From Alphaproteobacteria bacterium (lineage in GTDB: Bacteria; Pseudomonadota; Alphaproteobacteria; Rhizobiales; JAJFHC01), in NCBI GenBank assembly GCA_021775805.1, contig JAJFHD010000011.1:62001-126000 (forward strand): a stretch of DNA of 64,000 nt, read 5' to 3'. The notes beneath the pieces were generated by a model. The model had not been told where the DNA came from and made no database searches. It was given only the letters and a program-made list of their open reading frames with translations. The stretch's first letter is position 1. Every line of letters begins with the position of its first letter. Made by a program: the position numbers and the translations under genes. Of the stretch, positions 1-64,000 are shown in pieces.

Positions 1-137
1 ATGGTCAACGGCGATTGACTCTGAATTCGTTTGGTTGTGATCCTGGCGGCCTGGCGCCAAAGGACAGGAGCAATGAACAACCCGAGCAATCCGGCACACA
101 GAAAACCCAGCGCGATGAACATAATCGTCTGAATCAT
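1..137 (-). CDS. membrane-anchored conserved protein, N-terminal fragment
   Basis: The reading frame begins with an ATG at 137 (minus) and runs off the left edge, so only the first 45 residues are visible. Residues 2-24 are a single hydrophobic segment (IQTIMFIALGFLCAGLLGLF and on), followed by a basic stretch (WRQAARITTKRIQSQSPLT). This arrangement resembles a conserved alphaproteobacterial protein of unknown function: one N-terminal membrane helix, an Arg-rich juxtamembrane stretch, then a long coiled coil. The coiled coil would lie outside the window. The upstream Shine-Dalgarno-like AAAGGG is weak. No function can be assigned. Confidence 0.55.
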   Translation of the reverse strand, partial: MIQTIMFIALGFLCAGLLGLFIAPVLWRQAARITTKRIQSQSPLT

Positions 138-374
138 CGTAACGCTCGCCCTTTAAGAAACCTGTGCCAATTTGGAAATTCTAGTTGTATCTATTGCCAT
201 TTTCCGGCTCCGGCGTCCATTCCCGTGCACAGTTAGGGTTAAAGCTGCTTCTGTAACACAGCCTCCCAATAATGGCATGGCGCGTCGTATGTGAACAGAC
301 TGTCGGTGAGTTAGCACGACCGGCCACACAGGTCAAAAATACAAACCGCGCTGAAATTCCCGGTGGCCGCCTTG

Positions 375-977
375 CTAGAACGGGTTCCAGGTCGGTTTGG
401 GCGTGTATTTGAGGTATCCGACGTTGACACCAAGTCGCGCGCCGACACCGGTGCGGATGGGTGCCAGAACCAAGTCATAGCGCTGCAGGAAGTTTACGCC
501 CAGCCCACCAACGACATATGCCGAACCCTCGACACCGGGGATGCGGTAATAAATGTCGTCCATTGACCTGAGATTGTAGATCAACGTCAGGACACGGGAG
601 CCGTTGCCACCGAAATCGAGACCGATCGAGGGGCCCTGCCAATAGATTTTTCGCTGGCCGCCGAACTTGGGATGGATGGTGCCCTCGCCATAGCGCAGCC
701 CGCCGACGAACGATCCGGCCGCCTCCTCTCCCACGATGTAGGCGTTGGGTCTGCCGCGCTGGCGAAAGACATATTCGACCATCTCAGCCAGACCGCCGGT
801 TGTCTTGCCAAAGAAGGCGTGGCCGGCATCGATGATTTCCTGGGGCGAATAGGTGCCGCCTTGTGACGGCGCCGGTTGGCTTGACTGTGACTGCGCCAGT
901 GACGGACTGGTCGTGGCAAAAGCGCCAAAAAGCAGCCAAATCGTCATCGTGAAAATCATACGAAAGGTTGTCTTCAT
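375..977 (-). CDS. DUF1134 family exported protein
   Basis: The 200-residue product starts at the ATG at 977, chosen because it gives a clean signal peptide (MKTTFRMIFTMTIWLLFGAF, then SPSLAQS). An ATG 45 bases upstream would place polar residues before it. The mature part carries the DUF1134 signature: EIIDAGHAFFGKTTGGLA, then GLRYGEGTIHPK, YWQGPSIGLDFGGNGSR and a C-terminal VGYLKYTPK. The family is almost confined to alphaproteobacteria and resembles the YSC84/SYLF lipid-binding fold. It is probably periplasmic or outer-membrane associated. The gene is monocistronic and divergent from the YHS-domain gene. Its molecular role is unknown. Confidence 0.85.
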   Translation of the reverse strand: MKTTFRMIFTMTIWLLFGAFATTSPSLAQSQSSQPAPSQGGTYSPQEIIDAGHAFFGKTTGGLAEMVEYVFRQRGRPNAYIVGEEAAGSFVGGLRYGEGTIHPKFGGQRKIYWQGPSIGLDFGGNGSRVLTLIYNLRSMDDIYYRIPGVEGSAYVVGGLGVNFLQRYDLVLAPIRTGVGARLGVNVGYLKYTPKPTWNPF

Positions 978-1196
978 CTGATCTGAAACCTTGTGATTGG
1001 AGACCCCGTGATTGGATACCATGTCGAGCTGCTTGGAGTTAATGCTTTGCCGGTCGTCGGGCGCGGCACAACGCGTGAGCCGGTAGAATTCGGTGTTTGC
1101 CGCTTTTTTACCAGTTTGTCCTAGGCTCTATGAATTGGGTCCTTGACCTTACGGTTCGACACCGCTTCGAACACCCAGCGTATATGAGCATGAATT

Positions 1197-1721
1197 ATGT
1201 CAAAGAATAGGCCGCGGCAATCCGATTCGCAGCGAAAAATGCAACAGTGCACCGGCACGCCTGGCCGCTTGGCGCTGGGCCTGATGCTCGGGGTCTGGAT
1301 GTTCGGCAGCCCATCGCTCGCTTCAACCAGCGAACGGATCTGGACCGATACCGCCTCCGGCGTTGCAATCGGAGGCTATGACCCCATGACCTATTTTGTG
1401 GATGGCGAGGCCCTGCGAGGTCTGGCGACCCACGAATGGACGTGGGGCGGCGTTACCTGGCGGTTTCGGAATTCAGGCAACCTCATGGCCTTCAAGAGGC
1501 ATCCCGTTGTCTATGCGCCCCAATTGGGCGGTTATGGCGTGATGGCGGCAGCCGAGGGCCTGACGGCGCGCGGGCATCCTCAGGTCTGGTCGATTCATAA
1601 GGGCAGGCTCTATCTTTTCCATACGGCTGAAGCACGAGACGCGTGGCGGCTAGACCCCGACAAATGGACGAAGATGGCAATCGACAAGTGGCCGGTTGCC
1701 GCAAAGACGCTCAGCCGCTAG
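1197..1721 (+). CDS. YHS domain-containing exported protein
   Basis: The product has 174 residues. A basic N-terminus is followed by a hydrophobic segment (LALGLMLGVWMFGSPSLAS), read as a signal peptide. The rest is one YHS-like domain: AIGGYDPMTYFVDGEAL, then the core WRFRNSGNLMAFKRHPVVYAP and the closing GGYGVMA. The usual Cys residues of metal-binding YHS domains are absent, as in many exported members of the family. A second ATG at codon 15 is a possible alternative start. The gene is convergent with cysQ and divergent from the DUF1134 gene. Its function is unknown; metal binding would be a guess. Confidence 0.75.
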   Translation: MSKNRPRQSDSQRKMQQCTGTPGRLALGLMLGVWMFGSPSLASTSERIWTDTASGVAIGGYDPMTYFVDGEALRGLATHEWTWGGVTWRFRNSGNLMAFKRHPVVYAPQLGGYGVMAAAEGLTARGHPQVWSIHKGRLYLFHTAEARDAWRLDPDKWTKMAIDKWPVAAKTLSR

Positions 1722-1769
1722 ATGTTTAGTTGAACAGGACCGCGGTACTCCCCGCCGCCTGACCGTGCC

Positions 1770-2561
1770 TTACTGCCAGCCGCGGGCAACAAAGCCCGGA
1801 TTGTCGAGGCCCCGTTCAGTCTTGGCATAACGCAATCGCGTGCCATCGAATGTGGTGACGCTGCCACCGGCACATTCAAGCACGGCCTGGCCGGCAGCGG
1901 TATCCCATTCCATGGTCCGGCCGTGCCGGGGATACAGATCGGCCTGACCGCAGGCCAAGTTGCAGAATTTCAGGGATGATCCGGCGGATATCCGTTCTAC
2001 GACCGTGAAGTCCCGGAGATAGGTTTCAAGGGCTGGATCGCCGTGCGATCGGCTGGCGATCACGGTCAGGCCGATATCGGGTGGTCTGCGCACGGATATG
2101 GGTTCCCAGACACCACCCGCATTGTCACCCTTGATCTCGAACGCTCCGATGTCCCGGCCGGCGATAAAAAACCGGCCGATGGCGGGGGCGTAGACGATGC
2201 CGGCGATCGGAACACGATCGTGTACCAGCGCGATATTAACGGTGAACTCGCCATTGCGGTTTACGAATTCCCGCGTGCCGTCGAGCGGGTCGACAAGAAA
2301 AAACGTTCGCGCGATTCGTGTGGGGGCGGCCAGAGCGTGCTGTTCCTCGGAAATCACCTGGAGCCCAGGCGCGCGTGCCGCGAGGTGCTCCAAGATGATC
2401 GCTTCGGACGCATGGTCGGCGTCCGTCACCGGACTGTCGTCATCCTTGGCCGATACTTCGAACCCGGTGCTGTAGATGTCCATGATCCTTCGCCCGGCTT
2501 CAAAGGCGCAAGGCACCAGGGAACGGATAATGCTGCTGCTGTCGGGCGTGTGGTCTTGCAT
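1770..2561 (-). CDS. cysQ: 3'(2'),5'-bisphosphate nucleotidase CysQ
   Basis: This 263-residue inositol-monophosphatase-fold enzyme removes the 3'-phosphate from PAP/PAPS made during sulfate assimilation. Metal-site motifs are present: ISEEQ near residue 87, DPLDGTREF near 110 and WDTAAGQAVLECAGG near 222. The start at 2561 (MQDHTPDSSS) gives the normal family length. The frame is open for another 62 codons upstream, but that stretch is Arg/Phe-rich and unlike the family. The gene ends 48 bases from the convergent YHS gene and is divergent from chpT. The substrate is inferred from family membership. Confidence 0.9.
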   Translation of the reverse strand: MQDHTPDSSSIIRSLVPCAFEAGRRIMDIYSTGFEVSAKDDDSPVTDADHASEAIILEHLAARAPGLQVISEEQHALAAPTRIARTFFLVDPLDGTREFVNRNGEFTVNIALVHDRVPIAGIVYAPAIGRFFIAGRDIGAFEIKGDNAGGVWEPISVRRPPDIGLTVIASRSHGDPALETYLRDFTVVERISAGSSLKFCNLACGQADLYPRHGRTMEWDTAAGQAVLECAGGSVTTFDGTRLRYAKTERGLDNPGFVARGWQ

Positions 2562-2794
2562 GGTTGGCTCTGTATCCGGTCCTGTAGGGCGACCGTCGGC
2601 GCGGGCCCCCGAAAAAACGCAAAAACTGATTCGTTTTGTCATAACCGCACTGCCATTAGCCAGAACAAAATGCAGGTGGAATTTAAAAGTCCTTATGGAC
2701 CGGCATCTTAGAACTTCGGTATCAGCAACCTTGGCATTCTGCGTCATGCACTGTATCAGCGTTTGAGATGAAGAATTTTGGGGAAGCCTTGCCG

Positions 2795-3424
2795 ATGAAT
2801 GCCGCGCCGCTTGAAGCTTTGGAACTGGCCGCTCTGATGTGCAGCCGTGTCTGTCACGACGTAATCAGCCCGGTTGGCGCCATTACGAACGGCCTTGAGG
2901 TGCTGGAGGACGAAAACGACGAAAAGATGCGAGGTTTCGCCCTTGATCTGATCAAGAAGAGTGCCGAGCAGGCATCCGCCAAACTTCAGTTCGCCCGGTT
3001 GGCATTTGGCGCAGCCGGTTCCGCCGGGGCGCAGATCGATCTCGGTGATGCGCAGGATGTCACTTCGGGATTTATCGGCAAGGAAAAGGTCACTTTGCAC
3101 TGGACCGGGCCGAGAGAAACCCGTCCGAAGAATGAAGTCAAACTGCTATTGAATATGATCCTCGTCGGTTTGACGACGATTCCGCGCGGCGGAGATCTGT
3201 CGGTCGGCATCGACGGTTCTTCGATCGTGGTGTTGTGTGTTGGCGAAGGCGCCAACATTCCCGCCGGCACAAGCGAGCTTCTGGATGGCACCGCCGATGT
3301 GGAAGGAATAGATCCTCGTTCGGTGCAGATCTATTTTACCGGCCGGGTCGCTACACAAGCGGGGATGAAGCTCGACGTTCAGGCCGGCGATGGCGAAGTC
3401 CAGCTGATTGCCCGCGCAGTTTAG
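2795..3424 (+). CDS. chpT: histidine phosphotransferase ChpT
   Basis: The 209-residue protein carries the ChpT signature around the phospho-histidine, CSRVCHDVISPVGAITNGLE, with His21 as the acceptor. A degenerate histidine-kinase-like C-terminal half follows. In Caulobacter ChpT relays phosphate from CckA to CtrA and CpdR, controlling cell-cycle and flagellar transcription in the cytoplasm. The start at 2795 is preceded by GGGGAAG at a suitable distance and gives the usual MNAAPLEALELAAL opening. An in-frame ATG at 2768 lacks a ribosome-binding site. It lies 123 bases upstream of cheA, so both may be read from one promoter. Confidence 0.92.
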   Translation: MNAAPLEALELAALMCSRVCHDVISPVGAITNGLEVLEDENDEKMRGFALDLIKKSAEQASAKLQFARLAFGAAGSAGAQIDLGDAQDVTSGFIGKEKVTLHWTGPRETRPKNEVKLLLNMILVGLTTIPRGGDLSVGIDGSSIVVLCVGEGANIPAGTSELLDGTADVEGIDPRSVQIYFTGRVATQAGMKLDVQAGDGEVQLIARAV

Positions 3425-3547
3425 AGCATCCATTGCGGGAAAAATCCGCACCGTTTCAACCATTGTTAACCCTTTCCGGTCAGGATCTCTGCGGAGACAA
3501 TCGCTCTGTATTTTCAGGGCGTCGCAATGGCTGGAAGGGGCAGTGTA

Positions 3548-6274
3548 ATGGATGATCTTCTCGGTGATTTTCTTGCCGAAACCGAGGAAAGTCTGGACGT
3601 CGTTGACGCTCAGCTCGTGAAATTTGAACGAGATCCGAATAACGCGGAGATTCTCGATAACATTTTCAGGTTGGTGCACACGATCAAGGGGACGTGTGGT
3701 TTTCTTGGACTGCCGCGACTTGAGAGGGTTGCCCATGCGGCCGAGAACCTCATGGGGCGATTCCGTGAGGGACTGCCGGTTACCGAACAAGCGGTGACTG
3801 TGGTGATGGAATCGATCGACCGGATCAAAGAAATTCTCGCTGATCTGGAAAAGAATCAGAAGGAACCGGAAGGATCCGATGCGGACCTGATTTCACAACT
3901 CGACATACTGTCGGCTGTGGGGTCCGAACCCGAGCCTGCCGTGGAAGCAGAACCCGAACCGGTCGCCGTCGAAGCGCCGCAGCCTCAAGCTTCCCTTGAA
4001 ATTGGCGATAACTCGTCGATTGTTCATGAAGTTTCCCTGGAAGAACTCGACAAGATTTTTGATGCAGCGCCGTCGGATGTGCACATTCCCGACCCGCTTG
4101 GTCGTGACAAGAAACCTGAACCTGCACCGGCAGCACCGCCTATGCCGGCACGCCAGGCGAAGCCATCGGCGGAAAAGGCGGAAGCCGACACGCCGCGCGG
4201 AGAACCCAAGAAGGGCGACGTGCGCACAAAGTCCATCCGTGTCAATGTGGACACTCTTGAGCGCCTCATGACGACGGTCAGCGAACTGGTTCTGGCGCGA
4301 AATCAGCTGCTTGAAATTGGCCGCCACATTCAGGACGGCGCACTTCAGGCTCCGTTGCAAAGACTGTCCAGTGTTACAGCGGAACTGCAGGAACGGGTGA
4401 TGAAGACCCGGATGCAGCCGATCGGAAACGCCTGGCAAAAACTGCCGCGTATCATCCGCACCCTCGGCAACGACCTCGGCAAGCAGATCGAACTGGAAAT
4501 GACCGGGGAAGATACCGAGCTTGACCGTCAGGTTCTTGAATTGATCCAGGATCCACTCACTCACATGGTCCGCAATGCGGCAGATCACGGCCTCGAGGAT
4601 ACCGAAGGCAGGCTTGCTGCGGGCAAACCGGCGACCGGACGGGTCATGCTCAACGCCCGCCACGAAGGCGGCCATATCGTCATTGAGATTGCCGACGATG
4701 GCCGGGGCCTGAATGCCGAGAAAATCCGGCAGAAAGCTGTCGCCAACGGCTTTGCGTCCGCGGCTGACGTTGAGGCGATGAGCGATATCCAGGTCAACCG
4801 CTTGATTTTCGAGCCGGGGCTTTCGACGGCAGAGGCGGTGACAAATGTCTCCGGGCGCGGTGTGGGAATGGATGTCGTCCGCTCCAATATTGAACTGATC
4901 GGCGGATCGGTCGACGTGATATCGCGGCCCGGCGAAGGTTCCCGGTTTACGATCCAGATTCCGCTGACGCTGGCAATCGTGCCGGCTCTGATCATCGGTG
5001 CCGGGGAGCAGAAATTCGCGCTGCCGCAACTGAACATCATTGAACTGGTTCGGGTGCGGTCCGGTGACGAGCACAGCGTCGAAGTGGTCAACGGGTCACC
5101 GATTCTGCGACTGCGCGGCCGTCTCCTGCCGCTTGTTCGCCTTGCCGATGTGTTTCAGGGGAAATGCGTGAAACCGGCACCCGATTCTGAAGCTGACGGC
5201 GAATCCCAGGATGGCAACGAGTTTGTTGCTGTTCTCAGAATCGGCGGGTTTGAATTTGGAATAGTGGCGGATGCGGTATTCGATACCGAAGAAATCGTGG
5301 TCAAACCGCTTTCCGGTTTTCTGAAGAACGTCAAAGCCTTTTCCGGCAACACGATCCTTGGCGACGGCAATGTGGTCATGATCATAGATCCGTCGGGCAT
5401 AGCCGAGATCGGAGAGATGCGAACCTCCGTGGCACTGGGCGATGAGGTCCAGACAGACATGGACAACATCGAATCGAGCGACGAGATGATTGCCATGCTC
5501 CTGTTTACAGCAGGGTCGACCGATCCAAAAGCGCTACCGCTTGCGCTGATCAACCGACTCGAGGAAATCGACATGGCCGTCGTCGAGCATTCCGGCGACC
5601 GCGATGTGGTGCAGTACCGAGACGCCCTGATGCCCCTGATACGGATGGATGACCACAGTTCAAACGGCAACAAACCGGTTATCGTAATCGAGCACAACGG
5701 CCGGCACACGGGGCTTGTCGTAGACAACATTGTGGATGTGGTCGAAGAGCATCTTTCGATTCAACCCGGCACGTCAGGAATGGGTACAATCGGATCGGCG
5801 GTTGTCTCCGAAAAAGTGACCGAGATCCTCGATCTGGCGCATTACATGCCGGAAACCCTTGAAGTGGCGGACGGAAAATTCGAAAAAGAACTGGAAAGTC
5901 AGATTCTGTTGATCGACGACTCGTCTTTCTTCAGGAACATGCTGACGCCGTTCCTGTCGGCGCATGGTTTCCATGTGACCGCTGTGTCTTCGGCGACTGA
6001 GGCCATGGAGTCCGCCCGTCGCGGCCGGTCATACGATATCGTCCTGAGCGACCTGGAAATGCCGGACATGGACGGGTTTGAATTCATCAGTGCTGTCCGC
6101 GACTCAAACACCTGGCCCGATGCGCAATTCATTGCCCTGTCTGGTCATACCAGCCACGAGATTGTCGAACGTACGCGGGCAAGCGGTTTTACTGACCATG
6201 TTGCGAAGTTCGACCGCATGCGCCTTCTCGATATTCTTAACAATTGTTCTCCAGTCATGAGGGTTGCCGCATGA
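3548..6274 (+). CDS. cheA: chemotaxis histidine kinase CheA with C-terminal receiver domain
   Basis: The 908-residue hybrid kinase has, in order: an HPt domain (about 1-110, phospho-His44 in VHTIKG), a Pro/Glu-rich linker, a dimerisation helix pair (about 227-290), an HATPase domain (N-box HMVRNAADHG near 338, GRGVGMD near 436), a CheW-like domain (about 477-620), a second CheW-like module (about 645-765) and a receiver domain (about 784-900) with IDDSS, phospho-Asp in SDLEMPDMDG and a conserved Lys. It couples receptor arrays to CheY and CheB. The ATG at 3548 is chosen because GGAAGGGG lies just upstream. The stop overlaps cheW (ATGA). The receiver fusion is found in several alphaproteobacterial CheA proteins and may act as a phosphate sink. 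Confidence 0.95.
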   Translation: MDDLLGDFLAETEESLDVVDAQLVKFERDPNNAEILDNIFRLVHTIKGTCGFLGLPRLERVAHAAENLMGRFREGLPVTEQAVTVVMESIDRIKEILADLEKNQKEPEGSDADLISQLDILSAVGSEPEPAVEAEPEPVAVEAPQPQASLEIGDNSSIVHEVSLEELDKIFDAAPSDVHIPDPLGRDKKPEPAPAAPPMPARQAKPSAEKAEADTPRGEPKKGDVRTKSIRVNVDTLERLMTTVSELVLARNQLLEIGRHIQDGALQAPLQRLSSVTAELQERVMKTRMQPIGNAWQKLPRIIRTLGNDLGKQIELEMTGEDTELDRQVLELIQDPLTHMVRNAADHGLEDTEGRLAAGKPATGRVMLNARHEGGHIVIEIADDGRGLNAEKIRQKAVANGFASAADVEAMSDIQVNRLIFEPGLSTAEAVTNVSGRGVGMDVVRSNIELIGGSVDVISRPGEGSRFTIQIPLTLAIVPALIIGAGEQKFALPQLNIIELVRVRSGDEHSVEVVNGSPILRLRGRLLPLVRLADVFQGKCVKPAPDSEADGESQDGNEFVAVLRIGGFEFGIVADAVFDTEEIVVKPLSGFLKNVKAFSGNTILGDGNVVMIIDPSGIAEIGEMRTSVALGDEVQTDMDNIESSDEMIAMLLFTAGSTDPKALPLALINRLEEIDMAVVEHSGDRDVVQYRDALMPLIRMDDHSSNGNKPVIVIEHNGRHTGLVVDNIVDVVEEHLSIQPGTSGMGTIGSAVVSEKVTEILDLAHYMPETLEVADGKFEKELESQILLIDDSSFFRNMLTPFLSAHGFHVTAVSSATEAMESARRGRSYDIVLSDLEMPDMDGFEFISAVRDSNTWPDAQFIALSGHTSHEIVERTRASGFTDHVAKFDRMRLLDILNNCSPVMRVAA

Positions 6275-6753
6275 AAGACGTAATCGGTGAAACCATTGAG
6301 TCTCAACATGAAGATTACGATGGCGAGTATGTGACGGTTCTCATTCAAGGGCAGCTGTTCGGCCTGCCGATCGGTGATGTCGAGGATGTTTTTGAACCGC
6401 AGATGGTAACCAGTGTCCCGCTGTCGCCAAAGGAAGTCGTCGGTGTCTTGAACCTCAGAGGGCGCCTGGTCACGCTTGTCGATGTATGTGTGAAACTGGG
6501 CATTGACCAAATTACCGTCGAAAAACCGATGGCGATCGGGTTGCGCCGGGATGAGGGCGCCTACGCTCTTATGGTCGATGAGGTCGGCGACGTCATTCGC
6601 CCCGACGGTTCGAGTGTCGAGCCGGTACCGTCTCACCTTGACCAGGTCTGGAAACAGGTTTGTACCGGCGTGCTTCAGCTCGAGGACCAGTTGATGATGG
6701 TTCTCGATCCTGAATGCATATTTGAGAGCGAACGGGAAAACCGTGCGGCGTGA
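6271..6753 (+). CDS. cheW: chemotaxis coupling protein CheW
   Basis: The 160-residue single-domain CheW protein links CheA to the chemoreceptors. It carries the family core GQLFGLPIGDVEDVF, then VVGVLNLRGRLVTLVDV and ALMVDEVGDVI. The ATG at 6271 overlaps the cheA stop codon as ATGA, which suggests translational coupling and fixes the start. A short, slightly acidic N-terminal extension precedes the domain. Its position between cheA and cheY supports the call. Confidence 0.93.
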   Translation: MKDVIGETIESQHEDYDGEYVTVLIQGQLFGLPIGDVEDVFEPQMVTSVPLSPKEVVGVLNLRGRLVTLVDVCVKLGIDQITVEKPMAIGLRRDEGAYALMVDEVGDVIRPDGSSVEPVPSHLDQVWKQVCTGVLQLEDQLMMVLDPECIFESERENRAA

Positions 6754-6787
6754 AGCCGGGACTGAATGTCTGATGAGGGAAAAAATT

Positions 6788-7153
6788 ATGAAACAATGCC
6801 TGGTCGTCGATGACAGTAGTGTGATCCGCAAGGTTGCTCGACAGATATTGGAGCAACTGGATTTTTCAATAAGTGAAGCCGAAGACGGTCAGGTTGCGCT
6901 AGACAAATGTCGCGTGGAAATGCCCGATGCGATTCTTCTCGATTGGAACATGCCGGTCATGGACGGCATCGATTTCCTATCGGCGTTGCGAGAGGAATCC
7001 GGCGGCGATCAGCCGGTCGTCGTATTCTGCACGACCGAGAACGATTACGATCATATTTCGAGAGCGATTTCCGCGGGCGCTGACGAATACGTCATGAAGC
7101 CGTTCGACCGGGAAATTATCGAGGCCAAGTTCCAAGAAGTCGGCCTCCTCTAA
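6788..7153 (+). CDS. cheY: chemotaxis response regulator CheY
   Basis: The 121-residue product is a lone receiver domain with the complete active site: Asp8-Asp9, phospho-acceptor Asp52 in LLDWNMPVMDG, Thr83 or Thr84 (CTTEND) and Lys104 in MKPFD. There is no output domain, so it should act by binding another protein, normally FliM at the flagellar switch. The start at 6788 follows GAGGGAAAAAATT and gives the standard length. It sits between cheW and cheB with short spacers. Alphaproteobacteria often have several CheY proteins, so a role as a phosphate sink is also possible. Confidence 0.93.
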   Translation: MKQCLVVDDSSVIRKVARQILEQLDFSISEAEDGQVALDKCRVEMPDAILLDWNMPVMDGIDFLSALREESGGDQPVVVFCTTENDYDHISRAISAGADEYVMKPFDREIIEAKFQEVGLL

Positions 7154-7170
7154 GATAGTTCGAAGTCCAC

Positions 7171-8343
7171 ATGCAAAGTACCGTTTCCAGGCCACGCCCG
7201 TCGCCGGTTGAAGCCCAACGAGGGGTCCGGGTCGTCGTTATCGACTCATCTCTGGTGTTTCGCGGTCTGACATCGCGTTGGCTGTCCGAATTGCCTGAAA
7301 TCGCCGATGTGGCCACATTTTCAAACGCGGATTCGGTGCTCAGACGACCCGATGTGGAGGCGCCGGACATTATTGTCCTTGATCTGGGGGTTTCGGAGAC
7401 AAACGGATATGCGGTGCTCCAAGCTGTGCACGCCAGATTTGCAAGAAGCCTGATACTGGTTATTGCGTCGACAAATGGAGATCCTTCTGCTGTCGCCGAC
7501 AAGGTGAAGAAACTGGGCGCGCAAGGCATTCTCACGAGGCCTGTGAGTCTGTCGCAAACTGGAGAGTCGCGAGCTTTCAAGTCGACATTTACGATGAGCG
7601 TTCTCACCCTGGCTCAACGCAGCGCGAGAAGCACTGGCGGGTCGCAAAGACCGGCGGCCGCGTCCGCTCGCGTATCGGTCGCCCGTCCGTCGACCCCGGG
7701 CCCCGTACAGGGCACCGCAGGGCAGGCTTGCGCTTTGCGGCCGTACTCCAGGTTCCGTCCAAAAATCCTTGCGATTGGAGGTTCCACCGGAGCGCCACCG
7801 GCCTTGATGGACCTGATCTGTCAGATACCGCCTGGACCGCACGACGTCCCGATCGTGGTGGTTCAGCACATGCCCGATGCGTTCACGATACTGCTCGCTG
7901 ATCATATCGCCAAGAAATCCAAGCGGGACTGCAGGAGACCGGTTGACGGTGAGACCATATTGCCCGGCAAGGTCTATGTCGCCCCGGGTGATCTACATCT
8001 CAAGCTGGAAGATCAGAACGGCGAGATCAAGGCGAGGCTTTACGATGGACCGCAGGTGAATTTCTGCAAACCCGCTGTGGATCCCCTGTTTGAAAGCGTT
8101 GCCGGAATTTACAAGGCGGAGACGCTTGGCGTCATTTTGACGGGTATGGGCCAGGACGGGCTTGATGGCGCCAGGGTGATTGTCGAGAAGGGTGGTACCC
8201 TGCTTGCTCAGGACGAGGCCAGCAGCGTCGTCTGGGGCATGCCAGGAGCAGTGGCGCGTGCCGGATTGTGCAGCGCCGTGGTGCCGGTAAATGTAATTGC
8301 GTCGAGCGTGACGAGACTACTGCGTGGGGAGAGATTGTCATGA
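7171..8343 (+). CDS. cheB: chemotaxis methylesterase CheB with degenerate receiver
   Basis: The 390-residue protein demethylates or deamidates receptor glutamates. The C-terminal methylesterase domain has an intact triad: Ser205 (GGSTGAP), His233 (VQHMPD) and Asp329 (GMGQDG). The N-terminal receiver keeps phospho-Asp71 (VLDLGVS), but the second acidic-pair residue is Ser26 (VIDSS) and the conserved Lys is Arg123 (LTRPVS). The linker (about 140-195) is rich in Ser, Arg, Ala and Pro. Its stop overlaps the cheR start. With the altered receiver, phosphorylation control may be weak or changed; this is inference. Confidence 0.92.
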   Translation: MQSTVSRPRPSPVEAQRGVRVVVIDSSLVFRGLTSRWLSELPEIADVATFSNADSVLRRPDVEAPDIIVLDLGVSETNGYAVLQAVHARFARSLILVIASTNGDPSAVADKVKKLGAQGILTRPVSLSQTGESRAFKSTFTMSVLTLAQRSARSTGGSQRPAAASARVSVARPSTPGPVQGTAGQACALRPYSRFRPKILAIGGSTGAPPALMDLICQIPPGPHDVPIVVVQHMPDAFTILLADHIAKKSKRDCRRPVDGETILPGKVYVAPGDLHLKLEDQNGEIKARLYDGPQVNFCKPAVDPLFESVAGIYKAETLGVILTGMGQDGLDGARVIVEKGGTLLAQDEASSVVWGMPGAVARAGLCSAVVPVNVIASSVTRLLRGERLS

Positions 8344-9233
8344 CACCAACAGAATACGAGTTCATGGCCCGATATCTGAAACAGAAATCCGGCCTGGCGT
8401 TGGCGCCAAACAAGGAATATCTGCTGCAGAGCAGACTTGGGCCGATTGTCCGTGAAAAAGGTCTTGCGGACATATCCGAACTGATTGCGGCATTGCGCCG
8501 AGGCGGGAATCTGGCGTTGGAAACCGAAGTGATGGAAGCGATGACGACAAACGAGTCGTTCTTCTTCCGCGACCGTACGCCATTCGACCTCATGCGGGAC
8601 TTCATGGTTCCTTCCCTGCTGGAAAACGGACGTGCTTCGGCGAAACTCCGGGTCTGGTGTGCTGCAGCATCCACGGGACAGGAACCCTACTCGATTGCCA
8701 TATTGCTCAACGAAATGGCGCGCGACCTGAAAGGCCGGTCGGCAGAGATCGTTGCCACCGATATCTCCAAACAGGTGCTTGAACGGGCGAAGTCGGGCAT
8801 CTACACCCAGTTCGAGGTCCAGCGCGGACTGCCGATCAAGCTCCTGATGAAGTATTTCTCGAAGACCGATGAAACCTGGCAGATCAACCAGGCCATCCGT
8901 TCCGCGGTAAGGTTTGAGTTCGCCAATCTGCTCAATGATTTTTCAAGATTGGGTAAGTTCGATATCGTGTTCTGCCGGAATGTGCTCATTTACTTCGACG
9001 AACCCACGAAGAAGGACATCCTGAAACGCATTGCGTCGATGCTCAATCCTGGCGGCTTCGTTGTCCTTGGGGCGGCTGAAACCATCATGGGTCTGTCCGA
9101 CAGGCTTTACTCGATCCCCGGCAAGCGGGGCATTATCGCGCTCAACGAGGATGCCAAGGAATCGCCGGTATCACGGCCCGGTGGATCGTTTGCGCCCCGT
9201 GGTGTCGCAGCGTTGAACGTGTCGAATGGCTGA
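8340..9233 (+). CDS. cheR: chemotaxis receptor methyltransferase CheR
   Basis: The 297-residue SAM-dependent enzyme methylates glutamates on chemoreceptors. It has the helical N-terminal CheR domain (about 1-75) and the methyltransferase fold with the SAM motif WCAAASTGQEPYSIA near residue 104. It also has TTNESFFFRD and FCRNVLIYFD further on. The ATG overlaps the cheB stop as ATGA. This is the last gene of the che operon. About 225 bases follow before the efflux genes, and no clear terminator hairpin is visible there. Confidence 0.94.
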   Translation: MTPTEYEFMARYLKQKSGLALAPNKEYLLQSRLGPIVREKGLADISELIAALRRGGNLALETEVMEAMTTNESFFFRDRTPFDLMRDFMVPSLLENGRASAKLRVWCAAASTGQEPYSIAILLNEMARDLKGRSAEIVATDISKQVLERAKSGIYTQFEVQRGLPIKLLMKYFSKTDETWQINQAIRSAVRFEFANLLNDFSRLGKFDIVFCRNVLIYFDEPTKKDILKRIASMLNPGGFVVLGAAETIMGLSDRLYSIPGKRGIIALNEDAKESPVSRPGGSFAPRGVAALNVSNG

Positions 9234-9458
9234 AACTCCCGGTTGAGCGAGAGTAAACGCTTCAAGGGCCAACAGATCCCTGGACGTTTCCAACCGACCG
9301 AGTTGGCGGATCACTCCCAGAAAACATGCGCTGCAAGCCCAATTGTGCTAATGTGGCGCCTTGTTGTGGCGTTAAAGTCTGGCGATGCCGATGCATCGTT
9401 ATGAACTCCTTGAGGCAAACTGCTCCAGACTGTCCACTGAATCACAGGAACTGTCCTC

Positions 9459-10640
9459 GTGGCCAATCCGGTATCGATGCGGGTGCAAATCTTGCTTCTG
9501 GGGGCTCTGGTGGGCATCGCTGCCGCGGTGTGGATTGCAATGCGGCCAGCGGGCGATGCGGTGACCGGAAGTTCCGGAAACGCAAACCAGAAGCTCCAGA
9601 AATCCGGGGAAAAGAAGCCCGGCCGCGACGTACCCGTCATTGTCGTTGAAGTTGGGCAGGTGAAGAACGACGAGATCGTGGCGGCCGTCGGAACCGCGCG
9701 CGCCCGCCGGTCGGTTACGGTTCAGGCGGAAACTGACGGTGAAATCGTCGCCTTTGGACCCCGTGCGGGCGCAGCCGTCAAAAAGGGCGATTCCATCGTT
9801 CGACTCGACGACACCAAGGCAAGACTGGCTGTGGAGATAGCGACACGCAGACTGGAAGAAGTCAGCCGCTTGCACGATCGGTCAAAGTTTCTGCAGCAGA
9901 GCAGTGTCAACTCCAGCGCCAAGGTCCAAGACTCCAAAACTGTGGTAGAGCGGACATCGCTTGAACTTCAGCAAGCCCGTGAGGCACTGCTCGATCTGAA
10001 CATCAAGGCGCCGTTTGACGGGGTTATAGGCATTCCCAAAGTGGAGGTCGGCGATCGCGTGACGACGGCCACGGCAATCGTGTCGCTGGACATGCGTTCC
10101 GAGATCCTGGTCGAATTCGAAGTGGCGGAGAAATTTCTGGCCCGGATCGCGGCCGGCGATGCCGTTGCGGCAGTAACCCCGAGCCATTCAGGGCGCACGT
10201 TTTCAGGGCGGATAGAAAACATCGACAGCCGGATCGATCCGGCATCACGGACGGTCGCGGTTCGTGCGGTCATACCCAATGATCACGACCTGTTGCGGCC
10301 TGGCATGTCTTTTGCGGTGGAGCTTGTCTTGCCGGGTGAGATGTATCCGGCGGTGCCCGAGCTTTCACTGCAATGGCGCAAAGGAGAAAGCTACGTCTGG
10401 GTCGCCCGGGACGGCAGGGTGATCAAGACACTCGTAAGGACGGTAAAGAGGCTTAACAGCATCATTCTGGTGGATGCCGATTTGAAGCCCGGTCAACTGG
10501 TGGTGGTGGAGGGCGTGCAGCGTCTGCGACACGGGCGTGCCGTGTCCTATACCAGGCCGAAACCTGAAGCCAAACCGGCAACGGTGCCTGAGACAAGGCG
10601 GATGGATCCGGCCAAAGACAACAACGTTGACAAGGGGTGA
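9459..10640 (+). CDS. RND efflux periplasmic adaptor (membrane fusion protein)
   Basis: The 393-residue protein has one N-terminal membrane anchor (QILLLGALVGIAAAVWIAM). It continues with a lipoyl/barrel-sandwich half (VQAETDGEIVAFGPRAGAAVKKGDSIVRLDD), a short helical hairpin rich in Glu and Arg, the returning lipoyl half (IKAPFDGVIG) and a beta-barrel. This is the HlyD/AcrA layout. It would bridge the inner-membrane pump encoded next to an outer-membrane channel; no TolC gene is in the window. The start is the GTG at 9459, with AGGA nine bases upstream. The ATG at 9477 is an alternative. It lies 6 bases upstream of the permease. Confidence 0.88.
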   Translation: MANPVSMRVQILLLGALVGIAAAVWIAMRPAGDAVTGSSGNANQKLQKSGEKKPGRDVPVIVVEVGQVKNDEIVAAVGTARARRSVTVQAETDGEIVAFGPRAGAAVKKGDSIVRLDDTKARLAVEIATRRLEEVSRLHDRSKFLQQSSVNSSAKVQDSKTVVERTSLELQQAREALLDLNIKAPFDGVIGIPKVEVGDRVTTATAIVSLDMRSEILVEFEVAEKFLARIAAGDAVAAVTPSHSGRTFSGRIENIDSRIDPASRTVAVRAVIPNDHDLLRPGMSFAVELVLPGEMYPAVPELSLQWRKGESYVWVARDGRVIKTLVRTVKRLNSIILVDADLKPGQLVVVEGVQRLRHGRAVSYTRPKPEAKPATVPETRRMDPAKDNNVDKG

Positions 10641-10646
10641 TCGGTA

Positions 10647-13600
10647 GTGGGCATTGCCAACGATCTTCCCGCCCTGAGTGTTCGCCGTCCCTATCTTGCT
10701 GCGGTTATCAATTTCCTGATCATCATCGCTGGTGTCAGCGCAATCTTTGGTGTTGAAGTCCGGGAACTGCCTGACGTCGACCGGCCGATCGTCACCGTGC
10801 GTGCCAATTTTCCCGGCGGCTCTCCCGAAACCATTGATGCCGAAATCACCAGTGTGATCGAAGGGGCCGTCGCGCGGGTCAACGGTGTCGTTGAAGTGCG
10901 CTCCTCGAGCGAAGAGAACAACTTCCGCATTCGCGTGGTGTTCCGGCCTTCCGTCGATCTGGTTACCGCGGCAAACGATGTGCGCGAAGCCGTGAGCCGG
11001 GTGCAACGTGAACTGCCGACCGGTGTCGAGGACCTGTTTGTGATCAAGGCCGATGCAGACTCCCAGGCAATCATTCGCCTTGCCGTGATTAGCGATGAAC
11101 TACCGATCGAAGATGTGACGCGCAAGGTCGAAAACGAAATCATTCCCGAAATAACATCTGTTGCCGGAGTCGCCGACGTCGCACTCTTCGGAAAACGCGA
11201 ACGGGTGATGAGGGTCGTAATCAACCCCATGCGGCTTGCAAGCTACAATTTGTCCGTGAGCAATGTGGTCGATGTCCTCAAAGGCGCCCGTTTCGATGTG
11301 CCGGCGGGCAGTTTCAAGTCGAACCAACAGGAAGTCATCGTCCGTGCCAATGCGTCGGTTACCAGGCCCGATGCAGTCGAGAAGCTGGTTATTCGCGATC
11401 CGATCAGGATAGGAGACGTCGGTCACGTCTATTTCGGCCCAGCCGACGCTGAAAGCATAGTACGCCTCGATGGCCGCACGGTCGTTAGTCTGGGCGTTAT
11501 CCGGCGCGCGCAATCGAACACGGTTTCCATCTCGCGCGATGTGGCGGTGGTGGTCGCCAAACTCAACCGACGGCTCAAGAACGTGAGCATCGTTACGACT
11601 TCGGACGACTCCATTTTCATAAAGGGGGCGATTGCCGAAGTGCTCATCAGCCTTTCGTTGGCGGTACTGATCGTTGTCGCGGTGATTTCACTTTTCATTG
11701 GACAGCTCAGGGCTGCCTTCATTCCTGCGGTCGCCATTCCGGTCGCTCTGATCGGAACAATCGCGGCAATCTGGCTGCTTGGCTTTTCCCTTAATCTGAT
11801 CACGTTGCTGGCGCTGGTGCTGGCAACAGGGCTGGTTGTCGACGATGCGATTGTCGTTCTGGAGAACATTCAACGGCTCAAAGCACAAGGCCTCGCCCCA
11901 AGGGCCGCCGCCGTGATCGGAACACGCCAGGTCTTCTTTGCCGTCATCGCGACGACATTGACTCTGGTGTCGGTGTTCTTGCCGATCTCATTTTTGCCTT
12001 CGACCGCTGGTCGGTTGTTCGGCGAATTCGGCTTTGTGCTTGCCGTAACGGTTTGCATCTCGTCCTTCGTCGCCTTGACGATCGTTCCGATACTTGCGTC
12101 GCGCACGGGGTCGCCGCCAGTGTCGGATGCCGGGCGGACTTGGTCTGTCGGTTCACTGATCGGGCGGCCGATCTTGGCGGGTTATGTCAAGGTGCTCGGC
12201 CTTGTTATGGCCGCGCCCTTTGTGGTTATCGGTCTTTGTTGCATCGTCATTGCCTTTGCCGCCGTGACATATGATTCGCTTGGAGAGGAACTCGTGCCCG
12301 AAGAGGACAGGGGGCTGATCGCAGTGCGCCTTACGGGTCCTGATGGTGTTGGTCTGGATTATACGGACCGGCAGGTTGAAAAGATCGAAGCCATCCTGCA
12401 GCCCCTGGTCGACGATGGTACCGTGACCGGCCTCTTCACAATTACGGGACGGTACGATCTCAATCGGGGACAAGTCGATGCCCCGCTGCGCCATTGGTCC
12501 GAACGTCACCGCAGCGAAGGTGAGATTGCCAAGGCGGTCAACAAAAAGCTCGGTGCTATTCCAGGCGCGCGCGCGCGCGTGCGGCGCAGCAACAGCCTGG
12601 GTCTGCGCAATGCTGATGGTGGCATCCGTTTTGCCCTGACTGGATCCAACTATGAAGCAATCGCCGAAGCAGCCGACGCTTTTGCGATCGAGATGGAAAA
12701 GAAAGTCGTGCAGATTCAGAACCTTCGCGTTGAGTTTCGAGCGACCCAGCCGCAGCTTTCTGTCAGCATAGATCGCCGCCGTGCCATAGACCTTGGCGTG
12801 CCGATCGAGAGCCTGGCGTCCACCGTTCAGGTTCTGGTCGACAATGACGAAGTTGCAGAACTGACGATCGACGACGAACAGGTTTCCGTCGTTCTGCAGG
12901 CAGAAGCCGGCGTCATCGACGATCCCTCTGATTTACGCAATCTCTATGTCGCGGCAGCAAATGACCGGCTGGTTCCGTTGTCTCAACTGGTTTCCTTCAA
13001 GGAAAACGCGGTGGCTGCCGAACTGGACCGTCACGGTCAACGTCGTGCCATCGAAATCTTTGGCGACCCGGTGCCGGGTCATTCGCTGCGTGAAGCGGTC
13101 AGTGCCATTCAAAATCTTGCAGACGAAACATTACCCGCAGGAATTGGGTTGCTGTTCCTCGATGAGGCATCGGCACTGAACGAAACATCCCAAGGTGTCA
13201 CAATCACCTATCTTGTGGCATTGCTCATCGTTTTTCTGGTTCTGGTGGCACAGTTCGAGAGTATGAGCAGTGCGCTGGTCATCCTTCTTACGGTCCCGTT
13301 TGGCGTCTGTGCGGCGATCTTTGCCTTGGCTCTGACCGGAACCACGATCAACATCTACAGCCAGATCGGCGTCCTGATGCTAATCGGTATCATGGCAAAA
13401 AATGCCATTCTCATGGTCGAGTTTGCTGATCAGTTGCGTGAAGAAGGCCATTCCGTATTCGATGCCGTTCGCGAAGCCTCGATCGTTCGGTTTCGTCCGA
13501 TCGCCATGACGATGATGTCGACGGTGCTCGCCGGTCTGCCCCTGATCCTGGGCGGAGGACCGGGCGTCGAAGCGCGTGCCGCGATTGGCTGGGTGGTATT

Positions 13601-13757
13601 CGGAGGTCTCGGTCTTGCGGCCCTGTTCACGCTGTTTCTGACGCCGGCCCTCTACCTTCTCATCGCCGGTCTGGTCAAACCACGCAATGAAGCCGCAAAT
13701 CGCATCGCCGAAGAGATCAGGCACGGCGACTCGATCGTAAACACGCCTGGGGAATAG
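10647..13757 (+). CDS. RND family efflux permease (AcrB/MexB-like)
   Basis: The 1036-residue inner-membrane transporter has the RND duplication: a helix at 18-38, a large periplasmic loop (PNFPGGSPETID-like porter motif), a helix bundle with the proton-relay Asp pair in GLVVDDAIVVLENIQ, a second loop and a second bundle (IGIMAKNAILMVEFAD). These features fit the hydrophobe/amphiphile efflux-1 class driven by proton motive force; substrates cannot be predicted. The start is a GTG at 10647 with AAGGGG upstream. A 13-base GC dinucleotide run at 12565-12577 lies inside the gene. A bidirectional terminator follows. Confidence 0.92.
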   Translation: MGIANDLPALSVRRPYLAAVINFLIIIAGVSAIFGVEVRELPDVDRPIVTVRANFPGGSPETIDAEITSVIEGAVARVNGVVEVRSSSEENNFRIRVVFRPSVDLVTAANDVREAVSRVQRELPTGVEDLFVIKADADSQAIIRLAVISDELPIEDVTRKVENEIIPEITSVAGVADVALFGKRERVMRVVINPMRLASYNLSVSNVVDVLKGARFDVPAGSFKSNQQEVIVRANASVTRPDAVEKLVIRDPIRIGDVGHVYFGPADAESIVRLDGRTVVSLGVIRRAQSNTVSISRDVAVVVAKLNRRLKNVSIVTTSDDSIFIKGAIAEVLISLSLAVLIVVAVISLFIGQLRAAFIPAVAIPVALIGTIAAIWLLGFSLNLITLLALVLATGLVVDDAIVVLENIQRLKAQGLAPRAAAVIGTRQVFFAVIATTLTLVSVFLPISFLPSTAGRLFGEFGFVLAVTVCISSFVALTIVPILASRTGSPPVSDAGRTWSVGSLIGRPILAGYVKVLGLVMAAPFVVIGLCCIVIAFAAVTYDSLGEELVPEEDRGLIAVRLTGPDGVGLDYTDRQVEKIEAILQPLVDDGTVTGLFTITGRYDLNRGQVDAPLRHWSERHRSEGEIAKAVNKKLGAIPGARARVRRSNSLGLRNADGGIRFALTGSNYEAIAEAADAFAIEMEKKVVQIQNLRVEFRATQPQLSVSIDRRRAIDLGVPIESLASTVQVLVDNDEVAELTIDDEQVSVVLQAEAGVIDDPSDLRNLYVAAANDRLVPLSQLVSFKENAVAAELDRHGQRRAIEIFGDPVPGHSLREAVSAIQNLADETLPAGIGLLFLDEASALNETSQGVTITYLVALLIVFLVLVAQFESMSSALVILLTVPFGVCAAIFALALTGTTINIYSQIGVLMLIGIMAKNAILMVEFADQLREEGHSVFDAVREASIVRFRPIAMTMMSTVLAGLPLILGGGPGVEARAAIGWVVFGGLGLAALFTLFLTPALYLLIAGLVKPRNEAANRIAEEIRHGDSIVNTPGE

Positions 13758-13802
13758 AGTCCTGAATCTCTTTGCCGTGTAGTTTTCCGCCACCTCCAGC
13801 CA

Positions 13803-13834
13803 CAAAAAAACCCCGGACGAACCGGGGCTTTTTG
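13803..13834. terminator. bidirectional intrinsic terminator
   Basis: CCCCGG and CCGGGG form a stem around the loop ACGAA, flanked by a run of A on the left and TTTTT on the right. It lies between the convergent RND permease gene and ctrA and can serve both strands. Confidence 0.85.
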
Positions 13835-13853
13835 TTCTTGCCTGCGACTGGCG

Positions 13854-14561
13854 TCAGGCTGATTCTTTCATCGGTTCGGCACTTTCCGACGGGTCGCGCA
13901 ATACGTAACCGCGGCCCCATACGGTCTCGATGTAGTGCTCACCGTCGGTCGCTGCGGCAAGTTTCTTGCGCAGTTTGCAGATGAAGACGTCGATGATCTT
14001 GAGTTCCGGCTCGTCCATGCCGCCGTAAAGATGGTTGAGGAACATTTCCTTGGTCAGGGTCGTGCCCTTGCGCAAGCTGAGCAACTCAAGCATCTGATAT
14101 TCCTTGCCGGTCAGATGCACGCGCTGGCCGTTCACCTCAACCGTCTTGGTATCGAGATTAACTTTCAGTTCGCCAGTGGCGATGATCGACTGGGAATGCC
14201 CCTTGGAGCGTCGCACGACCGCATGAATTCGGGCAACCAGCTCATCTTTGTGGAAGGGTTTGGTCATGTAGTCGTCGGCGCCAAAGCCCAGACCGCGAAC
14301 CTTGTTCTCGATGCCGGCAAGTCCCGACAATATCAGAATCGGCGTATTGACCTTCGCCACCCTCAGTGTCTTGAGGACCTCATACCCGCTCATGTCGGGC
14401 AGATTCAGGTCAAGCAGTATGATGTCATAGTCATAGAGCTTCCCCAAATCGACACCTTCTTCGCCGAGATCCGTCGTATACACATTAAATCCATCCGACT
14501 TGAGCATCAGTTCGATACTCTGCGCTGTAGCGCTGTCGTCTTCGATTAGAAGAACTCTCAT
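13854..14561 (-). CDS. ctrA: cell-cycle response regulator CtrA
   Basis: This 235-residue OmpR-type regulator has a receiver domain (Asp8-Asp9, phospho-Asp51 in [11 protein letters not shown], Lys101 in MTKPFHK) and a winged-helix domain (about 125-225; [14 protein letters not shown] and [11 protein letters not shown]). The match to CtrA is very strong. CtrA binds TTAA-N7-TTAA sites and controls flagellar, chemotaxis and cell-division genes; ChpT is its phosphodonor. The start at 14561 follows AGAGGGG and gives MRVLLIEDD. The C-terminus ends KESA rather than the two alanines used for ClpXP turnover in Caulobacter. It is divergent from fliI. Confidence 0.96.
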
Positions 14562-14901
14562 TCCAATCCCCTCTTGCGTGGCCCCTTCTGGGCTAAACCG
14601 CTGGACACGTTCATCCGGCGTTAACGCAGAACCACCGAACAATTCCGATCGTTAAGATATCTCGCAATTGGTTAACAAAATATAATTATCCCAACCAAAC
14701 GAGGCAGTTCAGCCAAATTGTACATGTGAAAGATCAGAACAGAACGCGAATGACCGAATCACTTGGGTGACGCTACCGACCTGGCAGGCATACTCAAAAC
14801 TCGACCAACAAGGTTTACGAAACCTTAAACGCTTTCGCCCACTATAGAGGCGTAATTGTGATTCGTGTGCGTTCATATTTTGATTTCTCGCCAGACAATG
14901 G
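14562..14901. other. intergenic region between ctrA and fliI
   Basis: These 340 bases contain no gene. Three TTAA half-sites lie within about 55 bases near ctrA (14621, 14652 and 14672), in the orientation-neutral form used by CtrA. A GAATC at 14756 and a GATTC at 14860 are GANTC sites of the kind methylated by CcrM. This is the likely control region for both ctrA and fliI; no sigma-70 promoter could be assigned with confidence. Confidence 0.4.
14672..14686. promoter_or_regulatory. candidate CtrA box upstream of ctrA
   Basis: TTAA at 14672, seven bases, then TAAT at 14683 is one substitution pattern away from the CtrA consensus TTAA-N7-TTAA. It lies about 110 bases upstream of the ctrA start, where autoregulation would be expected. 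This is inference from spacing and sequence only. Confidence 0.3.
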
Positions 14902-16281
14902 GTGAAGTCGCAAGGCAGGGAACGGCTTAAATTGAGAGCTCTGATCAATGAAATTTCCGCGCTGCCGGATGTGGAACGGTACGGCCGGGTGGAGTCCGTG
15001 CAAGGTCTGCTTGTGGAAGTCGCCGGGCCTGTTCAGGCGATGAGTATCGGATCGCGCGTGTCGATCGACGTGCGCGGTCAAGCCGATGTTCCATGCGAAG
15101 TGGTGGGTTTTCGCGAGAAACGCGCCTTGTGCATGCCGTTCGGTGCGCTCGAGGGCGTTCGCATGGGCTGCAAGGCGGTGGTGGGCAACCACCGGCCGGT
15201 GATTCGCCCCGACTCCAGTTGGCTGGGGCGCGTGCTGAACGCAGAAGGGGTGCCGATCGACGGCAAGGGGCCACTCAGCAATGGCCGTGAAGCCTACGAT
15301 CTGCGTGCCTCACCGCCGCCGGCCCATAAACGGTCCCGGGTGGGCGATCCGGTCGATCTGGGCGTCCGGGCCCTCAACGCTTTCGCCACCTGTTGCAAGG
15401 GTCAGAGAATGGGCATTTTTGCCGGTTCCGGTGTCGGCAAGTCGGTCCTGCTTTCCATGTTGGCGCGAAACACGGCCTGCGATGTCTCGATCATCGGTCT
15501 GATCGGTGAACGCGGGCGTGAGGTTCAGGAATTCATCGAAGACGATCTGGGACCGGAGGGACTTGCCCGGAGCATCGTCGTGGTCGCGACGTCGGACGAG
15601 GCCGCTCTGATGCGGCGCCAGGCGGCCTATCTCACACTTGCGCTCAGCGAGTATTTCCGCGATCAGGGGCAGGATGTCCTGTGCCTGATGGACAGTGTCA
15701 CCCGTTTTGCCATGGCACAACGCGACATCGGTCTGTCGGGGGGAGAACCGCCGACCAGCAAGGGCTACACACCGACGGTGTTCGCAGAGCTGCCGAAACT
15801 TCTCGAGCGCGCCGGTCCCGGCGTCGGTCAAGGTTCGATAACCGGACTGTTCACGGTTCTGGTCGAAGGTGACGACCATAACGAACCGGTGGCGGATTCC
15901 GTGCGCTCGATCCTGGACGGGCACATCGTCATGGACCGCCGGATTGCAGAGCGTGGGCGTTATCCGGCGGTCGACGTCCTGCGGTCGGTATCCCGGACAA
16001 TGCCCAATTGTGTACCGGAACACGCACTTCCCGTGGTCCAGGAAGCACGCCGCCTCATGTCGACCTACAACGACATGGAAGAACTCATCCGTCTGGGCGC
16101 CTACCGGCCCGGATCCGATCCGAAGATTGACGAATCCATCCACTTTCAACCGATGTTGGAAACTTTTCTTTCACAGCGAAAGGAAGAATCAACTTTGCTG
16201 TGCGAAGGTTACGATCAATTGGCCCGGATTTTGAATGAAAACGGTCACAACAACAACGACATGCAAGGGCAAGTATCATGA
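14902..16281 (+). CDS. fliI: flagellar export ATPase FliI
   Basis: The 459-residue ATPase powers the flagellar type III export apparatus. It has Walker A (GSGVGKS, near residue 174), Walker B with the family motif [13 protein letters not shown] near 258, [14 protein letters not shown], and an N-terminal barrel ([16 protein letters not shown]). The GTG at 14902 is the first start in frame. A TTG at 14932, preceded by AGGGA, would give a start closer to typical FliI proteins and is a serious alternative. The stop overlaps fliJ (ATGA). It is divergent from ctrA. Confidence 0.94.
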
Positions 16282-16700
16282 GGTCACGTGAGTCCTTTAT
16301 CCGTCTTCACAAATTTCAGGTTGACGAGAAACGCCGGCAGGTTGCCGACATCGAAATGATGATCGCTGAGTTTCGGCGCAAGGAATCCGAGCTTGAGCAG
16401 CAGGTGCTGTCTGAGCAGGAGCGCTCCGGCATCACCGATATGACGCACTATGCCTATCCGACTTTTGCCAAGGCGGCCCAGGGACGGCGGGATAACCTTC
16501 TGAAATCCATAGAAGAACTCGATGTCCAGCTTGAAGGCGCCAAAGAAGATCTGTCCAAGGCATTTGCCGAACTGAAGAAGTTCGAGCTGCTTCAGGAGAA
16601 GGAAGACGGACGACGCAAGTCGGAGCTTTCCGCTAAAGAACAGGCCGAACTTGACGATGTGGGTCTTGGGATACACCGTCAGAGCGCCATCTCCGGTTGA
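16278..16700 (+). CDS. fliJ: flagellar export chaperone FliJ-like protein
   Basis: The 140-residue product is almost entirely charged alpha-helix and coiled coil ([20 protein letters not shown] and [19 protein letters not shown]), with no membrane segment. Size, coiled-coil character and position directly after fliI with an ATGA overlap identify it as FliJ, the stalk that links the FliI ring to FlhA. Sequence conservation in this family is low, so the call leans on context. An intrinsic terminator follows within about 30 bases of the stop. Confidence 0.85.
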
Positions 16701-16731
16701 TCCTTCACGATCATCGCGCTGTATCGTTTTG

Positions 16732-16763
16732 AAACGCCCTCGATTTTTCGGGGGCGTTTTGTT
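16732..16763 (+). terminator. intrinsic terminator after fliJ
   Basis: A 12-base-pair stem (AAACGCCCTCGA pairing with TCGGGGGCGTTT, one G-T pair) closes a TTTT loop and is followed by more T residues. It ends the fliI-fliJ transcript. Confidence 0.88.
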
Positions 16764-16847
16764 TTGGGAATGTCCTATTATCACCTACCCTGCGAAAAAG
16801 GGCAGGGGTAACCATAAAGCGCCACAGCTTTGCAACAGGTTTTAACG

Positions 16848-17366
16848 ATGGCGAAGTCCGACGATCGTACGAGTTTGCTCAATGCCAGCCTAGGTGAGGC
16901 GCAGGCGACTGTGCGGGCCTATGATACCAAGGCACAGATTGTTGGTGTCGGTTACATATTTGCGCTGGGTATCGTCTTTCAACTGGATGCTGTCGTGCCA
17001 AACACGGATCAAGTGGGGGTTGTGAAGATCTTCGCGGCGTGGCTGGTCATTGTTTTGCCAATTCTGCTGTTTGGATTCGTCCTGTATCCGACGCGGAAGA
17101 CAGCACCACACCTGGCCGACGAGATGATCGTGGACATCGAGCAGGTCTTGTATGTTTCGCCCACAAAGCATCGGACGGTGACCACTCTGATCGAAGCGGT
17201 CGACCGGGCGGATCCGGCCAACGAAATCGCTTTCGAACTCTTGAAAGTATCCGCCCTGCGGGAGTTAAAACGGCAGAGGTTCCTGAGGGCGCTTTTTTCT
17301 GCGGGGATCTGCTTCGCCGTCCTGTTTGCATCGCAGTTGAGCAGGAGCGTCGGCGTGCCGTTCTGA
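16848..17366 (+). CDS. small integral membrane protein with DTKA motif
   Basis: The 172-residue protein begins at the ATG at 16848 (AGG eight bases upstream). An amphipathic N-terminus ending in AYDTKAQIV leads into a first membrane helix (GVGYIFALGIVFQL). A second follows (FAAWLVIVLPILLFGFVL), then a cytoplasmic helical region and a final hydrophobic segment near residues 148-165 (ALFSAGICFAVLFASQL). The DTKA motif just before the first helix recalls the Pycsar effector-like (PycTM) membrane family, but no cyclase gene is nearby, so a defence role is unsupported. It stands alone between fliJ and the kynureninase pair. Confidence 0.65.
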   Translation: MAKSDDRTSLLNASLGEAQATVRAYDTKAQIVGVGYIFALGIVFQLDAVVPNTDQVGVVKIFAAWLVIVLPILLFGFVLYPTRKTAPHLADEMIVDIEQVLYVSPTKHRTVTTLIEAVDRADPANEIAFELLKVSALRELKRQRFLRALFSAGICFAVLFASQLSRSVGVPF

Positions 17367-17443
17367 CAGAATCGCCTGATTGTTCAAAACCGGATATACC
17401 GGTTCACCAAGCCAACGCGCCACCAAACCACGATGGATGTTCA

Positions 17444-18565
17444 ATGAGTAACGAAATTCATGCCGAAGTAAGATTGCCGACGGGGGACCTCAAAGAGGAT
17501 CTGCCCTTTTTCAGCAAAACACTGGGCTTCCGTCTCGACACGATCTTTCCCGCCGACGATCCTGCGGTTGCCGTGATGTCAGGCCATGGAATTCGGATCC
17601 GGCTTGAACGCGGCGCCACGGAGGCGCCGGGGACGATCCGGCTGTTGTGCGACGACCCTTCAAACATCGCCGGCGGCGAGACCCTCCTGACGGCGCCGAA
17701 CGGTACGCGGATCGAAATTGCTGAAGCCAACCCCCGGTTGGAAACCCCGGCGACAGAGCACTCATTTGTCGTGCGCCGGATGGTCGACAGCGATCCTTGG
17801 GTGATCGGCCGTGCGGGCATGCATTACCGCGACCTGATCCCGGACCGGCTCGGGGGCAGCATAATCGCCTCGCATATCCGGATCCCCGATGGCGGTCCGG
17901 TGCCCGACATGGTGCACTACCACACCGTAGGCTTTCAGCTGATCTTCTGCTATTCCGGCTGGGTAAGGCTGGTATACGAGGATCAGGGTCCGCCGTTCAT
18001 CCTGACTGCCGGAGACTGCGTCATCCAGCCGCCGGAAATCCGGCATCGCGTCCTCGAGGCCTCCGACAATCTGGAAGTGATCGAGATCGGGGTTCCGGCT
18101 GAACACGTGACCACGATCGATCACGACATGGAACTGCCAACGGCGGACTTCAATCCGGACCGGGTCTTCAGCGGACAGACATTCTGCCATCACCAGGTGT
18201 CCGGCGCGCATTGGCTTCCCTGGCGGCTGGCCGGTTTTACGGCGCGGGACACGGGTATCGACAAGGCAACCGGAGGGGTCGCCAACGTGCAGGTCGCGAA
18301 GCGGAGCGAACCGGCGGGCGATCAGGTTACCAGCCATGGAACCGACATTCTTTTCACATTCGTCATGAATGGATCCATGACCCTGGCCGGAGACGGCCGG
18401 GAGGCGCAGGATCTCCGGTCCGGAGATGCCTTTGTCATTCCGCCTGATACGCGTACCGCCTATACACGCTGCTCCGACGACCTTGAACTTCTCGAAGTGT
18501 CGCTTCCAGGGCGCGTGGACACCAGGATACACGAGGGATTTCTGAATTTGCCCGGTGACTCATGA
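17444..18565 (+). CDS. VOC/bicupin protein paired with kynureninase
   Basis: The 373-residue protein appears to have three parts. The first is an N-terminal VOC-like segment (about 1-95: LPFFSKTLGFRLDTIFPADD, a glyoxalase-type opening). Two cupin barrels follow, about 125-225 (MVHYHTVGFQLIFCYSGWVRLVY, GDCVIQPPEIRHRV) and about 260-365 (HGTDILFTFVMNGSMTLAG, GDAFVIPPDTRTAY). Metal-ligand-like His residues are present in the first cupin and partly in the second. The ATG at 17444 is the first plausible start; upstream codons in frame read as a shadow of the preceding gene. The stop overlaps the kynureninase start (ATGA), so the two are probably co-translated. A role in tryptophan/kynurenine breakdown is inferred only from this coupling. 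Confidence 0.75.
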   Translation: MSNEIHAEVRLPTGDLKEDLPFFSKTLGFRLDTIFPADDPAVAVMSGHGIRIRLERGATEAPGTIRLLCDDPSNIAGGETLLTAPNGTRIEIAEANPRLETPATEHSFVVRRMVDSDPWVIGRAGMHYRDLIPDRLGGSIIASHIRIPDGGPVPDMVHYHTVGFQLIFCYSGWVRLVYEDQGPPFILTAGDCVIQPPEIRHRVLEASDNLEVIEIGVPAEHVTTIDHDMELPTADFNPDRVFSGQTFCHHQVSGAHWLPWRLAGFTARDTGIDKATGGVANVQVAKRSEPAGDQVTSHGTDILFTFVMNGSMTLAGDGREAQDLRSGDAFVIPPDTRTAYTRCSDDLELLEVSLPGRVDTRIHEGFLNLPGDS

Positions 18566-19755
18566 CCGACTTTGACCACATCAAGGGCCTGTTCCATCTG
18601 CCGGAAGGGGTGATCTATCTGGACGGCAACTCGCTGGGCCCGCTGCCGCAGGCGGCCCCGGCACGGATCGCCTCGATGGTGCGTGACGAATGGGGCGACA
18701 TGCTGATCCGGGGCTGGAACAAGGCCGGTTGGATGGAGCAGCCCGGCCGGGTCGGCGACAGGATCGGCAGGCTGATCGGTGCGCCGCCCGGCACGGTCGT
18801 CATGGGCGATACGCTTTCGATCAAAGTTTATCAGGCGCTGGCATCGGCCCTCGATATTGTGCCCGGCAGAAATGTCGTGCTGACGGACAACGGGAATTTT
18901 CCCTCCGACATCTACATGGCCGAAGGCCTGATCAGATCGCTGGGTGCCGGTCACGAATTGCGCATCGTCGATCCGGAGGCCGTCGAGGCGGCGATTGACG
19001 ACAGGGTTGCCGTCGTGATGCTGACGGAGGTCGACTACCGGACCGGACGGCGGCATGACATGGCAAACCTGACGAAGATTGCCCATGCTGCCGGTGCCGT
19101 GTGCGTGTGGGATCTGGCACACTCGGCGGGCGCGTTTCCGGTCGACGTTCTGGGGGCGGGCGCCGACTTCGCCGTCGGGTGCACCTACAAATATCTCAAC
19201 GGAGGGCCAGGTGCGCCGGCGTTCATCTTTGTGTCGCCGGATCATATCGACAAGGTCCAGCCGGCCTTGTCGGGCTGGCTTGGACATGAGGCGCCATTTG
19301 CATTCGACCTGGACTACCGCGCCGGCAGCGGCATCGAGCGCATGCGGGTCGGCACGCCGCCGGTCATGGCATTGACCGCGTTGGAAACTTCCCTCGATAT
19401 CTGGGATCAGGTGGATCTGGCGGACGTGCGCGCCAGGTCGATCGAGCTGATCGACATGTTCATCGCCGGGGTGGAGGCCGGTTGCCCGTCCCTGACCCTG
19501 GCAAGCCCCAGGGATGCGTCGATTCGCGGGTCGCAGGTGTCGTTCCGATGCGCCGACGGTTATGCGGTCATGCAGGCGCTGATCGACCATGGCGTGATCG
19601 GCGATTTCCGCGCGCCCGACATTATCCGGTTCGGTTTCACGCCCTTGTACATCGATGCCAATGACGTCAAGTCCGCGGTGTCGATTCTCGAGAATATCAT
19701 GACGCAACGGTTGTGGGATCAGCCAAGATATCATGAGCGCCAGACCGTGACTTGA
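18562..19755 (+). CDS. kynU: kynureninase
   Basis: The 397-residue PLP enzyme cleaves kynurenine or 3-hydroxykynurenine to anthranilate or 3-hydroxyanthranilate plus alanine. Motifs match KynU: YLDGNSLGPLP near the N-terminus, VWDLAHSAGAFPVD, the PLP-lysine in GCTYKYLNGGPGAPAF (about residue 210), and SGWLGHEAPFAFD. The start overlaps the stop of the VOC/bicupin gene. No tryptophan dioxygenase or formamidase gene is visible nearby. It ends 6 bases before a convergent gene. Confidence 0.93.
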   Translation: MTDFDHIKGLFHLPEGVIYLDGNSLGPLPQAAPARIASMVRDEWGDMLIRGWNKAGWMEQPGRVGDRIGRLIGAPPGTVVMGDTLSIKVYQALASALDIVPGRNVVLTDNGNFPSDIYMAEGLIRSLGAGHELRIVDPEAVEAAIDDRVAVVMLTEVDYRTGRRHDMANLTKIAHAAGAVCVWDLAHSAGAFPVDVLGAGADFAVGCTYKYLNGGPGAPAFIFVSPDHIDKVQPALSGWLGHEAPFAFDLDYRAGSGIERMRVGTPPVMALTALETSLDIWDQVDLADVRARSIELIDMFIAGVEAGCPSLTLASPRDASIRGSQVSFRCADGYAVMQALIDHGVIGDFRAPDIIRFGFTPLYIDANDVKSAVSILENIMTQRLWDQPRYHERQTVT

Positions 19756-19761
19756 CGCACT

Positions 19762-20535
19762 CTACAGGCTGGTCAGGGCCTGCCGCGCCTGGTCTTCAAG
19801 CCAAGCCGTCATTTTCTTGTAGGGGACCGGCCCGTAGCTGATGCGGGCGACTCCCAGGGCGGCCAGTTTTTCGGCGGGCGGCACATGGGGCAGGGCGATG
19901 ATGTTGACCGGCAGGCCGGTTGCGTCGCACAGCCTCGCGATCAGTTTCTCGTCGGCGAGGCCCGGTGCAAAAAAGCCGCTGGCGCCAGCCCGCTCGTAGG
20001 CCTTTGCCCGTTCTATGGCGTCGTTCAGCATGGCGTCGGTGTGGTCTTCCGGCTTGGCTTTCAGGAACAGATCGGTACGGGCATTGATGTAGGCGGCGAT
20101 ACCGGCCGCGTCTGCGGCCCGTCGCGCCGCAGCCACCCGCGTCGATTGAAGCGAGATATCATAGATGTCAGACGTGCCGACAATCTGATCCTCGAAATTG
20201 AAACCGATGGCACCGGCCTCCAATGCCCGCGTCACGGTTGCTTCGACGGTGTCGGCTGCCGGACCGTAACCGCCCTCAAGGTCGATGGTAACCGGCAGGT
20301 CGATGGCAGCAACAATGCGCTCAAGATTGCCGATTGCCAGGTCCAAGGGAATTTTCTCGCCATCGGGGAACCCGTTGGCGGCGGCGACCGGCCAGCTGCC
20401 TGTTGCGATTGCCTTTGCGCCGGCGTCCGCCACAGCCCCGGCGCTGCCCGGGTCCCAGATGTTGAAAAGGATCACGGGATCGCCTTTCACATGCAGGTCG
20501 TGGAAGGCTTGGGCGTGTTGTGTCTGGTTTGGCAT
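19762..20535 (-). CDS. isocitrate lyase/PEP mutase family protein
   Basis: The 257-residue protein has the PEP mutase/isocitrate lyase barrel: ILFNIWDPGSAGAVADAGAKAIATGS, VTIDLEGGYG, GFNFEDQIVG and YINARTDLFL. The full Cys-containing loop of true isocitrate lyase and methylisocitrate lyase (KKCGH) is not present, so it is probably a lyase or hydrolase of a 2-oxo-acid derivative, like oxaloacetate hydrolase or carboxyvinyl-phosphonate-type enzymes. It stands alone and is convergent with kynU. The specific reaction is unknown. Confidence 0.8.
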   Translation of the reverse strand: MPNQTQHAQAFHDLHVKGDPVILFNIWDPGSAGAVADAGAKAIATGSWPVAAANGFPDGEKIPLDLAIGNLERIVAAIDLPVTIDLEGGYGPAADTVEATVTRALEAGAIGFNFEDQIVGTSDIYDISLQSTRVAAARRAADAAGIAAYINARTDLFLKAKPEDHTDAMLNDAIERAKAYERAGASGFFAPGLADEKLIARLCDATGLPVNIIALPHVPPAEKLAALGVARISYGPVPYKKMTAWLEDQARQALTSL

Positions 20536-20855
20536 GACGGCAATGTCCTTTGCTGGAGTTTGTCATCCGTTCTACCGGATGCTTGCCTATCGGGGGATCA
20601 AATTCCTGTCAGTCGTTCCTGATCTCAGGGCTTCATGGTCAGCGTAGCCGATAGGCCGCCGCCCGCGTCGGCAAAAAAACGACAGCCGATGCCTCGATTT
20701 CTGTTGACTGACCGTTCTTCCGGGGATGAGATGATCGGGCTTGTGTATCGATAAAGTAGCGATAATCACTGACCCTATGGCCACCCGGTTCGGCGGAAAG
20801 CTGCGGGCACTTCAGACCGTATGGCAAAGGACCAATTGACGAGGACCGGAGACTG
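20536..20855. other. intergenic region, divergent promoters expected
   Basis: These 320 bases lie between the PEP-mutase-like gene (minus) and the TPR gene (plus). No gene, strong hairpin or recognised operator is visible. A TTGACT at about 20704 could be part of a promoter, but no matching -10 box is clear. Confidence 0.3.
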
Positions 20856-22517
20856 ATGGCGACCTATTTCGATGTGGGAACATATGCCCGCCCTGTGACA
20901 GCTGCCAATGACGGGGCGCGGCAGTGGTTTAACCGTGGTCTTGTGTGGTGTTACGGTTTTGCCCATGAAGAGGCGATCCGGTGTTTTGAAAGGGCAATCG
21001 ATGCCGATCCCGGATGTGCCATGGCTCACTGGGGTATCGCCTATGCTGCAGGACCCTACTACAACAAACAGTGGGTGAAATTCGATGAGGTCGACCTGGC
21101 GAAAACGGTTGCCAGGACTTATGAGGCAAGCCGGCAGGCGCTTGCCCTGAAGGACGGGGCCAGTGCCGTCGAACGGGCTGTGATCGACGCGCTTGTTCAC
21201 CGTTTCCAGGAACCTGTTCCGGTAGAGAACTTCGACAAATGGAATGACGATTACCGCGATGCCATGCGTGATGTGTACCGGTCGTATCCCGATGATCCGG
21301 ACGTCTGCACCCTGTTCATCGATGCCATGATGAACCGTACCCCGTGGGCTTTGTGGGATCTGGCGTCAGGCGAACCGGCCGACGGTGCCGACACCGTTGA
21401 AGCGATTGCCGTTGCAGAAAAGAAGATTGCGGCAATGGAGGCCGCCGGGGAGCAACCGCATCCGGGACTGCTGCATTGCCATATCCATATTCTGGAAATG
21501 TCGCCTCATCCCGAAAGAGCGCTTCGGTCGGCTGACCGCCTGCGCAAACTTGTGCCCGACGGCGGGCACCTCAATCACATGCCCACCCATATCGACGCCC
21601 AATGCGGCCATTACAATGATGTGGTGACGTCAAACAATGCCGCGATCGCGGCTGACGCCAAGCTGGTCGAACGGGAAGGTCTGTTGAACTTTCATGCGCT
21701 GTCGCGTGCGCACAATTTCCACTTCAAACTGTATGGGGCGATGCTGCTGGGGCAGTTTGGCGCCGCGATGGAAGCGGCCAACGGCATCGTCGCGACAATC
21801 CCGGACGCGCTGCTGCGCCGTGAAAGTCCACCCATGGCCGACTGGCTCGAGGGCTACGTGGCGATGGGCGTGCACCCCCTGATCCGGTTCGGCAAGTGGC
21901 GGGAGATCGTCGCTCTGCAATTGCCTGAAGACCAGACCCTTTATTGTTCGACGACGGCGCTGCTTCATTATGCCAAGACGCTGGCGCATGCCGTACTGGG
22001 AAACGTTTCGGCTGCAGAAGAACAGATGACGGAATTCCGTGCCGCCGCCGACCGGGTGCCGGTGACACGGATGGTCTTCAACAACACGGTGCGCGACATC
22101 CTTGCCATTGCCGCTGCAATGGCCGAAGGGGAGGTGGCGTACCGCAAGGGCAATTTCGATCCGGCCTACGATCACCTGCGCCGGGCGGTCGTGCTTGCCG
22201 ATGAGTTGCCCTATGACGAGCCCTGGGGATGGATGCAGCCCGCCCGCCATGCCCTGGGCGCTCTGCTGCTCGAACAAGGCCACGTGGAAGAAGCAGAGGC
22301 GGTTTACCGGGCCGACCTGGGGATTGACACGACACTGATCAGATGCTGCCGGCACCCTGAAAATGTGTGGAGCCTGCATGGATTGCATGAATGCCTGCAA
22401 AGACTGGGCAAGACCGCTGAGCTGGAACTGATCGCGCCAAGACTGGAATTGGCGCAGGCGCGCGCGGACGTTCCGATCAGCGCCTCCTGCCTGTGCAGAC
22501 TTGACTGTTGCGGGTGA
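20856..22517 (+). CDS. TPR-repeat protein with His- and Cys-rich motifs
   Basis: The 553-residue cytoplasmic-looking protein is built of helical repeats of TPR type (for example WFNRGLVWCYGFAHEEAIRCFERAIDADPGCAMAHWG at about 24-60 and GALLLEQGHVEEAEAVYRADL near 468). No signal peptide or membrane helix is seen. A His-rich stretch at about 205-250 (LLHCHIHILEMS and LNHMPTHIDAQCGHYN) and the C-terminal Cys cluster SASCLCRLDCC are unusual for a plain scaffold and could bind metal. It belongs to a family of large bacterial TPR proteins of unknown function. CCGGAG precedes the ATG. It is monocistronic. Confidence 0.75.
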   Translation: MATYFDVGTYARPVTAANDGARQWFNRGLVWCYGFAHEEAIRCFERAIDADPGCAMAHWGIAYAAGPYYNKQWVKFDEVDLAKTVARTYEASRQALALKDGASAVERAVIDALVHRFQEPVPVENFDKWNDDYRDAMRDVYRSYPDDPDVCTLFIDAMMNRTPWALWDLASGEPADGADTVEAIAVAEKKIAAMEAAGEQPHPGLLHCHIHILEMSPHPERALRSADRLRKLVPDGGHLNHMPTHIDAQCGHYNDVVTSNNAAIAADAKLVEREGLLNFHALSRAHNFHFKLYGAMLLGQFGAAMEAANGIVATIPDALLRRESPPMADWLEGYVAMGVHPLIRFGKWREIVALQLPEDQTLYCSTTALLHYAKTLAHAVLGNVSAAEEQMTEFRAAADRVPVTRMVFNNTVRDILAIAAAMAEGEVAYRKGNFDPAYDHLRRAVVLADELPYDEPWGWMQPARHALGALLLEQGHVEEAEAVYRADLGIDTTLIRCCRHPENVWSLHGLHECLQRLGKTAELELIAPRLELAQARADVPISASCLCRLDCCG

Positions 22518-22611
22518 TTGCGCAGGTCTCGCAAAACCGGTCTTGCGCAATCGATCATGGTATGATCCTTTGCGCCAGAATTTAAATGGAATCTCAATCA
22601 GGAGAACCGCG

Positions 22612-23097
22612 ATGCCCTCGTTCGACGTGGTTTCGAAAACCGATCTGGCGGAAGTGGACAATGCCCTGGGCAACATGGTCCGGGAGATGGAAACGCGATA
22701 CGATTTCAAGGGCGCGAAATGCACTATTGAGCGCGCCGAAGCCGTGCTGACGCTTCATGCCGACGACGACCTGAAACTGCGGCAGATGCACGAACTGCTG
22801 AAAGGGCATCTGACGCGGCGCAAGGTGGATGCCGGTGTGCTCGACTTCAAGACAGTCGAGAAGGCGGCGGGACAATCGGTTCGTCAGGAAATCGTGGTCA
22901 AGGAAGGGATCGACCGCGACCTTGCCAGGAAACTGGTCAAGGACATCAAAGGTTCAAAGCTCAAGGTACAGGTTGCCATTCAGGGTGACGAACTGCGTGT
23001 AACCGGCAAAAAACGCGACGATCTGCAGGCGGCGATCCAAACGCTGAAGGGACTGGATATTGACCAGCCCCTTCAATACGTTAACTTCAGAGATTGA
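22612..23097 (+). CDS. yajQ: YajQ family nucleotide-binding protein
   Basis: The 161-residue protein has the two-ferredoxin-fold YajQ signature throughout: MPSFDVVSKTDLAEVDNALG, RYDFKG, the KVDAGVLDFKTVEKAAG stretch and the C-terminal ALKGLDIDQPLQYVNFRD-like ending. Members bind nucleotides; some bind cyclic di-GMP and affect gene expression. The start follows AGGAGAACCGCG. Length is exactly the family norm. Upstream in-frame codons have no ribosome-binding site. Confidence 0.95.
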   Translation: MPSFDVVSKTDLAEVDNALGNMVREMETRYDFKGAKCTIERAEAVLTLHADDDLKLRQMHELLKGHLTRRKVDAGVLDFKTVEKAAGQSVRQEIVVKEGIDRDLARKLVKDIKGSKLKVQVAIQGDELRVTGKKRDDLQAAIQTLKGLDIDQPLQYVNFRD

Positions 23098-23123
23098 AGC
23101 AGAATCGTTAATCCGGCACTTTA

Positions 23124-24074
23124 TCAGGCCAGATTGATTTCCTTGCATTCTTCCGGCGCCAAAAGGCGAATCCCATCAGGGGCCTGCGGGTCGATCCTGA
23201 AGGTGGAGATAAACTTGAACTCCTGCGACTTGCGCAGTCCGAGTTTCTTGTAGGCCAGGGCAACGGCACATTTGGCAAGGGCCGCCGGACCGGTCAGTTC
23301 CTGGGACCGGGGAGACATGCCGAGCACCCGGCGCATCAGGCCGTTGGCATAGTTCACACCGTAGCTGCGCTGCGTCTCGGTCGTCATGTATTCGGTGGTC
23401 AGGGACATGTTGAGATCATCGAGATTGTCGACCCTGTGCGGTGCATTCAGAGGCCATGCAACCAAGTCACCGGGTTCCAGATCGTAGGCGTGGGCCTGTT
23501 CGTCCCAGTCCGGGCGGTAGTCGAGGGAATCCTCTTCGGTCTCTTTGAGTATGATGCTTTCAAGCTTGTGGCCGGGCAGGAACTTGGGATCCTTCGGATC
23601 CCAGAGGTAAACCCGTTTGCGCCCGCGCAGATGCCACAGCGCGATCATCGGCACATCGGCGTGGCAGTGAACCTTAGCGCCCGGCGACGATACCAGAAGG
23701 CTGGTGTTATGGCGCCAGGTGTCATAGCCGGGCTTGCTTGCCTTGATCTGATCAAAGGCCTGTTTCACCATGTTGCCCATTTCAGGCACGTTCTTTTCGA
23801 TGTGATGCAGGCTGAGCCAGATCTGACCATCGCGGATGGCTTCGAGAACCTGTTCGCCTGGAATGTTGCCGATCTCGCCATCGCGCCAGAACCGCTCTTC
23901 ACCATGTCTGTTCATGGTGTTTACGTTGTAATGTTCGCGCGGGTAGGTTTCGATCAGGCGGGCAATCTTTTCATCCGTGAACAGACCGCTATCGGCGAAG
24001 AGGTGTTTGCAATGAACCTCCTGATCGCCAAATTCCCGGGCTTGACTGTCACTCAATTCCAACCATTTCTGCAT
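23124..24074 (-). CDS. JmjC/cupin-like domain protein
   Basis: The 316-residue soluble protein contains a double-stranded beta-helix core with a possible iron site: VHCHADVPMIALWHLRGRKRVYLWDP gives an H-x-D-like pair and APHRVDNL gives a distal His about 90 residues on. This resembles 2-oxoglutarate-dependent JmjC/Cupin_8 hydroxylases. The C-terminal part is helical. The start at 24074 follows AGGAGAC; an ATG 21 bases upstream has no such site. The target and cofactor are unknown. It is convergent with yajQ. Confidence 0.7.
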   Translation of the reverse strand: MQKWLELSDSQAREFGDQEVHCKHLFADSGLFTDEKIARLIETYPREHYNVNTMNRHGEERFWRDGEIGNIPGEQVLEAIRDGQIWLSLHHIEKNVPEMGNMVKQAFDQIKASKPGYDTWRHNTSLLVSSPGAKVHCHADVPMIALWHLRGRKRVYLWDPKDPKFLPGHKLESIILKETEEDSLDYRPDWDEQAHAYDLEPGDLVAWPLNAPHRVDNLDDLNMSLTTEYMTTETQRSYGVNYANGLMRRVLGMSPRSQELTGPAALAKCAVALAYKKLGLRKSQEFKFISTFRIDPQAPDGIRLLAPEECKEINLA

Positions 24075-24230
24075 TTTGCCTGTCTCCTGTCGCAAATGCC
24101 GCGTCCCGGCATATCCGTTTTGTTCCGTCTTTGCGGATTACACGCAAAACTAATGCCAGAAAATGTTGAATACCGGGTTACGAACAGGCAAGAATCCGGC
24201 GACAAAACTGGCGTTTGGGTGTCCGAGAAC

Positions 24231-26384
24231 TCAGACTTGACCGACGGTTTTCAGTTTCGCCTGAGGGTGAATCTCGTTTTGGGACAAAACGACCGTCTGA
24301 TTGCGGAACCGTTCCACAATGGAACGCACGAAAGGCCGGACTGCGGGGCTGGTCAGTAGAACCGGCAGTTCGCCTTCCAGAGCGGCCGCCTCGAAGCCTT
24401 CTCGAACCGCCGCGATGAATTGCTGCAATTCACTCGGGGCCATCGCAAGTTGCCGGTCGTCTCCCTGGCCGACGATCGAGTCGGCAAAAGCCTGCTCCCA
24501 TTTCGGCGACATCGGCAGCAAGGCCAGGTGTCCGGCAGGGCCCCGGTTCGCGGCACAGATCTGCCTGGCGAGCCGGCCTCTCACGTGTTCGGTAATGGCG
24601 TTGACATTCTGGGTGAAGCCGGTGGCTTCGGCAATGCCTTCCAGGATCGTCGGCAGATCGCGGATCGAGATTCGCTCGTTGAGCAATGCCTGAAGAACAC
24701 GCTGAATACCGCTGGTATTGATCTGGGCCGGGACGATGTCCTCGATCAGTTTCTGGTGACGCTCAGGCAGTTCGTCGAGAAGCTTCTGGACCTCGGCATA
24801 CGACAAAAGCTCCGACATGTTGACCTTCAGGATCTCAGTCAGATGGGTCGACAGAACGGTCGCCGGATCGACAACCGTGTAGCCCTTGAACTGGGCCTCG
24901 TCGTGCAGGGATGCATCAATCCAGGTGGCCGGCAGACCGAAGGTCGGCTCGATCGTATGGGTGCCCGGCAGGTCGACTTTCTGGCCTGACGGGTCCATCA
25001 CCATGAAATGGTCGACGTGGAGTTCGCCGTCGCCGGCGTCGACTTCCTTGACCTTGATGACGTATTGGCTGGCGGTCAGCTGAACGTTGTCGAGAATGCG
25101 CACCGACGGCATGACAAAGCCCATGTCGCTTGCAAATTGCCGCCGCAGGGCCTTGATCTGATCGGTCAGGCGATCCTCTTCATTGTTGTTGATCAGGGGC
25201 AGAAGCGCGTAACCCAGTTCGATCCGCAGGTCGTCCATCTTCAGGGCTGTCGAAATCGGCTCTTCCTTGGGCGCTTCGGCAGCCTCCGTGATCTCCTGCT
25301 GCAGGTGCTGTTCTTCGACAATTTCGCGCCGGTTTTTTGTCGAGTGCCAGGCAAATCCACCTGCGACGGACGCCAGCAGCAGGAACGGAATCATCGGAAT
25401 CCCCGGCAGGAAAGCCATCGACCCCATGACGAAGGATGACATGCCCAGGGCTTTGGGATAGCCGGACAGCTGTTCGTAAAGCGCCTTGTCGGCGGCGCCC
25501 TCGACGCCCGCTTTCGATACCAGCAGGCCTGCTGCGGTCGACACGATCAGGGCAGGGATCTGGCTTACAAGCCCGTCGCCGATCGTGAGGAGGGTGTAGA
25601 TCTGGCTGGCGTCAGTCAGGCTCATGTCCCTTTGCGCCATCCCGATGATGACACCGCCGATGATGTTAATAAAGGTGATGAGAAGGCCGGCGATGGCATC
25701 GCCGCGTACGAATTTCGAAGCACCGTCCATGGCCCCGAAGAATGAGGATTCGTCCTCGAGGGTCTTGCGCCGGGTTCGGGCCGTGTTTTCGTCGATCAGG
25801 CCTGCGGACAGATCTGCGTCAATGGCCATCTGCTTGCCGGGCATGGCGTCCAGGGTAAACCTGGCGGCGACTTCCGCGATGCGCCCGGAGCCTTTGGTGA
25901 TGACGACGAAATTGACGACAACCAGGATTGCAAAAACAATAATTCCGATGACGAAATTACCCTGCATGACGAAGTTGCCGAATGCCTCGATGACCCGGCC
26001 CGCTGCGTCGGGACCCTCATGGCCATCGGTCAGAATCAGCCGCGTGGAGGCGAGGTTGAGAGACAACCTGAGCATGGTCGTGATCAGCAGAATTGTCGGA
26101 AAGGCGCTGAATTCAAGCGGCCGGTGGATGAACAGGCCGGTCATCAGGATGAGGACCGAGAACGTAATGGAAATTGCCAACAGAAAGTCGAGAATTACCG
26201 CGGGCATCGGGATGAGGAGCACCACGAGGATGATCATCACACCGAAGGCAAGGCCCAAATCCGGTCGTTTGAGGGCGTCTACAAACGAAGAAAGCGCGCC
26301 GGGCCCCGATGGACCGGCGACGGCGGGATCACTGCCCGCCGGGTCAAGAATCGGCGCCGGGCCGGTATTGGCGACGTCACTCAT
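24231..26384 (-). CDS. flhA: flagellar export gate protein FlhA
   Basis: The 717-residue export-apparatus protein has eight predicted N-terminal membrane helices (about 45-345) followed by a cytoplasmic domain. Diagnostic stretches include LLITTMLRLSLNLASTRLIL, the FHIPEP-family sequence EVAARFTLDAMPGKQMAID and DADLSAGLIDE. The C-terminal domain (about 380-710) docks chaperone-substrate complexes. It is slightly longer than the usual 690-700 residues because of an Ala/Pro/Gly-rich N-terminus. It lies 34 bases after flbD and is the last gene of the minus-strand block. Confidence 0.95.
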   Translation of the reverse strand: MSDVANTGPAPILDPAGSDPAVAGPSGPGALSSFVDALKRPDLGLAFGVMIILVVLLIPMPAVILDFLLAISITFSVLILMTGLFIHRPLEFSAFPTILLITTMLRLSLNLASTRLILTDGHEGPDAAGRVIEAFGNFVMQGNFVIGIIVFAILVVVNFVVITKGSGRIAEVAARFTLDAMPGKQMAIDADLSAGLIDENTARTRRKTLEDESSFFGAMDGASKFVRGDAIAGLLITFINIIGGVIIGMAQRDMSLTDASQIYTLLTIGDGLVSQIPALIVSTAAGLLVSKAGVEGAADKALYEQLSGYPKALGMSSFVMGSMAFLPGIPMIPFLLLASVAGGFAWHSTKNRREIVEEQHLQQEITEAAEAPKEEPISTALKMDDLRIELGYALLPLINNNEEDRLTDQIKALRRQFASDMGFVMPSVRILDNVQLTASQYVIKVKEVDAGDGELHVDHFMVMDPSGQKVDLPGTHTIEPTFGLPATWIDASLHDEAQFKGYTVVDPATVLSTHLTEILKVNMSELLSYAEVQKLLDELPERHQKLIEDIVPAQINTSGIQRVLQALLNERISIRDLPTILEGIAEATGFTQNVNAITEHVRGRLARQICAANRGPAGHLALLPMSPKWEQAFADSIVGQGDDRQLAMAPSELQQFIAAVREGFEAAALEGELPVLLTSPAVRPFVRSIVERFRNQTVVLSQNEIHPQAKLKTVGQV

Positions 26385-26418
26385 TTCTATTCGTCATCCA
26401 TGATGCAATTGGACCCGG

Positions 26419-27792
26419 TCACGCAGCCGTCCGGGATTCTCCAGGCCCTGGAACCGTCACACCGTCGTCGGTGTACAGTTTGAGTTTGTTGCGCAGGGTG
26501 CGGATCGATATGCCCAATATGTTGGCCGCATGGGTCCTGTTGCCGAGGCAATGGGTCAAGGTTTCGAGAATCAGATCCTGCTCGACTTGAGCAACGGTCC
26601 GCCCTACGAGCGACCGGGCGATGGCTTCCGCCGTGGCTGCCGCGTGGGCGGCGGGGTCGTTGCCGGACGGTATCGCGCTTGGATCGATCCGGCTTCCGTC
26701 CGGCATCAGTATGGCGTCGACGCCGATTTCCTCGCCGGTTGTGAGCAGGACTGCACGGTGGATCGTGTTTTCGAGTTCCCGCACATTGCCAGGCCAACGG
26801 TTGGCGACCAGTTCACGCCGGGCGCCCTGGGATATCGGTTTTTCCGGCATGCCGTTGGAAACCGCGTAAATTTTGGAGAAATGTTCCGCAAGCGCCTGGA
26901 TGTCGGCCGGCCGGTCGCGCAGAGGCGGTATTTTCAGATTGACCACGTTCAGCCGGTAGAGCAGGTCTTCTCGGAAAATTCCCTCCCGAACCGCCTCGAA
27001 CAGATCTCTGTTCGAGGTCGCAATGATGCGAATGTCGACCGGGACCGGGCGTGTGCCCCCGACGCGGTCGATGATGCGTTCCTGGATTGCCCTTAACAGT
27101 TTGGCCTGCAGCCGGACATCCATTTCGCTTATTTCGTCAAGCAGCAGCGTGCCGCCGTTGGCTTCCTCGAATTTTCCGATACGCCTGGCGAGGGCACCGG
27201 TGAACGATCCCTTTTCATGGCCAAAAAGTTCGGATTCCAGGAGGTTTTCAGGGATTGCCGCGCAGTTGACACAGATGAACGGCTTGTCGGAACGGCTCGA
27301 TTTGCGGTGCACGTAGCGGGCGAGGATTTCCTTGCCGGTGCCGGATTCCCCGGTAATCAGTATGCTGGCATCCGAGGCCGCGACCTGGCCGGCCAACTGG
27401 ACCACGCGCGCGGTGATGTCGTCGCGGTAGACCAGGGCATGGGTTTCGTTGGCGACGGCTTCCAGAACCGCCGCGATGATGTCCGCATTCGGCGGCAATG
27501 GGATGTATTCCTTGGCACCGGCCTGGATGGCACTGACGGCGGCGCGGGCATCGTTTTCGACGCCGCACGCGACGACCGGAACATGAATGTGTTCACGCTC
27601 GAGGCTCGTAATCAGCGTGGCGATATCGAGACTGACGTCGATCATCAAAAGATCGGCGCCCTGGCCGGAACGCAGGCATCTCATGGCCTGGTCGATTGAT
27701 TCTGCATGAACAACCTTGGCGCCACGGTCCATGGCCATTTTCGTAGCGGCGGACAATTGACCGTTAAGTGTGCCGGCAATCAGTAGTCTCAT
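26419..27792 (-). CDS. flbD: sigma-54-dependent flagellar regulator FlbD
   Basis: The 457-residue activator has an atypical receiver (about 1-115), an AAA+ sigma-54 interaction domain (about 125-365; [14 protein letters not shown] loop, [13 protein letters not shown]) and a Fis-type helix-turn-helix (about 415-445; [19 protein letters not shown]). The receiver lacks the first acidic pair (LIAGTLNG) but keeps an Asp in LLMIDVSLD. Caulobacter FlbD is likewise not controlled by simple phosphorylation and works with FliX; no fliX is in the window. It activates late flagellar genes and represses fliF in Caulobacter. Confidence 0.93.
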
Positions 27793-27847
27793 TTTTCAAA
27801 CTCCATCCCTATCCGGCCCGAAGCGGCCGGCCTGCAGTTGCTTTTCC

Positions 27848-28222
27848 TCAATGCTGGTCGTTCTTGATGATCTCGGTCATCGTTACACCCAGCCGGTTCT
27901 CAACCATGACGACTTCGCCGCGCGCGACGAGGCGGTTGTTGACGAAGATGTCGATGGCTTCGCCGACCTTTCTATCCAGTTCGACGATGTTTCCCGCCTT
28001 GAGCTTCAGCAAATCACTCACTTCCATGTGGGTGCGGCCGAGAACGGCAGAAATGTTGACCGGCACATCGAAAACCGCGCCGAGATCGGTGGCGCTTTTT
28101 TCTCCGAACCCATCTTCCGCATCACCAGATCGGGCATCCTCGCTGGCCGGGTCCACGAGAGATGAGGACTGTTCGCTGTCCGCATCGAAATCGGTCAGGT
28201 CGATGTCATCGCCGTTACCCAT
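27848..28222 (-). CDS. fliN: flagellar motor switch protein FliN
   Basis: The 124-residue protein has an acidic, disordered N-terminus (about 1-45) and a SpoA domain (about 48-120): FDVPVNISAVLGRTHMEVSDLLKLKAGNIVEL followed by VNNRLVARGEVVMVENRLGVTMTEII. It forms the C-ring with FliM and FliG. It sits between fliH and flbD, as in Caulobacter. Confidence 0.95.
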   Translation of the reverse strand: MGNGDDIDLTDFDADSEQSSSLVDPASEDARSGDAEDGFGEKSATDLGAVFDVPVNISAVLGRTHMEVSDLLKLKAGNIVELDRKVGEAIDIFVNNRLVARGEVVMVENRLGVTMTEIIKNDQH

Positions 28223-28274
28223 TTGTCTGTCTCCTTACGCGCGCGTGATAGGCGCATACTTTTGAGTTTTTCAT

Positions 28275-28946
28275 CTACTGATCCTGCGAATCGTCATCGC
28301 CGAACCTGGAAATACGGGCGCCGAACCGTCGTTCAACTATTTGCTCAATCTGAGAGCAGATCGCCCGGGTATCGCGCACCAGTCCACCCCCGGCCCATTC
28401 GATATGGCAGTCCGCGATCGGTGTGTCCGGCTTCGCGACCACAATCAGTTTGCCGTCGAAGCCGCGTTCGGCGGCGATCGCCTGCAGCTTTGGTTCGATG
28501 CGTTCCTTCCAGCCGGGATTGACCCGCACCACGACCCGGGGCGCGCTTGACATGTGCGTCAAGACCTCGTCGACCAACGCTTCCACTTCTGCCGTCGGCT
28601 GCTGATCGAGCAATGTCGGCGCGAGTTTCGAAGCCATCAGGACCGCCAGTTCGCCGGCTTCGCGCGTGAGGCGGTCCTGCTCGGCATCGAGAGTCGAAAG
28701 GATCGACGCGCAGGCATCGGCGATGGTCTTGAGGACCGCGCCGGTTTCCTGTTCTGCTTTGACCAGGGCATCATGCTGTCCTGCGGCGTATCCTGCCGCG
28801 TGTCCCTCCACGCGAATCGCGTCGAGATCGTCATCGCTATAGGTGCGGGGCATCGGCGCGGTTCCATCGGCGCCGGTCACAAATTCCGTGTCGAATGTGT
28901 ACTTTGCCGGTGACGCCATTGCCGCTTCTTCAGAAAACGATGTCAT
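28275..28946 (-). CDS. fliH: FliH/FlbE-like flagellar export regulator
   Basis: The 223-residue protein fits FliH: a central Ala/Gln-rich helix (EGHAAGYAAGQHDALVKAEQE) with small-residue spacing, then a globular C-terminus (VVVRVNPGWKERIEPKLQAIA and IADCHIEWAGGGLVRDTRAI), which in FliH binds FliI. Position four genes before flhA and between fliG and fliN matches Caulobacter flbE. The ATG overlaps the fliG stop by one base (TGATG). FliI is encoded separately near ctrA. Confidence 0.85.
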   Translation of the reverse strand: MTSFSEEAAMASPAKYTFDTEFVTGADGTAPMPRTYSDDDLDAIRVEGHAAGYAAGQHDALVKAEQETGAVLKTIADACASILSTLDAEQDRLTREAGELAVLMASKLAPTLLDQQPTAEVEALVDEVLTHMSSAPRVVVRVNPGWKERIEPKLQAIAAERGFDGKLIVVAKPDTPIADCHIEWAGGGLVRDTRAICSQIEQIVERRFGARISRFGDDDSQDQ

Positions 28947-29983
28947 CAGTAAACCAACTCATCTTCGCCGCGAGATTTCGCGATCACGATTTCGCCCTTG
29001 GCCGCCAGGTCCTTGGCCATGTTGACCAGCGTCATCTGGGCTTCGTCGACATCCTTCAGACGTACCGGTCCCAGAACTTCCATGTCCTGTTTCAACATCT
29101 TGCCCGCGCGTTCGGACATGTTGGCAAAGAACAGATCACGCAAGGCATCGGATGCGCCTTTCATGCTTAGCGCCAGTTTGTCCTTTTCGACATGGCGCAG
29201 GAGCGTCTGAATGGCGGGGGCGTCCAGCTTTCCGAGATCCTCGAAAGTGAACATCAGGGCCTTGATCCGCTCGGCCGCATCGCGATTGTTTTCTTCGAGA
29301 GCCGTGAGAAACCGGCCTTCTGTCTGGCGGTCGAAGTTGTTGAAGATCTCGGCCATCATTTCATGGGAGTCGCGGCGCCGGGTCTTGGCCAGGTTGGACA
29401 TGAACTCCGTGCGAAGGGTTTGCTCGACCTTGTCGAGAACTTCCTTCTGGATCGATTCCATATTGAGCATGCGGTCGACCACTTCGAGCGCAAAATCTTC
29501 GGGAAAAATTGCCAGTACATTGGAGGCGTGGTCGGCCTTGATCTTGGAGAGCACGACGGCGACGGTCTGCGGATACTCGTTTTTCAGATAGGTTGCCAGT
29601 ACCGTTTCCTGAACGTTGGACAGTTTTTCCCACATGTTGCGGCCCGCAGGCCCGCGGATCTCTTCCATCACCGCTGAGACACGGTCGTCGGGAAGGAACT
29701 CGCTCAACAGGCGCTCCGTCGAGGAGAAATTGCCGAGCAGAGCACCGGATGCGGAGAGCTGGGTGGCGAAATCCACGAGCAGTTTCTCGACGACGCCGAC
29801 GTCGACTTCTCCCAGCTTTGCCATGGCAACAGAAATGAGACGCACTTCATCCTCATCGAGCACGTCCCAGACCAGAGCGCCATGGCTCGCGCCAAGCGTC
29901 ATCAGCAGGATCGATGCCCTTTGGGCGCCGCTGAGCTGAGACAGCTCCATGACTTTTTCGTTTACGACCAGAGCTTCGGCCAT
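28946..29983 (-). CDS. fliG: flagellar motor switch protein FliG
   Basis: The 345-residue C-ring protein has N-terminal FliF-binding, middle ([50 protein letters not shown]) and C-terminal stator-facing domains ([28 protein letters not shown]). The charged residues that act in torque generation are present in the last domain. The ATG at 29983 is preferred over a GTG one codon earlier. It lies 28 bases after fliF and overlaps fliH. Confidence 0.96.
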
Positions 29984-30011
29984 CACATGTACTTCTTTGC
30001 TTTGCTAGTGG

Positions 30012-31691
30012 TCATGCGGCCTCTTCATGAATCCACTGGCGGATTATCGAGACCGCCTCGTCGGGGTTCTGCTGGACGAGTTCGGCGACTTTCTTGATTG
30101 TGTGCCCTTGGGCTTCACCGACCATCTGGGCGTATTCAATCAGGGTCGATGCCTGGCTTTCGGGCTGGGGCAGGGCAGCGGCATCGGCCTTGGCCTTGGC
30201 TTCCCGGTCGATTACTTCACCGTCCTCGCCGGTTTGCGTGGAACCGTTGGCTGCCTGAGCCGTCAACTGTTCCATGTCGATGGCGTCGCCGGATGTCTGA
30301 TCCGGCGTGATGATGCGGCGCACCAGCGGCCTTACCACCAGAAGAAGCACGAGGAGAGAAACGATCAGAAGAACGGCCAGTTCGGCAATGTAGAAGTAGT
30401 CTTCCTTGGAAAGGTTGAGGAACGATCCCTCGGTTTCTTCGAGCGCGGCCGGCGCCACGTCGGGTGCAAACTGAAGGTTGACGACTTCGACGACATCGCC
30501 GCGCGCCCGGTCGAAGCCGACGGCTGAACGGACCAGCGTGGAAATCTGTTCCAGTTGGTTCTGCGGCCTGGGAGCATAGACTGCGGCACCGTCAGCGCCC
30601 TTGGTGTAAAGGCCGTCCACCAGCACGGCGACGGAGATCTTCTTTATCCTGCCGGCCTCGACAACTTCCTGCTTGGTGGTTTTCGAGATTTCGTAGTTGA
30701 CGACTTCTTCGGTCTTGTTGGCGGCTTCGGCCGAGGATTTTTCGCCGCCGGCATTGTCTGCGCCCGGCAATTCGTTGCCGACCGAGACCGCGCCGTTGCC
30801 ATTGCCGTCGCGGGAATTACTTGATTCTTCGCGCGACTGAGTCGAGCGGACGACCTGGCCTTCTGGATCGTAGGTTTCGGACGTCTGGGTTATGCGGTTG
30901 TAGTCGATTTCGGCATTGACCTGGACACGGGCATTGTTGCGGCCGACAATGCTGGTCACGATGGTGTCGATCTGGCCCTGCAGGCGGCGTTCGAACGCAA
31001 GGTTCCGCTCCTCGAACGAACTGATCATTGCCGTCTGATCGCCTTCGCCCATGCCGCTCGCCAGCAAGGCGCCGCTTTCGTCGACAATGGAGACATGAGA
31101 AGGCTTGAGGTCCTTGACGGCCGACGCGACAAGATGCTGGATCGCCCTGATCTGGCCGCGGTCGAGGCCACCGCGCATTTTCAGAACGATCGATGCCGTC
31201 GGTTCGGACTTGTCCTTGGAGAACAGTTGGCGCTTCGGAATAACAAGATGAACCCGCGCCATCTGAATCCGGTCGAGCGCCCTGATGGTGCGCGCCAGCT
31301 CGCCTTCCAGCGCTCGCAGGTGATTGAGATTCTGAACAAAACTCGTGGCACCGAGAGTGTCGCCCTTGTCGAATATCTCGTACCCGACAGAGCCTCCCGC
31401 GGGCAGTCCCTCTTCCGCCAATGACATGCGCAACCGGAGAACATTGTCTTTTGGCACCAGGATCGTCGCGCCCTCGTTCTTCAGTTCGAAGGGAACATTC
31501 ATGCCTTCGAGCTTGGTGACGACGGCATTCGAGTCTTCAATCGGCAGTTCCGTGAAAAGAGTGGTCATTTGCGGTTGCGATATCTGCAGGATCAGAAAGA
31601 CGAAAAAGCCGATCAAGCCGACAGCAACGGCCCCCATCGCGGCGAGACGCGCCCCACCAATGGTTTTGGCAAACTCAATTAAGCCACCCAC
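30012..31691 (-). CDS. fliF: flagellar MS-ring protein FliF
   Basis: The 559-residue protein has an N-terminal helix (MGAVAVGLIGFFVFLILQI, about 19-37), periplasmic ring-building motifs (about 45-430; SLAEEGLPAGGSVGYEIFD, ALEGELARTIRALDRIQMARVHLV), a second helix (about 440-460; LAVLLIVSLLVLLLVV) and a cytoplasmic tail that binds FliG. The start is a GTG at 31691 with GAGGG nine bases upstream. It heads the fliF-fliG-fliH-fliN-flbD order known from Caulobacter. Several dyads lie upstream (31813-31893). Confidence 0.95.
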   Translation of the reverse strand: MGGLIEFAKTIGGARLAAMGAVAVGLIGFFVFLILQISQPQMTTLFTELPIEDSNAVVTKLEGMNVPFELKNEGATILVPKDNVLRLRMSLAEEGLPAGGSVGYEIFDKGDTLGATSFVQNLNHLRALEGELARTIRALDRIQMARVHLVIPKRQLFSKDKSEPTASIVLKMRGGLDRGQIRAIQHLVASAVKDLKPSHVSIVDESGALLASGMGEGDQTAMISSFEERNLAFERRLQGQIDTIVTSIVGRNNARVQVNAEIDYNRITQTSETYDPEGQVVRSTQSREESSNSRDGNGNGAVSVGNELPGADNAGGEKSSAEAANKTEEVVNYEISKTTKQEVVEAGRIKKISVAVLVDGLYTKGADGAAVYAPRPQNQLEQISTLVRSAVGFDRARGDVVEVVNLQFAPDVAPAALEETEGSFLNLSKEDYFYIAELAVLLIVSLLVLLLVVRPLVRRIITPDQTSGDAIDMEQLTAQAANGSTQTGEDGEVIDREAKAKADAAALPQPESQASTLIEYAQMVGEAQGHTIKKVAELVQQNPDEAVSIIRQWIHEEAA

Positions 31692-31812
31692 AATCTATGC
31701 CCTCGCTCATTTCACCTGTCATCGCAGAACACCAAACGAACACGAATGTGGCTGCGATGGTCTTGGCCAGGCATTGGCCGGTTTTCGAATCGGAAGGACT
31801 GCCCCGTCCCAG

Positions 31813-31839
31813 TAGGCAAAAATTACCTAGTTTTGCCTA
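31813..31839. promoter_or_regulatory. inverted repeat TAGGCAAAA-N9-TTTTGCCTA
   Basis: Nine-base perfect arms surround a nine-base spacer. It lies about 120-150 bases upstream of the fliF start. The GGCAA/TTGCC core is shared with the dyad at 31879, which suggests one protein binds both; FlbD is the natural candidate. Confidence 0.5.
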
Positions 31840-31847
31840 AACAAGTT

Positions 31848-31865
31848 ATTAACGCGGGCGTTAAT
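31848..31865. promoter_or_regulatory. inverted repeat ATTAACGC-GG-GCGTTAAT
   Basis: Eight-base perfect arms flank a GG centre. The two TTAA elements are eight bases apart, one more than the CtrA consensus spacing of seven. It lies between the two GGCAA dyads upstream of fliF. Confidence 0.45.
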
Positions 31866-31878
31866 GAATAGCTGCACC

Positions 31879-31893
31879 CGGCAAATATTGCCG
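31879..31893. promoter_or_regulatory. inverted repeat CGGCAA-ATA-TTGCCG
   Basis: Six-base perfect arms around ATA. The core repeats that of the dyad at 31813-31839. It is a candidate FlbD-type element upstream of fliF; the assignment is inference. Confidence 0.5.
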
Positions 31894-32036
31894 ACCGGGT
31901 CACCGAACCTTCGTTCAGAGGGTAGATTTTGCCGGGCGCTGTTAACCGCGCATGCAAGGACCTGCAACGGCCATGCGGCAATGGTTGAAGAATGAAAAGC
32001 CGGAGCGGAAGGGACGCCTTTGACATCAGGCACATA

Positions 32037-32067
32037 AAAAGGCCGGTGACGAGGTCACCGGCCTTTT
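32037..32067 (-). terminator. intrinsic terminator downstream of sciP
   Basis: A 14-base-pair perfect stem (AAAAGGCCGGTGAC with GTCACCGGCCTTTT) closes a three-base loop. It lies 56 bases beyond the sciP stop and separates that transcript from the fliF promoter region. The A/T arms allow it to work on either strand. Confidence 0.85.
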
Positions 32068-32122
32068 GAAACTTTGGAACTTACAAACTGAGAAACCAGC
32101 CGCTTGCCCAGGTCATGAAGAC

Positions 32123-32398
32123 TTACTGTCTATAATGCTGAATCCGGGTTGCCCGAAGACCAGCCAGACCGTGACGATCGATTGAGCGTTGCCAGCTCAG
32201 AAACTCCTCAACCGTCAGCGTATAGCGACTGCACGCTTCTTCAATACTCAACAATCCACCCCGGACAGCTGCCACAACTTCCGCCTTGCGACGGATCACC
32301 CACCGCCGTGTATTGGTCGGCGGGAGGTCGGCTATTGTCAAAGGACTTCCGTCCGGCCCTATTACATAATTTACGCGGGGCCTATACTGATCGGACAT
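32123..32398 (-). CDS. sciP: CtrA inhibitor SciP (DUF1153)
   Basis: The 91-residue protein is nearly all the DUF1153/SciP helix-turn-helix domain: RVNYVIGPDGSPLTIADLPP, RRWVIRRKAEVVAAVRGGLL, YTLTVEEFLSWQRSIDRHG and a basic C-terminus. In Caulobacter SciP binds CtrA and represses its target promoters in G1. Two in-frame ATGs (32407 and 32398) are three codons apart; the second gives the usual short N-terminus. It is flanked by flgD upstream and a terminator then fliF downstream. Its presence inside a flagellar cluster fits its role. Confidence 0.93.
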   Translation of the reverse strand: MSDQYRPRVNYVIGPDGSPLTIADLPPTNTRRWVIRRKAEVVAAVRGGLLSIEEACSRYTLTVEEFLSWQRSIDRHGLAGLRATRIQHYRQ

Positions 32399-32494
32399 AA
32401 TACTCATATCCAGCTAACTAACTATGTTAGGGACATTATCCGATGCGCTTTAAAAAAGGACTAAGGCTCAGGGTAAAGATAATCTCAATATCCC

Positions 32495-32508
32495 GGCACA
32501 GGTGTGCC
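32495..32508. promoter_or_regulatory. dyad GGCACA-GG-TGTGCC between flgD and sciP
   Basis: Six-base perfect arms around GG lie about 90 bases upstream of sciP. Read on the minus strand the left part is TGGCAC, the sigma-54 minus-24 sequence, followed at the right distance by TGCC instead of TTGC. It could be a weak sigma-54 promoter or a binding dyad. Confidence 0.3.
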
Positions 32509-32570
32509 AGAACTGAACGTTTCCACGCGATTTAGCGCGATTGCGCACAATAACCGCCCAAAACGCCGGC

Positions 32571-33233
32571 CTATGGCGCTGGCTGCTCCACGGTTTTTAC
32601 GGCGGAAAACTTTATTTTTGCGCCGTTTACGGTCAGAAACGGTTCGGTGTCAGTCATGTCGACGGCGTCGACGATGCCGGAAACACTGGTGTTGACGTCG
32701 AGGGCAGCGCCGTCCTTGTCCTTCGCCTGGACCGAAATCCGGTAAACCCCGTCCGATGCCTGGGTTCCATCGGAGCGCCTCCCGTCCCAGGTATAAGCAT
32801 GGGTGCCGGCTTCAAGCGTGGTGTCTTCTGAAAAAACCACCTGGCCGGACACATCCTGAATCGTGACCTTGGCTTCGGGACTGTCCTTGGCAACCGTGTA
32901 GCTCCACGCGGCCTGTCCGTTCTGCAATTCCGAGGTGATGCCTTCGGCCGTGATCTTCTTGCCGATGAAACCGACGGCATTCGTCAGCGTGCTTGCCGTC
33001 GTCAGAGACAAAAGGTTCTCCAGGTTGTCGTTGGTCTGGATGGTTTGTTCGACGCCGGCAAACTGAACCAGCTGCTCGGTGAACTGGTTGGTGTCCAGCG
33101 GCTCAAGCGGATTTTGGTTTTGGAGCTGTGTGGTCAAGAGCACCAGAAACGTGTCGAAATTGCCGGCAATCGAATTGCTTGCCTGGGCGGCCTTGCCGAC
33201 ATCGGATATTGCTGAGAGGGCTCCGAGATCCAT
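32571..33233 (-). CDS. flgD: flagellar hook-cap protein FlgD
   Basis: The 220-residue scaffold caps the growing hook. The conserved N-terminus FLVLLTTQLQNQNPLEPLDTNQFTEQLVQFAGVEQ is diagnostic, and the C-terminal half has the FlgD Ig-like fold with AYTWDGRRSDGTQASDGVYRI. It lacks a cleavable signal, as expected for a type III export substrate. It lies 32 bases downstream of fliK, with which it probably forms an operon, and upstream of sciP. Confidence 0.95.
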   Translation of the reverse strand: MDLGALSAISDVGKAAQASNSIAGNFDTFLVLLTTQLQNQNPLEPLDTNQFTEQLVQFAGVEQTIQTNDNLENLLSLTTASTLTNAVGFIGKKITAEGITSELQNGQAAWSYTVAKDSPEAKVTIQDVSGQVVFSEDTTLEAGTHAYTWDGRRSDGTQASDGVYRISVQAKDKDGAALDVNTSVSGIVDAVDMTDTEPFLTVNGAKIKFSAVKTVEQPAP

Positions 33234-33265
33234 TTGATATCATCCTTGCATTGTCTGATTGCGGA

Positions 33266-35008
33266 TCAGATGTGAATGTCCACGCCGGTGGAACTGACAT
33301 AACTGGACATCAGTGTCGCGGCCGGACCGTCTTCGTTGGCCAGATGCTCGGGCGCATCGTCGTGGGGGGCATCGGAGTCTTCACCGTTGGAAAACTGCCC
33401 GTCTTGGTCTTCGAGGGAAAACGATAGGCTGTCACCGTCGGTTTCGAGACCGGCGTCGGCCAGGGCCTTTTCCAGGGCTCGTGCATCTCTTTGCAGGAAG
33501 TCGAGTGCTTCCGGACGCTCCACGGTCAGGTGAAGCTTGACGCCGCCATCGGCGTTCATTTCCATCTTGACGTCAAGCCGACCGAGTTCGGGCGGGTCGA
33601 GCTTGATCTGAAAACGGTTGACGCCGTTGTCAAACTGCCGCGCAACATGGAAGGCAAGTGTGTTGACCGGAACATTTGTGACCTGGGCGGTACGGGCGAT
33701 GCTTGTGAAACGCAGTGTTGCGACGCTGTCGCCGGTGCTGCCCGGTAGCCCCCAAGACGTGGCGTTGGGGGAAAGCGCGTCCGAGAACAGGCTATCCAGC
33801 GATGCTGCGGCCGGCGCCTGGACCGACGGTCCGGTTTCAATCTGGGGTTTGGCATTGGCGAAGTTCAAGGCGGCACGAGCGATCTGGGCCTTGTCGGGTC
33901 TTTCCGCTGCCTTCAGGGCGTCGGCAAAACGCGGCGGCGGCGCTTCTTCGCCATCCGATTGGCCGGATGCCGGCAGAGGTTCATCAGCCGTGGCGCCTGC
34001 CGGATCGGCCAGTGAGGACGTCAGACCCGGTGTTAAGGGCAGGTTGCCGGTTGCGGCCGGTGCCTGACCGGCCGCGTTGGCGGGCAGACCGTTGCCGACG
34101 GCCGACGCTGCGGCCGGGGTTTTGGGTTGTATCCGGGCACGCGGTGCCGTGGCCTCGGCTGTAGCGGGGAGGGCGGCGGCTGCAGCGACTGCCGGTTCGC
34201 CGGCAAGGTTGTTTAGCGGAGCGGTCGCGGTATCGTCCGGATCGGATGACGGGATCGCCGGAGCGTTAATTGCGGGTGCGGGCTGGTTGCCACTCGCATC
34301 GGGTGTGTCGCCCGTGGGGTCAAGGGCTGCAACAAGGGACCCGGTCTCGTTTTGAGCCGCCGGACCACCGGAAACGGCAGCGTCCTCAAGAAGGAAAACC
34401 GGATCCGGTCCGGCCTCGGACTGCGGTGTTGTGGTTTCCTGTTGGACGATGGCTCCCAGATCCGCTTCGGATGGAGGCGCGCCAACCATGACGGCCGGTT
34501 CAGAATTCGGGATCTCGGCGGCCTTCTCGCCGAGTGTTGCAGCAGATGTATCATTGTTTTCCGGCGCGGCCTCTGGAGACGCGGCCACTGGAGATGCGGC
34601 CTCCGGAGACGCGGCCTCCGGAGACACGGCATCGCTGGATGTCACTGTGCCGTCCGTGCCTTGTTGCGACGTGTCGTCAGGTTCCGATGCTCCCCGGTCG
34701 ATATCGCTGCGGTTGGAACGGTCGACCGACCGGCCGGTTTCGCTTCCGGCAGCGCGCTGATCTTCGTCACGGTTGACGGTTTGATTGCGGTTTTGTTGAC
34801 GATCCGGCGCACTTGGTTCAGTGACTTGCCGACGTTCAGGTTGGTCGCGCTCCGCCCGGCGGGGCTCGGACCGGTCCCGGTCAATGTCGTCAAGATGGCG
34901 GTCGAAGGCGCGGTCGGTGCGGGACTCAAGTCGCGGCACCGGCCTGTCGCGAATGCGGTCGAGTGCAACGGACTCGGGTTTCAATGCAGAAGAAAGCAAA
35001 TTTTCCAA
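33266..35008 (-). CDS. fliK: flagellar hook-length control protein FliK
   Basis: The 580-residue protein has a long low-complexity region rich in Asp/Arg, then Ala/Pro/Glu (about 20-430). A conserved C-terminal FliK domain (about 480-565) carries QIKLDPPELGRLDVKMEMNADGGVKLHLTVERPEAL. It sets hook length and switches export specificity. The start is placed at a TTG (35008) because GAGG lies seven bases upstream. A TTG at 35053 has no ribosome-binding site and no in-frame ATG exists near the N-terminus. A 15-base tandem repeat encodes SPEAA units. Confidence 0.9.
   Translation of the reverse strand: MENLLSSALKPESVALDRIRDRPVPRLESRTDRAFDRHLDDIDRDRSEPRRAERDQPERRQVTEPSAPDRQQNRNQTVNRDEDQRAAGSETGRSVDRSNRSDIDRGASEPDDTSQQGTDGTVTSSDAVSPEAASPEAASPVAASPEAAPENNDTSAATLGEKAAEIPNSEPAVMVGAPPSEADLGAIVQQETTTPQSEAGPDPVFLLEDAAVSGGPAAQNETGSLVAALDPTGDTPDASGNQPAPAINAPAIPSSDPDDTATAPLNNLAGEPAVAAAAALPATAEATAPRARIQPKTPAAASAVGNGLPANAAGQAPAATGNLPLTPGLTSSLADPAGATADEPLPASGQSDGEEAPPPRFADALKAAERPDKAQIARAALNFANAKPQIETGPSVQAPAAASLDSLFSDALSPNATSWGLPGSTGDSVATLRFTSIARTAQVTNVPVNTLAFHVARQFDNGVNRFQIKLDPPELGRLDVKMEMNADGGVKLHLTVERPEALDFLQRDARALEKALADAGLETDGDSLSFSLEDQDGQFSNGEDSDAPHDDAPEHLANEDGPAATLMSSYVSSTGVDIHI
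34566..34625. repeat. 15-base tandem repeat in fliK, four copies
   Basis: Four successive 15-base units of the form GCGGCCTCCGGAGAC, two of them identical, encode repeated Ser-Pro-Glu-Ala-Ala. Copy number can change without shifting frame. Confidence 0.85.
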
Positions 35009-35271
35009 TGTGGGGCCTCGTTCGGTAACAGGTGTTCGTCCCTTATGAAGCAAGAGCCGGGCCAGTTCAGTTCTTTGCCAAACATTATTGAAATCAAATG
35101 GTTATGAGATGTGCTGATGGCGTGTTATGGCGCTGACCGGCGGGCATTGCCGGGCGCTGGGCAAAAATTTCATAGCGGGCGGTGCCGCAGTCCACCATAT
35201 CGGTCGAGCGGTATGCCATGTCTGGTGCGGTGATTCGGGATGGTTGAGACGGTCGACAGGAGGTACGGAGA

Positions 35272-36621
35272 ATGGATGCTCCGCAGGATCGGACTTGTTT
35301 CGATCGCTTCGGTGGTCCATATGATCGCACTAATGCGCAGTATCACACGAGCACAGAACCGTACAGAGCCATGACGACCTCGGAATTCTATAATCCCGCA
35401 ACAGGGCTGAACAGCCTCGACCTGCCGGGCCGGCCAGCCGATACGCGGGTGGTTGTTGCGATGTCGGGCGGAGTCGACTCGTCGGTTGTGGCGGGCCTAT
35501 TGGCGCGTCAGGGCTATGACGTGGTGGGCATGACGCTGCAGCTCTACAACCATGGCGCCACGGTTCAGCGCAAGGGGGCATGCTGTGCCGGGCAGGACAT
35601 TCACGACGCCCGCCGGGTCGCCGAAACACTGGGATTCCCGCATTATGTGCTGGACTATGAAGAGCGGTTCCGGAAGTCTGTGATCGACGAGTTCGCAGAC
35701 AGCTACATCGCCGGTGAAACACCGATCCCTTGCGTCCTGTGCAACCAGACCGTGAAGTTCCGCGACCTGCTCACCACCGCCCGCGAACTGGGCGCCCGGG
35801 CGCTGGTGACCGGGCACTACATCACCACCAAGCCGTCGCCTCGCGGCGATGGCACACGCCATCTCCACCGGGCCGTCGACGAGGCCCGGGACCAGAGCTA
35901 TTTCCTGTTTGCGACGACCCAGCAACAGATCGACTTCCTGCGCTTTCCACTGGGTGAAACAACAAAGACGGAGACCCGGCAGATTGCGGAGGATCTGGGA
36001 CTGCAGGTGGCAGGCAAGGCCGACAGCCAGGATATTTGCTTTGTGCCCACCGGCCGCTACACCTCGATCATCGACAAGCTGCGGCCAGGGGCTGCGGAAC
36101 CCGGCGACATTGTCCATGTGGACGGGCGGGTCCTGGGCCGTCACGACGGAATTGTCCGATATACAGTCGGCCAGCGGCGCGGACTGGGCGTTGCGACCGG
36201 CGATCCGCTGTTCGTGGTCAAGCTGGATGCCGAAAATGCCCGCGTGATCGTCGGTCCGAAAGAAGCCCTGTTTACCCGCACGATCGCTCTGCGCGATATC
36301 AACTGGCTGGGTGACAGCGAGCTTCGCGACACCGCTCGGGCAGGCCTTGACCTGTTCGTCAAGGTGCGCTCCACACGACCGCCGCAGCCCGCGCGCCTGT
36401 GGCTCGACGGAGATGATGTCTGTGTGACGCTGTGCGACGGGGAACACGGCGTTTCGCCCGGACAGGCGTGTGTCTTCTATGCCGACGGCGGCCCCGGGTC
36501 CCGGGTATATGGCGGCGGCTGGATTGCCCGAGCCGAGCCGGACATTACCGCGCCGGAATTAATTTCGGAACCGGAACAATCGTTACTCAATGAGGCTGTT
36601 TCGGCGTCGAAAGGTCTGTAA
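35272..36621 (+). CDS. mnmA: tRNA 2-thiouridylase MnmA
   Basis: The 449-residue enzyme puts the 2-thio group on U34 of tRNA-Lys/Glu/Gln. It has the PP-loop SGGVDSS near residue 66, the catalytic Cys pair ([10 protein letters not shown] near 155 and DSQDICFVP near 250), and the C-terminal barrel ([20 protein letters not shown]). The ATG at 35272 has a very strong AGGAGGT seven bases upstream. This gives an N-terminal extension of about 55 residues before the PP-loop that most family members lack. It is divergent from fliK. Confidence 0.95.
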
Positions 36622-36778
36622 CACCCCCCGGCGCCGCCGACCGATCCGATGCCGGCACTGCAATTGAGGGTGCGGACGCGGATCAGACCTTGACAGGACT
36701 TCTCCCGGCCCCTTATATCGGCGCCGGAACGCACATAATCTGGTCGTTCGACGCCCGCAGCGGGTGTCATTTGGTTGC

Positions 36779-36855
36779 GGCGGGGTAGCTCAGCTGGTTA
36801 GAGCAGCGGAATCATAATCCGCGTGTCGGGGGTTCAAGTCCCTCTCCCGCTACCA
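36779..36855 (+). tRNA. tRNA-Met (CAT)
   Basis: The 77-base cloverleaf has acceptor arm GGCGGGG pairing with TCCCGCT (two G-T pairs), D-arm GCTC-AGCTGGTTA-GAGC, anticodon loop ATCATAA with anticodon CAT, T-loop GGTTCAAGT and an encoded CCA end. Elongator tRNA-Met is the best fit; a CAT anticodon also occurs in tRNA-Ile2, which this does not resemble. The 3' end marks the edge of the lower-GC segment. Confidence 0.93.
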
Positions 36856-37410
36856 AATTTTCTCAATAAGAACAGACTGTTACAACTCGTTTGCCGTAGT
36901 TGATGTGTGTTGTTTCTTGTCATGGTACCACAATGGTACCATCAAGAGTCAGTTGCTACGGCGATATTGACGATATAGCAAACTCTGATCTGTGACCATC
37001 AGGACCACGACCCCACCCCGGGGCATCCCCCTTCGTCAACCAGGGTACCTCACTTGCAGTACATAATATTCCGCAGGGTTGATGTGAAAAATTCCTGAAA
37101 AACAATTTCTGAAAAAATTTCCAACTCACTCGCTTGTTCCCGCTACTATGTTTTCAGTGTGCTCGATGATGACTAGTGTCAACGGGGCATTCCAGTTTCG
37201 TGCGCCGCCGTTAGGTTGAAGAAACGTACTTCGCGAAATTTATCCTGACTATGATTTCTTCGCTCCTGACGGTTCCTTTTTCGCGAACTAAAAATCACTA
37301 CAAACGGGCAGAAAAATGCCGTCAGAGACAGCCTCCACCCCATTGGAATCACTGGCCGGATGTGGCCGGAATGCGCACAGGCCAAACTGTTAATGATTGG
37401 AGGAGAGAAT
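36856..37410. other. gene-poor tRNA-adjacent segment
   Basis: The 555 bases after the tRNA are AT-richer than the flanks and hold no convincing gene. A direct repeat of ATGGTACCA lies at 36922-36941 and a partial copy of the tRNA end (TCCCGCTAC) at about 37138. A 106-codon open frame on the minus strand (37179-37499) overlaps the next gene and has no family features. Confidence 0.5.
36922..36941. repeat. direct repeat ATGGTACCA
   Basis: Two copies of ATGGTACCA are separated by CA; each contains the palindrome GGTACC. It lies 67 bases beyond the tRNA. It may be a remnant of an integration module, but no integrase is present. Confidence 0.55.
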
Positions 37411-38892
37411 CTAGAGCTCCTCCTGATGCAAAACCATGACCGTGACCTCTTCGCCAAGATCTCGGGCAAGCTGTTCAAGGGTCGCCTTTTTGTCAGCATT
37501 GCTCGCGTGGGTCATGACGTACCAACCATCGATTTGGCGGCAACCACGACCTTCAGGTGGAGGGGTTCTTGATACGAGTGGATACCCAGATAACTTAATG
37601 CCGGTGCCGGCAATCCTGCCGAGCCCGAATTCGGAAACGGCCTCAGCCAGGACATCAGCTGCAACATTGCCAGAAAATTCTTTCCCATCGATGATGATAA
37701 CCAATCGAGTGGGCGGACCCTTCGTGTGACCGCCCTTCACTCCACGCATCGGCGGCTTTGTGTCAACACCCCCCATAGCCGCCTCTGCATCCTCTGCATC
37801 ATTTAACAGCGACTGTAAGGATGTTCGCAGATCACGAATTTCTTTCTCGAGCTTGGTGATATGAGTCAGGGCTTTACCAAGTTCCGACGTCAAGTCCAAT
37901 GTTGGACTGGGCTCACGCACCTTTCTCTGAGTGGGGCCTAATTGCACTGGTTTGGTCAGTGGGATCCCTGTGCCTGTAGGGTCTTGCTCGGACACGACGG
38001 GCTTGATGTCGCGAAGCACTTTCGCTCCTCCAAGCGCATTCTTATCAGCGTCATACCAATCAAACCAAGGGATTCCCGCTCTTGCATATTCGGCATTGGA
38101 AATAGGCCGGGTTGCTGGCGCATCCCTAGTGATCGCATGCCATTGCTGTGCGTTGAGAATAGTGACAAATACCCGAGCTGAAGCTGTTGTATCCCATGCA
38201 TCGATTCCGTACTCGTCCTTGTAGATTTCCTGACGCATTAGTCCACCCGCTGCCAGCCCCATTTCAGCGGCCATACAATTCATTCGCAGATCGGAAATGT
38301 CATAGAACGCGTCGGCTTCTGGCTGGAGAACGTGGGTTTCATAAACCTTCGATTTCATCGGATACACAGTGATTTGGACACCACCTTGGTCCGCACGTCC
38401 TGTAAGTTGTTCCTCGACGGTTTGACCATCACCCAGCGGCGCTGCGACGAACTGGCGAATCTCGCCCTTTGACACACAATATCCGTCCAGCCAGGGTTGG
38501 GACGGGAGCACGATGTAATCCTGTGGATTGGAGACCAGATGTTGATCCCACTCCGACCCTGTGATCGCATTGACCTTACCGGTAGCAATCTTGACTGCGA
38601 ACGGATATCCATCACCCAATCGTGATCTATTCCCAAACTGCATCCACATGGCTTCGGATTGCCACATCGGCATAATGACGCCTCCACGACGTCGAACGGG
38701 AAGCGGCAAATCTGTGCTGTAGTCGTCGAGATGTCGCAGGGGAAAGTTTCCCAACCCGGCTGGCAACGGATAGGTTCGGTCATCGTCTGGCAATCGAAGT
38801 GTACGTTGGAAGCCAATCCGGCAGCATGCATCTGGATGAACTTCTGGGAATGCAAAACTGAGAAAATCATTGTCGAGTTCGATCATCTTCAT
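37411..38892 (-). CDS. protein of unknown function, two-domain
   Basis: The 493-residue soluble protein has a conserved N-terminal domain (about 10-240: FPEVHPDACCRIGFQRTLRL, GGVIMPMWQSEAMWMQF, YPFAVKIATGKVNAITG, PWLDGYCVSKGEIRQFV, GLMRQEIYKDEYG). This resembles a family I have met in actinobacteria and cyanobacteria without known function. A coiled coil (about 335-362) follows, then a C-terminal domain (about 390-493: RLVIIIDGKEFSG, PLVSRTPPPEGRG, GWYVMTHASNADKKATLEQLARDLG). No catalytic motif was recognised. It lies 16 bases after the XRE gene. GC content is lower than in the flanks, pointing to transfer. Confidence 0.7.
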   Translation of the reverse strand: MKMIELDNDFLSFAFPEVHPDACCRIGFQRTLRLPDDDRTYPLPAGLGNFPLRHLDDYSTDLPLPVRRRGGVIMPMWQSEAMWMQFGNRSRLGDGYPFAVKIATGKVNAITGSEWDQHLVSNPQDYIVLPSQPWLDGYCVSKGEIRQFVAAPLGDGQTVEEQLTGRADQGGVQITVYPMKSKVYETHVLQPEADAFYDISDLRMNCMAAEMGLAAGGLMRQEIYKDEYGIDAWDTTASARVFVTILNAQQWHAITRDAPATRPISNAEYARAGIPWFDWYDADKNALGGAKVLRDIKPVVSEQDPTGTGIPLTKPVQLGPTQRKVREPSPTLDLTSELGKALTHITKLEKEIRDLRTSLQSLLNDAEDAEAAMGGVDTKPPMRGVKGGHTKGPPTRLVIIIDGKEFSGNVAADVLAEAVSEFGLGRIAGTGIKLSGYPLVSRTPPPEGRGCRQIDGWYVMTHASNADKKATLEQLARDLGEEVTVMVLHQEEL

Positions 38893-38908
38893 TCTCCATT
38901 TCTTGTGC

Positions 38909-39259
38909 TTACCAGTCGCCGTCCCGAACCTCTCGAACGAGTCTCAGGATTGCGTGATCAGGCGTTTCCTTGAGTTGCCTGATTAAATCAGCAAACAGCT
39001 TTGGTCTCTTTAGGATGACTTCCTGAAGGTCGCTGGAGACCTTTCCTGCCATCGCAAGCAGGACGTCGGGGTCTTCACCCAGTTCAACGGCAAGATGTCG
39101 TGTGACTTTCTCTGAAGGCGGGCCGAACTCCTCACGCTCAATCTTGCTCAGATAAGTGGGTTGAATACCCAGTCGACTGGCGAGTTTTCGAAGCGAGAAG
39201 CTTGTATCCTCTCGATAGAGGCTCTCGCGCAGCATCCGAATGTGTTGTCCAAAGTTCAT
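38909..39259 (-). CDS. XRE-family regulator
   Basis: The 116-residue protein has an N-terminal helix-turn-helix of XRE type (about 7-65: LRKLASRLGIQPTYLSKIEREEFGPPS) and a short helical C-terminus (FADLIRQLKETPDHAILRLVREVRDGDW). A dyad just upstream (39269-39286) is a likely autoregulatory operator. It is transcribed with the unknown 493-residue protein and probably controls it. Similar small XRE proteins regulate genes of mobile islands. Confidence 0.85.
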   Translation of the reverse strand: MNFGQHIRMLRESLYREDTSFSLRKLASRLGIQPTYLSKIEREEFGPPSEKVTRHLAVELGEDPDVLLAMAGKVSSDLQEVILKRPKLFADLIRQLKETPDHAILRLVREVRDGDW

Positions 39260-39268
39260 TCATGTAGT

Positions 39269-39286
39269 GTGTAATAGATACTACAC
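39269..39286. promoter_or_regulatory. candidate XRE operator
   Basis: GTGTAATAGATACTACAC is an imperfect palindrome with 14 of 18 positions symmetric. It starts 10 bases upstream of the XRE start codon. A second overlapping dyad (TGTAGT/ACTACA) extends it to 39263. Confidence 0.55.
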
Positions 39287-39439
39287 ATCTTGTCAATTGT
39301 CCGTCATCAAATGAATTGGGACATCTTGTAGGCTGAGCGAATGGAGTATCTGGCTCACCGGTTTTTCATTCTACGCGGCGGATTTGCGGTATTGCAAACG
39401 CCGTTTCTCGATTGTCTTTCGTTTGATCCTTTCTCTCTG

Positions 39440-40351
39440 CTATAGGATTGTTCGTCCCCGTCCGAAGTAGACGTCGGCGGGCGTAAGATTGCCCAGGCTC
39501 TCGTGGTATCGCTGATGATTGTAATGATCGACGAAGGCCTTGATCTGCGCCTCAAGGTCGCCCGGGAAGTAGTAGTTCTCCAGGAGAATACGGTTCTTCA
39601 AGGCCTGGTGCCATCGCTCGATCTTGCCCTGGATTTGCGGATGATAGGGCGCGCCGCGAACGTGTTCCATGCCATTGTCTTGGAGCCAATCGGCCAGATC
39701 GCCTGCGATGCAACCGGGGCCATTGTCAGACAACAATCTGGGCTTGTGGACAACAGCGGCCTGGTCACAACCGGAGGCTTGCACCGCCAATTCCAGGGTA
39801 TCGGTGACATCCCCAACCTTCATTGAGGTGCACAGCTTCCAGGCGATGATGTATCGGGAGAAGTCATCGAGGATCGTCGACAGATAATACTGGCCCCAGC
39901 TAATGACCTTCAGATATGTGAAGTCGGTTTGCCACAGCTGGTTCGGTCGCGTTGTCTTGTCCCTGAACTCCTCTGCGGCTTTGATGACCACGAAGGCGGG
40001 GCTGGTGATCAGATCATGGGCCTTGAGCAGCCGATAGACGGAAGCTTCTGAAACAAAATACTTTTGCGTATCGGTGAACCGTACCGCCAGTTCGCGCGGG
40101 CTAAGCTCCGGTTCCTCCAGCGCCAGCTCAACAATCCGCACCCGGATATCGTCGGGGATGCGGTTCCAGACGCGAGACGGCCTAGACCACCGGTCTTCCA
40201 GCGCCTCGGGACCGCCCGTGCGGTACTGGTCATACCAGCGATAGAAGGTGGTGCGGGCAATGCCCAGCATCACCAGGGTGCGTTTGACCGGCAGATGAGA
40301 CCGTTCAACCAGATTGATGATCTCCAGTTTTTCGAAGGCGGGATATCTCAT
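39440..40351 (-). CDS. IS3-family transposase OrfB, C-terminally truncated
   Basis: The frame encodes an integrase-core transposase with a helix-turn-helix (about 5-60) and the DDE triad: WQTDFTYL, LSDNGPG and the Glu in QGKIERWHQA. The last codons before the stop read GRGRTIL. Beyond the TAG at 39440-39442 the same frame continues for 22 codons as QRERIKRKTIEKRRLQYRKS and on, to a TAG at 39371. That tail is typical of the family, so the first TAG looks like a nonsense mutation. OrfB is normally made as a fusion to OrfA through frameshifting; 40351 is the first ATG. Activity is uncertain. Confidence 0.8.
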   Translation of the reverse strand: MRYPAFEKLEIINLVERSHLPVKRTLVMLGIARTTFYRWYDQYRTGGPEALEDRWSRPSRVWNRIPDDIRVRIVELALEEPELSPRELAVRFTDTQKYFVSEASVYRLLKAHDLITSPAFVVIKAAEEFRDKTTRPNQLWQTDFTYLKVISWGQYYLSTILDDFSRYIIAWKLCTSMKVGDVTDTLELAVQASGCDQAAVVHKPRLLSDNGPGCIAGDLADWLQDNGMEHVRGAPYHPQIQGKIERWHQALKNRILLENYYFPGDLEAQIKAFVDHYNHQRYHESLGNLTPADVYFGRGRTIL

Positions 40352-40373
40352 TCCTCGTCTCCCCCATCTGCGA

Positions 40374-40643
40374 TCATGCTTTTTTGAGTAGCCGCAACTC
40401 AAGCGCCTGCTCGGCCACAAACTCCTTCAGCTCATAGGCTTCACGGCGCAGATCCTTGACCTCATCGGTCGTGGCCGCGCGAGCCGTATCGCCGGCAAGC
40501 CGTTTCTTGCCCGCTTCCAGGAACTCCTTCGACCATTTATAATAGAGGCTCTGAGCGATGCCTTCACGCCGGCAAAGCTCTGCGATGGTCTCTTCGCCGC
40601 GCAAACCATCCAGAACAATGCGGATCTTGTTGTCAATCGGCAT
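40374..40643 (-). CDS. IS3-family OrfA (helix-turn-helix)
   Basis: The 89-residue protein has a helix-turn-helix (GEETIAELCRREGIAQSLYYKW) and a C-terminal leucine-zipper-like helix ending ELRLLKKA. It ends two bases past the frameshift heptamer. In this family it binds the terminal repeats and, when fused to OrfB by frameshifting, forms the active transposase. Confidence 0.88.
   Translation of the reverse strand: MPIDNKIRIVLDGLRGEETIAELCRREGIAQSLYYKWSKEFLEAGKKRLAGDTARAATTDEVKDLRREAYELKEFVAEQALELRLLKKA
40379..40385 (-). other. programmed -1 frameshift heptamer
   Basis: AAAAAAG lies near the end of orfA, four bases before its stop. Slipping back one base joins LLKK to the orfB frame (HDRRWGRRGMRYP). 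This is the standard IS3-family way to make OrfAB. Confidence 0.7.
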
Positions 40644-40692
40644 CCAATTTTGACCCCCTAACGGCGTGCAAAAATGACCCCTTTGGTACTGA

Positions 40693-40743
40693 GCTGGCCC
40701 GGTGCTGCGTAGTCTCCATTTAACGCAGCGGCAACGGGCCAGC
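40693..40743. repeat. large imperfect hairpin between the IS and iclR
   Basis: GCTGGCCCG at 40693 pairs with CGGGCCAGC ending at 40743 (9 bp). An inner GCTGCG/CGCAGC stem (6 bp) follows, separated by an uneven internal loop. No T-run follows on either strand, so it is not a standard terminator. It lies 21 bases beyond the iclR stop and could be an element end or a small mobile repeat. Confidence 0.6.
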
Positions 40744-40763
40744 GTGGCTGCTCCGGGACAGAC

Positions 40764-41513
40764 TCAGTCGTTCCTGCCAATTTCAGCGCTGGCAGCCAGC
40801 AGGCTTTCGAGCAGACGTTGGGAATCGGGTCGTGCGCCTTTGAAAACCGTCAGGCCGATGGTTGCAATTACCCGCTCGTTTTTGACGATCGGCGCCGCCA
40901 GTGTGGTTGTCTCGGGATCCAGGTCACTTGCCCGGATGGCGACGCCGCGCGACCGTACTTTCCTCAATGTCGGTGCCATTTTCCTGGCAATCTGGCCTGC
41001 GGTTATCCTGGGTGTCAGCGTTTCGCTTAGTGTCTGGTAGAGGTGCGTGCGTTCCAGGTCGTGACAATAGGCAAGGTAGGCCCGCCCGTGCGCCCGGTTC
41101 AACAGATCCAGCCTCTTGTTCACGGTCGATTGGCTGTGTGACAAAGGGCTGCGGGGAATGGTGCTGTAACGCACCACCATTGCGTCCCGATCCAAGGTCG
41201 CTAGGGCTGCCGGCCACAGCAGCTTCCGTGTCAACTCCTCAAGGGCCAGGCACGCCTTGTCGAACACTGCCGGCAGCCCGTGGTAGCCAGCACTCAGGGC
41301 GGTTACCCTTTCGGTAATGCAATAGCCGGTTCTGCGGTCGATTTGCCGGACGAAACCGAGGGCCTCGAGAGTTTCGAGAATGCGCACGACAGTTGGTGCC
41401 GGCACATTCAAGGCATCGGCCAGTTCGTTGACCTTGGAGACCTGCCGCAGGTTCATCGCCTCGATCACACGGAGCGTCTTCTCCACTGATTTGATGGTTT
41501 CAAATGATGCCAT
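40764..41513 (-). CDS. IclR-family regulator
   Basis: The 249-residue protein has an N-terminal winged helix (about 8-65; KVNELADALNVPAPTVVRILETLEALGFV) and a C-terminal effector-binding GAF-like domain (about 75-245; LNRAHGRAYLAYC, GVAIRASDLDPETTTLAAPI). It is encoded 42 bases downstream of the class V aminotransferase gene on the same strand and probably responds to a metabolite of that pathway. Its stop lies close to the hairpin at 40693-40743. Confidence 0.88.
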   Translation of the reverse strand: MASFETIKSVEKTLRVIEAMNLRQVSKVNELADALNVPAPTVVRILETLEALGFVRQIDRRTGYCITERVTALSAGYHGLPAVFDKACLALEELTRKLLWPAALATLDRDAMVVRYSTIPRSPLSHSQSTVNKRLDLLNRAHGRAYLAYCHDLERTHLYQTLSETLTPRITAGQIARKMAPTLRKVRSRGVAIRASDLDPETTTLAAPIVKNERVIATIGLTVFKGARPDSQRLLESLLAASAEIGRND

Positions 41514-41555
41514 GCTTTAGGCTGTCCCGATTGGCGAATTGTGTCGATCAAGGCG

Positions 41556-42743
41556 TCACCGCCTCAACGCTTCTGCGATTTTTTTGGCTGCAGCGGCGGC
41601 CCCCGATGCGCCCATCGGTGCGTTCATGGCGGTGAGCGCTGCTTCTACGGTTGCCAGAGTGCCCAGTACCATCGGTGGACTCAGGTGTCCCATGTGCCCG
41701 ATGCGGAAGGCCCGGCCCGCGAAGTCGCCGAGACCCACGCCCAGGACCAGTCCGGCACTGTCTTCGCAAATCTCGCATAATCTTGTGGCGTCGACGGAAC
41801 CGGCGAGGACTGTTGTGGTTGAATTCGACCGGTGTGCCGGGTTGACAATGTTGCACTCCAGGCCATCGGGTGCCGACCAGGCGTTGACCGCCGCGCGCAC
41901 GGCACCGGCAAAGACCGCGTGTCTTTCCCAGATCGCTTCAAGGCCTTCTTCGGCGATCATGTCCAGGGCCGTCCGCATTGCATAGATGTGCTGCACCGGC
42001 GCTGTGCCGCAAAATCTCAAATAGTGAGCTTCGTCGGAGAGGCGCGCCGTCCAGTCCCAGTAGGGTGTGCGCATATCGGCATTTTTATGAGCGGCCAATG
42101 CCTTTTCACTTGCCCACACAAGGCCCAGGCCCGGGGGTACCATCAGGCCCTTCTGGCTGCCGCCGACGGTGACATCGACGCCCCAATCGTCCATGAGATA
42201 TTCGACACAGCCCAGCGACGCGATGCAGTCGACCATATAGAGCGCCGGGTGACCGGCTGCAGCGATCGACCGTCTAATCTCTGCGATGTCGTTCCAGACG
42301 CCGGAGGCGGTGTCGACCTGAACCACCAGGATCGCCTTGATTTCATGACCGGTGTCGGCACGCAGGCGCTGCTCGACGGCGTCGGGGTCGACCGGTCCGC
42401 GATCCGGCGCGTGGAGCACTTCCACCCGAGCGCCCAGCAGTTCCGCCTGGTCTCCCCAGCCCAGGGCAAAACGGCCGGACTCAAGCACCAGCACCTTGTC
42501 GCCTCGGCTCAGGGTATTTGTCAGGGCCATTTCCCAGGCACCATGACCGTTGGACACCGTCATGAAAGGCTGAACCCTGGTCCGCGCAATGGCAGACAGG
42601 TCCCTGAAGACGCTCAAGCTGGTCTCGACCAGTTCACCTGAATAGATGTTCGGCATCGCGGTGTGCATGGCGCCCAGTACGCGGTCCGGGATAACGGACG
42701 GTCCTGGCATGGACGTCAGCATGCGGCCTCGATTGAGTTTCAT
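41556..42743 (-). CDS. class V aminotransferase (serine/alanine-glyoxylate type)
   Basis: The 395-residue PLP enzyme resembles serine-glyoxylate and alanine-glyoxylate aminotransferases: MLTSMPGPSVIPDRVLGAM, VSNGHGAWEMALTN, VDCIASLG and the PLP-Lys in GGSQKGLMVPPGLG. The start at 42743 follows GGAGACTCCCC. It is followed by an IclR regulator. Likely reactions are transamination of glyoxylate with serine or alanine, or of a related amino acid; the substrate is not resolved by sequence. Confidence 0.85.
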   Translation of the reverse strand: MKLNRGRMLTSMPGPSVIPDRVLGAMHTAMPNIYSGELVETSLSVFRDLSAIARTRVQPFMTVSNGHGAWEMALTNTLSRGDKVLVLESGRFALGWGDQAELLGARVEVLHAPDRGPVDPDAVEQRLRADTGHEIKAILVVQVDTASGVWNDIAEIRRSIAAAGHPALYMVDCIASLGCVEYLMDDWGVDVTVGGSQKGLMVPPGLGLVWASEKALAAHKNADMRTPYWDWTARLSDEAHYLRFCGTAPVQHIYAMRTALDMIAEEGLEAIWERHAVFAGAVRAAVNAWSAPDGLECNIVNPAHRSNSTTTVLAGSVDATRLCEICEDSAGLVLGVGLGDFAGRAFRIGHMGHLSPPMVLGTLATVEAALTAMNAPMGASGAAAAAKKIAEALRR

Positions 42744-43161
42744 GGGGAGTCTCCAGAATTGAAGTTGGCGCATGGTCGATTGGTGTGATGTCCTCTATTA
42801 GAGGCTTTGTCCGGAAGACGGAAGACCATTCGGTTGAAAGCACATTCCGCCAACCGGACATTCAGGGACGTGAAGTGGACGGGCCCTTCACGCATTGGTT
42901 GTGTGGTGCACGAGTGCCTCGTCCCGGTCTCGGCGGTCGCGGCCAGAAGCGCGAACTTCGGCACCACCAACATGCACGAGAGGTTCGTCGACTACCGCCT
43001 GACGCTCGCCTGGGAAACAACATCACCGTTCCCCGGAGGCCTGCAAACCCGGCATCGCAGTGCCGGACTGAGCCTCTGCTTGCCAAACCGGAATGATCCT
43101 GATTGTCAGCCTCACAGAGTTCGCTTGATCCACGGCCCGACTGCGTTTAACGCTTCAGGGC
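42744..43161. other. intergenic region without a supported gene
   Basis: These 418 bases lie between the aminotransferase (minus) and the YigZ-like gene (plus). Open frames exist in two plus frames. Neither has a ribosome-binding site or a coherent fold. The stretch FRDVKWTGP in one frame and GPFTHW in another faintly recalls a frameshifted START/SRPBCC protein, too weak to call. Confidence 0.35.
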
Positions 43162-43533
43162 ATGCTCATCCTGGACAACATCATCACCGACCGCGGTTCA
43201 AAATACGCGGTGTCGGGCGGCCCCTGCCGCACGGCAGAGGAGGCCAGGACCTTTTTGAAGGAACTTAAACGCCGCAAGAAGTTCCTGAAAGCCACGCACA
43301 ATTCCTGGGGTATTGTCTGCGCCGAGGGTTCCCTGAAAAACGACGATGGAGAAAGTGGTGCGGGAATGATCATCCTGCGCATGCTCGAACGCGAAGGACT
43401 TTCCGATCACATTGTGGTCGTGACCCGCTGGTACGGTGGCAAACACCTCGGCGGCGACCGCTTCCGTCACGTTCAGACGGCCGTGCGGCTGTATCTCGAC
43501 GCGCACTGTCGCCCTTCTGACGCAGCGACTTGA
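43162..43533 (+). CDS. YigZ/IMPACT N-terminal domain protein
   Basis: The 123-residue protein matches the IMPACT/YigZ N-terminal domain: ITDRGSKYAVSGGPCRTAEEARTFL, THNSWG, NDDGESGAGMIILRMLE and VVVTRWYGGKHLGGDRFRHV. The normal C-terminal DUF1949 domain is missing, so it is a single-domain member. The ATG at 43162 has AGGGC nearby. Function in this family is unclear; eukaryotic IMPACT binds GCN1. Confidence 0.8.
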   Translation: MLILDNIITDRGSKYAVSGGPCRTAEEARTFLKELKRRKKFLKATHNSWGIVCAEGSLKNDDGESGAGMIILRMLEREGLSDHIVVVTRWYGGKHLGGDRFRHVQTAVRLYLDAHCRPSDAAT

Positions 43534-43791
43534 TCACACTGTTCATGGGCTTGGATATTTGTTGCGCAATGAACGGATATTCACGTAAATATCTCCCTTA
43601 TCGTCGGTTGTACGGCTGCAGACTCCGGATTGTTGAGGGCAGGGCTCAACTCAATTGCGGTGCGGGCTCCTGATTGCCCGAGACCAGGCTGGCGGCTGCA
43701 CCTGACCGATTCTCGAGGCATATCTGCAAAGCCGAGAAGCATACTTGCTGAACTTCTGGACACGATTCCACTTTCAACCGAAAATGTACCG

Positions 43792-44808
43792 ATGTGGCAA
43801 CAGGAAAACCCGCGCCATGGGGGTGGCAGGAGATGGATTGGCGGATTGATCGATGCCAGCCGTCTGACCAGGACCGGGTCCGCGGTTCTCTGGATTCTGT
43901 GTCTTGTCTTGACCCCCGCCAGCGGCGAGGAGACGCTCGCCGGCGGGCCGGAGGAAAAAGCGCCCAAGACCAAAACCATCCAGCCGGCCAAAACCATCCA
44001 GCCGGCCAAAACCACCCAGGCCACAGCCCGGTCCGCATTCGTTGCCGATGTTTGCCGGCGAATTGAGACCGCTGCAAAACAGCGGGATCTGCCGCCGGGA
44101 TTCCTGGCGCGTCTGATCTGGAAGGAAAGCCGGTTCGACCCCAATGCGGTAAGCCCCAAGGGAGCGTCCGGGATTGCGCAGTTCATGCCGGGCACTGCGG
44201 CGCTTCGTGGTCTGGAAGACCCGTTCGATCCGCGCAGCGCAATCCCGGCATCGGCGCATTATCTGTCCGACTTGCGCGCCCGCTTCGGCAATCTGGGACT
44301 GGCGGCGGCGGCCTACAATGCAGGGCCCGCGCGGGTGCGCCGATGGCGTGCGGGCAGCAGTTCCCTGCCCGCGGAGACCCGCGACTTCGTGCTGACGATT
44401 ACCGGATATCCCGCCGCGGACTGGACCCGCGACACAGCGCCCAAGGCGGTCTATGTGCTGGAGAAGAAACTGACGTTTCAGCAGGCCTGCAGACGGCTGC
44501 GTATCCGCCGCTTCAAACCGCGCAAGCAATACGCGAGCGCGTCGTGGCAGCCCTGGGGCGTGCACCTGACCGCGGACTGGTCGCCGACAAAGGCGCTTTC
44601 GCAATATGCGGAAATTCAGCGCAAATACCCCGGCGTGCTCAAGGACCTGTCGCCGATGGTGATCCGTACGGTCAATCTCAGTATGGGTTCGGCACCGCGT
44701 TTCGAGATCCGCATCGGCCAGCCCAATCGCGTTGACGCCGACAAGTTCTGCCGCCGTTTGCGCAAGGCCGGCGGTTTGTGTCTGGTCTACAAGACCAGGC
44801 GCCGGTGA
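43792..44808 (+). CDS. lytic transglycosylase with SPOR-like C-terminus
   Basis: The 338-residue protein has an N-terminal hydrophobic segment (AVLWILCLVLTPASG) that acts as signal or anchor. An 18-base repeat linker (TIQPAK units) follows, then an SLT catalytic domain (about 85-205) with Glu112 in WKESRFDPNAVSPKGASGIAQFMPG. A C-terminal region like a SPOR domain (about 260-338; WGVHLTADWSPTKALSQYAEIQ, GQPNRVDADKFCRRLRKAGG) would bind peptidoglycan. It cleaves the glycan strand in the periplasm. The ATG at 43792 lacks a clear ribosome-binding site; TTG-type starts upstream are possible. Confidence 0.85.
   Translation: MWQQENPRHGGGRRWIGGLIDASRLTRTGSAVLWILCLVLTPASGEETLAGGPEEKAPKTKTIQPAKTIQPAKTTQATARSAFVADVCRRIETAAKQRDLPPGFLARLIWKESRFDPNAVSPKGASGIAQFMPGTAALRGLEDPFDPRSAIPASAHYLSDLRARFGNLGLAAAAYNAGPARVRRWRAGSSSLPAETRDFVLTITGYPAADWTRDTAPKAVYVLEKKLTFQQACRRLRIRRFKPRKQYASASWQPWGVHLTADWSPTKALSQYAEIQRKYPGVLKDLSPMVIRTVNLSMGSAPRFEIRIGQPNRVDADKFCRRLRKAGGLCLVYKTRRR
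43970..44022. repeat. 18-base tandem repeat in the transglycosylase gene
   Basis: Two exact copies of CCAAAACCATCCAGCCGG and a third degenerate copy encode a Lys/Pro linker between the signal segment and the catalytic domain. Confidence 0.8.
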
Positions 44809-44859
44809 CCGGGCGGCCGTGCCGGCGCAGATCGGTACAGGTGCCTGTGAACCGGCAGT

Positions 44860-45927
44860 TCAGCCAGACAACGCGTGCCGGACTTTTGCCGCGAGAGTGA
44901 CCTGCGGTTGGTGCCACTTGGCGCCTTGGGTGTAATCCAGGGTTCGGGGCGGATAGACGTCGAAGTCCGTCCCGGCTGGAAACAGGTAACTGAATCCGGA
45001 ATCGCTGTAGGCGGTCAGCTCGCCAAAATAGACGGCGTCATCGACCTCGTAGAAATCGACACGGAGATGATCGATGTCGCCTGCCAGGTGCTCGGCCATG
45101 GCGACCATCCTCTCAAGTGTATTTGGTGGTGAGGTGTTGTTCAGATAGGGCGTAATCCGATGCGAGTCGGCTTCGTAACCCAACCACAAGTGTGCGTCCA
45201 AAGGCTGCCAGGGCGGGGCATAGTAGGTTTCGTAATAGTTTCGGGGCGTGATCCTGTGAAAATGCTTGATGTAGGCGACCCGTCCGGAAAAAACGAAAAA
45301 TTTGTAGCCGTCGGGAATGGCGATCCCCCGGTCATCAAGCAACAATTCCTCGACCAGCAGCCGGGGCTGGACGTCCTTGTATCCCCATTCGCAAATGTCC
45401 TGGCCATGCGGTTGCCGCAACCACCCGCGGCAGAGATCCCGGATTTCGGGTTGGTTGACAACGTCGCCTTCGTGGACAACCAAACGGGCACCGCTGCCTT
45501 GGTTCGGTTTGATTATGTAGGGCGTCGGCAATCGGTCGAAAGGTATCTGATCGGGATCATCGCCCTGCCAATAGACCTGAGCGAACTTCAAACCGCAGTC
45601 CGCTTCTCGGGCATGGGCCTGGGCCGCAAGCTTGTCGCAGAACACGGGAAAAAGCGGGTTGCGGTCGAACAGTTTCCGGCACTGGATTTTTTCACTGTAG
45701 GTTTTCGGGTTGACGTAATCGGGCGCCCGGCCAACCGCGCGAATGTATTGTTTCGTGTTGGACATATGGCGGGCGGCAATCAGCAGATTTGCCACCTTTG
45801 CATGAAACGGCGCGTTGATCGACAGGGCCGCCAGACAACACCACCAGTTGCTCGGCAGGTCGATTTGCTTTGCTGTTTCCGACACTTTCTTCGGATACCC
45901 CCTACAGGATGTGACCGTGTGGTCCAT
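44860..45927 (-). CDS. TupA-like ATP-grasp family protein
   Basis: The 355-residue protein matches the TupA-like ATP-grasp family: YVNPKTYSEKIQCRKLFDRNPLFPVFCDKL, PYIIKPNQGSGARLVV, LLVEELLLDD, PDGYKFFVFSGRVAYI and HLRVDFYEVDDAVYFGELT. These give the ATP-binding Lys and acidic metal ligands of the fold. TupA joins glutamate to glucuronate in teichuronopeptide; bacterial relatives are common in surface-polysaccharide loci. The start at 45927 is the first ATG giving a family-like N-terminus; a longer frame to 46023 is open. No sugar-nucleotide genes are adjacent, so the substrate is unknown. Confidence 0.8.
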   Translation of the reverse strand: MDHTVTSCRGYPKKVSETAKQIDLPSNWWCCLAALSINAPFHAKVANLLIAARHMSNTKQYIRAVGRAPDYVNPKTYSEKIQCRKLFDRNPLFPVFCDKLAAQAHAREADCGLKFAQVYWQGDDPDQIPFDRLPTPYIIKPNQGSGARLVVHEGDVVNQPEIRDLCRGWLRQPHGQDICEWGYKDVQPRLLVEELLLDDRGIAIPDGYKFFVFSGRVAYIKHFHRITPRNYYETYYAPPWQPLDAHLWLGYEADSHRITPYLNNTSPPNTLERMVAMAEHLAGDIDHLRVDFYEVDDAVYFGELTAYSDSGFSYLFPAGTDFDVYPPRTLDYTQGAKWHQPQVTLAAKVRHALSG

Positions 45928-46135
45928 AGCCAGTATCCATGCACATGACAATACTGGAGAAGGCAATGGCAGAGGTTTTGTGGCGGCGTGCCGACCGGCG
46001 GTCGTCGCGCGAGCCGCTGTCATGGACGTTGCTAATCCGGATCAATGTGGATAAACCTGCGCCCGCCCGGGTTTATTTTCAGAATGACGTGAAGCGTGAA
46101 TGCACAAAGCTTGCCGGGGAAACTCAGTGGCGACG

Positions 46136-46672
46136 ATGAAAACAGATGAAATGATCACAGCGATCCGCGACGACGGGACGACCTATCCGGTCGACAAGCT
46201 GGATGCTCATGTGCGCAATGTCCGCCATGTGGCAATATCGGTGTTCATCCTCCGGGGCGGTCGGCTTCTGCTCCAGCAGAGGGCGGCCGGAAAATACCAT
46301 TCGCCGGGACTTTGGGCCAACTCCTGCTGCTCGCACCCGAGGTGGCAGGAAAACATTGAAGACAGTGTTGTACGCCGCCTCGGCGAAGAGCTCGGATTTT
46401 CAGTGCCTGTCAGCAAAGTGGGGGTTGTCGCCTATGCCGCAGCCGTTGGCGACCTCTACGAAAACGAAGTGGCCCACTGTTATGCTGGCACGACCGGAGA
46501 CCCGGAAGCCGCATCGGGTTTCAACGGCGACGAGGTCTCTTCCGTCCGGTGGTGCACACTTGAGCAGATTGACTTCGAACTGCAGACCACGCCTGAAATC
46601 TTTGCCCCTTGGTTCAGAATCTACATGACCGAACACAGGACGATGATCGAGCCGCTGTTCGGACTTGGCTGA
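46136..46672 (+). CDS. idi: isopentenyl-diphosphate isomerase type 1
   Basis: The 178-residue Nudix-fold enzyme interconverts IPP and DMAPP. It shows the type 1 motifs: YPVDKLDAHVRNVRHVAIS, the catalytic-Cys motif YHSPGLWANSCCSHP, the Nudix-like REE-type VVRRLGEELGF and the catalytic-Glu region YENEVAHCY. The start at 46136 gives the family length; an ATG at 46100 is possible. No carotenoid or hopanoid gene is adjacent. In alphaproteobacteria type 1 Idi often accompanies pigment or isoprenoid clusters. Confidence 0.92.
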   Translation: MKTDEMITAIRDDGTTYPVDKLDAHVRNVRHVAISVFILRGGRLLLQQRAAGKYHSPGLWANSCCSHPRWQENIEDSVVRRLGEELGFSVPVSKVGVVAYAAAVGDLYENEVAHCYAGTTGDPEAASGFNGDEVSSVRWCTLEQIDFELQTTPEIFAPWFRIYMTEHRTMIEPLFGLG

Positions 46673-46837
46673 TCAGCCGGTTCAGCGCCCGCGCCGGTCG
46701 GCGCGATGTTTGCAAACACCCGCATAGAAAAGACAACGCCCGGTCGGGTTGTGCCGAATTGGACCAATTCTGTCCCCAATTGGCATGACTGGACACCGGG
46801 CATCGTTCGGGTTGGGCAATCAGGCGGTGGTCAAGAC

Positions 46838-48961
46838 ATGGCACAAACGCATCCAGCTTTCGGGGAGACCCCAAGTGTCGCGGCTCAAGGTCGTGGCGGT
46901 TCATGGCATCATGTCTCCGAGACCCTTGCCCGGCGTATGGGGTGGGTCATACTCACAACAGTCCTGTTTGTCGGCGTTGCCAGCGGTTACGTATGGCAAC
47001 GTGATCGCAGCTACGTTGCTGCCACCCAGATCCTGTTTGAGCGCCCGTCGTCCGATGCAGTGGACGGAGATGGTGCCGTACCACCCCAACTGGGTGCAGG
47101 CATCGAGGGTTTCCTTGAGAGTCAGTCACGATTGATCCTCTCCGATGAGGTCTTGTCGCGTGTCATAGACAGTGAGGCATTGGCTTTGGATGGCGAGTTC
47201 AACGGGGCGGATGCCGGACTGGTCGATCGGCTCCGGCTGCTGATGGCGGCGTCGGTGCCGGCCAGCCAGGCGGCGGACCATGTCGAGCCTCGCGTCCTCG
47301 ATGCCCTGCGCCGTGCGTCTCGGACGGCGTTCTCTGCCGACAGTCTCGCGATCACGGTTGAAGTCACAACCCGCGACCGCGAAAAATCCGCACGGCTGGC
47401 CAACGCGATTACGGAAACTTACATGGCTTCAGAAATCGAGTCGCAGTCCGGCCCTGCCGACCACTTTTCAAGGTCCATCGAAGAACGGCTTTCGGCGCTG
47501 CGCAGAGACCTGATGGAGGCGGAAGAGAGAACCGCAAAATTTGGCGGCGAAAACAGTTTCTCTGAAACCCTGACCGCGTCGGTCGATGACAGTAACCTTG
47601 CCGAACTTGAGCGAAAACGGGGTCTTGCCGAGGTGCAGGCCGATGAGGCCGGTGCTGTACTGTCGAGGATCGATTCCATCAGATCGCCGGGCGACGTTCG
47701 GCAGGGTTTGCCGCGGGACATGCAAACCGAAATCACAAGGCAGCTTGTTGCGCGCTACGCAACCGCCCGTCAAACCCAGGCTGCGTTGTCCCTTCAATTG
47801 CTCGACAAACATCCGGATATGCAAACCGCAAACATTGAGGTCGAATCTGTCGGGCAGGCCATCATGGTCGAACTCGGCCGGATCCGGGCTCGGGTTCAAG
47901 CCGCCTTTGACCGGGCGGTCGAACAGCGACAGACCCTGGAGAACAAGATCGGGAAAGCAGGCGGTGGCAATGCCGAACGGCTTTCCCGGTTTCGCGCACT
48001 TCAACGCGATGAGGATGCCAGGCGGGCCAGATACCTGACCTTTCTGGCGCAGGTGAGAATTCCGGAACAGGAAGCTCCCGGTCAAGCGGTGACCGCGCGC
48101 ATACTCTCCGCGGCAACACCACCGATGACACCGGCCGGGCCATCGAATTTCGTCATTATCGCCCTCGGCCTGGCGTTTGGGCTTGTGTCCGGCTGTGGCG
48201 CGGCTTTTGCGAAGGACACGCGCGACGCGAGAGTCCACTCGGTGCCGGCACTCAATCAGGCAACAAGGTTGCCGGTGATCGCCACCGTGCCGATCACGAC
48301 GGACGCTCCGGACGCTCCGGACAGCGCGGGGTTGTTGCCCTTCTGTCAGATCGATCCGTCATCGCCGTCGTCGCTCTCTGTCTACAGTCTTGTGGACTCG
48401 CTGCTCGAAGGGGTCAGCAAGGGCAACCGGAAAACGATCCTGTTCACCGCGCCCGACCAGAACCATGGGCGGACGACGATATCGTTGAACGTGGCGCTTG
48501 CGGCGGCCAATCGAGGCGAACGCGTGCTGCTGATCGATGGTGACCTTGCACGCCGGACCTTGAGCGTTGCGAGGTATCAGGACCCTTCCCTGGGGCTTGC
48601 CGGTGCGCTTGAAAACGTCGCGGATGTGAGTGACTGCATTCAACGCGACCGAAGCGGGTTGTTTGCGGTTCTGCCGGTCGGGCGTCCACGCGGCAAGGCC
48701 CAACCACTGACCGCATCGTCCGAGGCTGTCCGGCAGAAGGTCGAGGAATTGCTTGATGACTACAGTCTTGTAGTTGTCGATGCCGGGACCATGGCCGATG
48801 ACGACGGTCCGGGGCCTTATGCCGGACTTTGCGATTTCGCCGTGCTCATCGTCCGCCGTGGCGAGGGCAAGACCAGAGATGCCGCACAAGCTGCGTCGAA
48901 ACTAACAGACCGGGTGAGTGCAGTGGCCGGCTGTGTACTGGTCGCCGACGAAGGCGGCTGA
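46838..48961 (+). CDS. Wzz/Wzc-like polysaccharide co-polymerase with degenerate P-loop
   Basis: The 707-residue inner-membrane protein has an N-terminal helix (about 33-50; MGWVILTTVLFVGVASGYVW), a large periplasmic Wzz-type region with coiled coils (about 160-390), a second helix (about 435-455; NFVIIALGLAFGLVSGCGAAF) and a cytoplasmic BY-kinase-like domain (about 510-700). Walker A is degenerate: APDQNHGRTT lacks the first Gly and has Arg for Lys. The A-prime motif VLLIDGDLARRTL is intact and VVVDAG represents Walker B. No Tyr-rich tail exists. It likely regulates polysaccharide chain length or export but may lack kinase activity. The start at 46838 is tentative; an ATG lies at 46706. Confidence 0.8.
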   Translation: MAQTHPAFGETPSVAAQGRGGSWHHVSETLARRMGWVILTTVLFVGVASGYVWQRDRSYVAATQILFERPSSDAVDGDGAVPPQLGAGIEGFLESQSRLILSDEVLSRVIDSEALALDGEFNGADAGLVDRLRLLMAASVPASQAADHVEPRVLDALRRASRTAFSADSLAITVEVTTRDREKSARLANAITETYMASEIESQSGPADHFSRSIEERLSALRRDLMEAEERTAKFGGENSFSETLTASVDDSNLAELERKRGLAEVQADEAGAVLSRIDSIRSPGDVRQGLPRDMQTEITRQLVARYATARQTQAALSLQLLDKHPDMQTANIEVESVGQAIMVELGRIRARVQAAFDRAVEQRQTLENKIGKAGGGNAERLSRFRALQRDEDARRARYLTFLAQVRIPEQEAPGQAVTARILSAATPPMTPAGPSNFVIIALGLAFGLVSGCGAAFAKDTRDARVHSVPALNQATRLPVIATVPITTDAPDAPDSAGLLPFCQIDPSSPSSLSVYSLVDSLLEGVSKGNRKTILFTAPDQNHGRTTISLNVALAAANRGERVLLIDGDLARRTLSVARYQDPSLGLAGALENVADVSDCIQRDRSGLFAVLPVGRPRGKAQPLTASSEAVRQKVEELLDDYSLVVVDAGTMADDDGPGPYAGLCDFAVLIVRRGEGKTRDAAQAASKLTDRVSAVAGCVLVADEGG

Positions 48962-48990
48962 TGCCGCCTGGCGAAAACTGGTGTCCGTTG

Positions 48991-50088
48991 TCAGGTCACA
49001 AACGATGCCATGAGATCGGCAACGATGTCGTTTTCTTCGGCGCTGCCGAGAGATACTCTGAGGTAGTCCTCCAGTCCGTAGTCCTCATTGGTGCGTGTGA
49101 TGACGCCGTTGCGCGCCAGGTATTTCAACGCATCAAGAGCTGTGCGGCCCGGCTGTGGAGGGAAGTGCAGGAACAGGAAATTGGTGGCGCTGGGCAGAAC
49201 CTCAATGCCGAGTGCCTTGAGAGCGTTGGACAGGCGGATCCTTTCCGCCGTCGATTTGGCGCAGACGTCTCTAACAAACTCCGGGTTGCGGACGGCGACA
49301 ATGGCCGCCGCCTGGGCACAGCCGTTGACATTGCCGATGCCGCGCACATTGTTCAGCGCCGCCATGATTTCCGCCGGGCCGTAAGCCCAGCCGGCCCTCA
49401 AGGCCGCCATGCCGTAGGCCTTTGAGAACGTCCGGGTCACGACGATGTTGGGATGCCGGTCGACATATTCCAATCCGTCGCAATAGTCCGGCGCGTCGCA
49501 ATACTCGGCATAGGCCGAATCGAGAACCAGCAGAATGTGCGAGGGCAAGCGTTCGATCAGGTCTTCGATATCGCTGCGGCTGTCATAGACGCCCGTGGGA
49601 TTATTCGGATTTGCCACAAAAACCACGCGGGTCCGATCGGTCACCCGGTCCATCAGGGCATCCACATCGATCGTGAAGTCGGGCTTTGTCGGTGCCGTGA
49701 CGGCGGTCGCGCCGATCCGGTAGGCGACGATCGAGAACTGCAGAAAGGAGTACTCAGGAAACAGGATTTCGTCGCCGGCACGGGCGAATACGCGGCCGAC
49801 CACGTCGAGCAGTTCTTCCGACCCGTTGCCGCAGACCACGCGCGAGGCATCAAGCCCGAACTGTCCGGCAATGGCTTCACGCATTTCCCGGTTGCTGGGG
49901 TCGGGATAGAGGTGGGCGGTGCGTGCGCGCTCGGCGGCGGCCTCGACGACGCCGGGGGCGGGGCCGTAACAGCTTTCGTTCTGAGCCAGATTGATGATGC
50001 GGTCGACCTCGCCGGTATCGACCGGCTTCACAACTGTCAGGGTTTTCCCCCGGACGTAAGGTTGAGGTGCGGTGCTAACGTGTTTCAT
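48991..50088 (-). CDS. HisC-like aminotransferase
   Basis: The 365-residue fold-type I PLP enzyme has NLAQNESCYGPAPGVVEA, CGNGSEELLDVVGRVF, FVANPNNPTGVYDS, LDSAYAEY and the PLP-Lys in RTFSKAYGMAALRAGWAYG. These fit histidinol-phosphate aminotransferase and its relatives, which also act on aromatic amino acids. No his genes are adjacent, so it may be a paralogue. It lies 78 bases downstream of an enoyl-CoA hydratase gene on the same strand. Confidence 0.85.
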   Translation of the reverse strand: MKHVSTAPQPYVRGKTLTVVKPVDTGEVDRIINLAQNESCYGPAPGVVEAAAERARTAHLYPDPSNREMREAIAGQFGLDASRVVCGNGSEELLDVVGRVFARAGDEILFPEYSFLQFSIVAYRIGATAVTAPTKPDFTIDVDALMDRVTDRTRVVFVANPNNPTGVYDSRSDIEDLIERLPSHILLVLDSAYAEYCDAPDYCDGLEYVDRHPNIVVTRTFSKAYGMAALRAGWAYGPAEIMAALNNVRGIGNVNGCAQAAAIVAVRNPEFVRDVCAKSTAERIRLSNALKALGIEVLPSATNFLFLHFPPQPGRTALDALKYLARNGVITRTNEDYGLEDYLRVSLGSAEENDIVADLMASFVT

Positions 50089-50166
50089 GGGTTCGATCCC
50101 TGGATGAGTCTGGTGATTTTTCGGAGTTCTATTCGCGAGCTTTGCGTGTCTTGCCGCTCCCGACGA

Positions 50167-50976
50167 TCAATCAAGGTCCTTGAACGGGGCCTCTCTGATT
50201 TCGAGGAATTCCTTGAGCGAGTGTTCCTTGAGCATGCGCATCCAATGGCGCCCGGACTCGCCGGCATGCAGGCTTGCTGTCGTCTCCACATTGTAGGCCC
50301 AGGAACTGGTCATGCCCGATGTTTCCTGATGATGGTTGAGGGCCGCCTTGGCGAACTTGATGGCGGGTTGCGGCATGCGGGCAAGCTTGCGGGCCAAACG
50401 GCGGCACTCTTCCATGAGCCGGTCCCCGGGGACTGCCTTGTTCACAAGGTGAATCCTTTCGGCTTCCCGGCCGTCGATCATGTCGCCGGTGTACATCAGC
50501 CAGCGGGCGTGGCGCATCGGAACCGTCCAGGGCAGCATCAGGGTGGGAGGTGCGGAAACGTGGCGGACCTCCGGTTCGCCCAATTGTGCGTCCTCTGCCG
50601 CGATCGCCAGGTCGCAGCACATCATCAGCTCCAGACCGCCTGCCAATGCGTAGCCGTTGACCGCGGCAATGACCGGAATGGGTGCGTTCCAGAGCGTGCG
50701 AAGCCTGGTCGCGTTGGCGGAAATGTCGTCGCGCCAGCCTTCCACATCGAGTTCAAAATCCTCGCCTTCAAGGTCATAGCCCGCTGAAAACGCTCGACCG
50801 GCGCCGGTCAGAATGACAGCCCGAATATCCGGGTCCGCGCTTGCTGATCTGATGGCGTCATCGAGCGCATCCGACAGCGCATTGTTCATGGCGTTCATCT
50901 TGTCGGGACGGTTCAAAGTGAAGGTTGCAAAGGCGTCTTTTTCGTCTTTTTCAACCAATACGAGGTCTTGTTTCAT
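50167..50976 (-). CDS. enoyl-CoA hydratase/isomerase family protein
   Basis: The 269-residue crotonase-fold enzyme has FTLNRPDKMNAMNNALSDAL, the oxyanion-hole region GAGRAFSAGYDLEG and AAVNGYALAGGLELMMCCDLAIAA. One catalytic-Glu position is occupied (LGEPEVRHVSAPP), so hydratase activity is possible, though this does not fix the substrate. The start at 50976 follows GGAGACC. It is probably co-transcribed with the HisC-like gene. Confidence 0.88.
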   Translation of the reverse strand: MKQDLVLVEKDEKDAFATFTLNRPDKMNAMNNALSDALDDAIRSASADPDIRAVILTGAGRAFSAGYDLEGEDFELDVEGWRDDISANATRLRTLWNAPIPVIAAVNGYALAGGLELMMCCDLAIAAEDAQLGEPEVRHVSAPPTLMLPWTVPMRHARWLMYTGDMIDGREAERIHLVNKAVPGDRLMEECRRLARKLARMPQPAIKFAKAALNHHQETSGMTSSWAYNVETTASLHAGESGRHWMRMLKEHSLKEFLEIREAPFKDLD

Positions 50977-51501
50977 TGGCAACGGTCTCCGGGTTTTCCG
51001 CAAAACAGGCGGCATTCATATTGGAAGGATCGGATCACTAAGGGGATCTCATCCGTCAAACAACCGCTGGTTATGCAACTCAGGCGGGGATCGGCGGATT
51101 CTGCCGGGTCGGCGCACTCGGTGCGGACAGTTGTCTTTGCTCTGTTATCCGAAAAACTGTTTGCGCCGGTGATAGGCATGGCGGGGAATGACCGGGGATG
51201 TCGGGCAGGCATACCAGTCCGGCGAGTCCGCGCCGGCTTCGACCCGAACACTCCGCAACCTACCGGCCTGACATGAATTCGACATATGGATTTTCCGGCA
51301 AGCGCCTTTTGCTTTCTGCCACTGTGTCACAGATGTACGGCCGGTTCAACGGCGTATGGAACTGCCATAGCCGATTCACATGATTGGGGTTGACCGCGGC
51401 GGCGAACCGATATTGAAGGGGTGCGCAGCAGGGCCGTCAACATCGTGCCGTTGTGTTTCTGGCAACGGAATGATCTTGAAACCGTGGCCAAGGAGAAACC
51501 C
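50977..51501. other. intergenic region between divergent genes
   Basis: These 525 bases lie between the enoyl-CoA hydratase gene (minus) and the Bcr-type exporter (plus). Short open frames on both strands lack family features or ribosome-binding sites. No hairpin terminator or clear operator was found. It must contain both promoters. Confidence 0.4.
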
Positions 51502-52713
51502 GTGACTGTTCAACAAGAGAAAGCCGAACTGGGGATTGGCGAATTTGTCGTGCTCATGGCTCTCATGAGCTCGCTGGTGGCCTTGTCGATCGATGCCATG
51601 CTGCCGGCTTTGCCGGACATCGGTGCGGAACTGGGTGTCGCCGAGGCCAACGACAATCAGCTTGTCCTGTCGGTCCTGTTTCTGGGGCTTGCGGTTGGCC
51701 AGATGATTTACGGACCGGTGTCGGACGCTGTCGGGCGCAAGCCGGCGATCTATGCCGGTCTCGCCCTCTTTGTCGTTGGGTGTCTCCTGTCGATATTCGC
51801 CACCGACTTCAACACGATGCTGGCCGGGCGCTTTCTTCAGGGCATCGGTGCGGCGGGACCGAGGATCGTGACGATTGCTCTGATCCGCGATGGCTACGAA
51901 GGCCGGGCCATGGCCCGGATCATGTCGTTTGTCATGGCGGTGTTCATTCTCGTGCCGACACTGGCGCCGGCGCTGGGACAGCTTGTGCTTCTGGTGGCGC
52001 ACTGGCGGGGTATCTTTGTCTGCTTTCTGCTGCTCGCTTTGCTGGCATTTGCGTGGTTTGCCGTTCGCCAGCCCGAAACCCTGCCGCCGGCCAAACGCAT
52101 ACCGTTCTCGGTCGGGGGCCTGTTCGCAAGCATCGCGGAGACCTGCGGCAATCGCAAGGCGCTGGGCTACACGATCGCTGGCGGTCTGATTTTCGGTGCC
52201 TTTGTCGGCTACCTCAACACGAGCCAGCAGATGCTGCAACAGCAGTATGGTCTTGGAACCCAGTTCGCCCTCTATTTTGCCGTCCTTGCCCTGGCGATCG
52301 GGGGGGCGAGCTTCATCAATGCCAAACTGGTTATGAAGTATGGCATGCGGCTTCTGTCGCGCTGGGCCCTGCAAGTGTCGTGTGTGCTGTCGATCGGGTT
52401 CCTGGTCGTGGCGGTAGTGACGTCCGGTCACCCGCCGTTGTGGGCACTGATGACCTATTTCATGGCGGCGTTCTTCTGCATGGGGCTGTTGTTCGGCAAC
52501 TTCAACGCCCTGGCGATGGAACCGATGGGCCACATCGCCGGCGTCGCGGCGGCAGTGATCGGATCGCTGACAACGTTCATCTCGCTCTTTCTGGGAACCG
52601 TTATCGGCAGGTTCTACGACGGCACAGTGGTTCCCCTGGTTGCCGGATTTGCTGTGCTGGGGATTGCCTCCTACGTTGTGATGCACATTATCGAGCGCGG
52701 CGACTCTGACTGA
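51502..52713 (+). CDS. Bcr/CflA-family MFS drug exporter
   Basis: The 403-residue transporter has twelve predicted membrane helices. Family features include ALSIDAMLPALPDIGAELGV in helix 1, YGPVSDAVGRKPAIYAGLALF between helices 2 and 3 (MFS loop), GRFLQGIGAAGPRIVTIALIRD and PTLAPALGQLVLL. The start is a GTG at 51502 with AAGGAG six bases upstream; longer frames exist but lack such a site. It likely exports small hydrophobic or amino-acid-derived compounds by proton antiport; substrate unknown. Confidence 0.9.
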   Translation: MTVQQEKAELGIGEFVVLMALMSSLVALSIDAMLPALPDIGAELGVAEANDNQLVLSVLFLGLAVGQMIYGPVSDAVGRKPAIYAGLALFVVGCLLSIFATDFNTMLAGRFLQGIGAAGPRIVTIALIRDGYEGRAMARIMSFVMAVFILVPTLAPALGQLVLLVAHWRGIFVCFLLLALLAFAWFAVRQPETLPPAKRIPFSVGGLFASIAETCGNRKALGYTIAGGLIFGAFVGYLNTSQQMLQQQYGLGTQFALYFAVLALAIGGASFINAKLVMKYGMRLLSRWALQVSCVLSIGFLVVAVVTSGHPPLWALMTYFMAAFFCMGLLFGNFNALAMEPMGHIAGVAAAVIGSLTTFISLFLGTVIGRFYDGTVVPLVAGFAVLGIASYVVMHIIERGDSD

Positions 52714-52756
52714 GGCAGGTATTCGGTTGCGTTAACGTCTTTTTGATCAAGGCTTG

Positions 52757-53287
52757 TCAGAGCAGTTTGTACATTATGGTCGTCGGATCGTAGCGGTTCT
52801 CAATCGGATCTCTGGCAAATGAGGGGATGGCTCCGACGCGCTGATAGCCCAGGGACAGATAAAGCCGTTCCGCCTTGCCGCTGGCAGTGTCGAGCGTGAT
52901 CAGGCTTCGGCCCCGTCGCCTGGCGTGCTCTTCAAGCTCGATCATCAACGCCCGAGCGATACCGTGCTTACGAAAATCCGGATGTACCAGAAGTTTTGAC
53001 ACTTCCGCCCGATGGGGCTGGTTGGGCGGTGTATCGCAGTCCAGCTGCACCGAACCGGCCACGCGTTCTCCCACCCTTGCTGCCAGGACGACCCGGTCGC
53101 CGGACATCACGCCGGGGCGTACCTTGTCGGTCCAGAACGCCATGCTGTCGTCCAGTGTGTGGGGCAGGACAAAACTGACACTGGCGCCGTCGGCGACACA
53201 GACATTCAGTATTTCTGCAAGCGCTCCGATATGGCCGTCGATGGTGTCGGGAGAAACTACTTCGATCTGAAAATCCTGGCTGTGCAT
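52757..53287 (-). CDS. GNAT-family N-acetyltransferase
   Basis: The 176-residue protein has the GNAT core: AEVSKLLVHPDFRKHGIARALMIELEEHARRRG is the acetyl-CoA-binding motif A, followed by LITLDTASGKAERLYLSLGYQRVG. The acceptor is unknown. It starts 6 bases after the XRE-cupin regulator on the same strand, so the two form an operon. Confidence 0.88.
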   Translation of the reverse strand: MHSQDFQIEVVSPDTIDGHIGALAEILNVCVADGASVSFVLPHTLDDSMAFWTDKVRPGVMSGDRVVLAARVGERVAGSVQLDCDTPPNQPHRAEVSKLLVHPDFRKHGIARALMIELEEHARRRGRSLITLDTASGKAERLYLSLGYQRVGAIPSFARDPIENRYDPTTIMYKLL

Positions 53288-53293
53288 TGGCTG

Positions 53294-53866
53294 TCACACG
53301 ATCACGAGAATGTATTTTGCCGGTTGGTCCTGAGGCGTTTCGAAGACGCTTCCGCCATGGAGCTGATAGCGCAGGCAGTCGCCCTTGCTTAACGTGTAAA
53401 CATGATCGTCGACAGTTATCCGAAGGGCTCCGTCGAGGAGATAGAGATGATGTTCGAGGCCGGGCAGGGGCGGCTCCAGATACTCGATACGGTTGCCGGC
53501 CGGCAATACGCACTCCAGGACTTCGGCGCCGAGCGTGTCTGACGGAGGCGAAATGGTTTTGCGCAGGAATCCGGTTTCCGGATCCTGCCAGCTTGCCTGC
53601 TCCTTCGCTGCGACCAATGGCGCGAAGCCGGTTTCGACCATGGCCATCAGGCGTGACATGGTGAGACCGTAGATTGCGCACAGCTTGCCAAGTACAGATG
53701 TTGTGGGGCTTACCTGTCCCACTTCCAGCCGTGACAGGGTAGCGCGGCTGATGCCGGATTTTCGCGCAAGCGTATCGAGCGACCATTTGCGTTTGCCGCG
53801 CAGTACCTTCAGGCGTTCGGCGATTCGGCCGTCAAGGGATTGGTCTAGGGTTTGCGAATTTTCCAT
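53294..53866 (-). CDS. XRE-cupin transcriptional regulator
   Basis: The 190-residue protein has an N-terminal helix-turn-helix (about 17-70; LDTLARKSGISRATLSRLEVGQVSPTTSVLGKLCAIYGLTMSRLM) and a C-terminal cupin (about 115-188; LVIV ending, LPGLEHHLYLLDGALRITVDDHVYTLSKGDCLRY) that probably senses a small molecule. A perfect 14-base palindrome overlaps its start codon, suggesting autoregulation. It is followed by the GNAT gene. Confidence 0.9.
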   Translation of the reverse strand: MENSQTLDQSLDGRIAERLKVLRGKRKWSLDTLARKSGISRATLSRLEVGQVSPTTSVLGKLCAIYGLTMSRLMAMVETGFAPLVAAKEQASWQDPETGFLRKTISPPSDTLGAEVLECVLPAGNRIEYLEPPLPGLEHHLYLLDGALRITVDDHVYTLSKGDCLRYQLHGGSVFETPQDQPAKYILVIV

Positions 53867-53893
53867 ATATGGAAATTTATCTCATATATGGAA
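53861..53893. promoter_or_regulatory. tandem palindromes at the XRE-cupin promoter
   Basis: TTCCATATATGGAA at 53861-53874 is a perfect palindrome containing the start codon; a 12-of-14 copy (TCTCATATATGGAA) follows at 53880-53893, centres 19 bases apart. The paired spacing of about two helical turns fits cooperative binding by the XRE-cupin protein. Confidence 0.6.
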
Positions 53894-53953
53894 CAATTGT
53901 CAAGAGTACCAATCCCACACTCCTGGCATTTTGAGTATCAGAAGCACGAACAT

Positions 53954-55486
53954 CTACTTCGTTACATTGAACTGCCGCACCGGCGATTGCGAGCCGTCCC
54001 GATAGGTCAACTGGACCTGCAGGGCAGCGGCCTTGTTCGGCGTCTTCATATGGATCTTGGTGTTCTGCGGCACGCCATAGGGTTTGGCAGGATCGCAGGG
54101 CGGCAGAGGCCAGACTTTGTCCAGGGGACCGCCGTTCAATCCGTAGCGAATTTCCTTGATACCGCAGCGATAGCTAATCAGGTGGGAGAAATAGGTCCGC
54201 CCTCCACCAAACGCGATCCAGGCCGTCCAGACCTGATCAAGGATTTTCTTTTGATGATCGGCAAGATCCCCGATTGGATTGAAACTTACGGGGAAAATAT
54301 CTGCTTGCTCACCGCGCTTGTCGCGCCATGTAACGTAGAGCGTCACCGGTCCCTGGTCGCCCGGCAACATAAAATTCGTCTTCGGCTGGCGCTGACCCGT
54401 GCGCTGGTCGAGATGGTCGTGGAGACCGGGGTCCTGGAATTCTCCGTCTTCGCCGATCCGGTAGCCGAACTGGGTCGCGGGTTCGGGCAGGGAAACATTC
54501 ACCAGCCAGTCGGTGTTGGTACGGTTGAAACTGACCAGCGGCTTGGCCGAACCGAGTGGCAGGGCGGCCAGTTTCTGAGCCGGTTTCGGCAGAACACTGG
54601 CGCCGCCGCCTTCCTCCAGCGAGGTGACCGTGCCCTTGGCTCTTTTGTCCTCCGGTGTCAGATAAAGGTCGCCGATGATCTGGTCGTAGTAGGCGGGTGT
54701 CTGTTCATGCCCGACCTTGCCGGCGAGCTTTCTCACCTGCACTTGGGTCCGCTTGGCAATCTGCACCATGGAAAGCTCCGGCTTGGCCAGTTCGACCAGC
54801 AGGGTCCGGGTAAAGACGGAATTTTCATTGGCGTCGTTGTCGCCCAGCCGATCGAGTGCTGCCTGTCCGGATCCTGCCGAGTAAAGCACGAACATGCCTT
54901 CGGCCGGCGACATGCGGGCCAGTCCACGGGTGCCCGAAAGGCTGCGCTTGCCCTTTGCGGCAAACGGGTTGTCCCGGCAGGCGTCAAGGATCATGACGGC
55001 TGTGGCAGCACCCTTGTCACGCATCCGGTCGGCAAGACCGTTGGCGGCAAACGAGGCGTCGCGCACGAGCCCTTCTTCTCCGGGACCCGCTTCAGGCACG
55101 TCGACCGGCAGCAGGTAGTTGGTGCCTTCTATGGCAAATCCATGGCCGGCAAAAAACAGCAGGGCCGTGTCGCCGGGGCCAATCTTGCGTTCGAACTCGA
55201 CCAGCGCCCGGCTCATGGCCCGGCGGCCGACATCGCTGGCGGAAATAACATCGAAGCCCAGCGATGTCAGGGCATTTGCCATCGCCCGGGCATCGTTACG
55301 TGCCTTCTGCAGTTCCGGCACGCTCTCGTAGGTATCGTTGCCGATGACCAACGCCACGCGCTTGGCAGCATCGGCGGGCAAAGGCAAAGTGAGCAGGAGT
55401 ACGGCAACAGCAAACGCGAAGAACGAAAGCCGTAAGGGTCCCGCGGGGTCGTTGTTCCGATTTGGGGCTGGGCTGACAAAATTCAT
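53954..55486 (-). CDS. exported caspase-like (peptidase C14) protein
   Basis: The 510-residue protein has a signal peptide (hydrophobic core about 20-37, cleavage near ADA-AKR). A caspase/metacaspase fold (about 42-270) follows with the His-Cys dyad: His115 in FFAGHGFAIEG and Cys170 in ILDACRDNPFA. The sequence opens with RVALVIGNDTYESVPEL. A C-terminal beta-rich region (about 300-510) of unknown type follows. Exported bacterial members of this kind are common in alphaproteobacteria; their substrates are unknown. The ATG overlaps the stop of the upstream CxxC protein gene (ATGA). Confidence 0.85.
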   Translation of the reverse strand: MNFVSPAPNRNNDPAGPLRLSFFAFAVAVLLLTLPLPADAAKRVALVIGNDTYESVPELQKARNDARAMANALTSLGFDVISASDVGRRAMSRALVEFERKIGPGDTALLFFAGHGFAIEGTNYLLPVDVPEAGPGEEGLVRDASFAANGLADRMRDKGAATAVMILDACRDNPFAAKGKRSLSGTRGLARMSPAEGMFVLYSAGSGQAALDRLGDNDANENSVFTRTLLVELAKPELSMVQIAKRTQVQVRKLAGKVGHEQTPAYYDQIIGDLYLTPEDKRAKGTVTSLEEGGGASVLPKPAQKLAALPLGSAKPLVSFNRTNTDWLVNVSLPEPATQFGYRIGEDGEFQDPGLHDHLDQRTGQRQPKTNFMLPGDQGPVTLYVTWRDKRGEQADIFPVSFNPIGDLADHQKKILDQVWTAWIAFGGGRTYFSHLISYRCGIKEIRYGLNGGPLDKVWPLPPCDPAKPYGVPQNTKIHMKTPNKAAALQVQLTYRDGSQSPVRQFNVTK

Positions 55487-55803
55487 TGCGATTCCTCATC
55501 TACCGGTTCAGCCCAGAGGTAAGTATAGCGGTAAACATATGGCAGTTCATCCAGGAACGGCTGCCCATCTTTCGGAAAGACTCGGGGTTGACCGGGTCTT
55601 CCCTTGATTCCGTCAGCGACCCATTCGGACAGGAGTTTCGAGTCGTCGCACGCCACCGAACCATGGTCGAGGCGGATGGTGGCGACTGTCTCAATCGACG
55701 TGTCACCGCACAACTTGCATATGCGAACCTGGTCTCCGACCCACCCTGCCGTGCCTTTGATCACCTGTTCGCCTTTCTGTTGGTATGGCCGGGAATTTTT
55801 CAC
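55483..55803 (-). CDS. small CxxC protein coupled to the caspase-like gene
   Basis: The 106-residue protein starts at a GTG (55803) with GAGGAG five bases upstream, a strong initiation site. It has one CxxC (VRICKLCGDTS) near residue 29, a further Cys in GSVACDDSKLL, and an acidic C-terminus. No signal peptide or membrane helix is seen. Its stop overlaps the start of the caspase-like gene, so the two are probably translated together. No family was recognised. It could be a partner or regulator of the protease; that is inference. Confidence 0.7.
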   Translation of the reverse strand: MKNSRPYQQKGEQVIKGTAGWVGDQVRICKLCGDTSIETVATIRLDHGSVACDDSKLLSEWVADGIKGRPGQPRVFPKDGQPFLDELPYVYRYTYLWAEPVDEESQ

Positions 55804-55935
55804 CGGATCTCCTCAAACGAACCATCAACATAATGCAGGTTTTGCCATGCAGAAAGCGACTGAGGTTTGAGCGAGACATTGAACGGTAGTCCGTCGGGGC
55901 TATAGTATCGCAGCAATCATTGCAGGATCGGTTTC

Positions 55936-56724
55936 ATGCTCCTTTCTCAACAGCAGCTTGCGAAATTCAGGGAAAACGGATTTCTCGTTCTACCTGACCT
56001 GTTCTCACGGGACGAAGTTGCGATTCTCAACCGGGCGCGGGAAGCTGTCTTTAGTCAGTCGACCGAGGCCGATATCATTGAGAAAAAGAGCGGTGAGGTG
56101 CGCACGGCCATGGGACTTCATCTGAGGCACGAGGTGTTCGACGCCCTGACACGTCACCCCCGGCTGGTTGAACCGGCGTGCCAACTCCGTGGTGACGATC
56201 TCTACATCCAGCAGGTCAAGATCAACGTCAAGGCGGCCTTCGACGGCGAGGCCTGGCAGTGGCACTACGATTTTGCCACCCATCATGCCGATGACGGCGT
56301 GCCGGAACCGCTGGCGCTCAACCTGCATGTGTTCCTTGAAGACATCAGCGAGTTCAACGGCCCGCTCTACTTCATTCGCGGCTCCCATAATCACGGCGCT
56401 GCACGTGCCCACCACGATACCACGACCACGAGCTATCCCTTGTGGTGTGTCGATCAGGACGTGGTGGCGGGGCTTGTGGAGAAGGGAGGGCTTGTTTCAG
56501 CCCAGGGGCAGGCCGGGACCGGGCTGATCTTCGGCGACATCATGGTCCACGGCTCGCCGCCGAACATGTCGCCCTGGGACCGTCCGATCTTTTCGCTTAT
56601 CCTGAATCCGGTGGCCAACAGACAGACGACGTTTGCCCGGCCGGAATTCAAGCACCACACCGACTTCACGCCGGTGGCGCCGCTCGACGATGACTGCCTC
56701 ACGCGTCTGCACGAGGCGGAGTAG
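55936..56724 (+). CDS. phytanoyl-CoA dioxygenase family protein
   Basis: The 262-residue non-haem iron, 2-oxoglutarate-dependent oxygenase has the metal triad His110-x-Asp112 (WHYDFATHH) and His205 (IMVHGSPPN), with a candidate 2-oxoglutarate-binding Arg216 (DRPIFSL). It opens LAKFRENGFLVLPDLFSRDEV as in PhyH and ectoine hydroxylase. The substrate is unknown. It is convergent with the 3-hydroxyacyl-CoA dehydrogenase gene and may serve the same catabolic locus. Confidence 0.87.
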   Translation: MLLSQQQLAKFRENGFLVLPDLFSRDEVAILNRAREAVFSQSTEADIIEKKSGEVRTAMGLHLRHEVFDALTRHPRLVEPACQLRGDDLYIQQVKINVKAAFDGEAWQWHYDFATHHADDGVPEPLALNLHVFLEDISEFNGPLYFIRGSHNHGAARAHHDTTTTSYPLWCVDQDVVAGLVEKGGLVSAQGQAGTGLIFGDIMVHGSPPNMSPWDRPIFSLILNPVANRQTTFARPEFKHHTDFTPVAPLDDDCLTRLHEAE

Positions 56725-56739
56725 CGGAGTCCGCAGTTT

Positions 56740-57720
56740 CTACAGAACCGGCGGGCGGGCGAGGTCCATGTGCTTCAGAAGGTCGACAAACCGGCCCAGG
56801 GTTTCGCGGCGGTAGGCCGGTATGTCCCGGTCCTTGAAGTTGTAAAAGCCCTCGCCGGATTTCATGCCGATCCGGCCGGCTTCCATATTCTCTGCAACGA
56901 TTGCCGGTGACTCAAAACGCGACGAACCCGTGGCTTCGGTCATGTAGCGGCTGGCATAATAGAGAATGTCACCGCCACCCCAGTCGATGAATTCCACCAG
57001 GCCGAGGATGGCGAACCGGAATCCGAAGCCATACTTCACCGCCTTGTCGATGTCTTCCGGTGTGGCAATGCCTTCCTCGACGATCCGGGCGGCCTCGTTC
57101 ATGGCCAGGGCCTGGATCCGCGGCACGATGTAACCCGGTCCAGGCGCACAGACCACCGGTACCTTGCCGACGTCTTCGAGGATTGTCTTGAGCTGCTCGA
57201 CGCATGCCGGATCGGTAACATCCGACGGGCTGAGTTCGACCAGAGGAACGATGTAGGCCGGGTTCAGCCAGTGGGCATTGAGAAACCGTTCCGGTCTGGT
57301 GACCATGTTGCTCAAGGTGGTGGCAAGGATTGTCGAGGTGGTCGAGGTCACGATGGCCTTGTCGGAAACGTGCGAACTCACGAAGTCGAAGGCTTCGTGC
57401 TTGAGTTCAAGAACTTCCGGTACTCCTTCGAAGACGATGTCCGTATTCGCCAGAGCCAGGGGTGCATCCTCCCGGGAAACAAATGTGATACGGCTCAGGA
57501 TTGTTGCTATGGCCGCACCGTCGAACAATCCCAGACCGCTCAGCATCTCGAGCGACTCGCGGATTTCACCAAGGGCCTCTTGTTCGAGAGCGTCCCGCGC
57601 TGCCTGGTCGCGGTGTTTCAGGTCGATGAGTTGCACCGGATACCCGGCATAGGCAAAAACATGGGCAATGCCGCGGCCCATACGACCGGCGCCGACGGCG
57701 CTGATGACCGGCTTCTTCAT
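56740..57720 (-). CDS. 3-hydroxyacyl-CoA dehydrogenase family protein
   Basis: The 326-residue NAD-dependent enzyme has an N-terminal Rossmann domain (AVGAGRMGRGIAHVFAYAGYPVQLID) and the family C-terminal domain (NAHWLNPAYIVPLVELSPSD, PGYIVPRIQALAMNEAARIVEEGIATPEDIDKAVKYGFG). It belongs to the wider group that includes carnitine 3-dehydrogenase and L-gulonate 3-dehydrogenase. The ATG at 57720 overlaps the stop of the upstream gene (ATGA). It is third in an operon with tetR and the octopine-dehydrogenase-like gene. Confidence 0.88.
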   Translation of the reverse strand: MKKPVISAVGAGRMGRGIAHVFAYAGYPVQLIDLKHRDQAARDALEQEALGEIRESLEMLSGLGLFDGAAIATILSRITFVSREDAPLALANTDIVFEGVPEVLELKHEAFDFVSSHVSDKAIVTSTTSTILATTLSNMVTRPERFLNAHWLNPAYIVPLVELSPSDVTDPACVEQLKTILEDVGKVPVVCAPGPGYIVPRIQALAMNEAARIVEEGIATPEDIDKAVKYGFGFRFAILGLVEFIDWGGGDILYYASRYMTEATGSSRFESPAIVAENMEAGRIGMKSGEGFYNFKDRDIPAYRRETLGRFVDLLKHMDLARPPVL

Positions 57721-58811
57721 GACGAGGGTATCCCGTTGGCCAGAATGTTTCGCAAGGCCTCCAGTCCCTGATCCTTCACTTCGATGGTCTCGACAGTTCG
57801 GCCCGTCGACCTGAAGTCTGTCTCCGCCACGGCAGATCCCAAAGCCAGCAGCCCGCGAGCGACAGGGCAGGGGACACCGGTCCATTCGGCCACGGAGACC
57901 AGAAAAGCCAACCCGAAGCCGATGTCCTCGACCATGTAGCGGTGAGTCTTCAGGTCGAGGGACTCGCGCCAGTCGCCGCTGTCGACCAGCTTGTCGTGGG
58001 CCAGATTGCCGTACATCCACTCGTCCGCCTCGTCATCATAGTGATCGGCTAGGGGGAAATGGGGAGCGCCGTAACCCAGAGCCTTCCGGGTAGCGATCCG
58101 TTCGGCGTCCAGCGCCGTGGTCACGCGGCGTATGGCCGGTTGGGTGCCCTCGGCATGGATATCCCAGTGATCGAAGTGCTCGATCGGGCCGGCATTCATC
58201 ATGATGAGCGGGGGATGGATAATTGGCCCGGCGTTCATCAGCGCGCCGGACAGGGCATCTTCGACGGGTTCGATCGCATTTGGAAAAGCTTGTGAGATGG
58301 CTGCGATCGCGCGGTCGTGGAGCCGTGTGGGCAGCACACCGGTCGGCAGCCGTGTGGCGCGGGTGGTTATCGCCACGGTGTTTTCGCCATGTTTTCGCAC
58401 CAGCCAGGGCAGTGTCCCGGTTTCGGCGAACGCGACGTCGGCGCGGCATCCGGCCTTGCGGGCGGCGCTCAGCATGACGTAGCTGCCGAACGTGCCGGGT
58501 GGCAGGAAGATTACCTGACCGTCGCTCAGGTGAGGCGCCATGCGGATTGCCAGATCCTCCTGGGCAAACGCCGGCAGGGGAATCACGATCAGTTCGGCGC
58601 CGTTCATCGCTTGACCGAGATCCGATGTCGGCAAGGCTATGGGCACGTCGCGTTCGCTCTGGAAATCCTTGATTGTCATGCAGCCGGTATCGAGCAGCGG
58701 CGCCAGGGCGTCGGCGTCGCGGCGCCAGTACCGCACCCGATGGCCGCGTTCAGACAGGTCGGCGGCAGCGGCAAAACACCCGTTACCGCCGCCCAGAACA
58801 GCAATTTCCAT
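57717..58811 (-). CDS. NAD/NADP octopine/nopaline dehydrogenase family protein
   Basis: The 364-residue protein starts with a Rossmann P-loop (IAVLGGGNGCFAAAADLSERGHRVRYW) and has the family helical C-terminal domain (GALMNAGPIIHPPLIMMNAGPIEH, DERIATRKALGYG-like stretch near 270). Family members reduce imines formed from an amino acid and a 2-oxo acid, or act on opines. The start at 58811 has GGAG about ten bases upstream. It lies 7 bases after the tetR gene and overlaps the next gene. Confidence 0.85.
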   Translation of the reverse strand: MEIAVLGGGNGCFAAAADLSERGHRVRYWRRDADALAPLLDTGCMTIKDFQSERDVPIALPTSDLGQAMNGAELIVIPLPAFAQEDLAIRMAPHLSDGQVIFLPPGTFGSYVMLSAARKAGCRADVAFAETGTLPWLVRKHGENTVAITTRATRLPTGVLPTRLHDRAIAAISQAFPNAIEPVEDALSGALMNAGPIIHPPLIMMNAGPIEHFDHWDIHAEGTQPAIRRVTTALDAERIATRKALGYGAPHFPLADHYDDEADEWMYGNLAHDKLVDSGDWRESLDLKTHRYMVEDIGFGLAFLVSVAEWTGVPCPVARGLLALGSAVAETDFRSTGRTVETIEVKDQGLEALRNILANGIPSS

Positions 58812-58818
58812 GTTCGGT

Positions 58819-59421
58819 CTACTCCATAGTCGGTGTGATGATGTCGGCATCCGGGACCGTCAGTCCTGTCGACGCCATGAGAAAGAAGCTCTCGGCAACC
58901 TTGTGAATCGGCACCTCTCCGTGGGGGTCGTACCAACGGCTGACCCAGTTGCACATGCCTAGCAGGCCGAAGGCTGCCAGTTTGGCGTCGATTTCCCGAC
59001 GCAACTGCCCTGCGGCCTGTCCCTCTTCGATAAGGGCGACCCACAAACCGCCATATGTGTCCCAGACCGTTTTCAGATCATCCAGTTTCCTGTGATCGTC
59101 GACAAAGTGATTTTCCCGCAGGGCGACGCTCATTTCCAGATAGCTGGGGTTGTAGGCGTCGAGGTGACTTTCAATGGCAGCGCGCAGTTTCTCGCCGGAT
59201 GTTCGGTTTGACTGAACGATGTTCTGAAGGTTCTTCAGTAGCGAGTTCGACTGCGGGAGGATGATCTCGAGCAGGATATCGCCACGGTTTCGAAAGTAGT
59301 AGTAAACCCCTTCGCGCTTGATGCCGACCGCGCGGGCAATATCTTCCATCGACGTTTGTGCGACGCCTTGACGGGCGAAGACTTCCGCTGCCCGGCGAAG
59401 GATTTCCGTCCGGCGGTTCAT
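58819..59421 (-). CDS. TetR-family regulator of the catabolic locus
   Basis: The 200-residue protein has an N-terminal TetR helix-turn-helix (about 6-52; ILRRAAEVFARQGVAQTSMEDIARAVGIKREGVYYYFRNRG) and a helical ligand-binding domain. It heads the minus-strand operon of two dehydrogenases. Three near-identical palindromes (59499, 60472 and 60577) lie at its own upstream region and beside the divergent genes and are the likely binding sites. An acyl-CoA-type inducer would fit the neighbours, but this is inference. Confidence 0.9.
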   Translation of the reverse strand: MNRRTEILRRAAEVFARQGVAQTSMEDIARAVGIKREGVYYYFRNRGDILLEIILPQSNSLLKNLQNIVQSNRTSGEKLRAAIESHLDAYNPSYLEMSVALRENHFVDDHRKLDDLKTVWDTYGGLWVALIEEGQAAGQLRREIDAKLAAFGLLGMCNWVSRWYDPHGEVPIHKVAESFFLMASTGLTVPDADIITPTME

Positions 59422-59498
59422 GAGCGCACGGAGGCTTCTATGTGTTGCGGCACGCCGGCAGACTCCCCAAGAGTGACCATGGTGCATTCAAGCACAGT

Positions 59499-59516
59499 TT
59501 TTACAGGTACGTAAAA
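59499..59516. promoter_or_regulatory. TetR-type operator, copy 1
   Basis: TTTTAC-AGGTAC-GTAAAA is a perfect palindrome with six-base arms. It lies 78 bases upstream of tetR, in the divergent promoter region with the EthD gene. Confidence 0.65.
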
Positions 59517-59752
59517 TCTTTCTTGCGCCTGGCTCCGATAGCAGGAATGATCATCTCCTCCGCCGTCAGGGATAGTCATCACAATGATGCGCGTTTCGCT
59601 CAATGACAAATGCGAAAAGACAGCCGGAACCATTCTGTTGCCGGGGACGCAGGCACAGGTCCGGTCCATGTTGATGCTACAAGGCCAGGACCTCCGCGGC
59701 GATCTTCAGAGAGTGACGAGCGAACAGAACCAAGGGTATGGTGGTTAAACCG

Positions 59753-60481
59753 ATGAAACATGCGCTGTTCCTGACATACTCGGGAAATGTTGCCCTTGCG
59801 GCAGATCTGGCGAATTGGTTCACCCAGGATTTGGCGCCGCTTCTGCAGGCCGAGTCCCACGGCATTGTCATCGACGTTTTTTCACCTGACCCCGAATGCA
59901 ACGAGGTTCTGTTCTTTGGTGATGATCCGGACCGGCCGGTTCTGATGGTTCAGATTTCGGGTGACACGATTACAGATATCTCCGAAGCGTTGGCCCGGGC
60001 GGTCGGGATGGATGCGAGTGTTGCCCGGTGCCCGTTCGAAGGCATAGCGACGGCGGCAGGCATGTTCGAGATACTGGAGACGCCGGTCGGGGGTAGTTCA
60101 GACGCAAGACCACGCGCTGCGGCGATGTCGTTCATGGTGCAGTATTTCGGGCCGACAGAAAACGATCAGGCGTTTGCGGCCCATTACGCCGCCAACCATC
60201 CTCCGATCCTGGCGGGCTTTCCCGGCATCAGGAATGTATTCTGCTACGTGCCGGTTGCCTGGGACAATCCGGGGTTTCCGCAATCCGGGGTCATCGTCGG
60301 CAATGAAGTTGTGTTTGACGATGTCAGGGCTCTCAACACGGCGCTCCGGTCCGATGTTCTCGCCGATCTCAGAGCCGATTCCGCCGGTTTTCCATCGTTT
60401 GGCCACAGCACGCATCACGCCATGCGACGGCGACTGTTTTCTGACCGGTCAGGGTCGACATGTGTGGTCAATTTTACATAA
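59753..60481 (+). CDS. EthD-domain protein
   Basis: The 242-residue protein has two ferredoxin-like halves. The second (about 120-215; SFMVQYFGPTENDQAFAAHYAANHPPILAGFPGIRNVFCYVP) matches the EthD/dimeric alpha-beta barrel family. The ATG at 59753 gives a natural N-terminus (MKHALFLTYSGN); one at 59738 is possible. The stop lies inside operator copy 2. EthD proteins accompany various oxidative and lyase pathways; here a role in handling a reactive intermediate is speculative. Confidence 0.75.
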   Translation: MKHALFLTYSGNVALAADLANWFTQDLAPLLQAESHGIVIDVFSPDPECNEVLFFGDDPDRPVLMVQISGDTITDISEALARAVGMDASVARCPFEGIATAAGMFEILETPVGGSSDARPRAAAMSFMVQYFGPTENDQAFAAHYAANHPPILAGFPGIRNVFCYVPVAWDNPGFPQSGVIVGNEVVFDDVRALNTALRSDVLADLRADSAGFPSFGHSTHHAMRRRLFSDRSGSTCVVNFT

Positions 60482-60488
60482 CGTAAAA
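60472..60488. promoter_or_regulatory. TetR-type operator, copy 2
   Basis: TTTTAC-ATAAC-GTAAAA spans the stop codon of the EthD gene. Its spacer is five bases instead of six, so binding may differ. Confidence 0.5.
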
Positions 60489-60576
60489 TCACCAAACTGT
60501 TTCTGTCATCCTTTTTGGCGTTTATGGCGGAACCTGTTGCAGGAATTCAAAACAGTCGACCTTTTCGGTCTGAAAA

Positions 60577-60594
60577 ATTTACAGGTTCGTAAAA
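60577..60594. promoter_or_regulatory. TetR-type operator, copy 3
   Basis: ATTTAC-AGGTTC-GTAAAA differs from copy 1 at two positions. It lies about 90 bases upstream of the first MaoC gene, where it would control the MaoC-MaoC-thiolase-hydantoinase operon. Confidence 0.6.
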
Positions 60595-60683
60595 TTCAGT
60601 TTGCGTCTCCTGATTGGTCGTGAAAAGATGGTCGGCGCGATGAGGTGCTGGTCTGTTCGTAACAGGTCACAAGGAGGGCCGTG

Positions 60684-61127
60684 ATGAACTATGACGCTTT
60701 TATCGGCAAGGAATACGAACCTTATTCGGCAACCGTCGATGAGGGCCGGATAAGGCAGTTTGCCGCGTCAGTAGGCCTGACGGATGCGGTCTATCATGAC
60801 TTGCAGGCGGCACAATCCGCGGGGTATGCGGCCATTCCGGCGCCGCCAACCTTCGCCTTCACGATAGCCCTCGATGCCGGCCAACTCTTCAACATTACCG
60901 AAGACATGGGAATTCCGGCGACGCGGACCGTGCATGGAACCCAAGGGTTTTCGTATCACCGTCCGATTGTGGCCGGCGACGTGCTGCGTGGCCGGCAGAA
61001 GATCGCGCGATTGTACGAGAAGAAGGGCGGGGCACTGGTATTCATCGATGTTGAAAACAGACTTGAAGATGCCGATGGCGAACCGGTGTGCGACGTGCTT
61101 TCAACAGTGGTCGTGCGGGCAGGTTAA
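60684..61127 (+). CDS. MaoC-like dehydratase (FAS1-type N-terminal)
   Basis: The 147-residue hot-dog protein matches the MaoC N-terminal type: IGKEYEPYSATVDEGRIRQFAASVG, AIPAPPTFAFTIALDAGQLF, VHGTQGFSYHRPIVAGDVLRG. It lacks the Asp/His catalytic pair of the active MaoC half, so it is probably the structural partner of the next protein. The ATG at 60684 has AAGGAGG upstream. It is first in the plus-strand operon. Confidence 0.88.
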   Translation: MNYDAFIGKEYEPYSATVDEGRIRQFAASVGLTDAVYHDLQAAQSAGYAAIPAPPTFAFTIALDAGQLFNITEDMGIPATRTVHGTQGFSYHRPIVAGDVLRGRQKIARLYEKKGGALVFIDVENRLEDADGEPVCDVLSTVVVRAG

Positions 61128-61147
61128 GGTGCGAGAGACTGGATAGC

Positions 61148-61564
61148 ATGACAGGAAATCTGGCTGATCTTGAAATTGGCGCATCGATCCCGGAATGGGT
61201 TTGCGGCGCAATCACAAAGCAAGATCTTGCGGCCTTTGCGGCGGCCTCCGGCGATCACAATCCAATTCACCTGGACGAGTCCGCTGCGCAGGAAGCCGGG
61301 TTGCCTGGAATTATAGCACACGGCATGTACAACATGGCGCAGATGAGCCAGTTGTTGCTCCAGAATGTACCCCAGCGGGATATCCGCGCCTTTGAGGTGC
61401 GGTTCAAGGCGATGAGTCTCCCAGGCGATGTTGTCACCTGCGCCGGGGTTGTCACGAGTCGCAAGCCGGCTTCCGGCGAAACCCATGTAGTGCTGTCGAT
61501 ATCGGCGCGCAACCAGGACGGCGTTGATATTCTTGCCGGATCGGCAACAATTGCGGTCAGGTAA
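61148..61564 (+). CDS. MaoC-like hydratase
   Basis: The 138-residue hot-dog protein carries the catalytic motif FAAASGDHNPIHLDESAAQEAGLPGIIAHGMYNMAQ, with the Asp and His of (R)-specific enoyl-CoA hydratases. With the preceding protein it would make a heteromeric hydratase acting on 2-enoyl-CoA, as in steroid side-chain degradation complexes. It starts 20 bases downstream of the first MaoC gene. Confidence 0.9.
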   Translation: MTGNLADLEIGASIPEWVCGAITKQDLAAFAAASGDHNPIHLDESAAQEAGLPGIIAHGMYNMAQMSQLLLQNVPQRDIRAFEVRFKAMSLPGDVVTCAGVVTSRKPASGETHVVLSISARNQDGVDILAGSATIAVR

Positions 61565-61614
61565 CAGATACAAGGCCCGGACGTCACCGGGCACACTGAG
61601 CGATTGCGAAAACC

Positions 61615-62820
61615 ATGATGTACAAGGCAGAAATACCTTATGGCGCGTACTGGAGTACGCCTTACGCCAAGTGGCAGGGCAGTCTCGCCAATCTGAACAG
61701 CATCGAATTTGCAGCTCACGTGGCCAAGGCGGAACTGGAGAAACGGAGCATCGATCCGGCGTCCTTCGACTACGGCGTGCTTGGAACCACGGTCCCCCAA
61801 AAACATTCGTTTTATGGTCTGCCCTGGTTCATGGGACAGATCGGTGCCGGCGGTGTCGGCGGTCCGACGATCAACCAGGCCTGTGCGACCGGGGTTAGAT
61901 GTGTACTGGCGGCCGCCCAAGAGATCGAAAGCGGCATGGCATCCTGCGTCATGTCGGTTGCCGCGGACCGGACATCAAACGGTCCGCATATCTATTATCC
62001 CAGACCCGACGCGCCAGGCGGCACCGGCGATCATGAAAACTGGGTGATGGAAAATTTCAGCTGCGATCCCCTGGGCGGTCACTCGATGCTGCAGACCGCG
62101 GAGAACGTGGCGGCCAAGCATCAGATCTCGACGGCGGAACAGCATGACGTCGTTTTGCGCCGCACCGAGCAATACGCCGCGGCACTGGATGACAAGTGCG
62201 CGTTTCAGGAACGCTACATGACATTGCCCTTCGATGTGCCCGACCCGAGATACCGGAAGGTTTCGGCATCCCTTCACGGCGATGAGGGGATAACGGATTC
62301 CAGTCAGGAAGGATTGTCGAAACTGCGCCCGGTGCTCCCCACCGGTACGGTTACGTTTGGCGGCCAAACCCACCCCGCTGACGGAAACTCGGCAATCGTT
62401 GTCACAACGTCCGACAAGGCAAGGGAGTTGCGCAGAGATGACGGTATCCGGGTGCGTCTTCTTGGGTTCGGGTTGTCGCGGGTAGATCTGGCCCATATGC
62501 CCGAAGCGCCTATTCCCGCGGCCAGGAACGCACTCGATCAGGCGGAAACTGATATTCAACACATCGACTGCGTCAAGACGCATAATCCCTTTGCGGTCAA
62601 TGACATTGTATTTTCCCGCCAAACAGGCTTCGATGTCTTGAAGATGAACAATTTCGGCTGTTCACTGATCTGGGGACACCCGCAGGGGCCGACGGGTGTG
62701 AGGTCGATCATCGAGTTGATCGAGGAACTCAAACAACGCGGTGGCGGCACTGGGTTGTTCACGGGCTGCGCGGCCGGCGATACCGCAATGGCGGTGGTAC
62801 TGCAGGTGACAGAGGGGTAA
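61615..62820 (+). CDS. thiolase-family protein (SCP-x-like)
   Basis: The 401-residue thiolase-fold protein has nucleophilic Cys90 in NQACATGVR, a His in VKTHNPFAVND, GHPQGPTG and CAAGDTAMAVVL in place of the classical CxGGGxG. The changes in the last two motifs resemble SCP-x-like and degradative thiolases. It may cleave or join a beta-keto-acyl-CoA. It follows the MaoC pair with a 50-base gap and precedes the hydantoinase-type gene. Confidence 0.87.
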   Translation: MMYKAEIPYGAYWSTPYAKWQGSLANLNSIEFAAHVAKAELEKRSIDPASFDYGVLGTTVPQKHSFYGLPWFMGQIGAGGVGGPTINQACATGVRCVLAAAQEIESGMASCVMSVAADRTSNGPHIYYPRPDAPGGTGDHENWVMENFSCDPLGGHSMLQTAENVAAKHQISTAEQHDVVLRRTEQYAAALDDKCAFQERYMTLPFDVPDPRYRKVSASLHGDEGITDSSQEGLSKLRPVLPTGTVTFGGQTHPADGNSAIVVTTSDKARELRRDDGIRVRLLGFGLSRVDLAHMPEAPIPAARNALDQAETDIQHIDCVKTHNPFAVNDIVFSRQTGFDVLKMNNFGCSLIWGHPQGPTGVRSIIELIEELKQRGGGTGLFTGCAAGDTAMAVVLQVTEG

Positions 62821-62847
62821 CGCCATGCCAAGGATGAGGAGCAGATA

Positions 62848-64000
62848 GTGGGCACATCTGTCGGCATCGATGTTGGGGGCACGTTCACGGATTTTCTGTT
62901 CGTGTCCGACGATGGCGTGCCGCGTATCCACAAGACGTTGTCGACGCCGCACGATCCCTCGATTGCAGTGATAACGGGGCTCTCGGAACTGGCCGCGGCC
63001 ATGGACCCGCCGGTGTCCCTGAAGGATCTGGTGGCCGGTATCGAAACCATCGTGCACGGGACGACCGTGACCACCAATGCGACACTGACGCGGCATGGGG
63101 CAAAGACCGGCCTGATCACGACCGAAGGCGTGCGTGACGCGCTTGAAATGCGGCGCGGCATTCGCGAGGAACAGTACAACAACCGTTACACCAACGTGGA
63201 ACCTCTCGTGCCGCGGTATTTGCGGGTGGGCTTGAGAGGCAGGCTCGATCGCAACGGACGGGAAATATCGGCGCTCAACCTGGACGCGCTTGATGATGCC
63301 ATCGCCCTGTTTCAGGAAAACGACATTGAGGCCGTGGCAATCTGCTTCATGAACGCCTATGCCAATCCCGATCACGAGAAGACGGTGGCGCAACGGGTGC
63401 GCCAGTCCATGCCCGATGCCTATCTGAGCGTCTCTTCCCAGTTACTGCCGTCGATCAGGTTCTATGAACGCGTCAGCACCACTGTTTTGAACGCCTATAT
63501 CGGTCCGATCCTCGATCGTTATCTGTCGAGCCTGGAAAACCGGCTCGAGCAGGAAGGGTTCGCGGGCAAGCTTCTTATCATGCAGTCCAATGGCGGGGTC
63601 ACGGAACCCCGGACTGCCAGGGAAAGAGCTGCCTCAACGCTTTTGTCCGGGCCGGCTGCAGGACCCAGAGCCAGCCTTCACTATGCCGGCGCGCTTGGCC
63701 AGACGAAATGCATTGTCGTCGACATGGGCGGGACAAGCTTCGAGGCATCCCTCGTGGTCGATCGTCCGCTGATGGCGTCGACCGGAGAGATCGACCGCTT
63801 TCGTCTTGCACTACCGATGCTTGACATAAACACCATCGGGGCCGGTGGCGGTTCGATCGGCTGGATCGATAACGGCGGGCTCTTGCAGATGGGGCCGCAA
63901 AGTGCCGGTGCCGCACCTGGCCCCGCCTGTTACGGAAAAGGGGGCAAGAAGCCGACCACCACCGACGCCAACGTCATCCTCGGGTATCTCGACCCGGGCT
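62848..64000 (+). CDS. hydantoinase/oxoprolinase subunit A, partial
   Basis: The frame starts at a GTG (62848) with GAGGAG nine bases upstream and runs off the right edge after 384 codons. It shows the actin-like ATPase fold of hydantoinase A and acetone-carboxylase-type subunits: GTSVGIDVGGTFTDFL, IVHGTTVTTNATL, MQSNGGVTEPRTA, LLSGPAAGPRASL, VVDMGGTSFEASLV and TIGAGGGSIGWID. These enzymes use ATP to open a lactam ring or to activate a substrate for carboxylation. It follows the thiolase gene directly. The partner subunit would lie outside the window. Confidence 0.9.
   Translation, partial: MGTSVGIDVGGTFTDFLFVSDDGVPRIHKTLSTPHDPSIAVITGLSELAAAMDPPVSLKDLVAGIETIVHGTTVTTNATLTRHGAKTGLITTEGVRDALEMRRGIREEQYNNRYTNVEPLVPRYLRVGLRGRLDRNGREISALNLDALDDAIALFQENDIEAVAICFMNAYANPDHEKTVAQRVRQSMPDAYLSVSSQLLPSIRFYERVSTTVLNAYIGPILDRYLSSLENRLEQEGFAGKLLIMQSNGGVTEPRTARERAASTLLSGPAAGPRASLHYAGALGQTKCIVVDMGGTSFEASLVVDRPLMASTGEIDRFRLALPMLDINTIGAGGGSIGWIDNGGLLQMGPQSAGAAPGPACYGKGGKKPTTTDANVILGYLDPG

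Follow-up and report, generated by a model that had tools for sequence, protein, structure and literature searches.

Two kinds of described two-gene systems resemble the locus analyzed here. In HipBA, an XRE regulator gene lies upstream of the larger gene for the HipA kinase, and a palindromic operator is found at the promoter. The universally conserved terminal Trp of HipB lies on an unstructured tail, which serves as a Lon degron and occupies a HipA pocket (PMC3376134). In ImmR-ImmA, DdrO-IrrE, and CapH-CapP, the XRE regulator is paired with an M78 metallopeptidase. The present locus, found in a window of 64,000 nucleotides (the whole stretch of DNA that was analyzed), has the gene order, the promoter operator, and the Trp-ending unstructured regulator tail of HipBA, and at the sequence level its XRE has the features of an autorepressor with a conserved upstream operator, but its partner is not a HipA kinase and the tail is common to regulator and partner. 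With the M78-type systems it shares a related XRE body and the two-gene arrangement, whereas its partner is no peptidase, its XRE adds a DGxW tail, and no further regulated operon was found. The reading that we favor, and hold with about even confidence, is that of a horizontally spreading, self-contained module made of an XRE autorepressor and a payload partner, with contacts through the tail as a weaker part and a role in conflict as the least certain one.

Layout, pairing, and operator of the cassette

The features of the locus are given below, with the basis of each assignment in brackets where it applies.

36779-36855, + strand: tRNA-Met(CAT)
37411..38892, - strand: partner protein, the putative payload gene, 493 aa (open reading frame, homologues)
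37414..37713, - strand: accessory C-terminal domain of the partner, residues 394-493, replacing the VRDGxW-like tail (homologues)
37777..37893, - strand: long helix of the partner, a probable coiled coil, residues 334-372, linking to the accessory domain (AlphaFold2)
37933..38892, - strand: conserved N-terminal domain of the partner, beta-rich, residues 1 to about 320 (alignment, models)
38909..39259, - strand: XRE-type repressor, 116 aa, C-terminal end ...LVREVRDGDW (open reading frame, HTH_19 match with E 8.8e-10)
39269..39286, - strand: operator palindrome GTGTAGTATCTATTACAC, family consensus GTGTASTATATASTACAC (conservation, sole close match in its own genome)
39291..39296, - strand: -35-like TTGACA of the cassette promoter (read from the sequence, same order of TTGACA and palindrome in many homologues)
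39440-40420 and 40374-40643: IS3-type element, transposase pair (rve and HTH_Tnp_1)

The initial annotation had described a two-gene cassette with an XRE regulator, lying in a lower-GC segment beside an IS, and this description was borne out: both open reading frames were recovered at the positions and with the peptides that it gave (the XRE gene first, 16 bp from its partner), the regulator matches HTH_19, the G+C content is 50-53% across about 36.6-39.8 kb vs. 57-67% in both flanks, and the neighboring element carries an IS3-type transposase pair. The proposed link to a tRNA held for the adjacency to tRNA-Met but not for an integration at the tRNA, with no direct repeats of at least 16 bp within 36700-41600 and no integrase among the open reading frames between the tRNA and the IS. 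No mobilization gene or repeat was found to mark the window copy, and the IS3-type element merely adjoins the cassette.

In 76 of the 80 genomic loci, and for 93 of the 131 family open reading frames overall, the gene immediately upstream of the partner encodes, in the same orientation, an XRE of a single family. The distance matrices of XRE and partner are correlated (r = 0.74; none of 2000 permutations as high), so the two genes travel together. The window XRE shares 33-71% identity with 43 orthologues, which come from phages and from bacteria of many phyla, and DGxW is invariant. No third common neighbor was found: beyond the pair, even the commonest neighbor families are present at no more than 14 loci, with varying offsets, and the Pfam families of the 88 nearest neighbors are mostly unrelated (about 55 dereplicated loci). 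By these comparisons, the XRE gene and its partner are a conserved two-gene module beyond this locus. A downstream HTH protein in Miltoncostaea (L013) was considered as the cassette XRE and rejected, being a different XRE.

The operator claimed for the cassette proved to be kept across homologues far beyond chance: the 18-bp palindrome GTGTASTATATASTACAC occurs upstream of the XRE start in 71 of 94 regions at no more than 4 mismatches, vs. 0.05% of mononucleotide shuffles, and is often preceded by TTGACA in homologues; in several large-phage copies the site has diverged. Across the 6.6-Mb genome (an assembly rated 7.86% contaminated), nothing apart from the window palindrome matches closely; the remaining matches have 3 mismatches and are fewer than those of a reversed control pattern. 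Since the operator has one close copy in the genome, the XRE probably controls this cassette alone, repressing just itself and its partner. A single-stranded hairpin at the operator was rejected because its stability does not exceed that of shuffles (z = 0.09), which argues for a DNA site and not a structure.

The partner family, its spread, and its predicted fold

Using the family alignment (A1) as the query against the collection of species genomes, 537 places were found to encode a relative of the N-terminal family, while a single protein as the query gave no match in the same collection. Eighty genomic loci (L018-L097) were kept from these places, with 12 phylum labels in the tree. In addition, 32 viral contigs of IMG/VR carry a family member, 18 of them longer than 100 kb. 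The usual member has 330-390 aa, and in tblastn searches of the plasmid and phage collections as well as in six-frame searches of the class the homologues covered only residues 1 to about 335. The partner had been described as a protein of two domains; both parts are present, but they are not equals, as residues 1 to about 330 form the conserved family and the C-terminal part is an accessory fusion that recurs in a single further homologue. The alignment of 84 sequences has 22 invariant columns (including T31, R33, E80, Q132, D136, Q147, Q162, Q221, and D226). Neither a His/Cys metal site nor a Ser/Cys hydrolase motif is evident among the conserved columns, and the partner shows no recognizable catalytic motif.

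The partner has no HExxH or other protease motif and no match to a Pfam, NCBIfam, PADLOC (2.0.0), or PHROG family, in agreement with the earlier statement that no known defense domain is visible. For the partner together with 83 homologues, Pfam gave nothing above noise and no match to a HipA kinase-like toxin, and no member of the family matches Peptidase_M78. No sequence relatives of the partner were found in the PDB, and homology to a housekeeping enzyme was looked for and not found. No literature on the family was retrieved by a search that left most subscription papers outside its reach. On sequence grounds, the partner is a member of a large undescribed family, present in bacteria of many phyla and in very large phages. 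Two members, L015:4887-6055 (phage Rctr197k) and L007:194-1278 (genome G007), are broken across two frames, either through decay or through sequencing error. In the Bradyrhizobium plasmid pBb1S5b (L011:9971-18470), a family member is found next to M12 peptidases, a caspase-family protein, and a trypsin-like protein. At 53954-55486, the window itself encodes a protein that, by its sequence, is caspase-like (metacaspase-type) and probably carries a signal peptide.

Within the class, 7 of 289 genomes contain the family, the window genome counted, and none of the 30 nearest relatives of that genome does, so the accessory character proposed for the cassette is upheld and a conserved core synteny did not emerge. 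Plasmids and large phages carry members as well. Phyla are interspersed in the tree (20 label changes vs. a minimum of 11, to which mis-assigned bins contribute), and many loci come from metagenome bins. Thauera (L065) and an Anaerolineales bin (L070) carry nearly identical cassettes. A recent cross-phylum transfer was considered for them, but a mis-assigned bin is the likelier explanation because flanking DNA is shared and a stretch is missing. About 50% identity across phyla, a conserved operator of its own, and horizontal movement together mean that the module must be under strong selection.

Structure prediction gave a confident N-terminal domain in the window protein (pLDDT mostly > 90) and a C-terminal domain of low to medium confidence; a tailed homologue from Tolumonas was modeled with a mean pLDDT of 90.3 and a pTM of 0.88. 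With Foldseek, neither model matched anything in the PDB at E ≤ 0.001 (best 0.32 for the window and 0.25 for Tolumonas), and the predicted fold is likely new. In the viral structure library, proteins of giant eukaryotic viruses were matched (Harvfovirus A0A3G5A0P2, Hyperionvirus A0A3G5A6D8, and others; best for Harvfovirus, E 1.6e-22, 23% identity), which suggests that the partner domain serves both hosts and viruses. These proteins resemble the partner in structure, but no XRE partner is known for them, and they are uncharacterized too.

The C-terminal tail and the window variant

Each of the 93 paired XREs has [DE][GS]xW at its C terminus, in most cases as VRDGDW. The ends of 42 of 127 partners match [VI]x[DENT]Gx[WF], compared with 2 among 1526 other genes from these loci; these 42 are related and hence not independent, although they are spread over distant branches, with members in Euzebya, Streptomyces, Nitrospira, gammaproteobacteria, and large phages. 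Two thirds of the partners lack the exact terminal tail, and many keep VRE[MYFPS] plus extra residues. Tail and XRE are both absent from a more distant phage branch (L120-L129). When 20 records with a partner only were searched whole for an orthologous XRE, a weak partial match was all that appeared (E 9e-8, Kovacikia plasmid), and many of these partners, several of them in phage or plasmid records, retain the tail, so the tail is not for the XRE alone. In a close partner subgroup (L099-L101 and L004), the tail ends in a W plus two more residues (e.g., SSSWEE, SGSWDY), and a large serine recombinase near L101 (5122-6483) suggests a mobile element.

The XREs outside the cassette that are closest to it (profile E about 1e-28) are paired with Peptidase_M78 (IrrE/ImmA-type) genes in G197 and G044, where the paired proteins do match Peptidase_M78. 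These XREs lack the tail, which therefore belongs to this system. In the Tolumonas model, the pLDDT of the tail is about 59 vs. > 90 in the body, and thus the tail seems free for contact in trans; intramolecular docking is unsupported by the model confidence of this tailed homologue. We infer, with less assurance than for the pairing of the genes, that the VRDGxW-like tail may be a docking peptide.

The window copy is a variant that has a probable coiled coil and an accessory domain where the family has its tail, the long helix of residues 334-372 being followed by the small domain of residues 394-493 (low to medium model confidence). The same C-terminal fusion is found in Hyphomonas (L022, E 8e-21), and the window clusters with L018 and Hyphomonas in the tree (SH-aLRT 94); the L018 partner has a short VRE-type tail and no accessory domain. 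A search of viral contigs with the C-terminal domain gave no match, and this domain stands alone on a Methylomonas plasmid (L130, E 9e-9) and in genome G604. Both L130:7788-8348 and L149:3363-3935 are small stand-alone proteins of this kind, with a helix and a TH[SAF]-motif domain, mobile and without a family name. Another C-terminal extension follows the VRE-type tail of the partner at L083:3160-4857 (566 aa open frame), which indicates that fusions in the tail region arose more than once.

A candidate mechanism and its alternatives

In the proposed mechanism, an XRE dimer would bind the palindrome and repress the two-gene transcript, and this autorepression would cap the level of the XRE as well as that of its partner. 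Because no third gene is common and the operator is unique in the genome, the partner most likely represents the payload rather than a mere anti-repressor of something else. With less certainty, the VRDGxW tails of XRE and partner may be read by one pocket, most likely on the partner body, in which case the XRE tail could hold the partner, the partner's own tail could give partner-partner contacts or self-inhibition, and in the window copy the coiled coil and accessory domain would stand in for the partner tail. A conflict role (toxin, defense, or competition between mobile elements), the least certain step, would be switched on when repression is lost. We offer only tentatively the wider idea of a new-fold family of bacteria, very large phages, and giant eukaryotic viruses with a VRDGxW pocket, in which the repressor would vie with the payload for a single site. 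Such a tail-exchange switch is not known from any other XRE module. As tail and operator are conserved, small peptides and an 18-bp DNA would allow a direct test of the mechanism.

A type II toxin-antitoxin-like module following the logic of HipBA, with the XRE as antitoxin and autorepressor, the partner as a growth-arresting toxin, and the W-ending XRE tail as a degron through which a protease renders the antitoxin labile, is an unlikely alternative, although it would account for the XRE gene preceding a larger partner, the operator kept at the promoter, and the invariant C-terminal Trp, and HipB provides the closest precedent for the XRE tail (PMC3376134). The partner, however, matches neither HipA nor any toxin model, a degron would not easily account for the presence of this tail on the partner too, and phages and plasmids carry the partner without the XRE.

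The payload reading would also accommodate a defense role, which is possible; that the cassette is specifically an anti-phage defense gene or one for competition between elements, under tight self-control, seems to us unlikely. The patchy and horizontal spread in bacteria and very large phages fits such a gene, and the XRE resembles regulators of defense operons (capH model, E 8.4e-6), but the partner has no PADLOC match. A survey of neighbors for defense genes, as the initial annotation had suggested, gave a weak association over about 55 dereplicated loci: single loci lie near defense-like genes (DrmC, IetA, PDC-S11), but the neighbors are mostly ordinary genes, and the sampled hits, a raw tally, are single and to some extent generic (in L077, the mad2 match spans 119 residues).

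It is improbable that the partner inactivates the XRE as a sensor or anti-repressor, the real targets being elsewhere in the genome: the M78 pairing of the closest outside XREs would place the partner in the slot of an anti-repressor protease such as ImmA, but it bears no protease motif, the operator has no second close genome copy, and no neighboring target is common. At L143:4012-5210 and L144:3522-4694, tailless related XREs with Peptidase_M78 genes lie near a Toprim-like gene that, by eye, is of the mobile-element type.
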